Origin: Bacilli bacterium
GTDB lineage: Bacteria; Bacillota_I; Bacilli_A; RF39; UBA660
Reading direction: 5' to 3'
Length of the DNA stretch: 64,000 bases
Assembly (NCBI GenBank): GCA_017432825.1
Contig: JAFRIJ010000011.1
Span: 98,591 to 162,590 of the forward strand
The notes below the pieces were generated by a model that did not search any database, had not been told where the DNA came from, and saw nothing but the letters and a program-made list of their open reading frames with translations. The position numbers and the translations under genes are program-made. Each line of letters starts with the position of its first letter. The first letter of the stretch is position 1. Positions 1-64,000 of this stretch are shown here, piece after piece.

Positions 1-361
1 CTTCTTTAACCCCAAGTTTTCCACCATTTAGTGTTGCAGCTAATTCCATCGAAATTGAAGGTATGCCAAAATTAAACCCTGGATAATTTATACTTTCTCC
101 TTCTACTAAATTAAAATTTGCTACTGCCCTGCGAATTTCAGCGCTTTTTTCGTTAAATTTACTTGCAATATCCGTTTCTAAAAGTTTTATTTTTTCTCCT
201 ATTTCATTTGCTAATGATCTAGCAGAATTTGATACCCAATTTTCATTAAATTCTTCAACTATTTGTTTAGCGTCTAAAACTATTTGTTCTTCGTAATCAC
301 TTGCTGCTTCTTTTAAACTAGTACACATGCTTGTTAGTTTTGACTGATCCATTGCAGCCAT
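1..361 (-). CDS. Putative type VII secretion WXG-like helical protein, C-terminus off window
   Basis: An open frame runs from an ATG at 361 (with an AAAGGAGATGAT ribosome site) off the left edge, giving 120 residues. The N-terminal part is an amphipathic helix, then NENWVSNSAR around residues 39-48, which resembles the W-x-G/S turn of WXG100 and related type VII substrates, then a second helix. It lies 3' of yukD and essC on the same strand. I infer a secreted substrate or substrate chaperone of this system. The family cannot be fixed because the C-terminus is missing. Confidence 0.6.
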   Translation of the reverse strand, partial: MAAMDQSKLTSMCTSLKEAASDYEEQIVLDAKQIVEEFNENWVSNSARSLANEIGEKIKLLETDIASKFNEKSAEIRRAVANFNLVEGESINYPGFNFGIPSISMELAATLNGGKLGVKE

Positions 362-433
362 TTATATCATCTCCTTTTATAAATATGGCTTATTTAATAG
401 TAGAATACTATTCTTTACATTTTCATTCTAACA

Positions 434-739
434 TTATACTAATTGATAGTCAATAGTTTTAACGTTATCTTTACATTCTTTGTTAGTTATTAATAATAGT
501 TCTGTACTATTTCTTATGTCCGTATTTATTACTATTTCATTATTATTATATATTCTATTATTTCGTTTATTTAATAATATATATTCTGCATTCATATCTA
601 GTTTAATTCCTTCTAAATCTGATACTGATTTTACTAGTAATTTTTTTATTTTCCATATTATTTCATTTACTGGTATAAGGATATCAAACGATGTATCTAA
701 TTCTGGTAATATTAATTTTATTAATACTTTATTATTCAT
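434..739 (-). CDS. yukD: YukD/EsaB-like ubiquitin-fold protein of the type VII secretion system
   Basis: About 101 residues, the size of the small ubiquitin-like YukD/EsaB proteins that accompany EssC. The N-terminal beta strand (KVLIKLILPELDTSFDILIP), a central Leu/Ile-rich helix and a closing strand (STELLLIT) fit the ubiquitin fold. The frame could begin at a GTG at 748. The ATG at 739 is preferred because it overlaps the essC stop (ATGAATAA) and has GGTG just upstream, so the two genes are translationally coupled. EsaB is known to be needed for secretion by this apparatus. Identification rests on size, fold pattern and position. Confidence 0.72.
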   Translation of the reverse strand: MNNKVLIKLILPELDTSFDILIPVNEIIWKIKKLLVKSVSDLEGIKLDMNAEYILLNKRNNRIYNNNEIVINTDIRNSTELLLITNKECKDNVKTIDYQLV

Positions 740-3700
740 TATTATCACCTACATCTTTAGTAATGAAATCTATCAGTTTTATTAGTGTTCCTGTACTTTC
801 TACTATATGATAACCCATATTATTTTTTATTTCTTTCGTCATTTCTCTTGTTAAATTAGTTAATCTTAATGTGCTTTGATCTGATACTCCTTTACCTATC
901 CATATTCCTTCATTTGTATTATAGAAGTCTTTAAACCAAGATTCATATGCATATGTTTTTATTTTATTAGCGTCTTCTACTGCAATAATAGATATATGCT
1001 CATATTTCTTTAGTAATTTATTAAATTCTTCTATTTTTTTATTATCATTTATTTTAGCTATAAATTTATCTAATCCATATATTAATATTATTCCTTCTAC
1101 TTGTTGTTTTTGTTCTATTAAACTATTTATTTGTTCTTGTAATTTATTAAATATTTCTTCTATATTTTCATTATAGTAATTATTATGATATTCTTTAGTT
1201 ATTGGTAATAGTTTAGATGTATCAAATATATATAGGTTAGTTTTTAAATATTTAAATAAGGCAATTAAACTTAATACAAAGTTTTTAGTATTATCTAGTT
1301 TATTAGATGTTATAATATTTCCTTGGTTTGCTAGAAAATCTATTGTAGATATTTCTAATTCTTTTTTGCTTATTCCTATTGGAATATTATGTATATTTGT
1401 TAGACTACTTTGTATTTCTTCAAAGGATACTATATTTGGTAATATAGGTATTTTTTTAGCAACTTTTTTATTTATTTCTTTTTGTTTATTTACAAATTCT
1501 ACTATATAATCATTTAATTTATCTTCATCTTCTATAATAGTTGCTGTTTGAAATTCATGTACTCCATCATTTTTTAGTACTCCTCTGCCAAAATTATCCC
1601 TTGGATATATTTTTGTTTTTGTACCAAATATTGATGTGTAATCAAATTGATCTTTTAATTTGAATGCGTAATTATTTTTACAGTTTGATGTTATTTTACT
1701 ATTTACTGAGTTAGTGGCATTTGCTGTTAATATAAATATTATTCCATATCTTTCAGAATCTCTTACTAATTCTGGTAATACATCATATAGATTTTGATTT
1801 GCTTCATAAATAGAATCATAATTATTTAATATTACTAACATTATAGGTAATTTATTAGGACTATTTTTAATGTAGTTTATATATTCTCCTCCATAGTCTG
1901 CAAACAGTTTTTTTCTAGAAGCTATTTCATTTCTAATTAGTTTTATTAAATTATTAAATTCTTCATCTTCCTCTTGATATACTATTCCACCTATATGTGG
2001 TAATTTACTATATTTTCGTAGTGATTCTGATCCATAATCAACTATATATACATTTATTTCTTCTGAAGTATGATTTTTTGTTATGGAATATATTAATGTA
2101 TTTATTAAATATTCTCTTTCACTACCATCATTCCCATATATTATAGTATTTCCATGCTCTAGTAAATTATATTTTACTATTCCTTGTTCTTGTTTTTCTG
2201 GAGCGTCATATTCTCCTATTACTGCTTCTATATTATATGGTGTATGTGTTACATTATATTTTTTTTCTAGATTATCTACTAGTATTATACTAGGAATATT
2301 TTCTAACCATAGTCTTTTTGCTTTTTTACCTGCTTGTTTTGCTACATTTATTATTGATTTTAGTATATTACCTAGTTGTTCTCCTTGTGGTTCTATTCTT
2401 ATACTATTACCAGCTTGAACTCTTTTTATGTAATTACCGCAATCATCTATAAAGTTAATGCTTTTATCTATCTGTTTTACTATTTTTTCTGATGGATAGT
2501 ATTTAGCACCACACCATCCTGATTGTCCTAGGGCATAATATTCATCGTATCCTACTTGCAAGTAGAATCTTCCTGCTTGTTTTAAATATGCTGCATCTGG
2601 TTTCTTTAACATTTCTTTACTATCTTGTTCATCTTGTACTTTTAAACATACTTTAAATTTAGAGTTAGACCATATTTGATCGTTTACTACACCACTAGGT
2701 TTTTGAGTTGCTAGAATAAGGTGTACTCCTAAAGAACGTCCTATACGTGCTACACTTATTAGATTATCCATAAAATCTGGTTGTTGACTTTTTAATTCAG
2801 CGAACTCATCACAAATTATAAATAAATGTGGAATTGGCTCTTTTAATCTTCCTTCTTTATAATATCGTTGATATTTATATATATCCATAGTGCTTTCTTC
2901 TAATATATCTCTTGCTTCATTAAACATATGTTGTCTTCTTTTTACTTCACTATCGATACTTACTAATGTTCTATCCATTTCTGCTTTATCTAAGTTGGTT
3001 ATGGTTCCTGCTAAATGGGGTAAAGATATTCCTGTTGTTTGATTTTCAAATGCTAAAGCTAATCCTCCACCTTTATAATCTATTAGGATAAATGACACAT
3101 CATCAGGACTATAATTTATACACATAGATAATATATAAGTTATTATAAATTCTGATTTACCACTACCTGTAGTACCTGCTATTAATCCATGAGGTCCATG
3201 ATATTTTTCATGTAAATCTAAGAACATTAAATCTCCTTGTTCATCTACTCCTATTTCAGCTCTTAAACTTGATGTAGAATCATTAGTATTCCATCTATTT
3301 AAAATATTTAATTGTTCAACTTTACCAACTTTCTCCATTTCCATAAATGTTATAGCATCAGGCAATTGTTTTAATCCTTCTTCAAATTCTATTGGTATAT
3401 TAGATAATAGATTTGTAATACTCATCATATCAATATTATAATTTATTTCATCATAGAATATTATTTGTTCTTGCTTTTCGTAAGAATTTTTTAATATACC
3501 ACCTTGATTATTAATTCCTAAAGATATAAAGTTATTACATTTACTAGGCAATTTACTTAATCTTTCTTCTAGTAATACTATACTAAAACCTAGGTTTTCA
3601 TCTATTTCAGTGATATTCTTTAAAAAATCAAATCTTTTTATTCTATTATAGTCATCTACAAAAATAATGTAATGTGGTTTAGGAAAATCTTCTTTATTGT

Positions 3701-5285
3701 TTATTCTCATGTTTACAACCATATTTAGATAGTCTGCTACATCTTTGCATGATTCTTGAGTTGAAGCAAAAAATCTAACATTTCTATTATTATCAAAGTT
3801 ATGATTTAAATATTTAATATAATCCCAATATTCTTCATTATTTTCGTTAGTAAATACTACTATTTTCAAGTCTTCATATGTATAAAAAGTTAATAATTGT
3901 AGAATTATATTATTTATAAATGCATGACTTTTATTAGAATTTCCCATTACTGCTGTTACTTTATTTTCTTTAAATGAATAGCCTATAGGTACATTTTCTA
4001 TATATTTAAATTCTTCTTTAATTTTATCTACTTGTTTTTTTAGTTCATCTTCATCAATAGTAAATCCTTTTTCAGGATAAGCAATATCAACGTTTAGTCT
4101 TTCATTACCTGTGCCAATTCTTACTTTTAAGAAGTCATCTTGATCTATTCTTTTATCCCAAAAATTTAACCCTCTTGTTTTTATTATGTTTAAGCATTCT
4201 TCTGTTGATATTAAATTTTCTATTAAGATATCTTTTTGTAATTTTGTTTCATTAGTTAATTCTATCTTTTTTTCTTCTAAATATTTATTGTATTTTTCTA
4301 ATATTTCTTTTTTTCTTTTCTTTTGTACTTTTTTATTATAATGACTTGTTATTGTTGGCCATAAAAGCATTGATACTAGCATTGCTATAGACACTAATAA
4401 AGAAGGCCATGAATCTTTTAGCGTTATTTCTTTAGAACCTAGTTTAGACATAGTACTTGCTACGGAAACAATTGAAGTCATACCCATCGTTAGCATTGGT
4501 CCTATTGTTAGTATTAACGGTATTTCTTGATTTTCTCCCAATTGAGGAGGATCACTTAATTCAATATGTTTTGTTTCTATCGTTCTTCTTATTCTTGGAG
4601 ACTTTGAATAGTATTCTTCTTTTGAATATAAATCTCTATCTTTTATTTCTATATTTTGATTTGGTTCTTGTTTTGGATAATTGTACTTTGTTAATTTAGA
4701 TAGTGATTCATTAACTATTAATCTATTTCCTTGGCTATTAATTAATACTGTATTAGATAAGAAAATTAGTTTTAGGCCATATATATTAATTGTGTCTCCT
4801 ATTTTAATAAAATAATTATTCTTTTTTATGCTTTTATTGTTTACATATATTATACTGTTGTTTCCTATATCTAATGTTAAATGGTTATCTTTATAAGATA
4901 TTTGGGCTACTGGCCCTTTAATATATTCACAGTTGTAATTTAAATTGCAATTATTATCATTTCCTATTAATAGGTTAATTGTTTGGTCATATTTATATGT
5001 AATTAGCTTATTATCATTTATATTAGTTATATATATTAAATAATTTTTATTATCTCTTCTTATTATATAGAATGTATTTGGTGTTGCTGGTATGTAATCT
5101 ACTGGTGCTCCATTATTTATAACTGTACTATCAGGAGTTGAATATAATACCCATTCATTATCTCTTGCTTCTATATTTATTAGCTTTGAATCTATATCAT
5201 TTTCGTCAAAGCTAAAACTACCAGACACTTCTTCTGGTAGGGACAAAGTAACTATTTTATTAGCTAGAAATAGATATATCTTCAT
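732..5285 (-). CDS. essC: Type VII secretion FtsK/SpoIIIE-family ATPase EssC
   Basis: A 1517-residue membrane motor, close to the usual EssC length. Residues 1-190 are beta-rich and look like the paired FHA-type domains. Two membrane helices lie near 255-277 and 290-312. A degenerate nucleotide-binding module follows (GNSNKS near 447), then the canonical FtsK/SpoIIIE motor with Walker A GTTGSGKS near 700 and Walker B LFIICDE. Two further degenerate modules follow (YGNDGSERE near 1050; a last one after 1300). EssC powers export of WXG100 and LXG proteins across the membrane. The gene overlaps yukD downstream and diverges from the lysozyme gene at 5415. EssA, EssB and EsaA are not in view and may lie left of the window. 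Confidence 0.93.
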   Translation of the reverse strand: MKIYLFLANKIVTLSLPEEVSGSFSFDENDIDSKLINIEARDNEWVLYSTPDSTVINNGAPVDYIPATPNTFYIIRRDNKNYLIYITNINDNKLITYKYDQTINLLIGNDNNCNLNYNCEYIKGPVAQISYKDNHLTLDIGNNSIIYVNNKSIKKNNYFIKIGDTINIYGLKLIFLSNTVLINSQGNRLIVNESLSKLTKYNYPKQEPNQNIEIKDRDLYSKEEYYSKSPRIRRTIETKHIELSDPPQLGENQEIPLILTIGPMLTMGMTSIVSVASTMSKLGSKEITLKDSWPSLLVSIAMLVSMLLWPTITSHYNKKVQKKRKKEILEKYNKYLEEKKIELTNETKLQKDILIENLISTEECLNIIKTRGLNFWDKRIDQDDFLKVRIGTGNERLNVDIAYPEKGFTIDEDELKKQVDKIKEEFKYIENVPIGYSFKENKVTAVMGNSNKSHAFINNIILQLLTFYTYEDLKIVVFTNENNEEYWDYIKYLNHNFDNNRNVRFFASTQESCKDVADYLNMVVNMRINNKEDFPKPHYIIFVDDYNRIKRFDFLKNITEIDENLGFSIVLLEERLSKLPSKCNNFISLGINNQGGILKNSYEKQEQIIFYDEINYNIDMMSITNLLSNIPIEFEEGLKQLPDAITFMEMEKVGKVEQLNILNRWNTNDSTSSLRAEIGVDEQGDLMFLDLHEKYHGPHGLIAGTTGSGKSEFIITYILSMCINYSPDDVSFILIDYKGGGLALAFENQTTGISLPHLAGTITNLDKAEMDRTLVSIDSEVKRRQHMFNEARDILEESTMDIYKYQRYYKEGRLKEPIPHLFIICDEFAELKSQQPDFMDNLISVARIGRSLGVHLILATQKPSGVVNDQIWSNSKFKVCLKVQDEQDSKEMLKKPDAAYLKQAGRFYLQVGYDEYYALGQSGWCGAKYYPSEKIVKQIDKSINFIDDCGNYIKRVQAGNSIRIEPQGEQLGNILKSIINVAKQAGKKAKRLWLENIPSIILVDNLEKKYNVTHTPYNIEAVIGEYDAPEKQEQGIVKYNLLEHGNTIIYGNDGSEREYLINTLIYSITKNHTSEEINVYIVDYGSESLRKYSKLPHIGGIVYQEEDEEFNNLIKLIRNEIASRKKLFADYGGEYINYIKNSPNKLPIMLVILNNYDSIYEANQNLYDVLPELVRDSERYGIIFILTANATNSVNSKITSNCKNNYAFKLKDQFDYTSIFGTKTKIYPRDNFGRGVLKNDGVHEFQTATIIEDEDKLNDYIVEFVNKQKEINKKVAKKIPILPNIVSFEEIQSSLTNIHNIPIGISKKELEISTIDFLANQGNIITSNKLDNTKNFVLSLIALFKYLKTNLYIFDTSKLLPITKEYHNNYYNENIEEIFNKLQEQINSLIEQKQQVEGIILIYGLDKFIAKINDNKKIEEFNKLLKKYEHISIIAVEDANKIKTYAYESWFKDFYNTNEGIWIGKGVSDQSTLRLTNLTREMTKEIKNNMGYHIVESTGTLIKLIDFITKDVGDNNE

Positions 5286-5414
5286 ATTAGCAACCCTACT
5301 TTCTATTTTAGTTAATTATAGCATATTTTTTAATACTATTTCAACTATATTTATTTATTTTATATTGAATTTATTATAAAAATATTGTATGATTTTTTTA
5401 GGTATGGTGATTAT

Positions 5415-6536
5415 ATGGATTATAAGATAAAAAAGAATGGGAAAATAATTATTGAATATCCTATAATTGATGGGGTGGTTGGACAAGGTAAAGTTATTAG
5501 TGATGGTAGTGATAGTGATACTGAAACAGTTGATATAGATAGTGATTATTCTATTCATAGTATTGGTGCTGCTGCTTATGATTATTCAAGCTATGATGAA
5601 AACAACACAAATAATGCTAATACTTCCTCAAACGATTACACAATTGATGCAGTAAAAAATGTTGGTGCCGCTTCATATGATTTTTCTAAAACTCATTATT
5701 ATGAAGAGAATATACATACTGGAAAAGAAGAACCTATTTCTGAAAAATCAAAGGAACATACAATTATTAATTTTCATGATAACCCTGAAATTAATAAAAG
5801 AATTAATATAATATTTACTGCCTATAATGGTTCTTTATTTGATGAGAATGGTAATATTACTATAGACTTACCAGAATATAATATGATGTCTGAAGATCAA
5901 AAATATAGATTTAAAAAATTTTATGAAGAATATAAACTTGATTTAAGTGATGAACAAATAGCTGCTTTACTTGGTAATATGAGGCAAGAAGAGCAGAGAT
6001 TTAATCCCGAGGAAAATACTGAAAGATTATTTGATCCTTATTATAAAGATAAATCTATTAACTTTTATGATTCAAAAACAGGTGCAATTATTTTAACTTT
6101 TGGGCCTGAAAGATTTAATTCTGATTATGATAGAGAATCTGCTAGAAATCGTGCAAGACAAAGTCATGGAGTTCCAGGTGCTGGTGGAATGGGACTAATG
6201 CAATGGACGGGAGGTTCTTGGAGCAACGAAAAAGGAAAATGGGCTGAAGAAGATAGTAAAAAAGCTTCTTTACTTAATTTTGCCAATGAATATGGAGGTA
6301 ATTGGTGGGGATTAGATACTCAATTACTGTTTTCTTTAAAGGAATTAGGTACAAAGTCAAGAGATTCTCATGAATATAGTTATGATAAGTTTATGAATTA
6401 TAAATATGATATCAATGGTGCTACCGCTTATTTTTGTGAATATTATGAACAACCAGGAAAAGATGAAGCACACTTAGATGATAGAAGAATTCCAGAAGCA
6501 AAAAAATATTATGAAGCAATAAAAAACTCAAAATAA
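5415..6536 (+). CDS. Phage-tail-lysozyme-domain protein divergent from essC
   Basis: About 373 residues from the ATG at 5415, which has a GGTGATT ribosome site; an upstream ATG at 5385 has none. There is no signal peptide. The N-terminal 100 residues are polar and carry an imperfect duplicated motif (IGAAAYDYS and VGAASYDFS). The C-terminal half, from LSDEQIAALLGNMRQEE to the end, resembles the phage tail lysozyme fold, with GAGGMGLMQWTGG and NWWGLDTQL as landmarks. It probably cleaves peptidoglycan. With no Sec signal and a position head-to-head with essC, it may leave by the type VII route or help that machine cross the wall; this is inference. A bidirectional terminator follows. Confidence 0.72.
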   Translation: MDYKIKKNGKIIIEYPIIDGVVGQGKVISDGSDSDTETVDIDSDYSIHSIGAAAYDYSSYDENNTNNANTSSNDYTIDAVKNVGAASYDFSKTHYYEENIHTGKEEPISEKSKEHTIINFHDNPEINKRINIIFTAYNGSLFDENGNITIDLPEYNMMSEDQKYRFKKFYEEYKLDLSDEQIAALLGNMRQEEQRFNPEENTERLFDPYYKDKSINFYDSKTGAIILTFGPERFNSDYDRESARNRARQSHGVPGAGGMGLMQWTGGSWSNEKGKWAEEDSKKASLLNFANEYGGNWWGLDTQLLFSLKELGTKSRDSHEYSYDKFMNYKYDINGATAYFCEYYEQPGKDEAHLDDRRIPEAKKYYEAIKNSK

Positions 6537-6561
6537 AAAAGAAGATTTTTCTTCTTTTTTT
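6535..6561. terminator. Bidirectional Rho-independent terminator
   Basis: AAGAAGA and TCTTCTT form a stem flanked by A-runs on one side and T-runs on the other. It ends both the lysozyme gene and the convergent DUF362 gene. Confidence 0.8.
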
Positions 6562-7444
6562 ATATTTCTATTAATTCATATTCAGTGTTACCTAATCCTA
6601 GTGATTCAGCGTATTCTGTTATATGTCTTCCTTCTTGTCTATCTACTCTTTCCATCATTTTGGTATGTCCTGGATCAGTTGAATTCCATATCATATCTAT
6701 AAACGCTTGGTCGTTTGCTACAGGGTCTAAGCTTGCAATAATACCTAAATCTTTCATTACAGGATCTCCTTGATTACAATCGCAGTCACAGTCTACAGAT
6801 ATTCTATTCATTACAGTTATATAGACAATTGGTTTGTTATTTTCTTTTAAATAATCTGAAACCGCTTTAGCTGCTTCAGCCATAGATTCAATAAAATCTT
6901 TTTGTTCATATTTACAACTCCAGCATTTATCTGGGTCTACGCTTTGACCGCAGCTATGAATATATGCTTTGCCATTTCTTGATGCTATTCCTATTGATTG
7001 ATTTTTTAGGTTTGCTCCAAATCCTCCCATAGCATGTCCTTTACCATGAGCTAAATTTACTATTGAATCGTAATTTTTAAAGTTTTCTCCTACTATATCA
7101 TATTTTAGATGTTTACCATTTTTTACTGGTATTTTAAATTCTCCATCTTTATCCATAATATCTACTTTAGCAAACTTTGTAAATCCATGTTCTTCAGCAA
7201 CTTTTATATGATCTTCATAGTTTGTTCTTGCTCCTGGATATGCTGTATTACATTCTATAATAGTTCCATTTAGCATTTTAACAAATGGTCCTATTAAATC
7301 AGCTTTTAAATATCCTTTAGCTCCCTTTTCTCCAGTAGATACTTTTACTCCTATGTTTCCTTTTAATTCTACTCCTAATTTTTCATATATTTTAATTAGG
7401 CTATCTGGTGTTATTTCTTTTATAAAATAAACTTTAGATTTCAT
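6560..7444 (-). CDS. DUF362 domain-containing protein
   Basis: 294 residues with the DUF362 layout: an N-terminal ISVKVSTGEKG-like region, GAKGYLKADLI, a central LAHGKGHAMGGFGANLKN segment and a cysteine-rich stretch (CGQSVDPDKCWSCKYEQ near 165-181; CDCDCNQGD near 219) that could bind an iron-sulfur cluster or zinc. Family members are often ferredoxin-like, but their reaction is not established. It begins 10 bases after the DUF1015 gene, so the pair is likely cotranscribed. Substrate unknown. Confidence 0.82.
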   Translation of the reverse strand: MKSKVYFIKEITPDSLIKIYEKLGVELKGNIGVKVSTGEKGAKGYLKADLIGPFVKMLNGTIIECNTAYPGARTNYEDHIKVAEEHGFTKFAKVDIMDKDGEFKIPVKNGKHLKYDIVGENFKNYDSIVNLAHGKGHAMGGFGANLKNQSIGIASRNGKAYIHSCGQSVDPDKCWSCKYEQKDFIESMAEAAKAVSDYLKENNKPIVYITVMNRISVDCDCDCNQGDPVMKDLGIIASLDPVANDQAFIDMIWNSTDPGHTKMMERVDRQEGRHITEYAESLGLGNTEYELIEI

Positions 7445-7454
7445 ATTATCTCCT

Positions 7455-8717
7455 TTATTTTATTTTTCTTGCTTCTAAATAATATCTTTTATCGTAGCTA
7501 TGTCCCATTGAGAACGTTTTTCTTGGTAATGCTCCATCTACTATTACAGTTTTAAATAATTCATCTTTTCTCATTGCTTTAAATAAGAACGCGATATTTC
7601 CTTCTTTACTACCCATACCTCTTGTTGTATCATCTCCGTGAATATAATCTATTTTTCCTTCGTGATTAGCTAGATAATCATCTAAAAACATTTGGATAGA
7701 TCCTACTGTTATGTTAGATTTTGGATTAGAAATATATATTTTTTTATCTATATCTTTAGTTACTACTTCTACTTCTTGTCCATTTCCATCTTCATTTATG
7801 TCATAATATTTATATAATTCATTTAATAAGTTTTCTGGATTAGTATTAAATATTACTCTATGAATTGGTTCAAATTCTAAGGCACTGCTATGAAGATTTA
7901 CTAATTCTACAAGAGCATATCTTGCTGGATGATTTAGATACTCTTCTTCAGGCATAGTTTCCTTTAATTTTTCGTAGCAAGCTTTAGCAGTTGCAAGAGA
8001 GTGGTTTCCATCTCCCATTGCAAATAATAATATGCCTTTGTCTTTTACGTTATATTTATTTTCAAAGTTTTCCTTATCTGCTAATAGCTCTAATTTATTA
8101 TTAATTTCTTCTTGTATTTCTTTATTTAGGTTATACCCTTTTATATGACCGCCTTTTTGCATTAAATCAAAATCATAGACTATATCACTATCTTTTACTT
8201 TATTTTTTAAATCTTCTATTATTTCTTTCTTGTCATCATCTATTAGGATCATAATATGTGGTAATTCTAATAAGGCGTTTTCTCTTACTTTCATTCTTGG
8301 TGGTATTCTTTCTATTACAGTTTTTTCAGTAGCTCTTATTGGTGTTTGAGATCCTTTTTCATAAGAATATGCTTCTAGGTCTACTACTCCTATTAATCCT
8401 TCTCTTACTTTCCCATCATTTTGTGTTCTTTCTATGTAGAACATTGTATCTTTATATTCATCAAATATATTATTATTAAGCATGTCCTCCATATTTTTAT
8501 TAATTCTTTTTATTCTTTCTTCTACATCATTATCTTCTAGATATATTTCAGGAAGTGTTATGTTTAATGTTGATGGATTATTTCCAACAATATTGTTTAC
8601 TTCTTGCCAGTAATCTGGTTCTGAAGTGTATTGATCACACGCTACTACACTCCATTTGTACATATCAATATTTTTTTTAGGAATTAATATATTCCCACTT
8701 TTAAATGGTATTTTCAT
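7455..8717 (-). CDS. DUF1015 family protein
   Basis: 420 residues, the usual size of DUF1015. Recognisable family signatures are the N-terminal VVACDQYTSEPDYWQEV, the central LLFAMGDGNHSLATAKACYE and the C-terminal FLFKAMRKDELF. In other Firmicutes the family is often found near serine or phosphoglycerate metabolism genes, but its activity is unproven and no such gene is adjacent here. It is the first gene of a two-gene unit with the DUF362 protein. A TATAAT sits about 20 bases upstream of the ATG (near 8735-8741), without a good -35. Confidence 0.85.
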   Translation of the reverse strand: MKIPFKSGNILIPKKNIDMYKWSVVACDQYTSEPDYWQEVNNIVGNNPSTLNITLPEIYLEDNDVEERIKRINKNMEDMLNNNIFDEYKDTMFYIERTQNDGKVREGLIGVVDLEAYSYEKGSQTPIRATEKTVIERIPPRMKVRENALLELPHIMILIDDDKKEIIEDLKNKVKDSDIVYDFDLMQKGGHIKGYNLNKEIQEEINNKLELLADKENFENKYNVKDKGILLFAMGDGNHSLATAKACYEKLKETMPEEEYLNHPARYALVELVNLHSSALEFEPIHRVIFNTNPENLLNELYKYYDINEDGNGQEVEVVTKDIDKKIYISNPKSNITVGSIQMFLDDYLANHEGKIDYIHGDDTTRGMGSKEGNIAFLFKAMRKDELFKTVIVDGALPRKTFSMGHSYDKRYYLEARKIK

Positions 8718-8897
8718 TTTCTCATCTCCAAAGATATTATAACATATGCTTTTAATAAAATAAATAGTAACTTAAAAGGAAAATACTTGTTCTATTTTAA
8801 TGACAAATAATTATTTGTGCTATATAATTATGTTGTTATTTTAATTTTTATTCTAAATAATATATGTGAATTTTTTTAGATATTGTAAGGAGATAGT

Positions 8898-9293
8898 ATG
8901 ATGAAAGTTTTATCAATTAAAGAACCTTTTGCTACGTTAATAAAAGATGGTATTAAAATATATGAAACAAGAAGTTGGAAAACAAATTATAGGGGTGAAA
9001 TATATATTCATGCTAGTAAATCATTAAGTAAATCTGATAATGTAGAAAAAGCTTTAAAATATTTAAAATCAGATATTAATCCTGGATATATATTATGTAA
9101 ATGTGAATTAGTTGATTGTATTCCAATGACAAAGGAATTTATTAATTATATTTATAATAATACAAATGAAGCTGATTATGGACGTTTTTCTGAAGAAAGA
9201 TTTGCATGGAAGATTAAAGTTCTTGAAATACTTCCTACTCCTATAAAAGCTAATGGAAAATTAGGTATTTGGAATTATAAAAACACTAACTAA
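8898..9293 (+). CDS. ASCH domain protein
   Basis: 131 residues. The opening KVLSIKEPFATLIKDGIKIYETRSWKT is a hallmark of ASCH domains (beta-barrel folds related to PUA that are thought to bind RNA or modified nucleotides), with an IYIHASK strand and a C-terminal GKLGIWNY. The second ATG (8901) is better spaced from AAGGAG than the first, so the protein may be one residue shorter. It is a monocistronic gene between a divergent DUF1015 gene and convergent trpB. The specific ligand or target cannot be deduced. Confidence 0.85.
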   Translation: MMKVLSIKEPFATLIKDGIKIYETRSWKTNYRGEIYIHASKSLSKSDNVEKALKYLKSDINPGYILCKCELVDCIPMTKEFINYIYNNTNEADYGRFSEERFAWKIKVLEILPTPIKANGKLGIWNYKNTN

Positions 9294-9309
9294 TTGTTAG
9301 TGCTTTTTA
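9277..9309. terminator. Bidirectional terminator between the ASCH gene and trpB
   Basis: CACTAAC at 9284-9290 pairs with GTTAGTG at 9296-9302. There are five As before and a CTTTTT after, so it works for both convergent genes; both stop codons sit in or at the edge of the hairpin. Confidence 0.8.
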
Positions 9310-10457
9310 TTAAATTCTAATACTGTTTGTAAGTCTTTGTCTCCTCTACCTGATAAATTTACTATTATACAGTCAGATATTTTGTATTTTTTTGCTATTT
9401 TTATTGCATATGCTAAGGCATGAGAACTCTCTAATGCAGGAATTATTCCTTCTAATTTTGTTAATAATTTAAAGGCTTTTATTGCTCCTTTATCTGTAAT
9501 ACTATCATAATTAACTCTTTTTATTTTATTTAAATAGGCGTGTTCTGGTCCTATTCCTGGATAATCTAGGCCTGCTGATATTGAATAGGCATCTTTTATA
9601 TTTCCTTTTTTATCTTGCATAATATAGGTTTTCATACCATGTATTATTCCAATTTTATTGTTGGCGATTGCTGATGCATGTTTATTTGATTTAATACCTA
9701 ATCCTGCTCCTTCTACTCCATATATATCTACTTTTTCTTTAATGAAACTATTAAATAATCCAATGCTATTGCTCCCTCCACCTACGCAGGCAATTATAGC
9801 TTTAGGTAACTTATGTTCTTGTTTTATTATTTGTTTTTTTGCTTCTTCTCCAATTACTTTTTGAAAGTATTTTACCATTTCTGGATATGGACTTGGTCCT
9901 ACCGCTGAACCTATTAAATAAAAGGAATCTTTATGTTGCAATAGATAATCAAAAGCTTCATCTACGGCATCTTTTAGTGTTTTATTTCCTCTTGTTACTG
10001 ATACTACATTTGCTCCTAATAATTTCATTTTTTCAACATTTACATGCTGCCTTTCTATATCAACACTTCCCATAAATATAGTGCATTTTAAGTCTAATAA
10101 ACTGCATACTGTAGCAGTTGCTACTCCATGTTGACCTGCTCCTGTTTCAGCAATAATATGATTCTTTTTCATTCTTTTTGCAAGCAGTGCTTGACCTAAG
10201 GCATTATTTATTTTATGTGCTCCTGTATGATTTAAATCTTCTCTTTTTAAATATATTTTAGCGCCACCTATATATTCTGTTAATTTTTCTGCATAATATA
10301 ATGGTGATGGCCTTCCTACATATTGCTTTAAGTAATACTTATATTCTTTAATAAACTTTTTATCTTTTATAGCTTTTTTAAATTCATTTTCAATTTCTTT
10401 TAATTTTTCTTTTAATTCTTGTGGTACATATTGTCCACCAAATTCTCCATAATTCAT
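9297..10457 (-). CDS. trpB: Tryptophan synthase beta subunit
   Basis: 386 residues from the ATG at 10457 (MNYGEFGGQYVP, with GAGGAG seven bases before); an in-frame ATG at 10475 lies right after a TAA and has no ribosome site. The PLP lysine is K82 in HTGAHKINNALGQA, the catalytic Glu is E104 in AETGAGQHG, and GGGSNS near 228 is the phosphate-binding loop. It converts indole and serine to tryptophan. No trpA or other trp gene is adjacent, so it may salvage indole; this holds only for the window. The gene lies behind a Trp-codon attenuator (10540-10735) and near tRNA-Trp. Confidence 0.95.
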   Translation of the reverse strand: MNYGEFGGQYVPQELKEKLKEIENEFKKAIKDKKFIKEYKYYLKQYVGRPSPLYYAEKLTEYIGGAKIYLKREDLNHTGAHKINNALGQALLAKRMKKNHIIAETGAGQHGVATATVCSLLDLKCTIFMGSVDIERQHVNVEKMKLLGANVVSVTRGNKTLKDAVDEAFDYLLQHKDSFYLIGSAVGPSPYPEMVKYFQKVIGEEAKKQIIKQEHKLPKAIIACVGGGSNSIGLFNSFIKEKVDIYGVEGAGLGIKSNKHASAIANNKIGIIHGMKTYIMQDKKGNIKDAYSISAGLDYPGIGPEHAYLNKIKRVNYDSITDKGAIKAFKLLTKLEGIIPALESSHALAYAIKIAKKYKISDCIIVNLSGRGDKDLQTVLEFNKKH

Positions 10458-10518
10458 TTTTTTCTCCTCTTTCATTTAAATACCTTTTTATTCTTTTCCA
10501 ATTCCAATCACTTTCCAT
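10390..10518 (-). CDS. Possible 42-codon Trp-rich upstream ORF overlapping the trpB start
   Basis: An ATG at 10518 follows a very strong AAAGGAGGTGGC ribosome site, better than that of trpB. The frame encodes MESDWNWKRIKRYLNERGEK and more, with Trp at codons 5 and 7, runs over the trpB start in another frame and stops at a TGA at 10390. It lies after the attenuator terminator, so it would be translated only on read-through transcripts. It may couple trpB translation to Trp supply, or be a relic of a deleted gene start. I do not recognise a family. Confidence 0.4.
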   Translation of the reverse strand: MESDWNWKRIKRYLNERGEKNELWRIWWTICTTRIKRKIKRN

Positions 10519-10539
10519 ATGCGCCACCTCCTTTCATGC

Positions 10540-10575
10540 AAAAAAGCACATGTCGGAAACAATCCATACATGTGC
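10540..10575 (-). terminator. trp attenuator terminator (segments 3:4)
   Basis: Read on the minus strand, GCACATGT (10575-10568) pairs with ACATGTGC (10553-10546) and is followed by six Ts. Two flanking A-T pairs extend the stem to ten. The 5' arm overlaps TGTATGG (10570-10564), which can instead pair with segment 2, giving a mutually exclusive antiterminator. Confidence 0.85.
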
Positions 10576-10610
10576 TTGTGTTACTATTATATTATTTTTT
10601 ATTTAATATT

Positions 10611-10688
10611 TCACGACAAAACCTGTATGGACCAACTCTTCCATACATTCCACCAATTATTTAATTTATTTATATTTAAATAATTCAT
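10611..10688 (-). CDS. trpL: trp operon leader peptide with four Trp codons
   Basis: A 25-codon ORF starts 8 bases after an AGGAGG site. The peptide has Trp at positions 12, 13, 16 and 19 (NNWWNVWKSWS), a density far above that of any other gene here, and ends in TGA at 10611. The Trp codons lie just before and within segment 1 of a four-segment RNA: TGTATGGA at 10647-10640, TCCATACA at 10631-10624, TGTATGGA at 10570-10563 and ACATGTGC at 10553-10546. Stalling at the Trp codons would cover segment 1 and allow 2:3 antitermination. A ribosome reaching the stop would cover segment 2 and allow the 3:4 terminator. This is the logic of enterobacterial trpL. Confidence 0.85.
   Translation of the reverse strand: MNYLNINKLNNWWNVWKSWSIQVLS
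10624..10647 (-). promoter_or_regulatory. Attenuator segments 1 and 2 (pause hairpin / antiterminator half)
   Basis: Segment 1 (10640-10647) and segment 2 (10624-10631) are complementary over eight bases with an eight-base loop. Segment 2 is equally complementary over eight bases, plus two G-U pairs, to segment 3 at 10563-10570. The two pairings exclude one another. Confidence 0.8.
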
Positions 10689-10707
10689 AGTTTTGCCTCC
10701 TAAAATA

Positions 10708-10735
10708 ATTATATGTTTTTTTATTTTTTTGTCAA
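10708..10735 (-). promoter_or_regulatory. trp promoter
   Basis: A consensus TTGACA (10735-10730), a 16-base spacer and TATAAT (10713-10708) on the minus strand. Transcription would start about at the AGGAGG of the leader peptide, leaving a very short 5' end before the leader ATG at 10688. Confidence 0.85.
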
Positions 10736-10743
10736 TTATATAG

Positions 10744-10833
10744 AAAAAACTCTAACTATTATGGTTAGAGCATTATGTACTAATGGCACGCAATTACATG
10801 ACGTTTACGAAAAAATGAAATAAAACTTATTGT
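10744..10833 (-). ncRNA. Putative small RNA upstream of the trp promoter
   Basis: An extended -10 promoter (TGCTATAAT, 10848-10840) on the minus strand is followed by about 60 unannotated bases and a strong terminator: CTCTAAC and GTTAGAG around 10750-10770, then six Ts ending at 10744. No minus-strand gene upstream needs this terminator, because the pyrophosphatase gene is on the plus strand and tRNA-Trp has its own. A short independent transcript of roughly 85-90 nt is the simplest reading. The -35 is poor and no function is apparent. Confidence 0.35.
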
Positions 10834-10893
10834 ATATAAATTATAGCATTAACTAATAATTTAGTATATAATAATTTTGATAAGGAGGATACT

Positions 10894-11250
10894 ATGGATA
10901 GTAAACAATATTTAGGAAAAATTATAAAAATTAAAATGGATCGACCATTTGGAACAAAACATCCTAAACACGGATTCATATACCCAGTTAATTATGGATA
11001 TGTTCCTAATACCATAAGTGGTGATGGTGTAGAATTAGACGCTTACCTTCTAGGAGTATTTGAACCAGTAGAAGAGTATGAAGGAGAATGCATTGCAATA
11101 ATACATAGAACTAATGACAATGATGATAAACTTGTTGTTGCTCCTGTAGGAAAATATTATTCTAATGACGCAATAAATGCTTTAACAGAATTTCAAGAAC
11201 AGTATTTTGAACATATAATAATAAGAAATGAAAAAACACTAACTAAATAG
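10894..11250 (+). CDS. Short family I inorganic pyrophosphatase homologue
   Basis: 118 residues, clearly shorter than the roughly 175-residue bacterial family I enzymes. GTKHPKHGFIYPVNYGYVPNT (20-40) matches the YP.NYGY..T core. The metal-binding signature, normally D-G-D-P-x-D, reads D44-G-V46-E-L-D49, so the middle Asp (Asp67 of the E. coli enzyme, thought to act in catalysis) is Val. NDNDDKLVV (74-82) keeps the later acidic pair. It may be a divergent phosphohydrolase or a binding protein rather than an efficient pyrophosphatase. It has a strong AAGGAGG site and TATAAT at 10867-10872. Confidence 0.75.
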   Translation: MDSKQYLGKIIKIKMDRPFGTKHPKHGFIYPVNYGYVPNTISGDGVELDAYLLGVFEPVEEYEGECIAIIHRTNDNDDKLVVAPVGKYYSNDAINALTEFQEQYFEHIIIRNEKTLTK

Positions 11251-11260
11251 TTAGTGTTTT
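11231..11260. terminator. Bidirectional terminator between the pyrophosphatase gene and tRNA-Trp
   Basis: CACTAACTA (11237-11245) pairs with TAGTTAGTG (11248-11256), with A-run and T-run flanks. The pyrophosphatase stop codon lies inside the hairpin. Confidence 0.8.
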
Positions 11261-11271
11261 AATTTACAAAA

Positions 11272-11347
11272 TGGCAGGGGTGGCAAGACTTGAACTCACG
11301 ACATTCGGTTTTGGAGACCGACGTTCTACCAGCTGAACTACACCCCT
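11272..11347 (-). tRNA. tRNA-Trp (CCA anticodon)
   Basis: A cloverleaf on the minus strand: acceptor AGGGGTG with CACCCCT, anticodon stem TCGGT/ACCGA with loop CTCCAAA (anticodon CCA), a T arm with TTCAAGT, discriminator G and an encoded 3' CCA at 11274-11272. It reads the TGG codons used throughout the window, including those in the nearby trp leader peptide. Confidence 0.96.
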
Positions 11348-11416
11348 AAATGAAATCTGTTAATAATATATCATATTTTTTGTTATTTTTCAATAAAAAA
11401 ATAATATATTTCTATA

Positions 11417-11677
11417 TTATTTAGCAGGTATCACACTATCTATTACTCTTGTTATTTCAGTCCATTCTTCTTTAGTAGAAGGTTCTTCTATGAAAGGATT
11501 TATATATTCTGGATTATATCTAGCAGCGTATACTCTTAATTTTTTATTATTATCATATGTATTATCTGTATAAACTACATAGTCTTTTCCTGTTAATATA
11601 CTTTTAAATGTTAATATCACATTGTATGTTACTTTAGTACCATTTGGTAGTGTGGTAGAGATTGTCTTATTGTTCAT
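11417..11677 (-). CDS. Small protein, DUF1292-like
   Basis: 86 residues. The pattern of a beta strand, F..I..GKDYVVYTDNT, then LRVYAARYNPE is like the small DUF1292 (YrzB-type) proteins of Firmicutes, but the match is by eye. It is acidic at the C-terminus with no membrane segment. It follows the 88-residue gene by one base, so the two form a unit. Function unknown. Confidence 0.6.
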   Translation of the reverse strand: MNNKTISTTLPNGTKVTYNVILTFKSILTGKDYVVYTDNTYDNNKKLRVYAARYNPEYINPFIEEPSTKEEWTEITRVIDSVIPAK

Positions 11678-11678
11678 A

Positions 11679-11945
11679 TTATTTCCTTTCTTTGGTTAAT
11701 TGTTTTACTATTTCTTTGCTTTGATTGTATATTTTTTCTTGATTATTAATTAAATTAAAGATATTATTGTAGGTATCTTCTGTTATTGTTATTGTTTTAG
11801 GTGTGTTGCTTATTGTTTGTTGTATGGGAGTTATTATGCTGGTTAAATCTAAATTCTTAACTTTATTTATATATAGATTATATATTTTTCCTTTGGTTAT
11901 ATTTAAATTTTGTGGTATATAATACGTAATTATACTTTGTGTCAT
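11679..11945 (-). CDS. Hypothetical 88-residue protein
   Basis: I do not recognise a family. The first half alternates short hydrophobic strands (IITYYIPQNL, KIYNLYINKV); the second half is a helix rich in Asn, Lys and Glu (YNNIFNLINNQEKIYNQSKEIVKQ). There is no signal or membrane segment. An AAAGGAGGTATTT site precedes the ATG and the next gene follows after one base, which supports a real coding unit. Confidence 0.65.
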   Translation of the reverse strand: MTQSIITYYIPQNLNITKGKIYNLYINKVKNLDLTSIITPIQQTISNTPKTITITEDTYNNIFNLINNQEKIYNQSKEIVKQLTKERK

Positions 11946-12035
11946 AAATACCTCCTTTATTTATAATATAACCAATTATAAATATATTATTTATTTTTTT
12001 TATTAATTGTGTTAAAATTGTTATGGAGGTTAGAT

Positions 12036-12386
12036 ATGAAGAAACTATTTTATTTTGTATTAATTATATTATTAGTGGGCTGTTCTAGTGGTGATGGTAG
12101 AATTAATTATACGAAAGCTAAGGAACTAATCATTAATAATCAAGCTGTTCTTGTTGATATTAGGACAGAAAAAGAGTATCTTGAAAAACATATTGATGGT
12201 GCTGTTTTCTTTAACCTAGATGATATTAATGAGGAAAATGCATTAAGTGTTATTGGAAATAAGGACACATATGTTATTGTATATTGTAAGAGTGGTAAGA
12301 GAAGTAGTGAAGCATATACTTTATTAAAAAAAATTGGATACAAAAATGTTTATGATTTGGGATCTATTGATAATTGGAAAGAATAA
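12036..12386 (+). CDS. Rhodanese-like lipoprotein
   Basis: 116 residues starting at the ATG at 12036, which has TGGAGG upstream. A lipoprotein signal (MKKLFYFVLIILLVGC) puts the lipidated Cys at residue 16. The rest is a single rhodanese domain with VDIRTEKEY, HIDGAVFFN and the active-site loop CKSGKRS (Cys84). It should sit on the outer face of the membrane and handle sulfur or persulfide groups or act as a redox adaptor. It is monocistronic, followed by a terminator. Confidence 0.88.
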   Translation: MKKLFYFVLIILLVGCSSGDGRINYTKAKELIINNQAVLVDIRTEKEYLEKHIDGAVFFNLDDINEENALSVIGNKDTYVIVYCKSGKRSSEAYTLLKKIGYKNVYDLGSIDNWKE

Positions 12387-12412
12387 AAAAAGAAACTATT
12401 GTTTCTTTTTTT
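12384..12412. terminator. Bidirectional terminator
   Basis: AGAAAC and GTTTCT pair around a TATT loop, with seven As before and seven Ts after. It serves the rhodanese gene and probably the convergent FIST gene. Confidence 0.75.
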
Positions 12413-12446
12413 ATATTAATGGTGCTATTACTAGACCAATCCCTTT

Positions 12447-13595
12447 TTATTCAAATGCAGTAAATGATAGCATTAAATTTGCTGTTGTATTAGTTTGATC
12501 TTCTTCTGTATATCCATACTCACTTGAAGTAAATACTGCTATATATGGTATTTTACCAGCTATTTTTTTTATTTTATCATATACTTCATTCATTCTTTCA
12601 CCGATAATAAATCTTTGCCCTTCAGGCATTACTAATAGGTAAGCTTTTGCATTAGGGCATTTGCTTTTTAATATATTTAATGTTTTTTCTATAGAATTAA
12701 TTAATTCTTCTATTGATGAATACATTTTAATAATTGCTGTTTTTTCTGCTATATTTGATCCAAATTTAATTGATTTATCATTACTAACATATAGTGGTTG
12801 CCTTATGGCAGTTAAGTTGCCTAATCTATCTTTTATTCCTATTGGATTAGTTATTGATTTATAATATATTTTATCTTCTATTAATTCTTCTTCAGATAGA
12901 TTTAGCCATTCTTTATATTTTTCTAAGGCATTTTTACCATCTATTTCTAATAGTGTTCTATTATCCTTTATTTTAGTAATAATTCCCATATTATTTGTTT
13001 CTTTATAATTTCCGTTATAAATATTTGTTATTTCCTTTCCGGTATAAATAAAGGATACTACAACACCTTCTTTAAATATTATATCGTTATAAAAAATTGA
13101 ATAATCTTCATCATTTGGAGGACTTCCTCCAAAACATGGTACCCTACCTATTACATCTTGTATTCCTTTTAAGTATTCTTCTTCTTCAGTTGGTGATGCA
13201 CTCATAAAGAAGTAATCTGGTGCATAATCTAATTCTGATTTTTCTAGTGCTTTTAAGGCAACTTCTCTACCAGTTTCTCTTGCACTTCTTTTTTTTTGTA
13301 TTCCGTAACAGGATACTACTATATCTTCATCATCAAATAATAATAATTCTCCTACTCCTTTCTCATTAGATATATAACCATCTGGTACTAGTATGTTTCT
13401 TGTTGTGCATCCAATTATATCTGTATCCGGTAGGATAGTTTTAATTCCTTCAATGTATTTTAATTGATTGTATTCTTTTGAATTAAATAATAAGCCTATT
13501 TTAGGATTTATTCCATTACTTCCCTTTTCGGCTGTTTCTTTTCCAGCGTCAAAAGAATTCTCTAATGTACTATAACCTACTTTTGCTTTTAACAT
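12447..13595 (-). CDS. FIST N- and C-domain sensory protein
   Basis: 382 residues. The FIST layout is visible: PKIGLLFNSKEYNQ, IIGCTTRNILVPDGY and GKEVALKALEK-like helices in the N-terminal half, then the FIST_C part with AYLLVMPEGQRFIIG and GKIPYIAVFTSSEYGY. FIST domains are thought to bind small ligands such as amino acids and usually feed signal transduction, but no kinase or cyclase partner is adjacent. It has an AAAGGAGG site and a TTTACA-18-TATAAT promoter at 13640-13669. Cytosolic; no membrane segment. Confidence 0.85.
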   Translation of the reverse strand: MLKAKVGYSTLENSFDAGKETAEKGSNGINPKIGLLFNSKEYNQLKYIEGIKTILPDTDIIGCTTRNILVPDGYISNEKGVGELLLFDDEDIVVSCYGIQKKRSARETGREVALKALEKSELDYAPDYFFMSASPTEEEEYLKGIQDVIGRVPCFGGSPPNDEDYSIFYNDIIFKEGVVVSFIYTGKEITNIYNGNYKETNNMGIITKIKDNRTLLEIDGKNALEKYKEWLNLSEEELIEDKIYYKSITNPIGIKDRLGNLTAIRQPLYVSNDKSIKFGSNIAEKTAIIKMYSSIEELINSIEKTLNILKSKCPNAKAYLLVMPEGQRFIIGERMNEVYDKIKKIAGKIPYIAVFTSSEYGYTEEDQTNTTANLMLSFTAFE

Positions 13596-13639
13596 TCTAT
13601 CCTCCTTTATTATAATAATACTCTTGGTATTATAGTAAA

Positions 13640-13669
13640 ATTATAGCATATGATTTTTTTTGTTGTAAA
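13640..13669 (-). promoter_or_regulatory. Promoter of the FIST gene
   Basis: TTTACA (13669-13664), an 18-base spacer and TATAAT (13645-13640) on the minus strand. Confidence 0.65.
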
Positions 13670-13713
13670 TATGTTATATATGAGTTTACATAATGTTTTT
13701 GTTATGTGTTAAA

Positions 13714-13742
13714 TAAAAAATATCACTTATTCAGTGATATTT
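13714..13742 (-). terminator. Terminator of comEB containing its stop codon
   Basis: TATCACT (13721-13727) pairs with AGTGATA (13733-13739). On the minus strand a T-run follows. The last codons and stop of comEB lie inside the stem-loop. Confidence 0.8.
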
Positions 13743-14242
13743 AGGTTTAATGTTAGTGTTCTTCTTTTTGATTTTGGAAATTCCGTGTATTTTATTCCAC
13801 ATGTATCAAACATTATTTTTGATGCTTTTATTCCGTCTGTATCTTTATATTTATCTGATAAATAAATAACTTCTTTAATTCCGTTTTGAACGACTAATTT
13901 AGCACAATCATTGCATGGAAATAATGTTACATATAATTTAGCATCTTCTAAATCTTTTTTATTTCCTTTAAAATTAGATATAGCATTCATTTCTGCATGG
14001 CATACGAATGGATATTTTGTTTCTAAATATTCTCCTTTCCTATCCCATGGAAAAAATCTATCTTCAAATCCATTTGGTGTTCCGTTATATCCAATTGATA
14101 ATATTCTATTATTTTTACTTACAATACATGCTCCTACTTGTGTATTTGGATCTTTACTTCTCATTGAAGACAATACTGCTACTCCCATAAAGTATTCATC
14201 CCAATTTAAATAATCTTCTCTTTGTTTATTTAATTCTTTCAT
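13727..14242 (-). CDS. comEB: Deoxycytidylate (dCMP) deaminase, ComEB type
   Basis: 171 residues. Zinc-deaminase motifs are complete: HAEMNAI with His82 and Glu84, and PCNDCAK with Cys110 and Cys113. GYNGTPNGFEDRF (51-63) is typical of dCMP deaminases. The enzyme makes dUMP for thymidylate synthesis. It follows the lipid kinase gene by 26 bases and so may share its transcript. An AGGAG site precedes the ATG. Confidence 0.92.
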   Translation of the reverse strand: MKELNKQREDYLNWDEYFMGVAVLSSMRSKDPNTQVGACIVSKNNRILSIGYNGTPNGFEDRFFPWDRKGEYLETKYPFVCHAEMNAISNFKGNKKDLEDAKLYVTLFPCNDCAKLVVQNGIKEVIYLSDKYKDTDGIKASKIMFDTCGIKYTEFPKSKRRTLTLNLNITE

Positions 14243-14268
14243 AATTACTCTCCTATTTTTTAATATAA

Positions 14269-15189
14269 TTATTTTATGAATAATTTTTTTATATTTTTCT
14301 TAGGTATTAATATTTTTACATTATTTACTGTTTCTATGTTGTAAGTATCTTTTTCGTGATTTTCTAGTCTTTCTCCATCTATACACCAGGTATCTTCTTC
14401 TGGATTATTTATTTTTATTTTTAATTTGTTGGTTTTATAGAAATAAAATCCTGGAACTTTTGATGTATCATATCTTGTAAAGAAATATAGTGATTTAAAT
14501 ATATCTTTCATTTTTCTTATATTACAGAATATTACTTCAAAATTATCATCATCTAATTTAACTTCTTTGTATATATTTTTTATTCCTGCTATGTGATTTG
14601 CATTAGATATTAGTACTAATGAAAATAACCCTCTATACTCTTCACCATTTACTTCATAAGATATATCATATAGTTTTGATTTTTTAAATACTTCTTTTAT
14701 TCCTTCTTTAATATATGCTAAATGACCTATTTTATGTTTTAAATCTTGTGGAGTTTCATAAGACAAATTAGTAAATTTTCCTATTCCTGCTACATATATA
14801 AAAGGATGATTATTTATTAAACCTATATCAAATTTTTTTACTACTCCATTTAAAGATAATTTTACGTTATCTATAATATTTTTCCCATATCCTAACATTG
14901 CTCCTATATCATTAGTTGTTCCTACCGGTATATGGGTTAGTAATAATTGTTTTTCTCTTTTTAAATTACCTGTCATTATCTCATTAAATGTTCCATCTCC
15001 GCCAAAAGACATTAGTAGGTCTATATTTTCTATTTCAGTTACTATTTCGGTTGCATGTCCTTTATATTTTGTTGGTATTACTTCTACTTCGTAATCATGA
15101 TATTTAAGTAAGTTTTCTATTTGTGGTAAATATGGTTTAATATTTTTTCTACCTGAATTAGGATTATAAATTATCACACATTTTTTCAT
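14269..15189 (-). CDS. Diacylglycerol kinase-family lipid kinase (YegS/DgkB type)
   Basis: 306 residues. IIYNPNSGRK (6-15) and GGDGTFNE (63-70) are the nucleotide-binding signatures of the DAGK catalytic domain, and the C-terminal IDGERLEN matches the family. It phosphorylates diacylglycerol or a related membrane lipid, recycling it into phospholipid synthesis. Soluble, acting at the inner membrane face. It precedes comEB on the same strand. Which lipid it uses cannot be read from the sequence. Confidence 0.9.
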   Translation of the reverse strand: MKKCVIIYNPNSGRKNIKPYLPQIENLLKYHDYEVEVIPTKYKGHATEIVTEIENIDLLMSFGGDGTFNEIMTGNLKREKQLLLTHIPVGTTNDIGAMLGYGKNIIDNVKLSLNGVVKKFDIGLINNHPFIYVAGIGKFTNLSYETPQDLKHKIGHLAYIKEGIKEVFKKSKLYDISYEVNGEEYRGLFSLVLISNANHIAGIKNIYKEVKLDDDNFEVIFCNIRKMKDIFKSLYFFTRYDTSKVPGFYFYKTNKLKIKINNPEEDTWCIDGERLENHEKDTYNIETVNNVKILIPKKNIKKLFIK

Positions 15190-15238
15190 ACTATACCTCT
15201 TTCATAAATATTTTATCATATATAAAATAATAAACAAT

Positions 15239-15266
15239 AAAAAAATACCAAAATTGGTATTTTTTA
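15239..15266 (-). terminator. Terminator of the rpsF-ssb-rpsR unit
   Basis: AAAATACCAA pairs directly with TTGGTATTTT and is followed by a T-run on the minus strand, right after the rpsR stop. Confidence 0.8.
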
Positions 15267-15479
15267 TTTGCTGAATGGTATAAATCCCATGAATCTTGCT
15301 AGTTTAACTTGTTTTGCTACTTCTCTTTGATGTTTTGCACAAGTTCCTGTAAATCTTCTTGGTAATATTTTACCGTTTTCACTTATATATTTACTAATTA
15401 TATTTGTATCTTTATAATCTACTGTTTTACCAGCACACATGTGACATATTTTCTTTCTTTTTTTACGAAATTCTGCCAT
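15264..15479 (-). CDS. rpsR: 30S ribosomal protein S18
   Basis: 71 residues, full length. KKICHMCAGKTVDYKD and ILPRRFTGTCAKHQR keep three cysteines and a histidine, suggesting a zinc-binding (C+) form of S18. It binds the 30S platform next to S6. Last gene of rpsF-ssb-rpsR; the S6-S18 pair probably controls this operon through the leader at 16304-16345. Confidence 0.97.
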   Translation of the reverse strand: MAEFRKKRKKICHMCAGKTVDYKDTNIISKYISENGKILPRRFTGTCAKHQREVAKQVKLARFMGFIPFSK

Positions 15480-15499
15480 TATATTTCCTCCTTTTTAAA

Positions 15500-15991
15500 T
15501 TAGAAAGGTAAGTCATTGTCACTTATTTCAATTTGTTCTCCAAATGATTCAAATGGATCTTTTTCTGTACTCATTGTTTCTTCATTATTTGTGTTATCAG
15601 AAAAATCATATGGTGTTTTTTCTTGTGGTGGTTCTGGCATATCATTTAATGAATTATTATTTGAAGAACTATTTTTAGATTCTAAGAATTGAACATTATT
15701 TGCTATTACTTCAGTGACATACACTTTTTTTCCTTCATTATTATCATAATTTCTTGTTTGAATTCTTCCTTCTACTGCAATTAATCTTCCTTTTGTCATA
15801 TACTTACCAATGTTTTCAGCTGTTTTATCCCAAGCTACTACATTAATAAAATCGGCTTCTCTTTGCCCTGTAGATTGATTAGTAAAAGGTCTATCAATTG
15901 CTACTGTAAATTGGCATACAGCTCTATTTGAACTAGTGTATCTTAACTCTGGATCTTTTGTTAATCTTCCAATTAAAATTGCTTTATTCAT
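15500..15991 (-). CDS. ssb: Single-stranded DNA-binding protein
   Basis: 163 residues. An N-terminal OB fold (MNKAILIGRLTKDPELRYT, FINVVAWDKTAENIGKYMTKG) is followed by an Asn/Ser/Glu-rich linker and the acidic tip DNDLPF that recruits repair and replication proteins. It is cotranscribed between rpsF and rpsR, the usual arrangement in Bacilli. An AGGAGAATTA site precedes the ATG. Confidence 0.97.
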   Translation of the reverse strand: MNKAILIGRLTKDPELRYTSSNRAVCQFTVAIDRPFTNQSTGQREADFINVVAWDKTAENIGKYMTKGRLIAVEGRIQTRNYDNNEGKKVYVTEVIANNVQFLESKNSSSNNNSLNDMPEPPQEKTPYDFSDNTNNEETMSTEKDPFESFGEQIEISDNDLPF

Positions 15992-16002
15992 AATTAATTC
16001 TC

Positions 16003-16293
16003 CTAATTTTCAATATTTAATATTAAATGTCTTACAACATTTTCATCAATGTATGCAACTCGATCAAACTCTTTAACCGCTTTATCATCGTTTGCTTCAA
16101 TATTGTATAGGTAATAGAAACCAGATTTCATCTTTTTGATTTCATAAGCAAATTCTTTTTGTCCTAACTCTTTTGATAATGTAATTTTTGCTTTGTTAGC
16201 TGTTAAAGCTTTTTCTAATGCTTTTACTGTTTTCTTTCTAGCATCTTCCTCAATATCAGATTTTACAATAAACATTAATTCATATTTGTTCAT
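16003..16293 (-). CDS. rpsF: 30S ribosomal protein S6
   Basis: 96 residues from the ATG at 16293 (MNKYELMFIVKSD), which follows AAGGAGGTG. A longer frame to 16332 would run through the structured leader and is rejected. The ferredoxin-like S6 fold is evident (GQKEFAYEIKKMKSGFYYLYNI). It pairs with S18 on the ribosome. First gene of the operon. Confidence 0.96.
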   Translation of the reverse strand: MNKYELMFIVKSDIEEDARKKTVKALEKALTANKAKITLSKELGQKEFAYEIKKMKSGFYYLYNIEANDDKAVKEFDRVAYIDENVVRHLILNIEN

Positions 16294-16303
16294 TATTACA
16301 CCT

Positions 16304-16345
16304 CCTTTTGGTCTATCGGCCTTTTCAGGCAAGGAGCTTTCGCTC
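16304..16345 (-). promoter_or_regulatory. Probable S6:S18-binding leader of rpsF
   Basis: The leader RNA contains GAGC-GAAA-GCTC, then CCTT GCCT GAAA AGGC CG and a bulge closed by AAGG. The hairpin with a CCG on its 3' side resembles the known S6:S18 autoregulatory motif, and its outer strand reaches towards the ribosome site of rpsF. Confidence 0.55.
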
Positions 16346-16352
16346 TTTATGT

Positions 16353-16380
16353 ATTATAGCATAATTTATTTAAATTGCAA
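16353..16380 (-). promoter_or_regulatory. rpsF operon promoter
   Basis: TTGCAA (16380-16375), a 16-base spacer and TATAAT (16358-16353) on the minus strand; the transcript would begin just before the structured leader. Confidence 0.75.
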
Positions 16381-16391
16381 ATGTTTTATAT

Positions 16392-16418
16392 ATAAAAAGA
16401 ATGAATTACTCATTCTTA
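16392..16418 (-). terminator. Terminator of pepF containing its stop codon
   Basis: AAGAATGA (16397-16404) pairs with TCATTCTT (16410-16417), followed by a T-run on the minus strand. The pepF stop at 16406 lies in the loop. Confidence 0.8.
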
Positions 16419-18196
16419 TTTAATTCTATATATTCATTTATTGTATCATTAAACATTTTTATTGCATCTTCTATTACTTCTTTTTTAGTTAAATCTACTC
16501 CCGCTATTATAAGAGACTCTAATGGTTTTTTTGTTCTTCCTACACTTAAGAATTTGATATAGTTATCTACAGCATCTTTCTTACCATCTAATATATCATT
16601 TACTATGTGGCAAGCTGCTGATAATCCTGTAGCGTATTTATATACATAAAAATTATAATAGAAGTGTGGTATTCTTGCCCATTCATATTTTATTTCTTCA
16701 TCTATTACAACATCGTTACCAAAATATTTTTTATTTAATTCATAATATTTATCATTTAAATAATCCGCTGTTAAAGGTATGTCTTTTTCAGCATCTTTAT
16801 AGATATCTTGTTCAAATTCGGCAAACATTGTTTGTCTATATATAGTTGATTTAAATAATGTCATTAGGTTATCTAATATAAATAATTTTTCTTCTTTATT
16901 TTTACTTGTTTTTAATAAATATTTTGCTAATAATAATTCATTTACAGTTGATGCAACTTCTGCTACAAAGATAGAATAATCTCCATATTGATATGAGTTA
17001 TTATTTCTAGTGTAGTAGCTATGCATAGAGTGACCTAGTTCATGTGCTAATGTTGACATGTCATTATATTTATCTTGATAATTTAGTAATATATATGGAT
17101 TTGTATCGTAACATCCACTAGAATACCCTCCTGTTCTTTTGTTTTTAGTTGGATATACATCTATCCATCTATCTTTTATGCCTTTTTTTAAATTGTTTAA
17201 GTAATCGTCTCCTAATACTTCTAGTGCTTTATAAACTGTTTCTTTAGCTTCTTCGAAAGGATATTTTTTATCATATTTTTCTACTATAGGTGTATAAATA
17301 TCATATAAATGTATCTCATCTAATTTTAAAATATTCTTCTTTAATTCATAATATTTGTAAAGTACATCTAAATTATTATTGATTGTTTTTATTAGGTTAT
17401 TGTATACGTTTATATTTACTTCATCAGGATATAAACACCATTCTATGGTACTATTATATTTTTTCATTCTAGAAATGGTTATATTCTCTTTAATATTACC
17501 TGATAAAGTTGAAGCAAATGTGTTTATAAATTGTTTGTATGTTTTATAAAGAGTTGTAAAGGCTTCTTTTCTTACGCTTCTTTTCTTTGATTCTATGTAT
17601 ACTCCGTAGTTAGAACATGTTAATTCTACTAAATTACCTTCTTCATCATGAATATTACCAAATGTTAGATCTGAATCTTTTAATAGTTCATATGTTTCAT
17701 AATTATTATTTAGCATTTTTGTAATACTAGATAATAATTTTTCTTCTATATCAGATAAAGTGTGTTCTTTATATCTATATTCGTTTTTTATTATTATTTC
17801 ATAGTCTTTTAATTTTGGTTCTTCTTTATAATACTCTTCTATTTCTTTATATTTTTTTTTTAGAATATTAGGTGTTACAAAATAAGATATTTTTGAAAAT
17901 TTATCAAATAAATTGCTTACTTTGGCGCTTAGTGCTTGATTGCTATTATTTGCTGTATCTTCATCAAATAATAAATGACTATAGACTGCTAGTTTTTCTA
18001 ATATTCTTGATATATAAAAATAATTATCTATTGTTTCATAAAAACTATTTGCGTTATCTAACATTATACTTTCGTATTTAGAAAAATAATCTATGTTTTT
18101 AGATACTTCATCGTATTCTTTGTTAAATTCATTAATACTTTTATATATTTTACTTAAATCCCATTTATATTTTTCTTCTATTTCTTTTCTATCCAT
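16406..18196 (-). CDS. pepF: Oligoendopeptidase F (M3 family)
   Basis: 596 residues, normal for PepF. The zinc motif HELGHSMHSYYT lies near residue 387, with a downstream Glu in the FVAEVASTVNE helix as third ligand. It is a cytosolic peptidase that degrades oligopeptides of about 7-17 residues. It starts 11 bases after ychF, so the two are likely cotranscribed. The terminator overlaps its end. Confidence 0.94.
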   Translation of the reverse strand: MDRKEIEEKYKWDLSKIYKSINEFNKEYDEVSKNIDYFSKYESIMLDNANSFYETIDNYFYISRILEKLAVYSHLLFDEDTANNSNQALSAKVSNLFDKFSKISYFVTPNILKKKYKEIEEYYKEEPKLKDYEIIIKNEYRYKEHTLSDIEEKLLSSITKMLNNNYETYELLKDSDLTFGNIHDEEGNLVELTCSNYGVYIESKKRSVRKEAFTTLYKTYKQFINTFASTLSGNIKENITISRMKKYNSTIEWCLYPDEVNINVYNNLIKTINNNLDVLYKYYELKKNILKLDEIHLYDIYTPIVEKYDKKYPFEEAKETVYKALEVLGDDYLNNLKKGIKDRWIDVYPTKNKRTGGYSSGCYDTNPYILLNYQDKYNDMSTLAHELGHSMHSYYTRNNNSYQYGDYSIFVAEVASTVNELLLAKYLLKTSKNKEEKLFILDNLMTLFKSTIYRQTMFAEFEQDIYKDAEKDIPLTADYLNDKYYELNKKYFGNDVVIDEEIKYEWARIPHFYYNFYVYKYATGLSAACHIVNDILDGKKDAVDNYIKFLSVGRTKKPLESLIIAGVDLTKKEVIEDAIKMFNDTINEYIELNKNE

Positions 18197-18207
18197 ATTT
18201 ATCCTTT

Positions 18208-19308
18208 CTATACATTAAATCTAAAGTGACATATATCTCCATCTTGCATTATATAGTCTTTTCCTTCTAAACGCATTTTTCCTTTTTCTTTTACTTTTTG
18301 TTCGTTTCCTTGTTCTTCTAAATCAGTATAACTCATTACTTCTGCTCTTATAAAACCCTTTTCAAAGTCAGTGTGAATTATTCCAGCACATTCTGGTGCT
18401 TTCATTCCTTTTTTGAATGTCCAGGCTTTTACTTCATCACTTCCAACTGTAAAATATGTTGCTAAACCTAATAGACTATATGTTGCTTTAATTAATTGTG
18501 ATAATCCACTTTCTTCTATTCCTAAATCATTTAAGAACTCTTTTTTTTCTTCTTCTTCTAATTCAGATAGCTCGCTTTCAATCTTAGCGCATATCATTAC
18601 TACTTCAGAATTTTCTTTTTTTGCGTATTCTTTTAATTTTTCTACATAATCATTTCCATTTGTTGCTACTACTTCTTCATTTACATTGGCTACATAGATT
18701 ATTGGTTTTAATGTTATTAAATTAAATGAAGATACTATTTTTATTTCATCTTCTGTTAGTGATAAATTTCTAATAGGTATATTTTTTTCTAATGATTCTT
18801 TTATTTTTACAAGTAAATTATATTCTTTTAGGTCTTCTTTATTCTTGGTTGTTTGAGCTTTTTTACCTATTTTATTTATTCTATTATCTATTATTTCCAA
18901 ATCTGCTAAAATTAATTCTACATTTATTACTTCAACATCCCTTATTGGATCTACATTACCGTCTACATGTATTATATTATTATCTTCAAAGCATCTTACT
19001 ACTTCTACTATAGCGTCTGTTTCTCTTATATGAGATAAGAATTTATTTCCTAATCCTTCTCCTTTACTAGCGCCTTTTACTAATCCAGCTATATCTGTAA
19101 ATTCAAATGTTGTAGGTATAGTTCTTTCTGGTTTATATAGATTTTCTAAGAATATCATTCTTTTATCTGGTACTATTACTGTTCCTACATTAGGATCTAT
19201 TGTAGCAAAAGGGTAATTTGCTGCTAGAATTTGTTGTTTTGTTATTGCATTAAATAATGTTGATTTCCCCACATTTGGTAATCCTACTATTCCTGCTGTT
19301 AAGCTCAT
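18208..19308 (-). CDS. ychF: Ribosome-binding ATPase YchF
   Basis: 366 residues. P-loop GLPNVGKSTLFNA (8-20), switch region FTDIAGLVKGASKGEGLGN, and a C-terminal TGS-like end (KEKGKMRLEGKDYIMQDGDICHFRFNV region). YchF/Ola1 is an Obg-family protein that prefers ATP and binds ribosomes. It is upstream of pepF in the same unit. Confidence 0.95.
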   Translation of the reverse strand: MSLTAGIVGLPNVGKSTLFNAITKQQILAANYPFATIDPNVGTVIVPDKRMIFLENLYKPERTIPTTFEFTDIAGLVKGASKGEGLGNKFLSHIRETDAIVEVVRCFEDNNIIHVDGNVDPIRDVEVINVELILADLEIIDNRINKIGKKAQTTKNKEDLKEYNLLVKIKESLEKNIPIRNLSLTEDEIKIVSSFNLITLKPIIYVANVNEEVVATNGNDYVEKLKEYAKKENSEVVMICAKIESELSELEEEEKKEFLNDLGIEESGLSQLIKATYSLLGLATYFTVGSDEVKAWTFKKGMKAPECAGIIHTDFEKGFIRAEVMSYTDLEEQGNEQKVKEKGKMRLEGKDYIMQDGDICHFRFNV

Positions 19309-19340
19309 GATATCACTTCTTTCACTAGGTTATTATAACA

Positions 19341-19372
19341 AAAAAAGATGTAAATAACAATTATTTACATCT
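19341..19372 (-). terminator. Terminator of the AbgT transporter unit
   Basis: GATGTAAATAA pairs with TTATTTACATC (19347-19371), with six to seven Ts following on the minus strand. Confidence 0.85.
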
Positions 19373-19376
19373 ATCT

Positions 19377-20939
19377 TTATAACATAACTCCTGTATTTAT
19401 ACCAAGTGGTATTCCTAGGAAATAAAATACTATTACTATTGTTAACCATAAAATTGTAAAAGCTATTGTATATGGTAACATTAATGATAAAGATTTAGAT
19501 ATTGTGATTGTATCATTTTCTTTTTTATTATATATTTGTAAGAATCCAATTAGAATAACAAAATATGTAAATAATGGTGTTATTCCTTTTAGGGAACTAT
19601 CTGCTGCTCTAAATACTGCCATAGCGTATTCTGGAGTTAATGAGCTTTGCATAAATAAAGGTACTATTACTGGTGATAGTATTGCCCATTTAGTAGAAGA
19701 TGCTGGAACTAATATTGTTGATATCGCTGTAATTAAAAATGTTAATATTACTAATACTAAACCTGTTATTTTTAATTCTCCTATTAAGTTCATTATATAC
19801 GATAATATAAATACTCCTATATTTGTTTGTTTAAATATTAAGCAAAATTGAGCTGCAAAAAATATTAATACTAATAATGATGATAAGTCTTTTAAATAAT
19901 AGTTCATTCCATCTACAAAGTCTCTATTATTATTTATTGTTTTTACTCTTAAACCATATACTAATCCTGCTAGCATTAACAAGAAACTAAATATAAATAC
20001 TGATCCTTGATTAAAGTAAGAATTAGTTCCAAATAATTGATCAACATAGCTTGATGATTTTAAATCTAGTAGTAATCCAGAGAAAGGTAATCCTGGTATT
20101 ATACAATATAATACAGGTAGTAATATTGCTAATACTGATAATATTGCTATTATTACTCCTTTCTTTTCTGTGTTTGTTATTTCTTTATCTATTTGTTCTA
20201 ATTCAATTTCTTCAAAATTATATTTTCCTAATTTTGGTATAATTACTTTTTCTGTAACTATTGTTCCTATATACGCTATTAAAAAAGTACTAATTAACAT
20301 AAAAAATAGGTTCCCATTAGGATTTACTTTATATGTTATATCTAATATTGTAGTAGCAGATTTTGTATATGGCAATAAAGCACTATCAAGAGAGTTTGCT
20401 ACTATATTAGCGCCGTATCCAAATGTAATCCCTGCATATGCGGCACATATTCCTGCAGATGGGTGTCTCTTTAAATCTCTAAATAATATAGCTGCCATAG
20501 GTATTACTATTACATATCCTACATCGTAAAACATTGAACATAGTACCCCTAGTAATGATATTAGAAACGTTATTATTCTTCTTGGTAATATTTTGGCAAG
20601 CATTTTATTAAATGAATTTAAAAATCCTGATTTAAATGCTACTCCTATACCCATTAGACCTACAATTAAAGTTCCTAATGGCGTAAATGATATGAAGTTT
20701 TTTAATAAATTACTAATTAAATATTGAATTCCTGTTCTATTGAATAGGTTATTTATATTAACTATTTGAGATTCTAATTCTCCCGATACTGTATTTACTG
20801 TGTAATAATTTGATTCTATTTTCAATATTCCACCAATACTACTTATTATCATTATTATTAATGTAAGAGTAAAGAATACTAGCGCAGGATGTATTTTATA
20901 TTTTTTTATATTTTTTAATTTTTCTAATTTATTTTTCAT
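19377..20939 (-). CDS. AbgT family transporter
   Basis: About 520 residues with some ten to twelve membrane helices. Family landmarks: HPALVFFTLTLIIMIISSIGG near the start, LGTLIVGLMGIGVAFKSG, VGYVIVIPMAAILF, and the late AISTILVPASSTKWAILSPVIVP helix. AbgT proteins import p-aminobenzoyl-glutamate or export related antifolates; the substrate here is unknown. The ATG at 20939 is chosen because it overlaps the DUF951 stop (ATGAAAAATAA); a TTG at 20945 is possible. Cotranscribed with DUF951. Confidence 0.9.
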   Translation of the reverse strand: MKNKLEKLKNIKKYKIHPALVFFTLTLIIMIISSIGGILKIESNYYTVNTVSGELESQIVNINNLFNRTGIQYLISNLLKNFISFTPLGTLIVGLMGIGVAFKSGFLNSFNKMLAKILPRRIITFLISLLGVLCSMFYDVGYVIVIPMAAILFRDLKRHPSAGICAAYAGITFGYGANIVANSLDSALLPYTKSATTILDITYKVNPNGNLFFMLISTFLIAYIGTIVTEKVIIPKLGKYNFEEIELEQIDKEITNTEKKGVIIAILSVLAILLPVLYCIIPGLPFSGLLLDLKSSSYVDQLFGTNSYFNQGSVFIFSFLLMLAGLVYGLRVKTINNNRDFVDGMNYYLKDLSSLLVLIFFAAQFCLIFKQTNIGVFILSYIMNLIGELKITGLVLVILTFLITAISTILVPASSTKWAILSPVIVPLFMQSSLTPEYAMAVFRAADSSLKGITPLFTYFVILIGFLQIYNKKENDTITISKSLSLMLPYTIAFTILWLTIVIVFYFLGIPLGINTGVML

Positions 20940-21123
20940 TATCAACTACCACCTTTTTTAATTTCTTATTGAATTCTACTCTTGGTAGCATTATTGTTCT
21001 ATTACAATTTAAACATTTTATTTTTATATCTGTACCAATTCTAGTTATCTCCCATTTGTTTGTTCCACATGGATGCTGTTTTTTCATGATAACTATACTT
21101 CCTAATCCGTAGTCTTGTTTCAT
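20929..21123 (-). CDS. DUF951 small zinc-ribbon-like protein
   Basis: 64 residues from the ATG at 21123; the GGAGG before it is inside a longer candidate start. MKKQHPCGTNKWEITRIGTDIKIKCLNC with HPCG and KCLNC is the DUF951 signature, likely binding one metal. In Bacilli it is often beside ychF-type genes, as here. Function unknown. It overlaps the transporter start. Confidence 0.85.
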   Translation of the reverse strand: MKQDYGLGSIVIMKKQHPCGTNKWEITRIGTDIKIKCLNCNRTIMLPRVEFNKKLKKVVVDNEK

Positions 21124-21173
21124 ACTAACCTCCATTTAAATTATATCATTTAAGTTAAATTATGTAAATATAA

Positions 21174-21203
21174 TAAAAAACATACTTAATTTGTATGTTT
21201 TAT
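21174..21203 (-). terminator. Terminator of the trmL unit
   Basis: AAACATAC pairs with GTATGTTT around 21179-21199, followed by Ts on the minus strand. Confidence 0.75.
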
Positions 21204-21709
21204 TCTTCTAATAACCAATCTTCACCTTTATGTGGTTCTGTTCTTAATAAGTCGTTATAGTTTTGTTGTCTTAATACTTCATATACTGCTATAGCGGCAC
21301 AATTTGATAAATTTAGTGCTCTTACGCTTGAAGTAGTTGGTATTCTTATACATCTATCTAGATAATTTTTTAATATTTCTTTAGGTATTCCTGTAGATTC
21401 CTTTCCAAATATTAAATAAATATTTTTTTCCTTATTGGAGAAATCAAACTCTGTATGTGGTTTTTTACCATATCTAGTAAAGAAATAGTATTCTCCTTTA
21501 TTCTTATTTAAGAAATCAGTAAAATCTTCATATATGGTATAGTCTAATTTGTCTATATAATTAACGCCACTTCTTTTTATTGTTTTATCATTTAATAGAA
21601 AGCCTAAAGGTTCTATTAGATGTAATTTAGTATTAGTAGCAACACATGTTCTCATTATATTTCCTGTATTACCCGGTATTTCTGGTTCATATAGTACTAT
21701 GTTAATCAA
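21200..21709 (-). CDS. trmL: tRNA (cytidine/uridine-34 2'-O)-methyltransferase TrmL
   Basis: 169 residues. SPOUT motifs are clear: YEPEIPGNTGNIMRTC (8-23), YLIFGKESTGIPKEIL, and CIRIPTTSSVRALNLSNCAAIAVYEVLRQ. It methylates the wobble ribose of certain tRNA-Leu species. It overlaps the upstream thioredoxin-fold gene by eight bases, so the two are translationally coupled. Confidence 0.94.
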   Translation of the reverse strand: MINIVLYEPEIPGNTGNIMRTCVATNTKLHLIEPLGFLLNDKTIKRSGVNYIDKLDYTIYEDFTDFLNKNKGEYYFFTRYGKKPHTEFDFSNKEKNIYLIFGKESTGIPKEILKNYLDRCIRIPTTSSVRALNLSNCAAIAVYEVLRQQNYNDLLRTEPHKGEDWLLEE

Positions 21710-22208
21710 TATCGATTGCTCCTATTCTATTTAGATATTTCATTATTTTTTTAGGATCATATTTTACTTTTGGAATGCTATAAGTATCTGTTATTTTTCC
21801 ATTAGTAAATACTACTAAGTATGGTAAATCATTTTCTATTTTTAATTTTTCTTTTACTTTTCTTTGGTCTTCATTTGTTATATCTAAATATAATATTTTA
21901 TTTCTTAAATTATTATTAGTTATAGTATTTTTAAATTTTTTTTCAAAATCTCTTATTTTTTCGTTCCCTAATATTGATACATATATTACAGCGTCTTTAT
22001 TTTCAATAATATAATCATTTAATTCGTTATAATTTATTACTTGTAAATATTCATTTAATATTCCTGTATATAATTTACTATCATTATATGTTTTATTCCA
22101 CTTCAATATATATAATAAAAGTAGAATAGTAAGTATAATTATTAATGTTAGATATAAATAATTTTTAGGAGGTATTATTCTTTCTTTTTCCTTATTTATC
22201 ATACTCAT
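21702..22208 (-). CDS. Membrane-anchored thioredoxin-fold-like protein
   Basis: 168 residues from the ATG at 22208 (GGAGATGAT before it). One N-terminal membrane helix (YLYLTLIIILTILLLLYIL) is followed by an extracellular domain with VIYVSILGNEKIRDFE, then NKILYLDIT and LPYLVVFTNGKI, which resembles a thioredoxin fold with a cis-Pro (DLPYL) but no CxxC. Without redox cysteines it cannot be an ordinary oxidoreductase. Coupled to trmL. Function unknown. Confidence 0.65.
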   Translation of the reverse strand: MSMINKEKERIIPPKNYLYLTLIIILTILLLLYILKWNKTYNDSKLYTGILNEYLQVINYNELNDYIIENKDAVIYVSILGNEKIRDFEKKFKNTITNNNLRNKILYLDITNEDQRKVKEKLKIENDLPYLVVFTNGKITDTYSIPKVKYDPKKIMKYLNRIGAIDID

Positions 22209-22360
22209 AAATATCATCTCCATTTAATTAATTTTATCAATAATATTTTCTTTTGTAAATATTTTACAATAAATATTATGAAAAAAAGAAGGAATTATGT
22301 TATTAAATATATATGTTTTATTTAGAGATAATATATGTTATAATATGCGTGGTGATAATT

Positions 22361-22972
22361 ATGATTAATTATGATAAAGAACTTGAAAAACTTATTAGTA
22401 ATTTGAACGGTACTATTCCTAAATTACTTTTACATAGTTGTTGTGCGCCATGTTCATCTTATGTTATATCTTACTTAACTAATTATTTTGATATTTCTAT
22501 TTTTTATTATAATCCTAATATATCTCCCAAGGATGAATATATAAAAAGAAAGAAGGAACAAATTAGATTAATTAATTCTATTCCTACTAAAAATAAGCTA
22601 GATATTATTGATTGTGATTATGAGAATGATATTTATGAAAAGATGATTAAGGGATTAGAAAATGAGCCAGAAAGAGGTAATAGATGTACTGTTTGTTTTA
22701 AGTTAAGGTTAGATACTACTTGTAGGAAAGCAAAGGAATTAGGTTATGATTATTTTGGTACTACTTTAACTGTTAGTCCATATAAAAATAGTAATTTAAT
22801 TAATGAAATTGGTTTATCTTTGCAGGATAAATATAATATTAAGTATTTAATATCTGATTTTAAAAAGAGAGAAGGATATAAAAAGTCTATAGAATTATCT
22901 AAAAAATATGATTTATATAGGCAGGACTTTTGTGGATGTAAATATTCTAAAAAAGCTAAATTATTTGATTAA
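22361..22972 (+). CDS. queH: Epoxyqueuosine reductase QueH
   Basis: 203 residues from the ATG at 22361, preceded by GGTGATAATT; upstream extension to 22313 is hydrophobic and lacks a ribosome site. LLLHSCCAPCSSY holds the Cys27-Cys28 pair and the late FCGCKYS the other cysteines that bind the iron-sulfur cluster. RKKEQIRLI and GNRCTVCFKLRLD are family motifs. It performs the last step of queuosine synthesis in tRNA. It is monocistronic and converges with the next gene with no visible terminator between. Confidence 0.92.
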   Translation: MINYDKELEKLISNLNGTIPKLLLHSCCAPCSSYVISYLTNYFDISIFYYNPNISPKDEYIKRKKEQIRLINSIPTKNKLDIIDCDYENDIYEKMIKGLENEPERGNRCTVCFKLRLDTTCRKAKELGYDYFGTTLTVSPYKNSNLINEIGLSLQDKYNIKYLISDFKKREGYKKSIELSKKYDLYRQDFCGCKYSKKAKLFD

Positions 22973-22973
22973 T

Positions 22974-23588
22974 TTAGTTTTTTATTTTAGAAAACATATT
23001 TATTGTTTTATATAAATTATTTTGTTTTATATTCCATTCTTTATTTAATTCTCTTAATAAAGATTTTTTTATTTCATTTATATCATTTGGTTCTTTTTGA
23101 TAATAATCATAGTATAAATATTTTAATATAGTGCTATTATTATTATCCTTAATATAATTTATTAATTTCTTTTTTTTCTCTTTTTCAATTCTTAATTTAT
23201 TTTGATATTCTACTTTTTTATTTTCTATATATTCTATATTTGTTACTGGTAATTTTTTAGATACTTCTATACATTCTTCTTCTTCATCAAATATTAAGCT
23301 GCTTCTTTTTATTAAATATCCTTCTTCATTAAAGAGAAGTCCTAAAGATATCTTAGTATTTGATACTAAGCATATTAGTTTTTTATAATTTTTATTATCT
23401 ATTTTTATTTTATTTATAAATTCTTTTGATACTTTTATAATATTATTTTTTAGGATATTAATGTCTTTATCTGATACTCTATATAGGGGTATTTTTATTA
23501 TGTTTTTTATTTTGTCTTCTCTATTCCACTCAAAAAAATTATAATAATTATCTTGAAAATTTAAAACTATATCATAAATGTAGTTCAT
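22974..23588 (-). CDS. DUF3603-like protein
   Basis: 204 residues. The start NYIYDIVLNFQDNYYNFFEW followed by IKIPLYRVSD resembles the DUF3603 (YjbA-type) family of Bacilli. The middle carries SLGLLFNEEGYLIKRSSL and a Lys/Glu-rich helix. No membrane segment. The gene overlaps the preceding small membrane protein by 17 bases. Role unknown. Confidence 0.65.
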   Translation of the reverse strand: MNYIYDIVLNFQDNYYNFFEWNREDKIKNIIKIPLYRVSDKDINILKNNIIKVSKEFINKIKIDNKNYKKLICLVSNTKISLGLLFNEEGYLIKRSSLIFDEEEECIEVSKKLPVTNIEYIENKKVEYQNKLRIEKEKKKKLINYIKDNNNSTILKYLYYDYYQKEPNDINEIKKSLLRELNKEWNIKQNNLYKTINMFSKIKN

Positions 23589-23793
23589 TTTTTTTGTCTC
23601 CTTTAATTAGAAAAGTAAATAAAATAATTATAAAGCCTATTAATGAGTAGTAACATTCTATTCTTCTAATTATAAAATTTACATAAAAACTAAAATTATA
23701 CCCTAAAGTTAAGAGATTAAGATATAGTATTATGAAAGTGTTACCTATAATCATAAGTGAAAAACCTATTAGAAAGAAAAAAATACGTGTCAT
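23572..23793 (-). CDS. Small two-helix membrane protein
   Basis: 73 residues from the ATG at 23793 (AGGTGAGT upstream). Two membrane helices, IFFFLIGFSLMIIGNTFIILYLNLL and YYSLIGFIIILFTFLI, and a basic C-terminal tail. It ends in TGA, the only TGA stop I found on an annotated protein gene apart from the trp leader ORFs. Coupled by overlap to the DUF3603-like gene. Function unknown. Confidence 0.65.
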   Translation of the reverse strand: MTRIFFFLIGFSLMIIGNTFIILYLNLLTLGYNFSFYVNFIIRRIECYYSLIGFIIILFTFLIKGDKKNELHL

Positions 23794-23847
23794 TATACTC
23801 ACCTAATAAATATTATTCTTTATTATGGTTTTAAGACACATATTATT

Positions 23848-24924
23848 TTATTCTTCTTTATTATTTTCTATTTCTTTTATTTCTACACTTGATATAGATT
23901 CAAATCTTTTGGTTATTTTGTCTGTTGTTATATTTATACTTTCTACATCTTTACCTACTGTTTCAATACTTTTTGTTAATTTAGACCATCTTTCTTTGTA
24001 TCTATTAAACTCTATACTTAGTTTATTTAATTCTTCTTGTATTACTTTAGAGTATTTATCTCTTTCCATATTTTTAAGTAATATTTGAATTACTGTTAGT
24101 GTTGACATTAAAGTTGTTGGAGATGTTAACCATACTCTTTTTTTATTAGCATATTCAACTATATCTTGATGATAAGCATTTATCTCTGCAAATAAAGCTT
24201 CTGCTGGTAAAAACATAATTGCTTGACTTGAAGTAACTCCTGGTATTATATATTTAGTACTTATAGCATCTATGTGTTTTTTTACATCAATTTTAAATTT
24301 TTTCTCTGCTAATTCTCTATCTAGTTTACTTTTATTTTTATCTACCATTAATCTATAATTTTCTAATGGAAATTTTGAATCTACTGCTATAGTACCTAAT
24401 GGTTTAGGGGCAAATATTACAGCATCTGCTATAGTACCATTATTAAATGTATATTGCGTTCTATATATTTTGTCATTTTTTTCTCCAAATATACTTACTA
24501 ATATATGATTTAAATTTACTTCTCCAAATATTCCTCTTGTTTTTTTATCTGTTAATATACTTTGCAAAGAGACAATGTCTTCACCTAAGTTGTCTATTTT
24601 CTTTTGAGCTTCATCTATTTTAGATAATCTTTCTAAGATACTAGTAAATGTTTTGTTTGTTTTGTTAAAGTTTTGATCTAATCTTTCGTTTACTTTATCA
24701 TTCATTAGCATTAATCTTTCTTCTAACATTTTATTTGTTTTATCAAATTCACTATTCATATTTTTAACTAATTCTAATCTAAAGTTAGATAGTTCTTTTA
24801 TTGTATTGGTTTCTAATTTACCTAATCTTTCAGTAATTTTGGCTTCATTTACGTTTTTTATTATTGCTATTATTACCAAAACTATTATAATTATTATTCC
24901 TATTAATATTATATAATCTATCAT
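23848..24924 (-). CDS. rmuC: RmuC family protein
   Basis: 358 residues from the ATG at 24924 (GAAGGTG before it). An N-terminal membrane helix (IILIGIIIIIVLVIIAII) is followed by a long coiled coil to about residue 140, then the nuclease-like RmuC core: GIFGEVNLNHILVSIFGE, IAVDSKFPLENYR, FLPAEALFAE and WLTSPTTLMSTL. RmuC proteins are implicated in limiting rearrangements at inverted repeats. Single gene upstream of the queH-facing cluster. Confidence 0.9.
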   Translation of the reverse strand: MIDYIILIGIIIIIVLVIIAIIKNVNEAKITERLGKLETNTIKELSNFRLELVKNMNSEFDKTNKMLEERLMLMNDKVNERLDQNFNKTNKTFTSILERLSKIDEAQKKIDNLGEDIVSLQSILTDKKTRGIFGEVNLNHILVSIFGEKNDKIYRTQYTFNNGTIADAVIFAPKPLGTIAVDSKFPLENYRLMVDKNKSKLDRELAEKKFKIDVKKHIDAISTKYIIPGVTSSQAIMFLPAEALFAEINAYHQDIVEYANKKRVWLTSPTTLMSTLTVIQILLKNMERDKYSKVIQEELNKLSIEFNRYKERWSKLTKSIETVGKDVESINITTDKITKRFESISSVEIKEIENNKEE

Positions 24925-24999
24925 CTTTACACCTTCTACTTTATATAATTTTATCATATGTAATTATTAGTGTCAATAAAAAGCGAACATTTGTTTAAT

Positions 25000-25026
25000 A
25001 AAACAGCTATTTTATAGCTGTTTTGT
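25000..25026 (-). terminator. Terminator of dnaD-nth containing the nth stop
   Basis: AAACAGCTAT (25001-25010) pairs with ATAGCTGTTT (25014-25023). The last codons and stop of nth are in the stem. Confidence 0.75.
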
Positions 25027-25639
25027 AATATTTACATAAATGTTGTAGTTTACAGTTACTACAATTTGGTTTTGCAGATTTGCAATGATATCTACCAAAA
25101 AATATAAATTGATGGTGGGTTTTAATCCATCTTTCTTTAGGAATTTTTCTCATAAGTGTTTTTTCTACTTCAGATACGTTCATATTACTTCTTGCTATTT
25201 TTAATCTTTTAGATACTCTTTCTACATGTGTATCTACTGCTATAGCAGGTACTTTATAGTATTCTGCTAGAAATACATTAGTTGTTTTTCTTCCTACTCC
25301 TGGTAGTGTTTCTAGATATTCTCTATTATTAGGAACCATGCCATTATAATCATTTACTAATCTAGTTGCAATTTCCTTTACAAATATGCTTTTCTTTTTA
25401 AATGTTCCTATTTCTTTTATTATATTTTCTATGTCAGATAATTTTGCATCTTTTAATTCATTTAGTGTTTTATATTTATTAAATAATACTTTTGTTACTT
25501 TGTTTACTCTAATATCAGTTGTTTGGGCACTTAATACGATCGCTATTAGTAATTCATAATCTTTTGTATAGTTTAATTCGCAATAAGCATTAGGATATAA
25601 TCCATCTAAATAATTTAATACTTCTTCTATTCTATTCAT
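25007..25639 (-). CDS. nth: Endonuclease III
   Basis: 210 residues. Helix-hairpin-helix LPGVGRKTTNVFLAEYY with Lys118, then VDTHVERVSKRL with catalytic Asp136, and the C-terminal cluster CKSAKPNCSNCKLQHLC with four cysteines for a 4Fe-4S centre. It excises oxidised pyrimidines and nicks the abasic site. It overlaps dnaD by eight bases, the classical Bacilli pair. Confidence 0.96.
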   Translation of the reverse strand: MNRIEEVLNYLDGLYPNAYCELNYTKDYELLIAIVLSAQTTDIRVNKVTKVLFNKYKTLNELKDAKLSDIENIIKEIGTFKKKSIFVKEIATRLVNDYNGMVPNNREYLETLPGVGRKTTNVFLAEYYKVPAIAVDTHVERVSKRLKIARSNMNVSEVEKTLMRKIPKERWIKTHHQFIFFGRYHCKSAKPNCSNCKLQHLCKYYKTAIK

Positions 25640-26279
25640 CTTCTAACCAATTATAATCGAAGACTTCTTCTGTTTGTTCTTTATTTTTATGATATTTAGT
25701 TTTATCTTTGATTATATCTTCCTTTGTATTTAATCCTTTATTTTTCCAAGTATATAAAATTCTATCTATATATTTTAAATTTCTTACATTATTATATATT
25801 GCTTCTTTTAATGCTTCTTTTATTAATTCTTCTGAATAGCTACCTGATGTCCATTCTTTTATTATTTCACATTCCATTGGAGATAATGTTCTTCCTAGTT
25901 CTTTTTCAAAGATACTAAACATATCTGTATTATTATTTTCTTCTACATTTGTTTCTATTATAATATTAAATAACTTATTATATAAATTATCTATATATAT
26001 ATATTCTTCACTTATGCCTTTATCATTTTTTTCTATTTTTATGTTTATTATATTTTTAGATGCTAAATTGTTTAAAATATCCATTACTTTATATTTATCT
26101 ATTGATAAGTTATCCACAAATACTTGTGGATTATATATAATTTTTTCTCCCAAATTAATTATATATATTAAAATAACTAATTCTTCTTCTGTTATATTTA
26201 ATTTTTTGTAATTAACTAGTAATTTTTTGGGAATAATAAATGGTTTTTCTTTTAATAATTCTATTATTTTACTATTCAT
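25632..26279 (-). CDS. dnaD: DNA replication initiation protein DnaD
   Basis: 215 residues. N-terminal winged-helix part (LTEEELVILIYIINLGE, VDNLSIDKYKVMDILNNLASKNII), then the DnaB/DnaD C-terminal helical domain (FEKELGRTLSPMECEIIKEW ... ALKEAIYNNVRNLKYIDRILYTWKNKGL). It remodels DNA and helps load the helicase in Bacilli with DnaB and DnaI, both present near the right edge of the window. Coupled to nth. Confidence 0.92.
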   Translation of the reverse strand: MNSKIIELLKEKPFIIPKKLLVNYKKLNITEEELVILIYIINLGEKIIYNPQVFVDNLSIDKYKVMDILNNLASKNIINIKIEKNDKGISEEYIYIDNLYNKLFNIIIETNVEENNNTDMFSIFEKELGRTLSPMECEIIKEWTSGSYSEELIKEALKEAIYNNVRNLKYIDRILYTWKNKGLNTKEDIIKDKTKYHKNKEQTEEVFDYNWLEDE

Positions 26280-26281
26280 AA

Positions 26282-26680
26282 TTATTTCTCCATAAAAGTT
26301 TCTTTTATTTTTTCATTCGTTTTAGCATCATAGTATATATATGTTACTTTGTTATTTTTAATTATTTTATCTTCGTATATTAATCTATTATTCTTATATA
26401 ATATTTCGTATTTATTATTTGGTTTTAAATTAGATATTTTTTCTTTATACACTTCTTTATATTTATTATCTAATACTACTATGTCTTCTTCAGTTTTAAA
26501 TATATAATAGTTATTATAATAGTTACTGTATGTTATTTTATTTGTTTTATAGTGTTTACTTATTTTGTTTGTTATACTTTCTTCATAGTTATTATTACTA
26601 TTAATTGTGTAGGATAATGATAGTATACATATTATAATTATAATTACAAGTATTATTAGTATTTTTATTATTTTTTTCAT
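26282..26680 (-). CDS. Small membrane-anchored protein, possibly YpmB-like
   Basis: 132 residues: one N-terminal signal-anchor helix (IIKILIILVIIIIICILSLSY) and a Tyr/Asn/Lys-rich external domain with repeated beta strands. It sits two bases upstream of dnaD, where Bacillus genomes carry ypmB (a PepSY-like membrane protein), so homology to YpmB is plausible. The sequence alone is too divergent for me to confirm. Confidence 0.55.
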   Translation of the reverse strand: MKKIIKILIILVIIIIICILSLSYTINSNNNYEESITNKISKHYKTNKITYSNYYNNYYIFKTEEDIVVLDNKYKEVYKEKISNLKPNNKYEILYKNNRLIYEDKIIKNNKVTYIYYDAKTNEKIKETFMEK

Positions 26681-26719
26681 AAATCCTCCCTTGTAATTTT
26701 GATTATAATATAAATTATT

Positions 26720-27817
26720 TTATTTGTTAATATTTTTATATTTTTTTATTATATAATCTTTTATTTTATTATAATCATTATCTATCTCTTTATATATTAT
26801 TTTTTCTTCTATATCAGTTAGTATCTTTTTTATATTGTCATTTGGTTCTATATTTAATATATTAATTATTTCAGTTGGTTTAATATTTATATCTTTTTCG
26901 TTTTGAATTGGTAATTCTTTATATATTTTATTTAATTCAGTAATACTTTCATTTTTTATTTGAAATGCTACTGTTGAATTATATAATCCATATTTATATA
27001 TATTATATTTATCTTTAATATCTTTATCTAGTAGTGATCTTATAGCTTTCATTCCTGCTTTTTCATGCTTATTAAAAGGATATATATCATCTACTTCTAA
27101 TTGAGTCCATATACCTACTAAATTGTGGCATGGATTTATATTTTTTAGATTATTTAATTGTAATGGTTTATCTAGTTCTAATTCTAATAATAAGTCTATG
27201 CCTTTTTTATTATTAACACTTGAAAATATTTTATCTAATTCTTGTTTTTTTCTAGTAAAAGATAAATTCTTTAGTAAATTACCATATTTTTTCATATAAG
27301 ATTTTGTTTGTTCTTCTATACTAAAATCTAATATTGAAGAAAAACGTACTGCTCTTAATATTCTTAACGAGTCTTCTTTTAGTCTATATTTTGGATTTCC
27401 TACTGTTCTTATTATTTTATTATCTAAATCATTCATTATTTCTAATTTATCTATTATTTCTCCTTTACTATTCATACATATTGTATTAATAGTAAAATCT
27501 CTTCTTAATAAATCTTTTTTAATATCTTTTATATATTTTAATTGTATTGGGATTCTGTTATTTACGTATTTAATATCTCTTCTAAATGTTGTTATATCAA
27601 AAGATATATTTTTATAATTAATTGTTACTGATCCATAATTATCACTGGATGATGATTTAAATATTTCTTTAACTTCTTTTGGGGTCGCACTTGTACATAT
27701 ATCTATATCATTAGATTTTAGTCCTAAGAGTTTATTTCTTACATATCCTCCTACTATATATGCCTCATATCCGTTTTCTTCAAGGATTTGTAATACTTTT
27801 AGAGCTTTTTCTTCCAT
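26720..27817 (-). CDS. cca: CCA-adding tRNA nucleotidyltransferase
   Basis: 365 residues. Head domain: AYIVGGYVRNKLLGLKSNDIDICTSATP (19-46) with the DxD (Asp37, Asp39) of the class II nucleotidyltransferases, FDITTFRRD, then RRDFTINTICMN and RILRAVRFSSILDFSIE. It adds or repairs the CCA end of tRNAs; both tRNAs in this window already encode CCA. Upstream of the dnaD group on the same strand. Confidence 0.94.
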   Translation of the reverse strand: MEEKALKVLQILEENGYEAYIVGGYVRNKLLGLKSNDIDICTSATPKEVKEIFKSSSSDNYGSVTINYKNISFDITTFRRDIKYVNNRIPIQLKYIKDIKKDLLRRDFTINTICMNSKGEIIDKLEIMNDLDNKIIRTVGNPKYRLKEDSLRILRAVRFSSILDFSIEEQTKSYMKKYGNLLKNLSFTRKKQELDKIFSSVNNKKGIDLLLELELDKPLQLNNLKNINPCHNLVGIWTQLEVDDIYPFNKHEKAGMKAIRSLLDKDIKDKYNIYKYGLYNSTVAFQIKNESITELNKIYKELPIQNEKDINIKPTEIINILNIEPNDNIKKILTDIEEKIIYKEIDNDYNKIKDYIIKKYKNINK

Positions 27818-27980
27818 TTATACTTTCCTTTCTTTAAATAAATTTAGACTTAGACTTTCTTAATTATAATATATCAAATATTTTTCTTTTTAGAAAGGGT
27901 TTAAGTCTTATTTTACATATTTATTTTCTTTACAAGTAGTTATTATTATGCTAAAATATACGCTTTGATTGGGGGGGATT

Positions 27981-28802
27981 ATGAGTTATTTAGATGATAA
28001 TCAGATTATTGAAAAGAAGAAAATGATTAATAAGATGAAAAGAGAAATTGTTTATTTAGAAAATAAGAGAAATCATATTAACTATACTAATTATAAGATT
28101 AGATTGTTAAGGAGAATTAGAATGTCTTTATGTGCTAGTAGAGTAATTGCTCCTTATGTTTTGTCTTTAGGTTTATTATTTGGTGGCTTTTCTTGTTTTG
28201 AAATTACTCCTTTTTTTAAGGATTCTATAAAAAACAATTTGCATTCTAAAAAGATATTTGATAGTTTAGGTAATATTAGTATTGAAAGTCAATATGATAA
28301 TTATGATAATTCTATTGGTACTATTACGTATTATGATAGATGGGTTAAAGAAGATGATTTATACACAAGAAATATAAAAACATATGATGTTGATAATGTT
28401 GATGAGAATACTATTCTTAATGTGTTAAATAGTCCTAACTCATTTAATTTAGATGCTATTTTTGGAGATAAAGAGACAGTAGTTACTGAAAAAAAGAATA
28501 ATTTATCGTTAGAAGAAGCTAATGGTAATCCTTACTGGCAAGTAATATTATATACGGAAGATAAGAATGATTATGTATATACTATAGAATCTAATTCAGT
28601 TAATAATTCTTCTTCCTTTTTATTTATTATTGTTTCTATAGTTGTTGAAATTCTAATTTTAGATAGAAGATCTAAAAGATCTAGTTTTGATTATAAAAAG
28701 AGTATAGAGAATATTAAGAAAAATTATTCTGAAATTAAAATAAATGAATTGGATAGTAAGATTAAGATTAAGAAAGCCAATTATGATAGGTTGGTGAAAT
28801 AA
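27981..28802 (+). CDS. Membrane protein partner of the amidoligase
   Basis: 273 residues from the ATG at 27981, which follows GGGGGG. A basic coiled N-terminus (KKKMINKMKREIVYLENKRN) leads to a helix (VIAPYVLSLGLLFGGFSCF), an external region of about 150 residues rich in Asn/Asp, and a second helix (SFLFIIVSIVVEILIL) with a charged cytoplasmic tail. I do not recognise a family. One base separates it from the amidoligase gene, so they form a unit. Confidence 0.7.
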   Translation: MSYLDDNQIIEKKKMINKMKREIVYLENKRNHINYTNYKIRLLRRIRMSLCASRVIAPYVLSLGLLFGGFSCFEITPFFKDSIKNNLHSKKIFDSLGNISIESQYDNYDNSIGTITYYDRWVKEDDLYTRNIKTYDVDNVDENTILNVLNSPNSFNLDAIFGDKETVVTEKKNNLSLEEANGNPYWQVILYTEDKNDYVYTIESNSVNNSSSFLFIIVSIVVEILILDRRSKRSSFDYKKSIENIKKNYSEIKINELDSKIKIKKANYDRLVK

Positions 28803-28803
28803 T

Positions 28804-29838
28804 ATGTCTAGGTCTGATATGATATTTGATTTTATATCTCCTAATGAGTGTGATAAATTATCGTTAATGTCTGGGAGTGATATTCAAGATTTAATTATTT
28901 TACTTAATTATTACTTTATTGATTATAGAAATGATTTAGGATTGGATAAAGATTGTACTTTTGGTTTAGAATTAGAATTTGAGAAAGCTAAATTTCGTCA
29001 AATAGATTCTTTTTTACATAAAAGTCTGTTTAATGAACCTTGGAAAATAAAAACTGACCTGTCTTTATTATGGGGTGCTGAAATTAATTCTCCTATTTTA
29101 CATGATTATGTTGAAGATTGGAATAATTTAAAAGAAATATGTGATTATGTTTGTAAATTAGGAATAATTAATAAAAGATGTGGTGGACATATACATGTTG
29201 GCTCACATGTTTTAGCAAAAGATGTTAAGTCTTGGTTTAATTTTATTTTATTGTGGTCTTGCTACGAAAATATTATTTTTAGATTTTCTAGTGGAGATTA
29301 TTTAATATCTAGAGAGAGTGTTTTAAAATATGCTAAGCCTATGGCTATTCAGTTTAAAGAGATATATGATTTATATAAAGATAAATGTGATAATACTTAT
29401 GATTTATCCTATTATCTTACTTGTGAAAGGCATAAATCTGTTAATTTTGCTAAAATGTTTAAAAATATGAATGTAGATAATTCTTTTAAGCAGGATAGTA
29501 CTATAGAATTTAGATGCCCTAATGGTAGTTTAAATCCTATTATTTGGCAAAATAATGTTAATATGTTTGTTAAATTACTATATTATGCTAAATCCCCTTA
29601 TTTTAATAGAGATTTAATTTTAAAAAGAATGAATATTAATAGTTTTATTTATGATTTAGATAATTCTTATATTTTAAATGTATATAATGATGTATTTATA
29701 GATCAAGCATTAGAATTTTGTGATTTAATATTTAATAATAATTTAGATAAAATTAATTTTTTAAGACAATATTTTAAGGAATTAAAGGTAAGTAATAATT
29801 CTAGAGCTTTTGCTAAAGCTAGAAAATTTACTAAATAA
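28804..29838 (+). CDS. Amidoligase-family protein (COOH-NH2 ligase)
   Basis: 344 residues. FGLELEFE (53-60) and CGGHIHVG (126-133), with a later TIEFRCPNGSLN, are the conserved acidic, His and Arg motifs of the glutamine synthetase-like amidoligase fold (Amidoligase_2). Members join a carboxylate to an amine with ATP; they are predicted to modify peptides, proteins or cell-wall precursors. The substrate is unknown. The paired membrane protein suggests an envelope role. A terminator shared with the convergent PrsW gene follows. Confidence 0.8.
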   Translation: MSRSDMIFDFISPNECDKLSLMSGSDIQDLIILLNYYFIDYRNDLGLDKDCTFGLELEFEKAKFRQIDSFLHKSLFNEPWKIKTDLSLLWGAEINSPILHDYVEDWNNLKEICDYVCKLGIINKRCGGHIHVGSHVLAKDVKSWFNFILLWSCYENIIFRFSSGDYLISRESVLKYAKPMAIQFKEIYDLYKDKCDNTYDLSYYLTCERHKSVNFAKMFKNMNVDNSFKQDSTIEFRCPNGSLNPIIWQNNVNMFVKLLYYAKSPYFNRDLILKRMNINSFIYDLDNSYILNVYNDVFIDQALEFCDLIFNNNLDKINFLRQYFKELKVSNNSRAFAKARKFTK

Positions 29839-29871
29839 AATAAAAGCAAAGTTATTTTGCTTTTATTTTTG
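29837..29871. terminator. Bidirectional terminator
   Basis: AATAAAAGCAAA pairs with TTTGCTTTTATT across a short loop. The stop codons of the amidoligase gene and the convergent PrsW gene lie at its edges. Confidence 0.8.
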
Positions 29872-30577
29872 TTTTTTTATTGTTAATATTAATTTTTCTT
29901 TCTCTAAAGTCTATTACTATTATAATTGAATAAATAATTAATATTATGGTAAATATATATAAAAATAATGATATATATTGGTTAGTTGATATTGAACAAA
30001 AATCAAATATTGTATGTAATTCTACAGGAATTACTATGCTATATAGTATATTTTTGTTTTTTTCTTTTGGATTATTATTTATTTCTGCTATTTTAGCAAA
30101 TCCTAAGAATGATCCCATTATTATTCCTAATGCTGTATGAGCTGGTATAGAGATAATTCCTCTAATTAGTGCTGTTTGTAATATATTAACTGAACTTGTT
30201 ACATATAATATGTTTTCTAATGTAGCAAATCCTAATGATACTAATACGCTATAAACAATTATGTCATATAATTCATCAAATTCTTTGTTATTATATGCTA
30301 TTGTATATGTTGTTAGCCATTTTGATATTTCTTCGGTTATTCCTACTGTTATTAAAATATTAATAAATAGTTTTATATTTGGTAGAGTGCTATTAATAAT
30401 TGTAATTTCCTTAAAGAATATTTTTAATAATGTTGTTATTAAAAATACTATAAAGGTAGATATTAATCCACCTAAAAATAGTTCTATTAATAGAGATAGT
30501 GGTTCTTTATGTTTATCTAAGTTATAAATTAAAAAAGCTACTATTATTATCGGTATAATTGAATATATATAATTCAT
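29852..30577 (-). CDS. PrsW-family intramembrane metalloprotease
   Basis: 241 residues, about eight membrane helices. The three PrsW motifs are present: TEEISKW (81-87), ATLENILY near 117-124 and HTIFDF near 187, with an extra His in IPAHTALG. Relatives cut anti-sigma factors within the membrane; the B. subtilis member starts release of SigW. No sigma or anti-sigma gene is adjacent, so the target is unknown. Confidence 0.9.
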   Translation of the reverse strand: MNYIYSIIPIIIVAFLIYNLDKHKEPLSLLIELFLGGLISTFIVFLITTLLKIFFKEITIINSTLPNIKLFINILITVGITEEISKWLTTYTIAYNNKEFDELYDIIVYSVLVSLGFATLENILYVTSSVNILQTALIRGIISIPAHTALGIIMGSFLGFAKIAEINNNPKEKNKNILYSIVIPVELHTIFDFCSISTNQYISLFLYIFTIILIIYSIIIVIDFRERKININNKKTKIKAK

Positions 30578-30670
30578 TTTCCACCTACTTTGTATATATA
30601 GTTTATCATTATTTTTTAATATTTACAAGTTGGTTCTTTTATATTATAATTTTATTAAGGAAGTGTGTTT

Positions 30671-31312
30671 ATGAAAAAGAATGTTGTAATTATTGTTTTA
30701 ATTGTTATTATTATATTGTTATTGAGTGCTTTTGGTTTTTTAGTTTCTACTGATGTTATTAGTTTTAATAAAAAGAGCAAAGAAGAACCTGTTATTCTAA
30801 AGGATAATAGAGAAATGATTGTTTCTAAGTTAAAAGAAGCTTTAACTGATGATGAATGGGTAAAAGAAAATTTATATGTCAAAGAGAATTGTTTTGGACA
30901 AAAAAGAGAGAAATTTAGTTCTGTTTTAAAATTTGAGGTAATAGATGACAATAATAATAATCCTATTGTTATTGTTGATGATTATTCTATTGATGACTTT
31001 ATATCTGCTTCTTTTAAAGTATATTTTGATGGTGAAAAAGTTGTTTCTAAAATGATTGGTGCTGTTGGGCATCCAGGTCATTCTGGTTTTTCAATAGATA
31101 AGAATCAAGGTTTAGTTGTTGTTGTTTATGGTCATATGGGTAATTTTGTACAACTTGCATATGATGTAAAGGGTGAAGAAGTTACGGAATATGATGAATA
31201 TAGGTGTGATACTGGTGATTGTGAATATGTTTATAAAGGAGATAAGAGTTACAATTTAACAGATTTTTCTATAGAATTAAACGATGAGAATGTTTATAAA
31301 TATGTTAAATAA
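30671..31312 (+). CDS. Membrane-anchored extracytoplasmic protein, unknown family
   Basis: 213 residues from the ATG at 30671 (AAGGAAGTG upstream). An N-terminal signal anchor (VVIIVLIVIIILLLSAFGFLV) is followed by a soluble domain with a Cys at CFGQKREK, a Gly/His-rich loop (IGAVGHPGHSGFSIDK), VVVVYGHMGNFVQLAYDV, and a possible disulfide pair (CDTGDC). The beta-rich pattern suggests a ligand-binding lipocalin- or PepSY-like domain, but I cannot assign it. Ends in a strong terminator. Confidence 0.7.
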   Translation: MKKNVVIIVLIVIIILLLSAFGFLVSTDVISFNKKSKEEPVILKDNREMIVSKLKEALTDDEWVKENLYVKENCFGQKREKFSSVLKFEVIDDNNNNPIVIVDDYSIDDFISASFKVYFDGEKVVSKMIGAVGHPGHSGFSIDKNQGLVVVVYGHMGNFVQLAYDVKGEEVTEYDEYRCDTGDCEYVYKGDKSYNLTDFSIELNDENVYKYVK

Positions 31313-31352
31313 TTTATTTATAGTAAATTATGATTATTTTTATTAAATATTT

Positions 31353-31388
31353 GATATAATTATTTTAAGAGATAATTATATCTTTTTT
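31353..31388 (+). terminator. Terminator upstream of tex
   Basis: GATATAATTAT (31353-31363) pairs perfectly over eleven bases with ATAATTATATC (31372-31382), followed by six Ts. Confidence 0.85.
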
Positions 31389-31408
31389 ATATTGTTAGGA
31401 AGTGTATT

Positions 31409-33580
31409 ATGAATCAAGATATTATTAAAGAAATAGCATTGGAACTTAATGTTAAGAATAATCAAGTAGAAAGTGTTTTAAATTTACTTAGTGACGGAAA
31501 TACTGTACCATTTATTGCTAGATATAGAAAAGAAGCTACTGGTGCTCTAGATGAAGAACAAATTAGAAAAATTAATGAAGTATATGAATATCAGGTTAAT
31601 TTATTAAAAAGAAAAGAAGATGTTATAAGATTAATTGATGAGAAGGGTCTTCTTACTGAAGAATTAAAGAATGATATTTTAAAATGTAATAAATTAGTCG
31701 AAGTTGAAGATTTATATAGACCATTTAAGGAAAAGAAAAAAACGAAAGCTACAGAAGCTATTAAGAATGGTTTAGAACCTTTAGCTAAGATTATTATGAG
31801 TTTCCCTTTAGAAATAGATATTAATAATATTGCAAGTAAATATATTAATGATAATGTTAAAACTAGTGATGAAGCTATAGAGGGAGCTAAATATATAATT
31901 GCAGAGTGGATTAGTGATAATGCAAGCTATAGAAAGTATTTAAGATTTAATATGATGAATTATGGTACTATAGTTTCTAAAATAAAGAAGAAAGCTATAG
32001 ATGATAATTTAGATGTTAAAAAGATATATGAAATGTATTATGATAGAAGTGAGAAGGTTAAATATGTTAAGCCTCATAGAATTCTTGCTATGGATAGAGG
32101 AGAAGACGAAGGAATATTAAGTGTTAGTATCAATATTGATACTGATTATGTTTTAGCTTGGTTTGATAAAAAGATTATTAAAAATGAGAAATCTCCTATT
32201 ACTAATTTGGTAAAAGATGCTATTAGAGATAGTTATAAGAGATTAATACTACCTAGTGTAGAAAGGGAAGTTAGAGCTGAGCTAAAGGAAAAGTCTGAAG
32301 ATGGGGCTATAGAATTATTTGGACAGAATTTAGAAAAATTATTACTTACACCTCCTATGAAGGATAAAATTGTATTGGGATTTGACCCTGCTTTTAGAAC
32401 AGGATGTAAGTTAGCAGTAATAGACGAAACTTCTAAGATATTAAATATTAGTAAAATATATCCTCATGAACCTCATAATAAATGGGATGAAGCTAAAAAT
32501 ATTATTAAAGATTTAATTAAAAGATATAATATAGATATTATTGCTGTTGGTAATGGTACTGCATCAAGAGAAAGTGAGAAATTAGTAGCAGAGGTATGTC
32601 AAGAATATAAAGATAAGAAAGTAGAATATATTATTGTTAGCGAAGCTGGGGCTTCTGTATATTCTGCTAGCCCACTTGCTATAGAAGAATTTCCTAATTT
32701 AGTTGTAGAAGAAAGAAGTGCTATTAGTATTGGAAGGAGATTACAAGATCCTTTAAATGAACTTGTAAAAATAGATCCTAAAAGCATTGGAGTAGGTCAA
32801 TACCAGCATGATGTTAATCAAAAGAAATTAAATGAATCTTTAGATTTTGTTGTTAGTAAGGCAGTTAACTCTGTAGGTGTTAATATTAATACCGCCAGTC
32901 CTTCTATATTAAAATATATTTCTGGTCTTACTAAAACTACTATAAATAAAATAATTAAATATAGAGAAGAACATGGTAAGATATTATCTAGAGATGAATT
33001 AATTAAAAAGAAATTATTATCAGATAAGATATATGAACAATCTATTGGATTTATGAGAGTAATAGATGGTGATAATGTATTAGATATTACTCCAATACAC
33101 CCTGAAAGTTATATTGTTACTTTAGATTTACTTAAAGATTTGGGATTTACTACAAAAGATATCGGTAGTAATGAACTAGTCAATAAATTAGATACCATAG
33201 ATATAGTTAATTATTCTAAAGAACATAATATTGATCATTATACTTTAGAAGATATTATAAAATGTTTAAAACAACCTAATAGAGATTTTAGAGATGATTT
33301 TACTAAACCATTACTTAAGAGCAATATATTAACTATTAAAGACTTAAAAAGAGGAATGGAATTACAAGGCACTGTTAGAAACGTAGTAGATTTTGGTGCT
33401 TTTATAGATATTGGTCTACACGATGATGGTCTAGCTCATATTTCTAAATTAACTAAAGAATATATTAAACATCCTATGGATGTAGTTAATGTAGGAGATA
33501 TAGTTACTTGTTATGTAGATGATATTAATTTAGAAAAAGAAAAAGTCAGTTTAACATTAATAGACCCTAATAAAAATTAG
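31409..33580 (+). CDS. tex: Tex-family S1 RNA-binding protein
   Basis: 723 residues, normal length. N-terminal helical Tex part (FIARYRKEATGALDEEQIRKI), RNase H-like YqgF core near 325-450 (VLGFDPAFRTGCKLAVIDE), helix-hairpin-helix pairs near 490-560 (GVNINTASPSILKYISG), and an S1 domain near 645-720 (GTVRNVVDFGAFIDIGLHDDGLAHIS). Tex binds nucleic acid and influences transcription and stress tolerance. A terminator overlaps its end, just before the tRNA-Gly promoter. Confidence 0.96.
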   Translation: MNQDIIKEIALELNVKNNQVESVLNLLSDGNTVPFIARYRKEATGALDEEQIRKINEVYEYQVNLLKRKEDVIRLIDEKGLLTEELKNDILKCNKLVEVEDLYRPFKEKKKTKATEAIKNGLEPLAKIIMSFPLEIDINNIASKYINDNVKTSDEAIEGAKYIIAEWISDNASYRKYLRFNMMNYGTIVSKIKKKAIDDNLDVKKIYEMYYDRSEKVKYVKPHRILAMDRGEDEGILSVSINIDTDYVLAWFDKKIIKNEKSPITNLVKDAIRDSYKRLILPSVEREVRAELKEKSEDGAIELFGQNLEKLLLTPPMKDKIVLGFDPAFRTGCKLAVIDETSKILNISKIYPHEPHNKWDEAKNIIKDLIKRYNIDIIAVGNGTASRESEKLVAEVCQEYKDKKVEYIIVSEAGASVYSASPLAIEEFPNLVVEERSAISIGRRLQDPLNELVKIDPKSIGVGQYQHDVNQKKLNESLDFVVSKAVNSVGVNINTASPSILKYISGLTKTTINKIIKYREEHGKILSRDELIKKKLLSDKIYEQSIGFMRVIDGDNVLDITPIHPESYIVTLDLLKDLGFTTKDIGSNELVNKLDTIDIVNYSKEHNIDHYTLEDIIKCLKQPNRDFRDDFTKPLLKSNILTIKDLKRGMELQGTVRNVVDFGAFIDIGLHDDGLAHISKLTKEYIKHPMDVVNVGDIVTCYVDDINLEKEKVSLTLIDPNKN

Positions 33581-33588
33581 GGTCTTTT
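33562..33588 (+). terminator. tex terminator
   Basis: AGACCCTAAT pairs with ATTAGGGTCT (33562-33585) and is followed by TTT. The tex stop codon is in the hairpin. Confidence 0.85.
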
Positions 33589-33590
33589 AC

Positions 33591-33619
33591 TTGACAAATA
33601 AATAGTTATAATTTATAAT
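33591..33619 (+). promoter_or_regulatory. tRNA-Gly promoter
   Basis: Perfect TTGACA (33591-33596) and TATAAT (33614-33619) with a 17-base spacer, 12 bases before the tRNA. Confidence 0.9.
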
Positions 33620-33631
33620 TTAAATTGTCAT

Positions 33632-33706
33632 GCAGATGTGGTTCAACGATTAGAATTCGGCCTTGCCAAGGCTGAGACGGGGGTTTGACTCCCCTCATCT
33701 GCTCCA
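33632..33706 (+). tRNA. tRNA-Gly (GCC anticodon)
   Basis: Acceptor GCAGATG with CATCTGC, anticodon loop CTTGCCAAG region (anticodon GCC), T arm with GGTTTGACTCC, discriminator T and encoded CCA. Its last eleven bases with CCA plus the following TTGA are repeated at 34846-34860, marking it as an integration target. Confidence 0.95.
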
Positions 33707-33710
33707 TTGA
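33696..33710 (+). repeat. Left 15-bp direct repeat (att-like) at the tRNA-Gly 3' end
   Basis: CATCTGCTCCATTGA here is repeated exactly at 34846-34860. It covers the tRNA 3' acceptor strand, CCA and four bases beyond, the usual crossover site of tRNA-targeting integrases. Confidence 0.75.
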
Positions 33711-33716
33711 ATATTT

Positions 33717-33738
33717 CCCTTGTTTACAAGGGTTTTTT
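33717..33738 (+). terminator. Terminator following tRNA-Gly (element side)
   Basis: CCCTTG and CAAGGG pair around a TTTA loop (33717-33732), followed by six Ts. It lies inside the element, so it came with the insertion. Confidence 0.85.
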
Positions 33739-33831
33739 CTTTTGCATAGGTGTTGTGAATCACACTCTACCCGTAATCTCCACTCCTCGTGTAACTAAAA
33801 CATATCATACAAACTTATAAAAATCCAGTAA

Positions 33832-33885
33832 AAAAAATAACACATAAACGAGAATACTAATATTCTTAAAAGTATGTGTTATTAT
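33832..33885 (-). terminator. Terminator of the zinc-ribbon/OB-fold gene
   Basis: AATAACACATA near 33837 pairs with TATGTGTTATT near 33880, enclosing an inner GAATA/TATTC hairpin, and ends in a run of Ts on the minus strand. Confidence 0.75.
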
Positions 33886-33889
33886 TTTA

Positions 33890-34468
33890 TTAATTAGGTA
33901 TAATTTCTGTGATATCTAGATAATATCCTAATACTTCACCAACATCAGTAATTCTTCCTCTGATTGTAAGACTCTGATCCTTTGTCAAAGTTTTAACTAT
34001 TTCCTTCTGCTCGTTATTCTTAATTGTACAATGAATGCCATTAAAGTCCCATTCATCTGTAGATGACATTAATGAAATATATTTTAGGTCAGAATCTATA
34101 GTTCCTAATTTCCCAGTTACTTCAACATATTTTTTATTATAAGTGTCTTTAGCAGCTGCTGCATTATTATCTAACGCCTCTTCTAAATCATCTTTTGAAA
34201 CCTTAATATATTCAATTGGTTGTTGCACTTGAGTAGAACCATTATTTGAATTATTAGCAGAGTCAATATTAGAAGTACTAGAATCATCTTTACCTAAACT
34301 TGATAGTACTCCAATTGCAACTATAATAATTAACACAATTAACCAAACTGGCATACCTTGTTTTGAACCACAATTTGGACATTTCTTTGCTTTTTTATCA
34401 ATAAAACTTCTACATTTCTTGCATTGTTTAGTATTTGTATTACTTTCAGTATTTTTTGTCTCTTCCAC
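33890..34468 (-). CDS. Zinc-ribbon, membrane-anchored OB-fold (tRNA_anti-like) protein
   Basis: 192 residues. CKKC...CPNC zinc ribbon (16-34), one membrane helix (VWLIVLIIIVAIGVLSSL), a Ser/Asn linker, then an OB-fold domain (YVEVTGKLGTIDSDLKYISL ... LTIRGRITDVGEVLGYYLDI) of the tRNA_anti-like type. Such proteins are common on phage and integrative elements and in gut Firmicutes; their role is not known. It is inside the tRNA-Gly element, transcribed towards the tRNA. Confidence 0.82.
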   Translation of the reverse strand: MEETKNTESNTNTKQCKKCRSFIDKKAKKCPNCGSKQGMPVWLIVLIIIVAIGVLSSLGKDDSSTSNIDSANNSNNGSTQVQQPIEYIKVSKDDLEEALDNNAAAAKDTYNKKYVEVTGKLGTIDSDLKYISLMSSTDEWDFNGIHCTIKNNEQKEIVKTLTKDQSLTIRGRITDVGEVLGYYLDITEIIPN

Positions 34469-34575
34469 TATGTATACCTCCTTTCTAATATAAGTATATC
34501 ATAAAAACTTCACGCAGGCGACATATTTTTTGATTAATTTGTGAAATAATCTTATTAGAAAGGAAGTGATATACT

Positions 34576-34815
34576 TTGACCAGCAGATATTCTAAGGAAC
34601 AATTATCACTTATTGTGCGCATGAATATAAAAAAATATCGCTTAATGCGAAAGTATACACTTCAACAACTTGCAGATTTAACTGGATTAACTCATGGATA
34701 TGTTAGAGATTTGGAGTGCTTATCGATTGATAAAACACCATTACTTGAAACTGTAGGTAAATTTGCAGATGCATTAGAAATAGATATTAGGCAACTATTT
34801 GATGATATTGTTTAA
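34576..34815 (+). CDS. Small XRE-family HTH protein of the element
   Basis: 79 residues from a TTG at 34576 preceded by AAAGGAAGTGAT; an ATG at 34621 is the alternative. A complete helix-turn-helix: YTLQQLADLTGLTHGYVRDLE, followed by a dimerisation helix (LLETVGKFADALEIDIRQLFDDI). It diverges from the zinc-ribbon gene and is probably its repressor or that of the lost mobility genes. The codons are less AT-rich than in neighbours (TGCGCATG, CGCTTAATGCG). Confidence 0.82.
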   Translation: MTSRYSKEQLSLIVRMNIKKYRLMRKYTLQQLADLTGLTHGYVRDLECLSIDKTPLLETVGKFADALEIDIRQLFDDIV

Positions 34816-34845
34816 TCAAAACGCAAGAGTGCGGGAGAGGTATTG

Positions 34846-34860
34846 CATCTGCTCCATTGA
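34846..34860 (+). repeat. Right 15-bp direct repeat (att-like)
   Basis: Exact copy of 33696-33710, 1150 bases downstream. Sequence beyond it (TGTTTTACCCGAAACAC) leads into what was probably the tRNA's original terminator. Confidence 0.75.
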
Positions 34861-34869
34861 TGTTTTACC

Positions 34870-34898
34870 CGAAACACTTATGTGTTTCGTTTTTTTTA
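34870..34898 (+). terminator. Likely ancestral tRNA-Gly terminator
   Basis: CGAAACAC pairs with GTGTTTCG around TTAT, followed by eight Ts. It is now displaced from the tRNA by the element and ends the HTH transcript. Confidence 0.8.
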
Positions 34899-34962
34899 TG
34901 CCTAAAGTCAATAAATATTAGGTATTCTTATAATATCATACAAATAGTATAATATCTAGATT

Positions 34963-34993
34963 AAAAGCAAATGAACAAAATCATTTGCTTTAA
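34963..34993 (-). terminator. Terminator of the DUF6273-like gene
   Basis: AAAGCAAATGA pairs with TCATTTGCTTT (34964-34991), with T-rich sequence after it on the minus strand. Confidence 0.75.
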
Positions 34994-35770
34994 TTATTGT
35001 AATACACTCTTGTCAATTTTTATTACAGGTCTTACACCCCAAGTAGTACTATTTGTAGGACTACTCTTTATGAATTGATTACCAGCACTAATTAATCCTC
35101 TGCTACAATCTATAACAAATACAGGCTTTCCTTTTTCATAATCAGATAACCAATAACCACCATTCCAATATTCTCTGCTATCACCATTAGAATATAAACA
35201 TGCCGGTACTTCTACAACTCCAAGATGTCCTTCTTCGTTTTTCTCAACATTTAAGATACTAGCAACATCTGAAATTGTTAACATTCTGGCAATAACTTTC
35301 CAATTACTTGTTTGACTTTTTAAATAATTTAGTGCAGTTATTGGTCCTTCAGCTGGATTATTATTTTCATTAAGTGCAACAGTATCACCTAAATTCTTGT
35401 TTAATATTACTTCAAGTTGTGAATCACTAGATTTATCTTGGGAAATAACATACCAGCCAAGACAACCTTCGTCATCTTTGTTACATGATTTGTTTGTCAC
35501 AGGATTATAGTATACTACTCCGCCACATTGTTGATATACAGTCCAATCTTTGTTCCCTGTATTATTTGAATTTTCATTTCCACCATTGTCACTATTAACA
35601 TTCGAATCTATACTTGTTTGTTCATTATTAGTATCTTTTTCATTGCTATGTGAAGATTCCTTTTTAAAACTAACAGTACCAGTAGCTAATAATACAACTA
35701 ATGCTAATAAAATTACAATGATAACTACAAGTAATGCAATAACACCATTTTTATTTTTTTCTTGTTGCAT
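34994..35770 (-). CDS. Membrane-anchored DUF6273-like protein
   Basis: 258 residues: a signal anchor (VIALLVVIIVILLALVVLLATG), a Ser/Asn/Glu linker to about residue 75, then a domain ending YWNGGYWLSDYEKGKPVFVIDCSRG ... TWGVRPVIKI. The YWL and GVRPVI elements are typical of DUF6273/fGly-sulfatase-like surface domains. Two Cys-rich spots (YQQCGG and KSCNKDDEGCLGW) may form disulfides. Extracellular; role unknown. It lies just outside the tRNA element. Confidence 0.7.
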   Translation of the reverse strand: MQQEKNKNGVIALLVVIIVILLALVVLLATGTVSFKKESSHSNEKDTNNEQTSIDSNVNSDNGGNENSNNTGNKDWTVYQQCGGVVYYNPVTNKSCNKDDEGCLGWYVISQDKSSDSQLEVILNKNLGDTVALNENNNPAEGPITALNYLKSQTSNWKVIARMLTISDVASILNVEKNEEGHLGVVEVPACLYSNGDSREYWNGGYWLSDYEKGKPVFVIDCSRGLISAGNQFIKSSPTNSTTWGVRPVIKIDKSVLQ

Positions 35771-35835
35771 TTTTACTCCTTTCTCTATTTTAGTAATAGC
35801 ATGTTACTATAATTTGTCAATATTATGGGTTTAAT

Positions 35836-36522
35836 TTATTTTTTTATTATTAATTTATTATTTTCATATTTTTCTAATATTTCTTCTATTGTTTGAGCAT
35901 GATCATATGTTGTTTGCATTATACTTCCATTTATTATTCTTGGTGAATATAATTTAGCAGCTTCTTTAGTATCTCTTATTTCTTGTGGTAATTCCCAGTA
36001 TTCTTTTTGACCTGGTATGTGTTTTGCTACTACATAATCTCCACCGTTATGTGGCACTTTTGAATCTATTGAATTTGCAACCATTACTTGTGTTTCATCA
36101 ATTTTACCATCATCTGAAAATGCCCAACTTGGTAGTATTCTTGCAGTTTGTCCTTCTGGTATGTGGACTGCTATCATAAATTCTTGATTTGATGGATCTT
36201 TGGTTGAAATTGTAATTGGTTCTATTCCAATTTCTTTAGTATTAACATCATATGCACTCATATTAGATGGTTTTACTGGCCATCTTTCTCCCATAGTTCC
36301 GGTAATTATATATGGTCTTTCTGGACTAGTTGTCCAATGATTTTGTTCTAAAATATTAAATCCAGACTTTACTGCATATTTTTTATCATTAAATTCTTTT
36401 TCTTCAAATCCTTTTAATAGTTTTGTTTTTTCATTAAGTTGATAGCAAGCTAATTCTACTTGTACTTCATATTTTGCTTTTCTGCACCACTCAAAACCTG
36501 GTGGTAAATATATATTTCTCAT
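35836..36522 (-). CDS. Protein of unknown function cotranscribed with alr
   Basis: 228 residues, soluble, no signal. Features visible: YLPPGFEWCRKAKYEVQVE near the start, a central region with TGTMGERWPVKP, IAVHIPEGQTARILPSW, then GGDYVVAKHIPGQKEYWELP and a C-terminal helix. I do not recognise the family, but it looks like a compact globular enzyme or binding protein. It begins 11 bases after alr, so they share a transcript. Confidence 0.75.
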   Translation of the reverse strand: MRNIYLPPGFEWCRKAKYEVQVELACYQLNEKTKLLKGFEEKEFNDKKYAVKSGFNILEQNHWTTSPERPYIITGTMGERWPVKPSNMSAYDVNTKEIGIEPITISTKDPSNQEFMIAVHIPEGQTARILPSWAFSDDGKIDETQVMVANSIDSKVPHNGGDYVVAKHIPGQKEYWELPQEIRDTKEAAKLYSPRIINGSIMQTTYDHAQTIEEILEKYENNKLIIKK

Positions 36523-36533
36523 AATCCTCCTTC

Positions 36534-37589
36534 TTATTTATATATTCTAGGTACTCTTTTACTTATTGAACATAATATTTCATATGATATTGTATCTAGG
36601 TATTTAGCTATTTCTTTTATGTGATTATTATCTTTTATTAATGTTACTTTATCTCCTACTTTTATGGTATTATCTACTTTTACAAATAACATGTCCATGC
36701 ATATATTACCAACTATTTTATATTTTTTATTGTTTATATATACATTTCTTCCGGTATTTTTTCTTATTATGCCATCTGCATATCCTATTGGTATTACGGC
36801 AATATATTCATTATTATTCGCTTTATAAATTCCATTATATCCTACTATTTCATTTGATACTTTATTTATTTGTATTACTTCACTATATAATGAAAATGTA
36901 TCTTTAAATTTAATATCTTTGTAATCTATTAATCCGTACATTGCTAACCCTAGTCTTATTCCATTAATATAGTCTTTTTTAGGATATAAATCAGTAGCTT
37001 CACTGGCATATATATGTACTATTGGAATATTATTTAGATTAATATCTTTAGTTATTAATTCAAATCTTTCTATTTGTTTTAATGTATCTTCTTTATTACT
37101 TGAGTTATATATATGTGTATATATTCCTTCTAATGTTATTTTCTTTTTCTTAATTATAGATATTACTTTATTTAATTCTTCTTTATTATTTATTCCTAAT
37201 CTATTCATTCCTGTATTTATTTTTATATGAGCTTTTAGGCTATTATTATTGATATTAATATTTTTTAATTGTTCTATATTACTTATTGTAATAGTAATAT
37301 TATTCTTTATGCATATTGGTATATATTTACTATCTATTATACCTAAACATAGTATGGGAATATCTTTTATAATATTTCTTATTTCTAATGCTTCTTCTAA
37401 TGTTGCTACTGCTAGATAATTGCATCCTGCATTTATTATAGATTTTACAACTGGAAAGTCTCCATGTCCGTAGCAGTCTGCTTTTACTACTCCAAAATAA
37501 TATTTATAGTTGTTATGTTTTTTTATTATTTCTTTGATGTTATACTCTATATTTTTTGTGTTTATTTCTATATAAGTATTTCTATACAT
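36534..37589 (-). CDS. alr: Alanine racemase
   Basis: 351 residues. PLP lysine K36 in FGVVKADCYGHG, family strands HIKINTGMNRLG and GIYTHIYNSSNKED, the GIRLGLAMYGL segment, and the C-terminal catalytic Tyr region (AVIPIGYADGIIRKN). It makes D-alanine for peptidoglycan and shows that the organism builds a wall. First of a two-gene unit with the unknown 228-residue protein. Confidence 0.95.
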   Translation of the reverse strand: MYRNTYIEINTKNIEYNIKEIIKKHNNYKYYFGVVKADCYGHGDFPVVKSIINAGCNYLAVATLEEALEIRNIIKDIPILCLGIIDSKYIPICIKNNITITISNIEQLKNININNNSLKAHIKINTGMNRLGINNKEELNKVISIIKKKKITLEGIYTHIYNSSNKEDTLKQIERFELITKDINLNNIPIVHIYASEATDLYPKKDYINGIRLGLAMYGLIDYKDIKFKDTFSLYSEVIQINKVSNEIVGYNGIYKANNNEYIAVIPIGYADGIIRKNTGRNVYINNKKYKIVGNICMDMLFVKVDNTIKVGDKVTLIKDNNHIKEIAKYLDTISYEILCSISKRVPRIYK

Positions 37590-37747
37590 AGTATCACTTC
37601 CTCTTGTTAATATAATTATATTATAAAATAATACTTTTTTGTTGTTTTTTAATATATTTTACATTGTTTTACATTTATTTTTTTTGTTATTTTTTATAGA
37701 TTTTTATTATGTTTTATGATATAGTATGTGGTGAAAGGAGTGGTATT

Positions 37748-38494
37748 ATGGCTACAAAGAAAAAAATTGTTGATATTACTAAAGAAGAGAAGAAGTCATC
37801 AGAGAAATTTGGTAAGGATTCTCACGGAAAAATTATTAAACTAGAAGATAAGGGAGACAATAAAGAAAGAGGTAAAAAATATAGAATATTTGCTATATTA
37901 CTTTGGATAGTTGCTATTATATTTGAAGTAATTGGTATACTTAGATTAAGTGGTGTTATTAATTGGTTTTCTAATTTAAGTGTTGTAACTTTCTTAATAA
38001 TATGCATTGTACTTGATTTATTATTCTTTGTACCTGGTTCTTTATTATGGAAGAAGGCTAATCATATTGATCCTTTTTCTGAGAAGGATAAAACTAAGTT
38101 TTGGATGTTAAATAACTTAGGTACTATTTTGTCAGTATTAGCATTTTTACCTATAATTATAGCAGTTCTTACTAATAAGGATTTAGATAAGAAGGATAAG
38201 ACTATTGTTACAGTTGTTGCTGCTATTGCTTTACTTATAGCAGGTGTTTCTAGTTATGATTTTAATCCTATATCTAGTGAACAATTAGAACATGCTGAAA
38301 AAGAAGTTATGAATGTTAGCGGTGGAAATACTGTTTATTGGGCACCACATAGTAAGAAGTATCATGTAGATCCTGATTGTCCAGCTTTTTCACAAAGCGA
38401 AACTGTTTATGAAGGAACTGTTAAACAAGCTTTTGAAAAAGGATTAACAGATCCTTGTAGAAGATGTATTCCAGAACTTGAAGAGGAGGAATAA
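37748..38494 (+). CDS. Four-helix membrane protein with C-terminal Cys/His metal-site motif
   Basis: 248 residues from the ATG at 37748 (GAAAGGAG upstream); upstream extension to 37709 has no ribosome site. A basic N-terminal tail of about 45 residues, four membrane helices between about 50 and 170, and a C-terminal domain with YHVDPDCPAF and DPCRRC, which looks like a small zinc site similar to the Ada/competence-type metal-binding fold. Function unknown. Its stop overlaps the next start (TAATG). Confidence 0.72.
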   Translation: MATKKKIVDITKEEKKSSEKFGKDSHGKIIKLEDKGDNKERGKKYRIFAILLWIVAIIFEVIGILRLSGVINWFSNLSVVTFLIICIVLDLLFFVPGSLLWKKANHIDPFSEKDKTKFWMLNNLGTILSVLAFLPIIIAVLTNKDLDKKDKTIVTVVAAIALLIAGVSSYDFNPISSEQLEHAEKEVMNVSGGNTVYWAPHSKKYHVDPDCPAFSQSETVYEGTVKQAFEKGLTDPCRRCIPELEEEE

Positions 38495-38760
38495 TGACTA
38501 AAAAGATTGTTAAGGTAGAAGAAACTAAAAAAGCTAATAAAATAGATTTAAACAAAATAAAAGATGTTATTATCGATAATAAAGATACTATTGCTAAGAT
38601 TGCTTCTATAGCAGGTGATTTATTAGATGATAACAAATCTAAGAAAAATACTACTAAAAAGACTAGTGCTAGTAAATCTTCTAAAACTAAAAAAAATACT
38701 AAAGCTAAGAAAAGTGATTTAGATACAGTATTGGATTTAGCAGGTAAATTTTTAAAATAA
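38494..38760 (+). CDS. Lysine-rich small protein
   Basis: 88 residues, very basic, with GAGGAGG before the ATG that overlaps the upstream stop. A helix IDLNKIKDVIIDNKDTIAKIASIAGDLL, then a Lys/Ser/Thr linker (KSKKNTTKKTSASKSSKTKK) and a closing helix DLDTVLDLAGKFL. The two similar helices flanking a basic spacer could bind nucleic acid or the membrane protein it is coupled to. No family recognised. Confidence 0.7.
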   Translation: MTKKIVKVEETKKANKIDLNKIKDVIIDNKDTIAKIASIAGDLLDDNKSKKNTTKKTSASKSSKTKKNTKAKKSDLDTVLDLAGKFLK

Positions 38761-38787
38761 AAAGACAATAACTATGTTATTGTCTTT
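38761..38787. terminator. Bidirectional terminator
   Basis: AAAGACAATAAC pairs with GTTATTGTCTTT, a twelve-base perfect stem with a TAT loop. It serves the Lys-rich gene and the convergent SpoIID-like gene. Confidence 0.85.
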
Positions 38788-40130
38788 TATCTTTTTGATA
38801 ATTCTACTACTTTTTTCCATAATAAGGGACCTACTATACCATTTATATCAAAACCATAATCTTTTTGTATTTTCTTTACCGATTGTTCTGTTAATTCATC
38901 AAATATTCCATTTACTCTTACTCCTGGTATTGATTTATCATATCTACATATTGTTAAAAGAAATTTTTGAAATCTTTTTATATCTTCTCCACTCATTCCT
39001 CTTACTAAGAAATAATCTGGATACAATTCATCTATATATTCTTGATATTCTTTTGGATAAGATTTTAGGATTGTATTATAAGCATTTTGTAATACTAACC
39101 AATCAGCATAAGTAAATATTCCTGTTACAGGAAGTCCATATTTTTGTTGAAAGGCTTTAACCATTGTAATTGTATTGTTGCTATAAATTGAATTTGTCTT
39201 TAATCTTGGTATGTCCGGATCTAAGAATGCTAATGCATCTAAGAAATAGTGAATATATTCTACTTCTATTCCTGTATCTCCATATGTTATTTCATCTTCA
39301 TATAAAAATGTTGCTTCTTCTTCTGTTAGTCCTTCTGAATATAAGTCTGATAGTTTTTTTACACTTGTATATACGTATTTTATTTTATACCATGTTCCTT
39401 TGTCTACTTTTCCTGTTATTGGGAGATTAAATATTTCTTGAAATTTCTTTACAGCATTCTCTGTTTCTTCATTATATATTCCTAATGTATCTTTTATTTC
39501 TGGTATGGCTGGATAATTTTTTCTTATTCTTTTTAAATCTCTTTGGATTGCTAGTACTGGATTACCTGCATTACCTAAACTAACTTCATAACCGGGATAA
39601 CCTACTGTATCATCTCCTACTTGAGCATCATATTTTATTGATATATCATTTCCATAGTAGTATTTTAATATTTCTAGTGGTGTTTTATTTTGATTTGCTA
39701 AAGATACACTTCCCCATTGTGATAGTCCATCACAAGTAGTTATTCTTCCATCACAATATCTTGTAAAATATGGCTGTATTCCATTTCCTTTTACTACATA
39801 ATTATTAAATATTTCTTCTACTATATTATTAATATTTTCGTACGTTCCTCTATTTTCGATAAATTTTTGATCATATATTGGAGAAGATGTTATATCAAAG
39901 TTATATCCTTTACTTGGATACCATTCATTATATATTCTATTTAAAGTAAATGAAATTATGGCATATATATTGGCAATAAGAGCATTTCTTGGCCATGTTG
40001 GATATAATTCACTTGATGCAACATTTGATATATATTCTGTAAATGGTACAGTTATGTTTTTTGCTGCTTCATTTGGCGCACCTAAATGTATTGTTATATT
40101 GTTTGGTACAATTGGATATCTAATAGCCAT
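38787..40130 (-). CDS. SpoIID-like protein with three peptidoglycan-binding domains
   Basis: About 447 residues from the ATG at 40130 (MAIRYPIVPNNITIHLGAP). The N-terminal 170 residues carry the SpoIID/LytB pattern (WPRNALIANIYAIISFTLNRIYNEWY ... CDGLSQWGSVSLANQN), followed by three PG_binding_1 repeats ending in KVDKGTWYKI, TYADWLVLQN and VGPLLWKKVV. No signal peptide is seen. Related trios in Clostridia and Bacilli are linked to spore or wall remodelling. It overlaps the preceding gene by 11 bases. Confidence 0.8.
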   Translation of the reverse strand: MAIRYPIVPNNITIHLGAPNEAAKNITVPFTEYISNVASSELYPTWPRNALIANIYAIISFTLNRIYNEWYPSKGYNFDITSSPIYDQKFIENRGTYENINNIVEEIFNNYVVKGNGIQPYFTRYCDGRITTCDGLSQWGSVSLANQNKTPLEILKYYYGNDISIKYDAQVGDDTVGYPGYEVSLGNAGNPVLAIQRDLKRIRKNYPAIPEIKDTLGIYNEETENAVKKFQEIFNLPITGKVDKGTWYKIKYVYTSVKKLSDLYSEGLTEEEATFLYEDEITYGDTGIEVEYIHYFLDALAFLDPDIPRLKTNSIYSNNTITMVKAFQQKYGLPVTGIFTYADWLVLQNAYNTILKSYPKEYQEYIDELYPDYFLVRGMSGEDIKRFQKFLLTICRYDKSIPGVRVNGIFDELTEQSVKKIQKDYGFDINGIVGPLLWKKVVELSKR

Positions 40131-40539
40131 AATAATATCTTCTTTCATTCATTTGTGGTGTTATATTAATGTTTTGAACAACACATATATTATTGTACAT
40201 ACTGATTGTATATATTTGTTTTATGCTACTATCCTCTGTATTAGCACTTATTTCATATGTTGTGCTTTGTGGTATGGTTAAATCGTTTATATTTTGCGCT
40301 GGGGTTGGTAATGATATATTTTTTATCATTCCTGAATTATCTGTTTTCCCTTTAAAAAATATTACATTATAATTATCTATTATTTTACTTACTGTTATAT
40401 CTAGATTAGAAATTGGAATTGCTTCTTTAGCAGCGGATGCTCTTATCATTAGAATTCCTCTTCCTGGATTTTCTTCCATAAACTTTTTATATATTTCTGT
40501 ATTAATAAAGTTAGTATCAGTTATATTAACTGTATTCAT
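40120..40539 (-). CDS. CnaB/carboxypeptidase-regulatory-like beta-sandwich protein
   Basis: 139 residues with AAGGAGGAAAT before the ATG. GRGILMIRASAAKEAIPISNLDITVSKII followed by GKTDNSGMIKNISLPTPA is the strand pattern and T-D-x-x-G turn of carboxypeptidase regulatory-like (prealbumin/CnaB) domains. It lies between the LysM and SpoIID-like genes, with overlap on one side and nine bases on the other, so all three are probably made together. Confidence 0.72.
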   Translation of the reverse strand: MNTVNITDTNFINTEIYKKFMEENPGRGILMIRASAAKEAIPISNLDITVSKIIDNYNVIFFKGKTDNSGMIKNISLPTPAQNINDLTIPQSTTYEISANTEDSSIKQIYTISMYNNICVVQNINITPQMNERRYYYGY

Positions 40540-40548
40540 ATTTCCTCC

Positions 40549-41235
40549 TTAAATAATTAATTGTTGCCCTATTGTTAGGGAATTTGTTTTTAAATTATTT
40601 TTATTCTTAATACTTTCTACTGTTGTATTATATTTTTTTGCTATAGAATATAAGGTGTCTCCTTTTTTAACTATATATGTAATAGTAGTTTCTTCTTTTG
40701 GTGGTATGTATTCTTCTCCAAAGCATTCTTCTACTATTTGTGTTGTTGTCCTTATTTTAAGATTTTGTCCTATAGATAGTGTATTGCTTTGTAATGAATT
40801 ATCTTTAATTATGGTATCTGGAGTTATATTATATTTCTTTGCTATTGAATATAAGGTGTCTCCTTTTTTTACTGTATAATTTATATAATTAGGTAAGGTT
40901 ATACTATTTTCATTATTATATGTTTCTGGTATTTGTAATTTTTGACCTATAGATAAATTGGTATTTTTTAATTTGTTTATGCTTATTAATTCGTTTACTG
41001 TTGTATCATATTTTTTTGCTATTGAATATAAGCTATCTCCTTTTTTTACTGTATATGTTATATAATTACTTGGATTAATTCCTGTATTAGTGGGAATAAT
41101 TAATGTTTTACCTATTTGAAGTGGTGTATTTATATTAATATTATTAATGCTAGCTAAATCACTAACTGATACTCCAAATTGATTACTTATTCCATATAAG
41201 GTATCTCCTCTTTTTATAGTATATGTTGTTTGCAT
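40549..41235 (-). CDS. Four-LysM-domain protein
   Basis: 228 residues made almost entirely of LysM repeats near 4-48, 59-104, 121-164 and 184-228, each with a (V/I)KKGDTLYSIAKKY core. Repeats 2-4 are nearly identical. No signal peptide and no catalytic domain are present. LysM binds GlcNAc-containing glycans such as peptidoglycan. First gene of the LysM / CnaB-like / SpoIID-like operon; without Sec signals the products may act inside a forespore or leave by another route. Confidence 0.88.
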   Translation of the reverse strand: MQTTYTIKRGDTLYGISNQFGVSVSDLASINNININTPLQIGKTLIIPTNTGINPSNYITYTVKKGDSLYSIAKKYDTTVNELISINKLKNTNLSIGQKLQIPETYNNENSITLPNYINYTVKKGDTLYSIAKKYNITPDTIIKDNSLQSNTLSIGQNLKIRTTTQIVEECFGEEYIPPKEETTITYIVKKGDTLYSIAKKYNTTVESIKNKNNLKTNSLTIGQQLII

Positions 41236-41270
41236 AATTCACCTCTATAAAAGTATATGCCAATATAATT

Positions 41271-41296
41271 AAAAAATCATTCTTTTAAGGATGATT
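41271..41296 (-). terminator. Orphan terminator upstream of the LysM operon
   Basis: AATCATCCTT and AAGAATGATT pair on the minus strand (one G-U) with a two-base loop and a following TTTTTT. No minus-strand gene lies upstream before 43083, so it ends a small transcript or attenuates the LysM operon. Confidence 0.6.
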
Positions 41297-41431
41297 ATGT
41301 TATTATAATTAACTTTTAGTTGTTATTTAAACTTATGGATAGTAAATTTTTGTATTTAGTTTTATTAAATATTATGATATATATGATTATGTTACATTTT
41401 TATCACGCACCCATAAAGTTAGGAGATTAAA

Positions 41432-42151
41432 ATGATTAATTTTGTTATATGTTCTAGCAGTAATAGTTATTTACATCTTTATAAAGAAATTATTCATAAA
41501 TTAATGAATGATAAAAAAACTGATTATAGGATTCATGCTATTAATAGTTTTTCTTTTGATAATATTAAAGGAAGAAAGATATTTATTTTTGATTTTATTG
41601 ATGAAGATAATGTTAAATTTATAAAGGAATTAAGACTAAGCAAGGATAATTATAGTCCAATAATTTGTATTTTTGATAATAATGTTTTTAGTGATAATGA
41701 GTTGTTATGGTTTAAAAAAAATTACTCTGTTGATGTCATATTTAGAAAAGATAATATTTATGAATTATTAAGTATTTATTTAAATATTAATTATAATATT
41801 GTAAATAGAAATAAGTCTTTATGTTTTAAGTATTGTAATGAACTATTTCATATTCTATATAATGATATATATTATATTGAAAAGAATTTATGTAATAATG
41901 ATTCTACTATTGTTACTAAAGATTGTAAGTATATTATTAATTTATCTATTAATAAAATTATGAATATTTTAGATAATGATAATAGATTTTATAAATGTCA
42001 TAGAAGTTGTATAGTAAATATTGATAATATTGTTAGTTATGATATTAGTAATAATATTATTAAATTTTATAATGATACTATTGCTTTGGTATCTAGAAAT
42101 AGAAAAAGAGAATTAGAAAATAAAATAATAGATAGAAATTATGTTAATTAA
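41432..42151 (+). CDS. LytTR-type transcription regulator, orphan
   Basis: 239 residues. The first 120 resemble a receiver domain (FVICSSSNSYLHLYKEII, FIFDFIDEDN with a possible phosphoacceptor Asp, then PIICIFDN). The C-terminal part is a LytTR DNA-binding domain (LFHILYNDIYYIEKNLCNNDSTIVTKDCKYII ... FYKCHRSCIVNIDNIVSYD). No histidine kinase is adjacent, so its signal is unknown. TTAGGAG precedes the ATG. Confidence 0.85.
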   Translation: MINFVICSSSNSYLHLYKEIIHKLMNDKKTDYRIHAINSFSFDNIKGRKIFIFDFIDEDNVKFIKELRLSKDNYSPIICIFDNNVFSDNELLWFKKNYSVDVIFRKDNIYELLSIYLNINYNIVNRNKSLCFKYCNELFHILYNDIYYIEKNLCNNDSTIVTKDCKYIINLSINKIMNILDNDNRFYKCHRSCIVNIDNIVSYDISNNIIKFYNDTIALVSRNRKRELENKIIDRNYVN

Positions 42152-42265
42152 TATTACTGAAAATCATTTAATTTATACTTTTTATCATCAATTTTGCCTT
42201 TGTTATTTAAAATATGATATTATATTTGGGTAGTAAAATATTAGTTAGGAGGATTAAAAAGAATT

Positions 42266-42484
42266 ATGAAAAGTAGAGTTAAGTGGTTTAATGACGCTAA
42301 GGGGTATGGTTTTATTGAAAATAATGAAATGGAAGATGTATTTGTTCATTATTCACAAATAAAGAAAGATGGATATAAATCTCTAGAATCAGGTGATTAT
42401 GTTTCCTTTGATTTAATTACTACTGATAAGGGATATCAAGCGCAAAATGTTTTGTTACTTAATGATAATATTACAATTTCATAA
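42266..42484 (+). CDS. Cold-shock domain protein
   Basis: 72 residues. RNP1 KGYGFIE (12-18) and RNP2 VFVHYS (25-30) of the cold-shock OB fold. It binds single-stranded RNA and prevents structure. Monocistronic, with a terminator right after the stop and a TTAGGAGG ribosome site. Confidence 0.94.
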   Translation: MKSRVKWFNDAKGYGFIENNEMEDVFVHYSQIKKDGYKSLESGDYVSFDLITTDKGYQAQNVLLLNDNITIS

Positions 42485-42507
42485 CTACTATTACAGTAGT
42501 TTTTTTA
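42483..42507 (+). terminator. Terminator of the cold-shock gene
   Basis: AACTACT pairs with AGTAGTT, followed by seven Ts; the stop codon overlaps its base. Confidence 0.8.
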
Positions 42508-42559
42508 TTATTTGACAGTATTTATAATATATAATATAATTTATTAGTGAGGTAGATAT

Positions 42560-43054
42560 ATGAGTAGTTTAGTTAAATTTTTTATAGATATTTTTGGAAG
42601 TTTAAATAAAGAATTAGTTATTTTTATTATTTCTTTGTTTCCTATTTTAGAATTAAGAGGTGGTATGTTAGCAGCTACTTTATTACATATTCCTTATTTA
42701 AGAGCTTTAATAATATGTATTATTGGTAATTTGCTGCCTATTCCTTTTATTTTATTATTTTTAGAATTTATTTTAAATATATTTGAAAAATGGAAAATTA
42801 CTTCTAAATTTGTTAGATGGTTAGAGAAAAAGGTTAATAATAATAGGAAACAAATTGATAAGTATGGTTATTTAGGATTAATCTTATTTGTAGGCATTCC
42901 TCTTCCTGGAACGGGGGCATGGACAGGTTCATTACTTGCTATTATGTTAGGATTAGATAAAAAGAAATCATTCTTATGTATTATTTTAGGTGTAATACTA
43001 GCTTCTATTATTATGAGTATAGTATCTTATGGAATAGTAGGAAATCTTATATAG
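42560..43054 (+). CDS. Small multidrug-export family membrane protein
   Basis: 164 residues, about four to five membrane segments. The N-terminal helix (LVIFIISLFPILELRGGMLAATLLH) and the later VGIPLPGTGAWTGSLLAIMLGL with the PLPGTGAW loop are the signature of the Sm_multidrug_ex (COG2426) family. Transport activity for the family is predicted rather than proven. A single gene between cold-shock and the convergent nucleoside kinase. Confidence 0.88.
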   Translation: MSSLVKFFIDIFGSLNKELVIFIISLFPILELRGGMLAATLLHIPYLRALIICIIGNLLPIPFILLFLEFILNIFEKWKITSKFVRWLEKKVNNNRKQIDKYGYLGLILFVGIPLPGTGAWTGSLLAIMLGLDKKKSFLCIILGVILASIIMSIVSYGIVGNLI

Positions 43055-43070
43055 ATTTCTTTTTTTTATA

Positions 43071-43106
43071 AAAAAAGAGGAGCTATATTTGAAAATAGCT
43101 TCCTCC
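43071..43106 (-). terminator. Terminator of the nucleoside kinase gene containing its stop
   Basis: GAGGAGCTAT (43077-43086) pairs with ATAGCTTCCTC (43095-43105), followed by a T-run on the minus strand. The kinase stop at 43083 is inside the stem. Confidence 0.8.
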
Positions 43107-44738
43107 TATAAATTCTCTTAATATAGATAATTTTGGTACGTTTTCGCTTGGAATTGGTAATACTAGTTTTAATATTTCTAGCAATCTAATAGCGGTATCA
43201 TATCCTGGATCATCTGGTGTTACGGAATATAGTAATGGTTCTACGTATGTTTTTAAGACTCCAAATTCATATGCTAAGAATGTATTAAAGATTACATCTG
43301 CTTCATCTTGGAAAGGAAATACGTATTTTTCTTCTCCTTTTCTTACATCAATCCATGTTTTTATTGTTGTTGCTGGCGAATAGCCTCTTGTGTAGTAATC
43401 TCTTACTATTCTTCTTAGTAATCTTATATCTGTCAAACTAATTCTATTATCATCATCTATATTTAGAAATGTTAATGGACTTAAATATATTTTATATTTG
43501 TTTTTAGAAGGTATTTCTTTAGTTAGTTCTTCATTTAGTGTATGTAGTCCTTCTATTATTAATATATCGTTTTCTTCTAATTTTAGAGTTTTTTTAAATT
43601 CTTTTTTTCCTGTTACAAAGTTAAATGTTGGTGTTGTTACTTGATGACCTTCTAATAACTTTTTTAATTGTTTATTAAATAAATTAATATCTATAGCTCT
43701 TAGACTTTCGAAATCTGGTCTTCCATTATCTCCTAGTGGTGTTTCATCTCTTTCTAAGAAATAATCATCTAAAGATAATGGATGAGGTTTTAATCCTAAT
43801 GTTTTTAAATATAGGGCTAATTTTTTTGATGTTGTTGTTTTTCCTGATGAAGATGGTCCTGATAATAATACTATTTTAATATCTTTTTTATTTTTATGTA
43901 TTTCTTCTGCTATTGTAAATAATTTGTGTTCTTGAAGAGTTTCAGATAAATTTATTATTTCACCTGTTCCTTCTTTTATTATTGCTTCATTTAATTCTCC
44001 AACATTATTTATATTTAATAAATTAGCCCAATTTGAGTATTCATCTAAGCTTTTTACATACTTCTCATGGTATTCATATTTTTTTATTTTTCCATTATTA
44101 TAAGTAAATGGATATCTTAAAACTATTCCTTTATCGTCAATTTTAGTTAAATCAAACTTTTTAAGTATTCCTGTTTCTTTTGGAATATTTCCTATAATAT
44201 AGTTATATACTCCATCTAATTTATACAATTTTACTATATTAGATGTATTATATGATAGGGTTTTTACTTTATCATATCTCTTTATTTTCTTAAAATATTC
44301 TATAGCTTCAATTCTAGATGTTTCTATTTCTTTAAATGGTAAGTTTTCTTTTACTTTTTCTGTCATTAATTTTTTTATTTCTTCTAATTCTTTATCAGTA
44401 ATTTTCTTATCTATTTCACAATAAATTCCTTTATCTATTGGATGTCTTATTTTTATTTTAGTATCTTTACCTAGTACTTTCATTGTGCATGTTACAAATA
44501 AAAATATTAATCCTCTTTCATATATTTTGTTTCCTTCAGGATTTGTTATATCATAGAAAACTAACTCTCCACTTTTCATTATAACATCATCATAATTAAT
44601 TATTTGATTTTTAAATTTAGCACATATTATTTCGTGTTCGTAATTTTCTTGTACATCTTCTATTATTTTTCTTAGTGTTATGGCTCTAGGATATTCTTTT
44701 TTTGTACCATCTTCAAATGTTATTATTATTCTATCCAT
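43083..44738 (-). CDS. TGS-domain nucleoside (uridine-type) kinase
   Basis: 551 residues. An N-terminal TGS domain ([25 protein letters not shown]), a threonyl-tRNA-synthetase-like second part ([14 protein letters not shown]), and a C-terminal uridine kinase domain with P-loop [16 protein letters not shown] near residue 290 and [11 protein letters not shown]. This fused architecture is common in Firmicutes. It should phosphorylate a nucleoside; the exact substrate is unclear. Confidence 0.9.
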
Positions 44739-44865
44739 TTTTTACCCTCTCCTATACATTCTATTCTTTCTAGTTTATTATATTATACTAATTATAGTTT
44801 ATTTTGTCAAAATAATTAATGTATATTTTATGTATTATTATCTTAATATATATATAGGTGATAAT

Positions 44866-45444
44866 ATGAACTTAATACCAACTGTTATTGAAAAGAGTAA
44901 TTACGGAGAAAGAGCTTATGATATTTATTCTAGATTGTTAAAAGATAGGATTATTATTTTAAGTGGAGAAATTGATGATAACCTTGCTAATAGTGTTATC
45001 GCACAATTATTATATTTAGATGGTATTAATCATGATAGTATTAGTTTATACATTAATTCTCCAGGTGGAAGTATTACTTCTGGTATGGCTATATATGATA
45101 CTATGAATTATATATCTAGTAAAGTTTCAACTATTTGTATTGGAATTGCTGCTTCTATGGCTGCTTTCTTATTATCAAGTGGTGAAAAAGGAATGAGGTA
45201 TTGTTTAGAAAATTCTGAAGTGATGATTCATCAACCATTAGGTGGTGCTCAAGGGCAAGCTACAGAGATTAAAATTGCCGCAGAAAGAATAATTAAATTA
45301 AAGAAACATTTAAATAAGATTTTGTCTCTTAATACTGGTAAAAGTATTAGTAAAATCAATAAAGATACGGAACGCGATTGTTTTATGGATAGTAAGGAAG
45401 CTCTAAGATACGGTCTAATTGATAAAATTTTGACTAATAAATAA
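44866..45444 (+). CDS. clpP: ATP-dependent Clp protease proteolytic subunit
   Basis: 192 residues from the ATG at 44866, which follows GGTGATAAT; a frame back to 44680 runs antisense over the kinase start and is rejected. Catalytic triad: Ser97 in [11 protein letters not shown], His122 in [11 protein letters not shown], Asp168 in KDTERDCFM. It forms the ClpP barrel with ClpX/ClpC-type unfoldases. Monocistronic with a strong terminator. Confidence 0.96.
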
Positions 45445-45471
45445 AATCCACATGATTGTGGATTTTATTTT
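45443..45471. terminator. Terminator between clpP and rpoC
   Basis: AAAATCCACA pairs with TGTGGATTTT around TGAT, with T-rich flanks on both strands; it can end both convergent units. Confidence 0.8.
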
Positions 45472-45502
45472 ACATGTTTATTTACAAAAAAAAGAATTTA
45501 TG

Positions 45503-48500
45503 TTATTCCATAAACTCTTCTTCTAATACTTCTGATGGTTCTTCATCGTAGAATTCTTTTTCAAGTGTATATCCTATGTCCATATATTCTTTAGCACCAG
45601 TTCCTGCTGGAATTAATTTACCTATAATTACATTTTCTTTTAATCCATGTAATTTATCAGTACTTCCTTTTACAGCTGCTTCAGTTAATATTCTTGTTGT
45701 TTCTTGGAATGATGCTGATGATAAGAATGAATCAGTTTGTAATGCAGCTTTAGTTATACCTAATAATATTGGTTGTCCTATAGCTGGTTTTTTACCTTGG
45801 ATAATTACATCTTTATTTCCTTCAGTAAATTCATTAATTGTTACTGTAGTACTTGGTACAAAGTTTGTATCTCCAGCATCAACTATACGCATTTGAGATA
45901 TCATTCTTCTTGCTATTAATTCTACGTGTTTATCATTAATATCAACACCTTGAGATCTATATACTTTTTGTACTTCTTTTAAGATATATTGTTGTACTGT
46001 ATTTGGATCTGTAACTGCTAATAATTCTTTTGGAGATACACTACCTTCAGTTAATTGGTCTCCAGCATTTACTGACATACCTTTTTCAACTTTTAGTTTT
46101 GCTCCATACATAGTAAGGTGTTCTCTTGTTTCTTTACTATTCTTAATGTAAATTTTAAATCTTCCATTTACATCATCTATTTTTGCAACTTTACCATCTA
46201 TTTCTGATATTAATGCTTTTCCTTTTGGTATACGAGCTTCAAATAATTCTTCAACACGAGGTAAACCTTGTGTAATATCTGCTCCAGCAACTCCACCAGT
46301 ATGGAATGTTCTCATTGTTAGCTGAGTTCCTGGTTCACCAATTGATTGAGCTCCCATTATACCTACTGCTTCACCTATTTCAACTAGGTTACCAGTAGCA
46401 AGATTACGTCCATAACATTTTTGACAAACGCCATGATTTGTACGGCATGTTAATACGTTTCTTATTTCTACTTCTTCAATACCAGCTTTAATTATTTTAT
46501 CTGCTATTGTTTCAGTTATATATGTATCTTTTTCACAAATAACTTCTTTTGTTTCAGGATTAATTACTTTTTTATTTGTAAATCTTCCTAATATTCTATC
46601 ATATAGTGGTTCAATTATACCATTCTTTTCATCTGTAAATGCTTTTACTAATGAGCCTTGTGTTGTTTTACAATCTTCTTCTCTTACAATTATGTCTTGT
46701 GCTACATCAACTAGACGTCTAGTCATATAACCAGAGTCAGCTGTTTTAAGTGCTGTATCAGCACTACCTTTACGTGCACCATGTGTTGACAAGAAGAATT
46801 CAGATACTGATAATCCATCATTAAATGATGATAAGATTGGTATTTCAACTGGTTCACCATTTGGTTTTGCCATTATACCACGCATACCTGCTAATTGTAC
46901 GAAGTTAGAAATTGATCCACGAGCTTTAGAATTCATCATAATAAATATAGGATTATCTTCAAAATCTTTTGATTTTGCGTATTCACTTAATTCATCTTGA
47001 ATTTCTTCCTTGGCTTTATTCCATACGTCAATTACTAAATCTAATCTTTCTTTATCAGTAATTAAACCTCTTTGGAATTGTTTATTTATTTTCTTAACTT
47101 CTTTATTACTTTTTTCTATTATCTCATCTTTATTTTTACTTGTTACTATATCAGAATATGCTATAGTAATACCTGAATAAGTAGAATATTTAAATCCTTG
47201 ATCTTTTAATTTATCTAGGAATATAGATGTTTCTGTAGTTCTATATCTTTTGAACATTTGAGCTATTATTTTTTCTAGAGTACCTTTATTAAATGGTTTA
47301 GCTCTTTCTATATTTTTAATTTCTTCTTTGATATTTTTTCCATAATCAACAAAGTATTTAGCAGGTGTAAATCCTTCTATATTTTCTGTTGATGGTTCAT
47401 TTAAGAATGGGAATGAATCTGGTAATATTTCATTAAATATTATTTTACCTGCAGTTGTAATTAAATATTTATTTTTATATGTATCTAAGAATACTTTGTG
47501 TTTAAATGAATTTACTGGAACTGCTATTCTTGTATGAAGAGTTATATCTCTTCTTTGATATGCCATTAGGGCTTCATTTGTATTTTTAAATACTCTTCCT
47601 TCTCCAGGTTCATCATCTTTTTCCATAGTTATATAATAATTACCTAAAATCATATCTTGTGATGGTGTTACTATTGGCGATCCATCTTTTGGACTTAAGA
47701 TATTATTTGCTCCAAGCATTAAGATTCTTGCTTCTGCTTTGGCTTCTTCAGATAATGGTACATGGACAGCCATTTGGTCTCCATCAAAATCTGCATTGAA
47801 TCCTGTTGTTACTAGTGGATGTAATCTTATTGCTTTTCCAGATATTAATTTAGGTTCAAATGCTTGAATACCTAATCTGTGCAATGTTGGTGCACGGTTT
47901 AACATAACTGGATGTTCTTTAATTATATCTTCTACAACATCCCATACTTTAGGGTCTTTATTTTCTATCATTTTTTTAGCGGCTTTAATATTGTTTGCTA
48001 ATTCTCTTGATACTAATCCATTTATTACATGTGGTTTAAATAGTTCAAGTGCCATATCTTTAGGTATACCGCATTGATACATTTTTAAATCTGGTCCTAC
48101 TACTATAACTGAACGTCCTGAGTAGTCAACACGTTTTCCTAGTAAGTTTTGACGGAAACGACCTTGTTTTCCTTTTAACATACTAGATAGTGATTTTAAT
48201 GCTCTATTTCCAGCTCCTGTTACACTTCTTCCACGACGTCCGTTGTCAAATAATGCGTCAACTGCTTCTTGTAACATACGTTTTTCATTTTGTATAATAA
48301 TAGATGGAGCTCCTAATTCAATTAATTTTTTTAATCTATTATTTCTATTAATTACTCTTCTATATAAATCATTTAAATCAGATGTTGCAAATCTTCCACC
48401 ATCTAATTGAATCATTGGTCTTAATTCTGGTGGTATTACAGGTAATGCTTCTAAAATCATCCATTCTGGTTTGTTTCCAGATGTTGCAAAAGCATTTAAT

Positions 48501-49135
48501 ACATCTAATCTTTTGACTAATCTAACTCTTCTTTGTCCAGTTGCATTAGTTAATTCTTTTTGTAATTCTTCTAATTCTTTTTCTACATCAACTTGACTTA
48601 ATAATTCTTTAATAGCTGATGCTCCCATACCTACTTTGAATGTGTTTCCATATTTTTCATAATATACACGATATTCTTTGTCAGATAGAGTTTGTTTTTT
48701 AACTAATGTTGTTGCTCCTGGGTCTAATACTACATAAGATACAAAATAAATTACTTCTTCTAATTCTCTAGGAGACATATCTAGACATAATCCAATATAT
48801 GATGGAATTCCTTTTACATACCATATATGACTTACAGGGCTTGCAAGTTCAATATGTCCCATTCTTTCTCTTCTAACTTTTGATTTTGTTACTTCAACTC
48901 CACAACGATCGCAGATTATTCCTTTATATCTTAATCTTTTATATTTTCCACAGTTACATTCGTAATCTCTTGTTGGTCCAAATATTTTTTCACAGAACAA
49001 TCCATCACGTTCTGGTTTTAATGTTCTATAATTTATTGTTTCTGGTTTTTTTATTTCTCCATATGACCACTCACGAATTTGTTCAGGAGAAGCGATTCCA
49101 ATTTTTAAAGCTTTAAATTTATTTGCTTCTACCAT
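45503..49135 (-). CDS. rpoC: RNA polymerase beta' subunit
   Basis: 1210 residues. Zinc ribbon [23 protein letters not shown] near 60-82, the catalytic [12 protein letters not shown] near 443-454, bridge-helix region with [23 protein letters not shown], and a second zinc site [14 protein letters not shown]. Complete. The ATG overlaps the rpoB stop (TAATG), giving tight coupling for 1:1 subunit production. The end is acidic ([14 protein letters not shown]). Confidence 0.98.
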
Positions 49136-52100
49136 TAGAACTCACCTCCTATTTCTTCAACATCCTCTTCTATTTCTTCAATATCTTCAAAATCTTCATA
49201 ATTATCATTTTCTTCATCGTAGTCATCTTCATCGTCATAATCATCTTCTAAGACATCATTTTCGTCTTCTATTTTTTCCATCGCGTTATTGTTATTTACT
49301 TCTTCAACTAGTGGCATTTCTTCATCATCATCGTCATCTCTTGATTCTAATTCTTTAAATCCTACAACCTCATCGTCATTATTAATTACCGATATGTCTA
49401 GACCTAAAGCTTGGAATTCTTTAATTAATACTCTGAATGCTTCTGGTATTCCTGGGTTTGGTAGTGGATTTCCTTTTACAATTGATTCATATACTTTTAC
49501 ACGTCCTACTACATCGTCTGACTTATAAGTTAGAATTTCTTGTAATACATGTGATGCTCCATATGCTTCTAGAGCCCAAATTTCCATTTCTCCAAATCTT
49601 TGTCCACCAAATTGTGCTTTACCACCTAATGGTTGTTGTGTTACTAATGAATATGGTCCTGTAGACCTAGCATGTAACTTATCATCAACCATGTGATGTA
49701 ATTTTACGAAGTACATTACTCCAACGCTTATTCTATGATCAAATGGTTCTCCTGTTCTTCCATCATATAATATTGTTTTACCATCTTCGTCCATTCCAGC
49801 TTCTTTCATCATTGCTTTTACATCTTCTGTACTTGCACCATCTAATACTGGCGTTGCTATGTGTACACCTAGCTTTTTACAAGCCATTCCCATATGCAAT
49901 TCTAGTACTTGTCCGATGTTCATACGAGATGGAACACCTTGTGGATTCAACATTATATCTATTGGAGTACCATCTGGTAAATATGGCATATCTTCTTGTG
50001 GTAATATTAGTGATATAACACCTTTATTACCATGTCTTCCTGACATTTTATCTCCGACTTGAATTTTACGTTTTTGAATTATATATACTCTTACTACTTT
50101 ACTTACACCACTAGGTAATTCATCATTATCTTCTTTGGTGTATATCTTAACGTCATGTACAATACCTTCTCCACCATGTGGTACTGTAAGAGATGAATTT
50201 CTTACTTCTCTTGTTTTTTCTCCAAATATTGCATGTAATAATTTTTCTTCACTTGTTAAATCAGCCATTCCTTTAGGTGTAACTTTACCTACTAGAATAT
50301 CTCCTTCTTTAACTTCTGTTCCTATTTTAATAATACCATTTTCATCCAAATTTTTACGTGCATCTTCACTTATATTTGGTATATCTCTTGTTATTTCTTC
50401 TGGTCCTAATTTTGTATCACGGCATTGAGTTTCATAATCTTCTATATGCAATGATGTATATACATCTTCATTTACTAATCTTTCATTCATTATTACTGCA
50501 TCTTCAAAGTTGTATCCATTAAATGTCATAAATGCAATTGTCATGTTTTTACCTAGTGCTAGTTCACCTTTATCTGTACTTGGACCATCTGCTATTACTT
50601 GTCCTTTTTTAACTTTATCGCCTTTTCTAACAATTGGTCTATGATTAGCTGTTTCTCCTTGGTTTGATCTTTCAAATGTTGCTAAATCGTATGTATCTGT
50701 TCCTTTAGCATTTTTTATTACTATTTTTTTGGCATCAGCATACTCTACTACACCTTGTGCTTTTGCTACAACTACTGCTCCACTATCACGTGCTGCAACA
50801 TATTCTACACCAGTTCCTACATATGGTGCTTCAGTAGTTAATAGTGGTAGTGCTTGACGTTGCATGTTTGCACCCATTAGGGCACGAGTTGCATCATCAT
50901 GCTCTAAGAATGGAATTAAACTTGTAGTAACTGATACAACTTGTTGTGGAGATACGTCTATATAATCTACTTGATCTGCAGGTATAATTACGTTTTCACC
51001 ATTTAATCTACCTGTTACTTGATCGTCTACTATATATCCATCATCATCTACATTAACTGTTGCTTGTGATATATAATAATCTTGTTCTTCATTTGCAGTT
51101 AAATATTCAACTTTATCAGTTAGTTTTCTATTTTCTACTTTTCTGTATGGAGTTTGAATAAATCCATATTCATCTATCTTAGCATAACTTGCCAAAGATG
51201 TTATTAATCCAATATTTTGTCCTTCTGGTGATTCAATTGGACATATTCTACCATAATGAGAAGGGTTAACGTCACGAACTTCCATTCCAGCCCTATCTCT
51301 TGATAGTCCGCCTGGTCCTAATGCAGATAATCTTCTTTTATGTGTTAATTCTGCTATTGGATTTACTTGATCCATGAATTGTGATAATTGGCTTGAGCCA
51401 AAAAATTCTTTAATTACTGCAGTAACTGGTCTAATGTTAATTAAGCTTTTTGGTGTTACTGTTTCTATATCTTGAGTAGTCATTCTTTCTCTAACTACTC
51501 TTTCCATACGTGCTAATCCAATTTTTAATTGATTTTGTAATAATTCTCCAACTTGTCTTACACGTCTATTTCCTAAGTGATCTATTTCATCATCGTGTCC
51601 TATTCCATCTAGTAAATTTAGGTAATAATTTACAGATGCATATACATCAGATATCGTTAATGTTCTTACATCTATTGTTTGGTCATTACCCATTATTTTA
51701 ATCTTTTTCTTTGGATCTTTTGGAGAATATAAGTATAATACTTGAACTATATTATGATTATCTAATTCTTCATTTATTTTTACTTCTTCTCTTCCATATC
51801 CATCTTTTAATAATTCTTGTAATTTATTATATACTTCTTTAGTAATTTTTGTACCATCTGTAAAGATTGTTTCTCCATTAACTACTATATCTTGTGCTAG
51901 GGTATTATTTAATAGTCTATCTGTTATATTTAGTCTCTTATTAAATTTATATCTTCCTACTTTAGCTAAATCGTAGCGGAAGTTATCAAAGAATCTAGTA
52001 ATTAATTGGTTTTTAGAAGAATCTAATGTTGTAGGTTCTCCTGGTCTTAATTTTTCATATATTTCTATTAATGCTTCATCAGTATTCTTAGTTGAATCTT

Positions 52101-52767
52101 TTTCTATTGTATTTTTTAAATAAGCATTATTATTAAATACTTTTAAGATATCTTCATCACTTGATAATCCAAAAGCTCTTAATAATGTAGTAATTGGTAC
52201 TTTTCTTGTTCTATCTATTCTTACATAGATTACATCTTTTGCATCTATTTCATATTCTAGCCAAGTACCTCTTGTAGGAATAACTTTAGACGCAAAAACT
52301 GGTTTACCATTTTTATCCATTTCTTTGGAATAGTAAACACTTGGAGATCTAACTAATTGTGATACAATTACTCTTTCTGCACCATTTATAATAAATGTAC
52401 CACTTTCAGTCATTAAAGGCATATCTCCCAAAAATATTTCTTGTTCTTTTACTTCTCCAGTTTCATTATTAAAAAGTCTTGTTTGAACTTTTAATGGAGA
52501 TGCATAGGTTATTTGTCTATCTTTACATTCTTTTAAAGAGTATCTTGGTGTATCAAATTCATATTCACCAAACTCTAATGATAAGCTCCCAGAAAAGCTC
52601 TCAATAGGAAATAAGTCTTCAAACACCTCTTTTATTCCTTCTTGTACGAACCAATTATATGATTCTTTTTGAATTTGTAATAAGTTATCAAGTTCTAATG
52701 AATTTTTGATCATAGAATAGTTTCTTCTTTTTCTATAATCCCCGCTTTGCTTTAATTTATAAGCCAT
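49135..52767 (-). CDS. rpoB: RNA polymerase beta subunit
   Basis: 1210 residues from the ATG at 52767 ([18 protein letters not shown]), preceded by AGGGGTG; a frame up to 52863 runs through the promoter and leader. Rifampicin-region sequence [31 protein letters not shown] and [13 protein letters not shown] are intact, the former with the usual sensitive-type residues. The last 65 residues form a very acidic tail ([20 protein letters not shown]) beyond the conserved core. Followed directly by rpoC. Confidence 0.98.
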
Positions 52768-52802
52768 TAATTTCACCCCTATGCCTAATTTTTTTAGATA
52801 AT

Positions 52803-52823
52803 AACGCGAAAAGGAGACGCGTT
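52803..52823 (-). promoter_or_regulatory. GC-clamped hairpin in the rpoB leader
   Basis: AACGCG and CGCGTT pair on the RNA around a nine-base loop, TCTCCTTTT. It is the only GC-rich structure in the leader, about 36 bases before the rpoB ATG. The pyrimidine loop resembles an anti-Shine-Dalgarno. Role unknown. Confidence 0.5.
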
Positions 52824-52834
52824 TCCAATATATA

Positions 52835-52863
52835 ATATTAGCATCTCCTTTGTAAAAAGTCAA
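52835..52863 (-). promoter_or_regulatory. rpoB promoter
   Basis: TTGACT (52863-52858), a 17-base spacer and TAATAT (52840-52835) on the minus strand. Confidence 0.75.
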
Positions 52864-53065
52864 TGAAAAAACTAATAATTATTAACTTTTTCTATTGTTT
52901 TTTATAATTATTAAATATTTTTATGATTTCTAATAATATTATAATGTATATTATTTTTCTTTATTAAGCCTATCTTTATATCTATTCAATTGATTTCGAG
53001 TTTCTCATGATAACACCTCTTGTATTTATATTACGTTTTTATTTATCAGTGTGATTAGTTTGCAT

Positions 53066-53092
53066 AGAAAAAGACCTAGTTTTACTAAGTCC
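53066..53092 (-). terminator. rplL terminator
   Basis: GACTTAG pairs with CTAGGTC (one G-U) around TAAAA, followed by TTTTT on the minus strand. It separates rplJL from rpoBC. Confidence 0.7.
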
Positions 53093-53097
53093 ATTTA

Positions 53098-53466
53098 TTA
53101 TTGAAGTTCTACTGTTGCTCCAGCTTCTTCAAATTTAGCTTTTAGTTCGTCTGCTTCTGCTTTGTCAATTCCTTCTTTAACATTTCCACCATTGTCAGCA
53201 ATGTCTTTAGCTTCTTTTAATCCTAATCCTGTTACATCTCTAACAATTTTGATAACTGCAATTTTATTTGGTCCTGCTGCTGTTAAAACAACATTTACCT
53301 TTGAAGGTCCTTCTTCAACTGCAGCTCCTGCTACTGGTGCAGCTACTGCTACAGCACTTGGATCAACACCAAATTCCTCCTTCATTGCATCTACTAATTC
53401 TTTTACTTCTAGAATTGACATTTCTTTTAAAGCATTTATAAAATCTTCTTTTGTTAATTTAGCCAT
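53098..53466 (-). CDS. rplL: 50S ribosomal protein L7/L12
   Basis: 122 residues. N-terminal dimerisation helices ([24 protein letters not shown]), an Ala/Val-rich hinge ([16 protein letters not shown]), and the C-terminal domain ([30 protein letters not shown]). It binds elongation factors on the stalk with L10. Preceded by rplJ, 17 bases apart. Confidence 0.98.
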
Positions 53467-53483
53467 TTTTATTTCCTCCTTAA

Positions 53484-54005
53484 TTAATTTTCTTCTTTTT
53501 GTTTAGAATACAAATCTAAACATATTGATAGGTCTCTTACTACTCCTATCATTCCACCTGCTAGCATTGTAAGTAATCCTTCTCTTGAAGGTATTTTAGC
53601 ATATTCCTTTAATTCATTTACATCAGCTAATTTTCCTTCAACAATTCCTACTTTAACTTCTAGTGCTTTGTGGTCTTTTGCAAAATCACTTATTATTTTT
53701 ACTGGTGCTAATTCATCTTTAGAAAATGATATAGCAGTTGGTCCTTCTAAGTAACTCGCTAAATCATAATCAGTTCCTTCTACTGCTCTTTTAGCTAGTG
53801 TATTTTTATATACTTTGTAATCGGAACCTGATTCTCTTAAGCTTCTTCTTAGTTCATTTACTTCAGAAACTTTCAATCCTCTTGCATTGAATAAAACAAC
53901 AGATTTGGCATTTTCGAATTTATTTTTTATTTCTTCAACTATTGATGCCTTTTGTTCAATTATCTTTGCATTTGCCACTTTTACAGCTCCTTTCTTTAAT
54001 GCCAT
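53484..54005 (-). CDS. rplJ: 50S ribosomal protein L10
   Basis: 173 residues from the ATG at 54005 ([19 protein letters not shown]), which has GAGGGA about seven bases before; the ORF could extend to 54020, but the GAGGGA would then be coding. [20 protein letters not shown] is typical. It anchors L7/L12 to the ribosome. Its ribosome site is locked in a leader hairpin, consistent with L10 autoregulation. Confidence 0.96.
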
Positions 54006-54115
54006 AAATAAATCCCTCATAGAGTGAGGGATAAAAAAGTTCTATATTTTTTTATTCCTCGGTAAGATTTTCAAACTATATAGTCCTTACTGTCTACGGC
54101 ATAACTCTTCAACGT
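54006..54115 (-). promoter_or_regulatory. L10 leader RNA
   Basis: A roughly 110-base structured leader precedes rplJ. ATCCCTCA (54032-54025) pairs with TGAGGGAT (54019-54012), and the second arm contains the rplJ ribosome site. The upstream part includes GTTATGCCGTAGACAG and GAATCT-like segments as expected for the known L10 leader, which L10(L12)4 binds to reduce expression. Confidence 0.7.
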
Positions 54116-54120
54116 TTTAT

Positions 54121-54149
54121 ATTATATTACAATACTTTTTATTTGTCAA
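54121..54149 (-). promoter_or_regulatory. rplJL promoter
   Basis: TTGACA (54149-54144), 17-base spacer and TATAAT (54126-54121) on the minus strand. The -35 overlaps the last codons of rplA. Confidence 0.85.
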
Positions 54150-54834
54150 ATGAATTTATATCTATTTTAATTCCTGGACCCATAGTAGAAGATATTGCAA
54201 TATTCTTTACATATATTCCTTTTATTGTACTTGGTTTTGCTTTTAAAATAACATTAACGAATGCTTTTAAATTTTCAACAAGCTTTTCTTCATCAAAACT
54301 TGCTTTTCCAAATACACCATGAATATTTCCAAAACTATCTGTACGATAGTTAACTTTTCCTTTTTTAGTTTCTTCAATAGCTTTAGCTACTTCTGTAGTT
54401 ACTGTACCTGTTTTTGGATTTGGCATTAATCCTTTTGGTCCTAATAATTTACCAATTTTACCTAGCATAGGCATCATTTCTGGTGTTGCTATGATTACAT
54501 CAAAATCAAACCAATTTTCTTTTTCAATCTTATTAATCATATCTATATCACCAACAAAATCAGCTCCAGCTTCTTTTGCTTCTTTAGCATGATCTCCTTT
54601 TGCTAAGACTAAAATTCTTTTACTTTTACCAGTTCCATGTGGTAACACTACAGCTCCTCTTAATTGTTGATCTGCTTTCTTTTGATCTAGATTAAGATTC
54701 ATAGCTACTTCTAATGTTCCATCAAATTTTGAATTTGATGTTTCTTTTACTAATTTTACTGCTTCTTCTACATCATATAATTTAGTTCTATCAATTTTTT
54801 CTAAATTTGCTATGTGTCTTTTACTTTTACTCAT
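54139..54834 (-). CDS. rplA: 50S ribosomal protein L1
   Basis: 231 residues, full length. [24 protein letters not shown] at the start, [16 protein letters not shown] in the middle and [19 protein letters not shown] at the end. It binds 23S rRNA at the L1 stalk. Cotranscribed with rplK; a 73-base structured spacer (54835-54907) lies between. Confidence 0.98.
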
Positions 54835-54907
54835 TTTATTACCTCCTTATGTGGTTAATAGCGGACTTTAATCCTTCCACGTAGGTATAAACCTATAGGA
54901 ATAATTA
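54835..54907 (-). promoter_or_regulatory. Structured rplK-rplA spacer
   Basis: The RNA has CCTATAGG-like and GTGG...CCAC inverted pairs around GGATTAAAGTCC and ends at the AAGGAGG of rplA. It could be an L1 feedback site, but I cannot match it to the known L1 motif. Confidence 0.35.
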
Positions 54908-55324
54908 TTATTTTACTTCGATTCCCATGTTACGAGCAGTTCCTTCAACAATTTTCATTGCTTCTTCAACTGTGTAAGCATTTAAATCTGGCAATTTAGT
55001 TTCGGCAATCTCTTTTAGTTGATCTTTAGTAATAGTTGCTACTGTTTCTCCTTTAGAGTTACCTTTCTTTACTTTAGCAACTTTCTTTAATAAGAATGCT
55101 GCTGGTGGAGTTTTTAAAACCATATCAAATGTTCTATCTTCATAGATAGTTATTTCAACTGGTAATACATCTCCCATTTTATCTTTTGTTGCATCATTGA
55201 ATTTTGTACAAAATTCTTGTAGGTTAATTCCTGCAGGTCCTAATACAGTTCCAACTGGTGGAGCTGGTGTTGCTCTACCGGCAGGTATTTGTAATTTAAT
55301 TATTTTTGTAACTTCTTTTGCCAC
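54908..55324 (-). CDS. rplK: 50S ribosomal protein L11
   Basis: 138 residues starting at a GTG (55324) that gives [16 protein letters not shown] and has GGAGGTG seven bases before. Alternative ATGs up to 55375 fall in the structured leader. [28 protein letters not shown] is the conserved L11 N-terminal domain. It binds the GTPase centre of 23S rRNA. First gene of rplK-rplA. Confidence 0.95.
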
Positions 55325-55359
55325 GAAAAACACCTCCATATTCATATATTTTTTCGCGA

Positions 55360-55409
55360 GTGGTTCATACGACAAGCAAAGGCTGTCCGCCGTCTTCTTT
55401 GCCTCCCAC
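55360..55409 (-). promoter_or_regulatory. Structured leader upstream of rplK
   Basis: An unusually GC-rich stretch. RNA GTGG (55409-55406) can pair with CCAC (55363-55360), and inside it GGCAAAG (55403-55397) with CTTTGCT (55381-55375), around an ACGGCGGACAGC loop. It lies between the promoter and the GTG start, so a ribosomal-protein feedback site is likely. Confidence 0.5.
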
Positions 55410-55439
55410 TTTTAAACCTATTATCTGGTTGCGGTTATA

Positions 55440-55468
55440 ATAATATCATATTTTTATTCTATTATCAA
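55440..55468 (-). promoter_or_regulatory. rplK promoter
   Basis: TTGATA (55468-55463), 17-base spacer and TATTAT (55445-55440) on the minus strand, just after nusG. Confidence 0.75.
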
Positions 55469-55486
55469 TAGTTTTTTTGTTTTTAT

Positions 55487-56017
55487 TTAGGCTTCAATAT
55501 CTGATAAATCGACTTCTACATTTGTTTCTTGACCAAATAAGTCAACACTAACATTTACTTTTTGTGTTTTCATATCAACACTTATTATTTTTCCTGACAT
55601 ATCTTTAAATGGTCCTGATAATATTTTTACTTTTTTACCTGTTTCTAATTCTTTAGATGCATCTATTCTGCTTAATCCCATTGTATTCAATACTTTGTCT
55701 ACTTCTGCAGGCGATAATGGAATTGGTTTTGCTCCTTTACCTGATGAGCCTATAAATCCTGTTACTCCTTGTGTATTTCTTACTATATACCATGCTTCAT
55801 CTGACATTACCATTTCTATTAATACATAACCAGGAAACATTTTTTTTACTTTTTCTTTTTTTACTCCATTTTTTACTTCTACTATTTTTTGTTCTGGCAC
55901 TATTACTCTAAATATATTATCGTGCAATTCCATAGAGTCAATCATCATTTCAAGTTTTTCTTTTACTTTGTATTCATATCCACTTACAGTATTTACTACA
56001 TACCATTCTTTCTTCAT
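55487..56017 (-). CDS. nusG: Transcription termination/antitermination factor NusG
   Basis: 176 residues. EWYVVNTVSGYEYKVKEKLE, then MFPGYVLIEM and VTGFIGSSGKGAKPIPLSP of the NGN domain, and the C-terminal KOW domain VKILSGPFKDMSGKI. It overlaps secE by one base. It contacts RNA polymerase and, in other bacteria, Rho or S10. Confidence 0.97.
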   Translation of the reverse strand: MKKEWYVVNTVSGYEYKVKEKLEMMIDSMELHDNIFRVIVPEQKIVEVKNGVKKEKVKKMFPGYVLIEMVMSDEAWYIVRNTQGVTGFIGSSGKGAKPIPLSPAEVDKVLNTMGLSRIDASKELETGKKVKILSGPFKDMSGKIISVDMKTQKVNVSVDLFGQETNVEVDLSDIEA

Positions 56018-56205
56018 TATATATTACTCCTTAATAATGTGATTAATAAATCTATTCCATAAAAATATACGCCTAAGAATAGCATAAATAATACTACAGT
56101 TAAAGAATATTTTACTAAATCTTTTCCACTAGTCCATCTAATACGACTTGTTTCTTTTTTTACTCCTTTGAAATATCTTCCAATTGCTTTAAATATGTTT
56201 TTCAT
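56017..56205 (-). CDS. secE: Preprotein translocase subunit SecE
   Basis: 62 residues, the short Bacilli form. An amphipathic KETSRIRWTSGKDLVKYS segment precedes one membrane helix (LTVVLFMLFLGVYFYGIDLLI). It clamps SecY. The gene for L33 (rpmG), often just upstream, is missing. It has its own promoter at 56255-56283. Confidence 0.93.
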   Translation of the reverse strand: MKNIFKAIGRYFKGVKKETSRIRWTSGKDLVKYSLTVVLFMLFLGVYFYGIDLLITLLRSNI

Positions 56206-56254
56206 ATTTCCTCCTTAATTTACCTAAAATAAAAACACCTTTCGTGCTAGCTAT

Positions 56255-56283
56255 AATATAGCACTTTTATATTATTATGTCAA
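56255..56283 (-). promoter_or_regulatory. secE-nusG promoter
   Basis: TTGACA (56283-56278), 17-base spacer and TATATT (56260-56255) on the minus strand. A GTGCTA/TAGCAC hairpin overlaps the start of the transcript. Confidence 0.8.
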
Positions 56284-56420
56284 ATTATATTTAGTTTTTT
56301 TTGTAATTATTTTTTTATTTTTGGTAATAATATTACCGATATCGTTAAAAAAATGTGCCATCTATTTTTGTTTTCTATTTATTTATTTATAATTATTGTA
56401 GTTATTGAAGAGGTGCTTTT

Positions 56421-56753
56421 ATGGATTTTGGTAAAAAAATACAATTACTTAGGAAAAATCATAATATATCACAAGAAAATTTAGCTTTATTATTAAAAAT
56501 AAATAGAAATTATTTATCAAGGATAGAAACAGGAAAATCAGAGCCAACTTTATCCATTATTAAGGGAATAGCAGATTTCTTTAAAGTAGATGTTGCTAGT
56601 TTAATGGATATTAATACTAATAAAGGTAGTGATAGTGAAAAAATTAGAATTATTACCGAAGAATGTAAACATCTTTTAAGTAGTGATTTAGATTTCTTAA
56701 TTAGAATGATTTCTGTTATGAAAGAAGAATATGTAAAAAAAGATACTAAATAA
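56421..56753 (+). CDS. XRE-family transcriptional regulator
   Basis: 110 residues. HTH at the N-terminus (ISQENLALLLKINRNYLSRIETGKSEPTLSIIKGIADFF) followed by a C-terminal helical part of about 45 residues that may mediate dimerisation. GAGGTG precedes the ATG. It diverges from secE and could act on the shared 215-base intergenic region or elsewhere; no operator was identified. Confidence 0.87.
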   Translation: MDFGKKIQLLRKNHNISQENLALLLKINRNYLSRIETGKSEPTLSIIKGIADFFKVDVASLMDINTNKGSDSEKIRIITEECKHLLSSDLDFLIRMISVMKEEYVKKDTK

Positions 56754-56757
56754 ATAT

Positions 56758-56782
56758 AGACTTTTATATAAAGTCTTTTTTA
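56758..56782 (+). terminator. Terminator of the XRE gene
   Basis: AGACTTT and AAAGTCT pair around a TATAT loop, with six Ts following. Confidence 0.75.
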
Positions 56783-56834
56783 TTGCTTTTTTATTAGATA
56801 AACATTATAATTATTTTATTGAAAGAGGGATAAT

Positions 56835-57698
56835 ATGATTAATGTTAGCAATGAATGGATTGATTATAAATGTCTTGCTACTGGTGATGGAGAAAAAATA
56901 GAGAAGTGGGGTAGTTATATTTTAAGAAGACCTGATCCTCAAATAATATGGAATAAATCTACTAGTTCTATATGGAATAAATGGGATGGATTTTATCATA
57001 GAAGTAATAAAGGGGGAGGTAATTGGGAATTTAAATCTAAACTTCCTGATTATTGGACTATTAATTATAAAGAATTAAAGTTTAAAGTAAGCCCTACTAA
57101 TTTTAAGCATACTGGTATATTTCCTGAACAGGCTATTAATTGGGATTATATAATGGATAGAATTAATAAAGCTAATATAAAAGATTATAGAGTGTTAAAT
57201 TTATTTGCGTATACTGGATGTGCTACTATGGCTGCATCTTATGCTGGAGCTTCAGAAGTTGTTCATGTTGATGCTTCAAAGGGAATGATTGAGTGGGCTA
57301 AAGAAAATATGCATTTATGTAATCTTGAAAGTAATAAGATTAGATTTATTGTGGATGACGTTATTAAATTCTTAGAAAGAGAAAAAAGAAGAGGAAGAAC
57401 TTATCACGGAGTTATAATGGATCCTCCTAGTTATGGTAGAGGGCCTAATGGAGAAGTATGGAGATTAGAAGATAATATACAAGAATTATTATTAAAGGTT
57501 AAAGATGTTATGGATAAGGATTATGATTTTATCTTAATTAATTCTTATACTACAGGCATTTCTCCAACTTCATTAAATAATATTCTTAAAATAACTTTTG
57601 AAGGGAGTAGGGTAGAGTCTGGTGAAATCGGGTTACCTGTTAAAGAAAACAATTTAATTCTACCTTGTGGAATATATGGAAAAGTTACCAAAGATTAA
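56835..57698 (+). CDS. Class I SAM-dependent rRNA-type methyltransferase
   Basis: 287 residues. The SAM site RVLNLFAYTGCATMAASYAGASEVVHVDASKG (near 117-147) and the catalytic motif VIMDPPSYGRGPNGEVWRLE (near 193) fit the Methyltrans_SAM family of RlmI/RlmK-like enzymes. The N-terminal half lacks a clear PUA domain. The gene overlaps the pseudouridine synthase start, consistent with an RNA-modification pair. Confidence 0.88.
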   Translation: MINVSNEWIDYKCLATGDGEKIEKWGSYILRRPDPQIIWNKSTSSIWNKWDGFYHRSNKGGGNWEFKSKLPDYWTINYKELKFKVSPTNFKHTGIFPEQAINWDYIMDRINKANIKDYRVLNLFAYTGCATMAASYAGASEVVHVDASKGMIEWAKENMHLCNLESNKIRFIVDDVIKFLEREKRRGRTYHGVIMDPPSYGRGPNGEVWRLEDNIQELLLKVKDVMDKDYDFILINSYTTGISPTSLNNILKITFEGSRVESGEIGLPVKENNLILPCGIYGKVTKD

Positions 57699-58344
57699 TA
57701 TTATTTACGAAGATAATCATATTATTGTAGTAGAAAAGCCTATAAATATTCCTACTTGTGAAGATGATTCTCATGATAAAGATTTACTTAATATGATAAA
57801 AGATTATATAAAAGAAAAATATAACAAGCCTGGTAATGTATATTTAGGTCTTATACATAGGCTTGATAGACCAGTAGGCGGAGTAATGGTTTTTGCTAAA
57901 ACTAGTAAGGCTGCTTCTAGGTTAAGTGAGCAAGTATCTCTTCATACTTTGAAGAAGACATATATTTTAGTTTGTGAAGGCAATATTAACGATAGGGGAG
58001 AGATGATTGATTATTTATCTAAGGATAATAAAACTAATACTTCTTTTGTTACTGATAAGAATAATGGAAAGATTGCTAAATTAAAATACAATAAGCTTGA
58101 TTATAAAGATAATATGAGTTTAGTTAGAGTAGAGTTAGAAACTGGTAGAAGTCATCAAATTAGAGTACAGTTTTCTTCTAGAGGATATCCTTTAGTAGGG
58201 GACGCTAGATATAATCCTAATAGTGATAATAAAACTAATATTGCATTATATGCTAAAAAAATAGAATTTATTCATCCTACTAATAAGAAATTATTAAGTT
58301 TTGAATTAGATATACCAAAAAGATACCCTTTTAATTTATTTTAG
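57676..58344 (+). CDS. RluA-family pseudouridine synthase
   Basis: 222 residues from the ATG at 57676; a GTG at 57667 is possible. LGLIHRLDRPVGGVMVFAKTSKAASRLSEQ contains the HRLDRP motif with the catalytic Asp, and ETGRSHQIRVQFSSRGYPLVGD is the second family block. No S4 domain is present. It converts uridine to pseudouridine in rRNA or tRNA. Coupled to the methyltransferase by overlap. Confidence 0.93.
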   Translation: MEKLPKINIIYEDNHIIVVEKPINIPTCEDDSHDKDLLNMIKDYIKEKYNKPGNVYLGLIHRLDRPVGGVMVFAKTSKAASRLSEQVSLHTLKKTYILVCEGNINDRGEMIDYLSKDNKTNTSFVTDKNNGKIAKLKYNKLDYKDNMSLVRVELETGRSHQIRVQFSSRGYPLVGDARYNPNSDNKTNIALYAKKIEFIHPTNKKLLSFELDIPKRYPFNLF

Positions 58345-58354
58345 GGTATCTTTT
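58317..58354. terminator. Bidirectional terminator
   Basis: AAAGATACCCT pairs with AGGGTATCTTT, with A- and T-runs on the two flanks. Stops of the pseudouridine synthase gene and dnaE lie in the hairpin. Confidence 0.85.
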
Positions 58355-61272
58355 ATTATTTCTAAGCTATTTACTACTACTTGATATTTATCATATCTTT
58401 TTTCTACATGGCCTTTTATTTTAATTATATTTTTCTTTTTAATATCATTATATTGTTTATATGTTTTAGGAAATAGGGTTAATGATATTATTCCATACTC
58501 ATCAGATGCTGTTAAAAAGGCCATGATATCATTATTTTTAGTGGTTACTTCTTTAATTTTTTCAATAAGTAATGTCATTGTAATATATTTATCAAAGTAT
58601 TTATTTATTTCATTTGTTGATATATCTTTTTTATCTTTATATATATTAGTTGGGTGATCAGATAAATAAAAACCAAATGAATCTAACTGATTTGATATTA
58701 TTTCTTCTTTAGTAAAATTATCACTTTCTATTATTTCTGGTGGTTCTATTTCTAACAATCCTGCATCTTTTACAAGTTCTCCATAATTAATTAGGTTATC
58801 TAGATTATTTAATAGAGTTTTTTCATTATAGCCTAGATTGTTAAATGCTCCTGCTAATATGAGAGAAGTAATTACTTTTTTATTTATTGTTGTGCTATAA
58901 TTTCTACAAATAAAATCTATTATATTTTTATAATTGTTATTTCCTCTATTTTTTATTATTTCACTTGATACAGATGTACCTATATTTTTTATTATTGATA
59001 GGGGACATCTAATATTATTTACTTCTATTTCGTATTTATCTGTACTTAAATTAATATCTGGTGGTAATAGTTTTATATTATGTTTTTTTATTTCTTCTAG
59101 GTATATCTTTGTTTTTGTTTCGTTACCTATGGTATTATTTAATATAGCGGTTTCAAAGTATTTAAAGAAATATGTTTTTAAAAATGCCATTTTATATGCT
59201 ACGGTTGCATATCCTACTGAATGAGATTTGTTAAATCCATAGTTAGCAAATTTTAATATCATGTTATATATTTTTTCAGCAGTTTCTTTAGAATAACCAT
59301 TTTTTACACTATTACTAATGAATTTTGGCTTTTCTTGAATTAATATTTCTTCTTTCTTTTTAGATATTGCTCTTCTTAATATATCTGCTTCTCCTAATGA
59401 ATAATTTGCTAATGTTCTTGCTATTTCTAATATTTGTTCTTGGTATATAATTATTCCATAAGTAGGGGATAGTATTTTTTCTAAAGATGGATCTAAATAA
59501 TCTATTTTTTCTTTTCCAACTTTCCTTCTTATATAGTTATCTATAAAATCCATAGCACCTGGTCTATATAATGCTAAGGCTGCTATTATATCATCAAATG
59601 ATGATACTTGTAGTTTTTCTAGAAATTTTTTTATACCTGCTGATTCAAATTGAAATATTCCATCAGTTTCTACATTTTTAAATATTTCTAATGTTTTTTT
59701 ATCTGTTAAAGGTATTTTAGTAAATGTTATGTTTATTTTTTCTTTTTCCCTTATAGTATTAATTACTTCATTGATTAGTGTTAAATTAGATATTCCTAAA
59801 AAGTCCATTTTTAATAAACCTAGAGGTTCTAAATAATTCATAGAATATGCTGTGGTATATATTCCTTTATTATTTTTGTATAATGGTATTGTATCATCTA
59901 TATCTTTTCTACAAATCACTATTCCAGATGCATGTATTCCAATATTTCTTGGTAATCCTTCTAAATGGTTTGCTATATCATATAGTTTTTGCAATTTTAT
60001 ATCATTATCAATTATTCTTTTCAATTTTAGATTATTTGATAGTGATTCTTTTAATGATTCTTTTGGTGTTAGATATGAACATATTTCATCTATATCTGTT
60101 ATACTTATTTCTAGTACTCTTCCAACATCTCTTATTACTTGTTTAGATGCTAGTGTATCAAATGTTATAATTCCTGCTACTTTTTTTTCTCCATATTTAT
60201 TTGTTACATAATTAATTATTTCTTGTCTTTTTTCACTATCAAAATCTATATCAATATCGGGCATTGTTACTCTTTCAGGATTTAAAAATCTTTCAAATAA
60301 TAAATTATATTTTATTGGATCAATATCTGTTATACCTAATGTATAACTAACTAAACTACCGGCAGCAGAACCACGTCCAGGACCTACTAGTATGTTATTT
60401 TGTTTAGCATATTTTACATAGTCCCATACTATTAAAAAATAATTACAAAAATTCATTTGGTTAATTATTTTTAACTCATATTCTAATCTTTCTTTATAAA
60501 TATCTGTTACTTTGTTATCTAATCTTTTTGCTAAGCCTTTGTTACATAGATAGCTTAAGTATTCATAGGCATTTAAAGTTTTATCATATATTGGTAATAA
60601 ATCCTTAGTATATGATATTTCTACATTACATAAATCTGCTACTATAGATGAATTAATTATATCTCTTTCATCTGATAGTTCTAATACTTCTTCATTTGTT
60701 AGTAAGTGTTGGTTTTTATGGGTATTTAATTCATATTCTCCTAATGTTTTTAAATCTTTTATCATATAGAGATAATCTATATATTTATAATCTTCTTTAC
60801 TTAAGTATGATACATCATTAATTAGTATTTTATCTTTAGTTATTTTTTCTTTTTCAAAATTGTTTTTATATCCTATATATTTATATTCAAATAGGTTATA
60901 TATTTCTTCATCATAGTTTTTATATGGTATTATTAATACTAAATTATCTTTATATTGTGATAATATTTTAATTGTTATATCTTTTTCTGATTTTATAGTA
61001 GATAGTTTTACTAGGTTTTTATATCCATTATTGTTTATTGCATATAATAATATTTCTTTGTTATCTACTGTTAATTCTAATCCAATTATGGGTTTTATAT
61101 CATTTTTAATACATGTTTGATAGAATTCTGGTACTCCAAACATGTTATTATAATCAGTAATTGCTAAGGATGTGTACCCTAATGATTTTGCCTTACTTAC
61201 TAACTTATCTATTTTATTTAGACTTTTTAATATAGAATAACTGGTTTTTACTTGTAATGCTGTATATTTCAT
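58336..61272 (-). CDS. dnaE: DNA polymerase III alpha subunit, DnaE type
   Basis: 978 residues, shorter than the roughly 1100 usual for DnaE. Catalytic PDIDIDFDSEKRQE near 340, GPGRGSAAGSLVSY before it, GIIIYQEQILEIAR, and FNKSHSVGYATVAYK. The N-terminal PHP domain has lost metal ligands (ALQVKTSYS in place of HLQVHS and TDYNNMFG in place of TDH). A C-terminal OB fold ends the protein. In Bacilli this enzyme extends primers alongside PolC. The ATG has AAGGAGGTG before it. Confidence 0.95.
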   Translation of the reverse strand: MKYTALQVKTSYSILKSLNKIDKLVSKAKSLGYTSLAITDYNNMFGVPEFYQTCIKNDIKPIIGLELTVDNKEILLYAINNNGYKNLVKLSTIKSEKDITIKILSQYKDNLVLIIPYKNYDEEIYNLFEYKYIGYKNNFEKEKITKDKILINDVSYLSKEDYKYIDYLYMIKDLKTLGEYELNTHKNQHLLTNEEVLELSDERDIINSSIVADLCNVEISYTKDLLPIYDKTLNAYEYLSYLCNKGLAKRLDNKVTDIYKERLEYELKIINQMNFCNYFLIVWDYVKYAKQNNILVGPGRGSAAGSLVSYTLGITDIDPIKYNLLFERFLNPERVTMPDIDIDFDSEKRQEIINYVTNKYGEKKVAGIITFDTLASKQVIRDVGRVLEISITDIDEICSYLTPKESLKESLSNNLKLKRIIDNDIKLQKLYDIANHLEGLPRNIGIHASGIVICRKDIDDTIPLYKNNKGIYTTAYSMNYLEPLGLLKMDFLGISNLTLINEVINTIREKEKINITFTKIPLTDKKTLEIFKNVETDGIFQFESAGIKKFLEKLQVSSFDDIIAALALYRPGAMDFIDNYIRRKVGKEKIDYLDPSLEKILSPTYGIIIYQEQILEIARTLANYSLGEADILRRAISKKKEEILIQEKPKFISNSVKNGYSKETAEKIYNMILKFANYGFNKSHSVGYATVAYKMAFLKTYFFKYFETAILNNTIGNETKTKIYLEEIKKHNIKLLPPDINLSTDKYEIEVNNIRCPLSIIKNIGTSVSSEIIKNRGNNNYKNIIDFICRNYSTTINKKVITSLILAGAFNNLGYNEKTLLNNLDNLINYGELVKDAGLLEIEPPEIIESDNFTKEEIISNQLDSFGFYLSDHPTNIYKDKKDISTNEINKYFDKYITMTLLIEKIKEVTTKNNDIMAFLTASDEYGIISLTLFPKTYKQYNDIKKKNIIKIKGHVEKRYDKYQVVVNSLEIIKDTLK

Positions 61273-61344
61273 TAGATTACACCTCCTTAATTTGTTAATT
61301 TCTTTTTATAATAAAAGATGTATCTAATTAATTAGATTACACCT
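61271..61344. repeat. Pair of 14-bp direct repeats around the dnaE start
   Basis: ATTAGATTACACCT occurs at 61271-61284 (containing the dnaE start and ribosome site) and again at 61331-61344 (after the tail-anchored gene). The second copy also forms half of the inverted repeat used as terminator. Confidence 0.7.
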
Positions 61345-61346
61345 TA
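61313..61346 (-). terminator. Terminator of the dnaB-dnaI unit
   Basis: GTGTAATCTAAT and ATTAGATACATC form a long imperfect stem around a short loop, followed by TTTTATT on the minus strand. Confidence 0.65.
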
Positions 61347-61350
61347 TATG

Positions 61351-61629
61351 TTATAATCTCCAAAATATAAATGCTACTATTATTGCTCCTAGAGCTATTA
61401 TTAATGCTAAAGTAAATATTGGGGCAAAGCCTTGACTTTTAATTCCTATATCTGATGTTAGTATTCCTTTAGCTTTAGCTCCTTTTTTCATATACTTATT
61501 ATTACTATCTGGTCTTTGTAATTTATAGTTTTGTTTTAGATTTATTTCTTGATCATCTTTAGATGTTATTATCATTTCTGTTTTGTTTCCTTTTTCATCA
61601 ATAAATTCTTCTTTAATATTATTTTTCAT
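61351..61629 (-). CDS. Small tail-anchored membrane protein
   Basis: 92 residues. A charged soluble N-terminal part (KEEFIDEKGNKTEMIITSKDDQEINLKQNYKLQ) and one C-terminal membrane helix (APIFTLALIIALGAIIVAFIFW). No family recognised. It overlaps dnaI by 11 bases, so it is made with the primosome genes; whether it helps place them at the membrane is speculation. Confidence 0.72.
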   Translation of the reverse strand: MKNNIKEEFIDEKGNKTEMIITSKDDQEINLKQNYKLQRPDSNNKYMKKGAKAKGILTSDIGIKSQGFAPIFTLALIIALGAIIVAFIFWRL

Positions 61630-62563
61630 TTTTATCCTCTCTTTCTCTTTTGTTACTACTTACCATTACCATTTCAGTAGTTAAATATTTTATTCTTTCT
61701 ATTATTCTTTTTGCTTTTACTTTTTCTACCCCTTTTGAGGAAATACTAAAGTGTTCTTCTAATTCCTTTATTGTTAGGTTTGATGTAAAAAATGTAGTTA
61801 ATCCTTCTTGCATTCTATATTGTAATATTGTTCCTAAAACTTCATCTCTTGACCATTCTGTCATTGTTTCAGCACCTATATCATCTATTAGTAATAATTC
61901 TACATTTTTTATAAATTTAAATCTATTATTATATTCATCTGAATCATTAAAAGCTTCTTTTAAGCTTCTTAGAAATTCTGGATAATATATTATAGCTATT
62001 TTATGTTCTTTTTTTGCTAGTTCATTTAAGCATGCTGATATTAAATATGTTTTACCACTTCCAAAGTTTCCTGTTAAATATAATCCTTTATTTTCTTTAT
62101 TTGCGTCATAATTATCTATAAATTTTTTTAACCATTTTATTATTTCAAATCTTTTTGGATCATCTAAATCTATATCTTTCATAGAAGCTTCTTTTATTTC
62201 TTTAGGTATTTCATATAAGTATATATTATCTTTATATTTATCATGTTCTATTTGTTCTTTTTTATATTTGCATGGTATATAATCAAATACAAGGTTGTCA
62301 TTTATTACTTCTGGATAATAAACATATCCTTGATATGAATTTTTACATTCACTTAAATTTTTACATTTTTGACAATTATTTAGTTCAGTAGCTGTGTCTT
62401 CTATTTTGGTTGTGTATTTCATTAAATATTCTTTAGGTAATTTTAGTTTAGATACTATTTTTTTAAAGGTAATATTTGTTTCCAAGGAATTATCATAATC
62501 TTCAATTAATTGTTTCTTATTCATATGGTAATTATTTTTTATAACTTCTCCTATATTTTTCAT
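61619..62563 (-). CDS. dnaI: Primosomal helicase loader DnaI
   Basis: 314 residues. N-terminal zinc-type cysteines C64, C67, C73 and C98, then a AAA+ domain with Walker A TGNFGSGKT (164-172), Walker B LLIDDIG near 229 and sensor region FFTSNLTIKELEEHF. It loads the replicative helicase. It is one base after dnaB and overlaps the tail-anchored gene, the Bacillus arrangement. Confidence 0.93.
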   Translation of the reverse strand: MKNIGEVIKNNYHMNKKQLIEDYDNSLETNITFKKIVSKLKLPKEYLMKYTTKIEDTATELNNCQKCKNLSECKNSYQGYVYYPEVINDNLVFDYIPCKYKKEQIEHDKYKDNIYLYEIPKEIKEASMKDIDLDDPKRFEIIKWLKKFIDNYDANKENKGLYLTGNFGSGKTYLISACLNELAKKEHKIAIIYYPEFLRSLKEAFNDSDEYNNRFKFIKNVELLLIDDIGAETMTEWSRDEVLGTILQYRMQEGLTTFFTSNLTIKELEEHFSISSKGVEKVKAKRIIERIKYLTTEMVMVSSNKREREDKNEK

Positions 62564-62564
62564 A

Positions 62565-63860
62565 TTAATTATACTCCTTTAATAAGTTTTGCATTTCTTC
62601 TAAACTATCTTTTGATACTTCTTCTTTTTTTATTTCTTTATCAAACCATTCTGGTAATTTTGTATTACTTGTTGTTTTTATTTTTGTTGTTATATTATTC
62701 TTTTTATATTTTTTATGTTCTTTTTCTGCGATACGCATAGCGTCTTCTACTGTTTCAATATTTAATCTTTGCCATTGTCCTGCTATGGTTTCTGCTAGAG
62801 ATCTTGTTAATTTATTATCGTTTGTTTTTAATATATAATCTATTAATACATTAGCAACTCCAGGTTTTAATCCATAATTAATTATCAAGTCTTCTGCTAG
62901 TTTTATATCTCTATTTGTAGGTTCTCTTCCTTGGTTTTTACTTTTTAATAATTCATATGGTCTTAGTGTTTCAAATGTATATATCATTTTTGCTCTTTTT
63001 GATGTATCTCCTTCAGGTTTTTTTAGATATTCTGGTTGTGAATTATATACTACACTAGGTAGTAATCCATGATTGTCAAATTGATAATAATTTCTACATG
63101 TTTTTCTTAAATCTTCTTTGTTGATTGTGTTTCTTTCATTAATACAACTCATTATTATATCTTGCATTTTTATTACATCTAAATCGTAAAGATAAGATAA
63201 TTCTAATATTAATTCTTTAATTTCTTTAGTAAATATTCTTTCTTTATCTATACTATTTGGTAATGAACTAATTAAAAAATCAAAATCAAAATTAGTATCT
63301 ATATTTAATTTTAATACATTTTTTTGTCTTATGTCATCATTTAATATTTCATAGGATGTTAATGGTACTGATGAAAAAACTTCTGTAAATGATGATGTTA
63401 TATCTCGATATCCTGATGTATTTATTCTAGGTATTTTAAAATATGATTTTATTTCTTCATATTCTTTTTTTCCTGTATTATTATATAATACCACGTTTAA
63501 TATAGGATGATTAAAAAATTCAGATGCTGTTATTGGAGAATATAGTTGATATATATAATTGTTAATGTTTTCTTCTTTATAAAATGTCTTTAATAATCCT
63601 ATTGCTTCTAATTTTCTTCTCTCTGTTACTATTTCTTCTAAAGATAGTTGCATATTTGTTATTAAGTGATGATGTGTAAATTCTTTAGATATTATATCAG
63701 ATTTATCTAAATCGGACCATAAAGAAAAATATAACATTATGGCAATTGGGCCTATTACTGGTTGATATAACATTGTTAATATTTTTCTATCTTCAGTGTC
63801 TATAATACTCTTATTGATTACTACATATGTATCTGCTGGTAAGATGTTATTATTCTTCAT
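62565..63860 (-). CDS. dnaB: Replication initiation and membrane attachment protein DnaB
   Basis: 431 residues. The N-terminal winged-helix part (DRKILTMLYQPVIGPIAIMLYFSLW, LSLEEIVTERRKLEAIGLL) and a DnaB/DnaD C-terminal domain (LLKSKNQGREPTNRDIKLAEDLIINYGLKPGVANVLIDYIL) identify the Bacilli-type primosome DnaB, not the helicase. It acts with DnaD and DnaI at the origin and at stalled forks. First of the dnaB-dnaI-tail-anchored unit. Confidence 0.92.
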   Translation of the reverse strand: MKNNNILPADTYVVINKSIIDTEDRKILTMLYQPVIGPIAIMLYFSLWSDLDKSDIISKEFTHHHLITNMQLSLEEIVTERRKLEAIGLLKTFYKEENINNYIYQLYSPITASEFFNHPILNVVLYNNTGKKEYEEIKSYFKIPRINTSGYRDITSSFTEVFSSVPLTSYEILNDDIRQKNVLKLNIDTNFDFDFLISSLPNSIDKERIFTKEIKELILELSYLYDLDVIKMQDIIMSCINERNTINKEDLRKTCRNYYQFDNHGLLPSVVYNSQPEYLKKPEGDTSKRAKMIYTFETLRPYELLKSKNQGREPTNRDIKLAEDLIINYGLKPGVANVLIDYILKTNDNKLTRSLAETIAGQWQRLNIETVEDAMRIAEKEHKKYKKNNITTKIKTTSNTKLPEWFDKEIKKEEVSKDSLEEMQNLLKEYN

Positions 63861-63927
63861 ATTACAACCACTGTCCTCTTAATGATATTTTATAATAAAA
63901 GTAGTTAAAAGTAAAGAATTACATAAT

Positions 63928-63949
63928 AAAAAAGGATTAAATCCTTTCT
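63928..63949 (-). terminator. Ferredoxin gene terminator
   Basis: AAAGGAT pairs with ATCCTTT, followed by Ts on the minus strand, just after the partial ferredoxin gene. Confidence 0.75.
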
Positions 63950-63951
63950 TA

Positions 63952-64000
63952 TTATTCTTCCTCTATTTCAATAGCTCCTGTTGGACAATTATCTCTTGCT
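63952..64000 (-). CDS. Ferredoxin, C-terminal end only
   Basis: The last 15 or so codons read ARDNCPTGAIEIEEE then TAA. C-P-T-G-A-I before an acidic tail is the end of a 4Fe-4S ferredoxin of the Bacillus fer type. The rest lies beyond the right edge. Confidence 0.75.
   Translation of the reverse strand, partial: ARDNCPTGAIEIEEE

Follow-up and report, generated by a model that had tools for sequence, protein, structure and literature searches.

T-boxes and TRAP are the textbook means of trp regulation in the part of the bacterial tree that holds the Bacilli. Classical trpL leaders, found in enterobacteria and in Actinobacteria (where trp attenuators have been predicted; PMC1262725), consist of a Shine-Dalgarno (SD) sequence, a short ORF with Trp codons, mutually exclusive 1:2, 2:3 and 3:4 pairings, a terminator and a trp gene downstream. 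Ribosome-mediated attenuation is not new in Bacillota, since His leader-peptide attenuators have been predicted for his operons in Firmicutes (PMC9413887) and an Ile/Leu attenuator with mutant support has been described for ilv-leu of Staphylococcus aureus (PMC5794164). The anti-TRAP (rtpA) leader of Bacillus subtilis combines a Trp T-box with rtpLP (Chen and Yanofsky 2003, as cited in PMC11255114); rtpLP contains Trp codons, and its complete translation prevents translation of RtpA (PMC2311275). In rbfL of S. aureus, a nutrient-sensing uORF overlaps the downstream ribosome-binding site; the nutrient is arginine, and stalling blocks the downstream gene (PMC13009471).

We analysed a 64,000-nucleotide stretch of DNA from a Bacilli bacterium (the window), in which a lone trpB is preceded by two Trp-codon uORFs. 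The leader elements and trpB are all on the minus strand, in the following order of transcription:

10708..10735, minus strand: promoter, TTGACA-16 nt-TATAAT, 12 of 12 consensus matches
10696..10701, minus strand: SD of ORF1, AGGAGG (sequence motif)
10611..10688, minus strand: ORF1, 25-codon Trp leader peptide MNYLNINKLNNWWNVWKSWSIQVLS with W12, W13, W16 and W19 (sequence and homologous peptides)
10640..10647, minus strand: segment 1, TGTATGGA (pairing with segment 2; covariation)
10624..10631, minus strand: segment 2, TCCATACA, whose partner is segment 1 or segment 3
10563..10570, minus strand: segment 3, again TGTATGGA, antiterminator partner of segment 2 and upper 5' arm of the terminator
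10540..10577, minus strand: intrinsic terminator (3:4), stem AAGCACATGT/ACATGTGCTT followed by a T-run (changes on both sides of pairs; folding)
10525..10534, minus strand: extended SD of ORF2, AAAGGAGGTG, kept in nearly all homologous loci
10390..10518, minus strand: ORF2, a further Trp uORF MESDWNWKRIKRYLNERGEKNELWRIWWTICTTRIKRKIKRN that runs over the start of trpB in the +1 frame (codon conservation)
10464..10470, minus strand: SD of trpB, AGAGGAG, within ORF2 (sequence motif)
9297..10457, minus strand: lone trpB, tryptophan synthase beta subunit (NCBIfam TIGR00263)

The arms of the terminator stem are 10577-10568 and 10553-10544, and the T-run is 10545-10540. The conserved start of trpB is at 10457, which corrects an upstream ATG at 10475, and TIGR00263 identifies the product as a true beta subunit, at 591 bits with a cut-off of 392. 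Upstream of ORF1, most relatives have promoter-like hexamers similar to those of the window. When both strands of the 64-kb window were searched for SD-preceded ORFs of 8-45 codons with at least three TGG codons, just ORF1 and ORF2 were found. The initial annotation of this DNA had described the consensus promoter, the AGGAGG, the 25-codon ORF with Trp at positions 12, 13, 16 and 19, the exclusive pairings ending in a terminator with a T-run, and the octamer common to segments 1 and 3; all of these are present as it stated. It had missed ORF2.

To place the leader in context, TrpB was used to scan genome contigs, and homologs of 70-82% identity came from MAGs labelled 'Bacilli', 'Clostridia', 'Ruminococcaceae' and 'Clostridium'. 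Besides the window, the attenuator precedes trpB in 23 homologous loci, 20 of them from the contig scan and three (L135, L139 and L141) from whole-genome searches; the leader of L135 was read over its 3' half only. Asn10, Trp13, Val15 and Trp16 were invariant in 20 of 20 leader peptides, and Trp12 was present in 16 of the 20; Trp19 is peculiar to the window. When the upstream regions were aligned, as had been suggested for related trpB genes, the segments were found to covary (21-sequence alignment). The loci are related, and cell counts are therefore not independent, with a few events counted many times; read with this in mind, standard pairs made up 94.4% of cells in 1:2, 94.4% in 2:3 and 92.5% in 3:4, and compensatory changes in 2:3 were seen at two positions (10 cells). 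Covariation of 1:2 and 2:3 was above that of every shuffle, that of 3:4 was above all but 3 of 500, and all three pairings were above all slid controls. Five pairs of 3:4 had changes on both sides. The base that follows the TGTATGG core varies in concert across segments 1, 2 and 3 (A-U-A versus G-C-G). At a second position the partner in segment 3 tracks segment 2 (C-G to U-A); segment 1 keeps its G there because this G belongs to the Trp16 codon.

A covariance model of the attenuator scored the window leader at 120 bits. In the genomes of the homologs all strong matches lay at trpB, with just weak ones elsewhere (E 0.02-0.1), and under strict filters no further copies were found in 395 genomes of the class and 392 of the phylum. 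One weak match, L132, lies upstream of the L012 trpB and is a terminator-like stretch without ORF1 before a cysK-like gene.

For the leader as a whole the folding energy is -44.5 kcal/mol, and its dinucleotide shuffles reach -25.8 +/- 3.3 (z -5.7); hairpin 1:2 also beats shuffles (z -4.1), as does the terminator 3:4 (-18.4 kcal/mol, z -5.1), and the stability of the antiterminator 2:3 taken alone was not above that of shuffles (z -1.2). We then masked the RNA in silico with a ribosome whose A-site was set on ORF1 codons, using either a transcript ending before segment 4 or the full leader. In the shorter RNA, 2:3 formed with a probability of 0.99, 0.99 and 0.87 with the A-site at codons 12, 13 and 16, respectively, and of no more than 0.02 with the A-site at codon 19 or the stop codon; in the full leader, these last two positions gave the terminator a probability of 0.96-0.97. 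The ribosome-free full leader also formed the terminator (0.96), and the ribosome-free shorter RNA formed 2:3 too (0.95), so that termination without translation would depend on timing as well. With codon 12 masked, the terminator of the full leader was still at 0.65 at equilibrium, so that antitermination must be kinetic or set by codons 13-16. In these models, the position of the stalled ribosome decides between antiterminator and terminator, which is the pattern of a textbook attenuator, and Trp19 would lie past the decision.

Conservation, covariation and folding with a masking ribosome thus all speak for the claim, made from the window by itself, that a Trp leader-peptide attenuator precedes a lone trpB, and we regard ORF1 as very probably a working attenuator. 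We infer the following course of stalling and read-through for this first layer. At scarce Trp-tRNA, a ribosome would stall at Trp12-Trp16 of ORF1 and cover segment 1, segment 2 would pair with segment 3, and the terminator would be prevented. At plentiful Trp, the ribosome would reach the ORF1 stop codon and mask segment 2, and the 3:4 terminator would end transcription; if ORF1 were not translated, 1:2 would form and the terminator would win. Judged by its sequence, this layer has every feature of a classical trp attenuator that is testable here, yet matches no Rfam family: no hit to the enterobacterial Trp leader of Rfam reached the gathering threshold anywhere in the window, and none appeared at the site up to E = 1. 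It differs from classical trpL in being AT-rich, in serving a lone trpB, in having a second Trp uORF behind it and in occurring in Bacilli and Clostridia. From the his and ilv-leu attenuators, with which it shares ribosome-mediated attenuation of amino-acid genes in Bacillota, it differs in the amino acid; no sequence relation to them is shown, and no second uORF has been described for them. In the open-licence literature, to which our search was confined, we found no Trp leader-peptide attenuator in Firmicutes/Bacillota, so priority is not certain.

ORF2 was compared across 27 loci, in which its SD is a near-complete match to the anti-SD. Of these loci, 23 have no length shift at the start; all 23 have TGG as codon 5 and 21 have it as codon 7, whereas codon 6 is free (11 different codons). 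Codon 4 encodes Asp or Glu in 21 of the 23, with T, C, G and A all found as third base; because these changes are synonymous, selection acts on the amino acid and hence on translation. ORF2 spans the trpB start in the +1 frame in 21 of the 27 loci and ends 53-80 nt inside trpB (68 nt beyond the ATG in the window). It is fused in frame with trpB in two loci (L006 and L013) and stops 19-45 nt short of trpB in four (L007, L015, L016 and L141). The 21 loci with the +1 frame show eight different lengths, from 55 to 145 nt, and eight of nine distinct crossing lengths are in one frame (binomial p 0.001). No crossing ORF2 among the 27 loci uses the ATGA-type stop-start frame typical of translational coupling. 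The distance from Trp7 to the trpB ATG is at least about 34 nt across the loci and 40 nt in the window, about the room needed for one stalled and one initiating ribosome. Every match to the ORF2 pattern sits at a trpB, and none was found before other genes. Nowhere in trpB is synonymous conservation higher than at codons 2-13.

In L135, a Lys-rich stretch extends ORF2 to 145 nt before trpB with the +1 frame kept, and adds a third Trp (W5, W7 and W9). Two genomes, G439 (L004/L006) and G440 (L005/L013), have two trpB copies each, both with attenuators; the ORF2 of one copy is out of frame and that of the other is fused in frame to trpB.

Could the ORF1 attenuator be the sole regulator, with ORF2 a by-product that results from a strong SD combined with the +1 reading of the conserved TrpB N-terminus? 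The length and end point of ORF2 vary, as expected of a by-product, and its three inner Trp codons follow from the codons of YGEFGGQY, being largely forced by the conservation of that TrpB sequence. The same explanation does not account for Trp5 and Trp7, which lie upstream of trpB and are conserved around a variable codon 6 and next to a codon 4 that changes synonymously; the frame of ORF2 moreover survives many indels, and ORF2 persists in loci without ORF1. We consider a by-product quite improbable, and ORF2 in all likelihood a genuine Trp-codon uORF, with a confidence equal to that for ORF1.

A positive role of ORF2 was also weighed, in which its translation would open the RNA at the trpB start by coupling, including a long-range helix that joins the ORF2 SD/start to codons 9-13 of trpB. 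For many relatives this helix is predicted between the two sequences concerned, GUGGUGCAUAU (10516-10526) and AUAUGUACCAC (10421-10431), and L139 has one compensated change in it; the in-frame fusions of L006 and L013 would fit coupling. In the window, however, the helix has mismatches, and L141, L007, L015 and the L019 group lack it; trpB segments that were recoded frequently pair just as well, and the ATGA frame of coupled genes is absent. Besides, Trp codons in a coupled uORF would lower TrpB just when Trp is scarce. We found no hairpin hiding the trpB SD in the window, where this SD is 97% unpaired. A positive role is unlikely, if a shade less so than a by-product.

We return to a repressive ORF2 as the second layer, and infer the sign of its effect on trpB. 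On read-through mRNA, ribosomes would load at the strong ORF2 SD. With Trp, they would traverse the SD and start of trpB out of frame and suppress its initiation; without Trp, they would stall at Trp5/Trp7, about 40 nt upstream, and leave the trpB start free. ORF2 has further Trp codons beyond the start of trpB, and stalling there would block trpB. This occlusion and stall-release model is fairly probable in our judgement. The second layer is not uniform: the short and the fused variants of ORF2 are unexplained by simple occlusion or sweeping alone.

By analogy, the second layer may work like rtpLP. As in the rtpA leader, a transcriptional Trp-tRNA device is followed by a Trp-codon uORF that would set translation of the next gene, and ORF2, like rtpLP, has Trp codons and its own SD and lies immediately upstream of a gene. 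The stop codon of rtpLP lies before the SD of the next gene; this feature fails in the ORF2 of the window, and an upstream stop is found only in L007, L015, L016 and L141. Here, in addition, the target is trpB itself, and the first device in the window is a leader-peptide attenuator. The overlap with a downstream ribosome-binding site is shared with rbfL, but the spacing in the present locus should free trpB upon stalling. The best reading of the locus, by this analogy with T-box/rtpLP, would be a novel form of tandem transcriptional and translational Trp-tRNA sensing.

The likeness to the rtpA leader is closest in L016, L020 and L070, which have a T-box in front of ORF2. A T-box replaces ORF1 and the attenuator in all three: L020 and L070 match the Rfam T-box (RF00230) at 102 and 103 bits, and L016 matches at 84 bits, below the gathering score. 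The specifier, read by eye, is TGG (in GAATGGA) in each, and ORF2 is retained behind the T-box in three of three loci. In TrpB trees, all ORF2-bearing genes form one clade (100/100). AU tests weakly rejected a single clade of the T-box rows (p 0.043) and of the attenuator rows (p 0.022), and the front end, attenuator or T-box, has on this ground probably been swapped more than once. L082 and L083, more distant Bacilli trpB loci with a T-box, have behind it a minimal uORF, ATG GGA CC(A/T) TGA (Met-Gly-Pro-stop), with a strong SD and followed by a conserved AGAG.

A search of the window site for a T-box, TRAP or other Rfam element gave no match. T-boxes occur in the window genome, which has eight of them elsewhere, and before related trpB genes; the T-box option was thus present in this genome, and one may ask whether the trpB leader has been mistaken for an attenuator and is really a Trp T-box or a TRAP target. 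A TRAP site has about 11 spaced GAG/UAG triplets, and the leader, counted by reading the sequence, has four only. ORF1 and the four-segment covariation are not T-box features, and there is no Rfam T-box match at the site. Such a misreading is extremely improbable. The initial annotation had given TRAP for Bacillus and T-boxes for many Firmicutes as the trp regulators, and ribosome-mediated attenuation as typical of enterobacteria and some Actinobacteria; this is too strict, as leader-peptide attenuators had already been predicted in Firmicutes for his and ilv-leu.

That annotation had further proposed that the attenuator arose or was acquired independently in this lineage. As put, this is not supported: the same element stands before this trpB lineage in many genomes of Bacilli and Clostridia, and the attenuator cassette appears to travel with trpB, patchily, across the two classes. 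In the tree, the window TrpB groups with those of Bacilli (L002 and L003) and also with G693 and two 'Ruminococcaceae'; the simplest interpretation is that trpB and its leader have moved horizontally together. Within families the gene is patchy: trpB homologs were found in 8 of 145 genomes in the family of G439 and in 2 of 144 in that of G437, which appears to be the window's own family, and no close homolog turned up in 57 further genomes from the window's family. The patchiness, together with the extra Trp19 and a difference at one base of the ORF2 leader, would fit a decayed element that came along when trpB moved horizontally and no longer functions in the window host. We think this very improbable, as the window has kept its promoter, SDs, two uORFs and every pairing intact, and the covariance-model score is that of 120 bits given above.

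trpB is alone not only at this locus. trpA was absent, and IGPS (trpC) had no hit above cut-off, in 20 genomes including the window's own, and 14 of 14 control genomes were positive. Given indole and serine, TrpB can form Trp by itself. With neither trpA nor IGPS in these genomes, indole salvage is probably the role of trpB. The orphan trpB of Mycoplasma californicum is a comparison case (PMC4081997).

Considered together, control of this lone, probably indole-salvaging trpB by charged tRNA-Trp at two layers is likely. On balance, and with less assurance than for either layer, we would go on to regard the M-E-x-D/E-W-x-W uORF as a class of Trp sensor not described before, one that spans the trpB start in a different reading frame, sets trpB translation by stall-release and forms a fixed second layer under an interchangeable attenuator or T-box, in gut Bacilli and Clostridia living on salvaged indole. 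The locus places a ribosome-mediated trp attenuator where T-boxes or TRAP would be expected. The interchange of T-box and leader peptide over the same uORF and gene is a natural experiment on sensor replacement, and an out-of-frame overlapping uORF, if it represses trpB as proposed, would be a simple translational sensor of one charged tRNA. The locus further suggests that small-genome gut bacteria without the rest of the trp pathway regulate their salvage of indole.

Among the loci scanned, a tRNA-Trp gene near trpB was found only in the window and in L016. In the window it lies at 11272-11347 (minus strand), about 0.6 kb from the trpB leader; L016 has two, at 1028-1102 and 1185-1259 (minus strand), about 1.7 kb off. 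The window also contains an ordinary ribosomal protein L10 leader (RF00557) at 53998-54117 on the minus strand.
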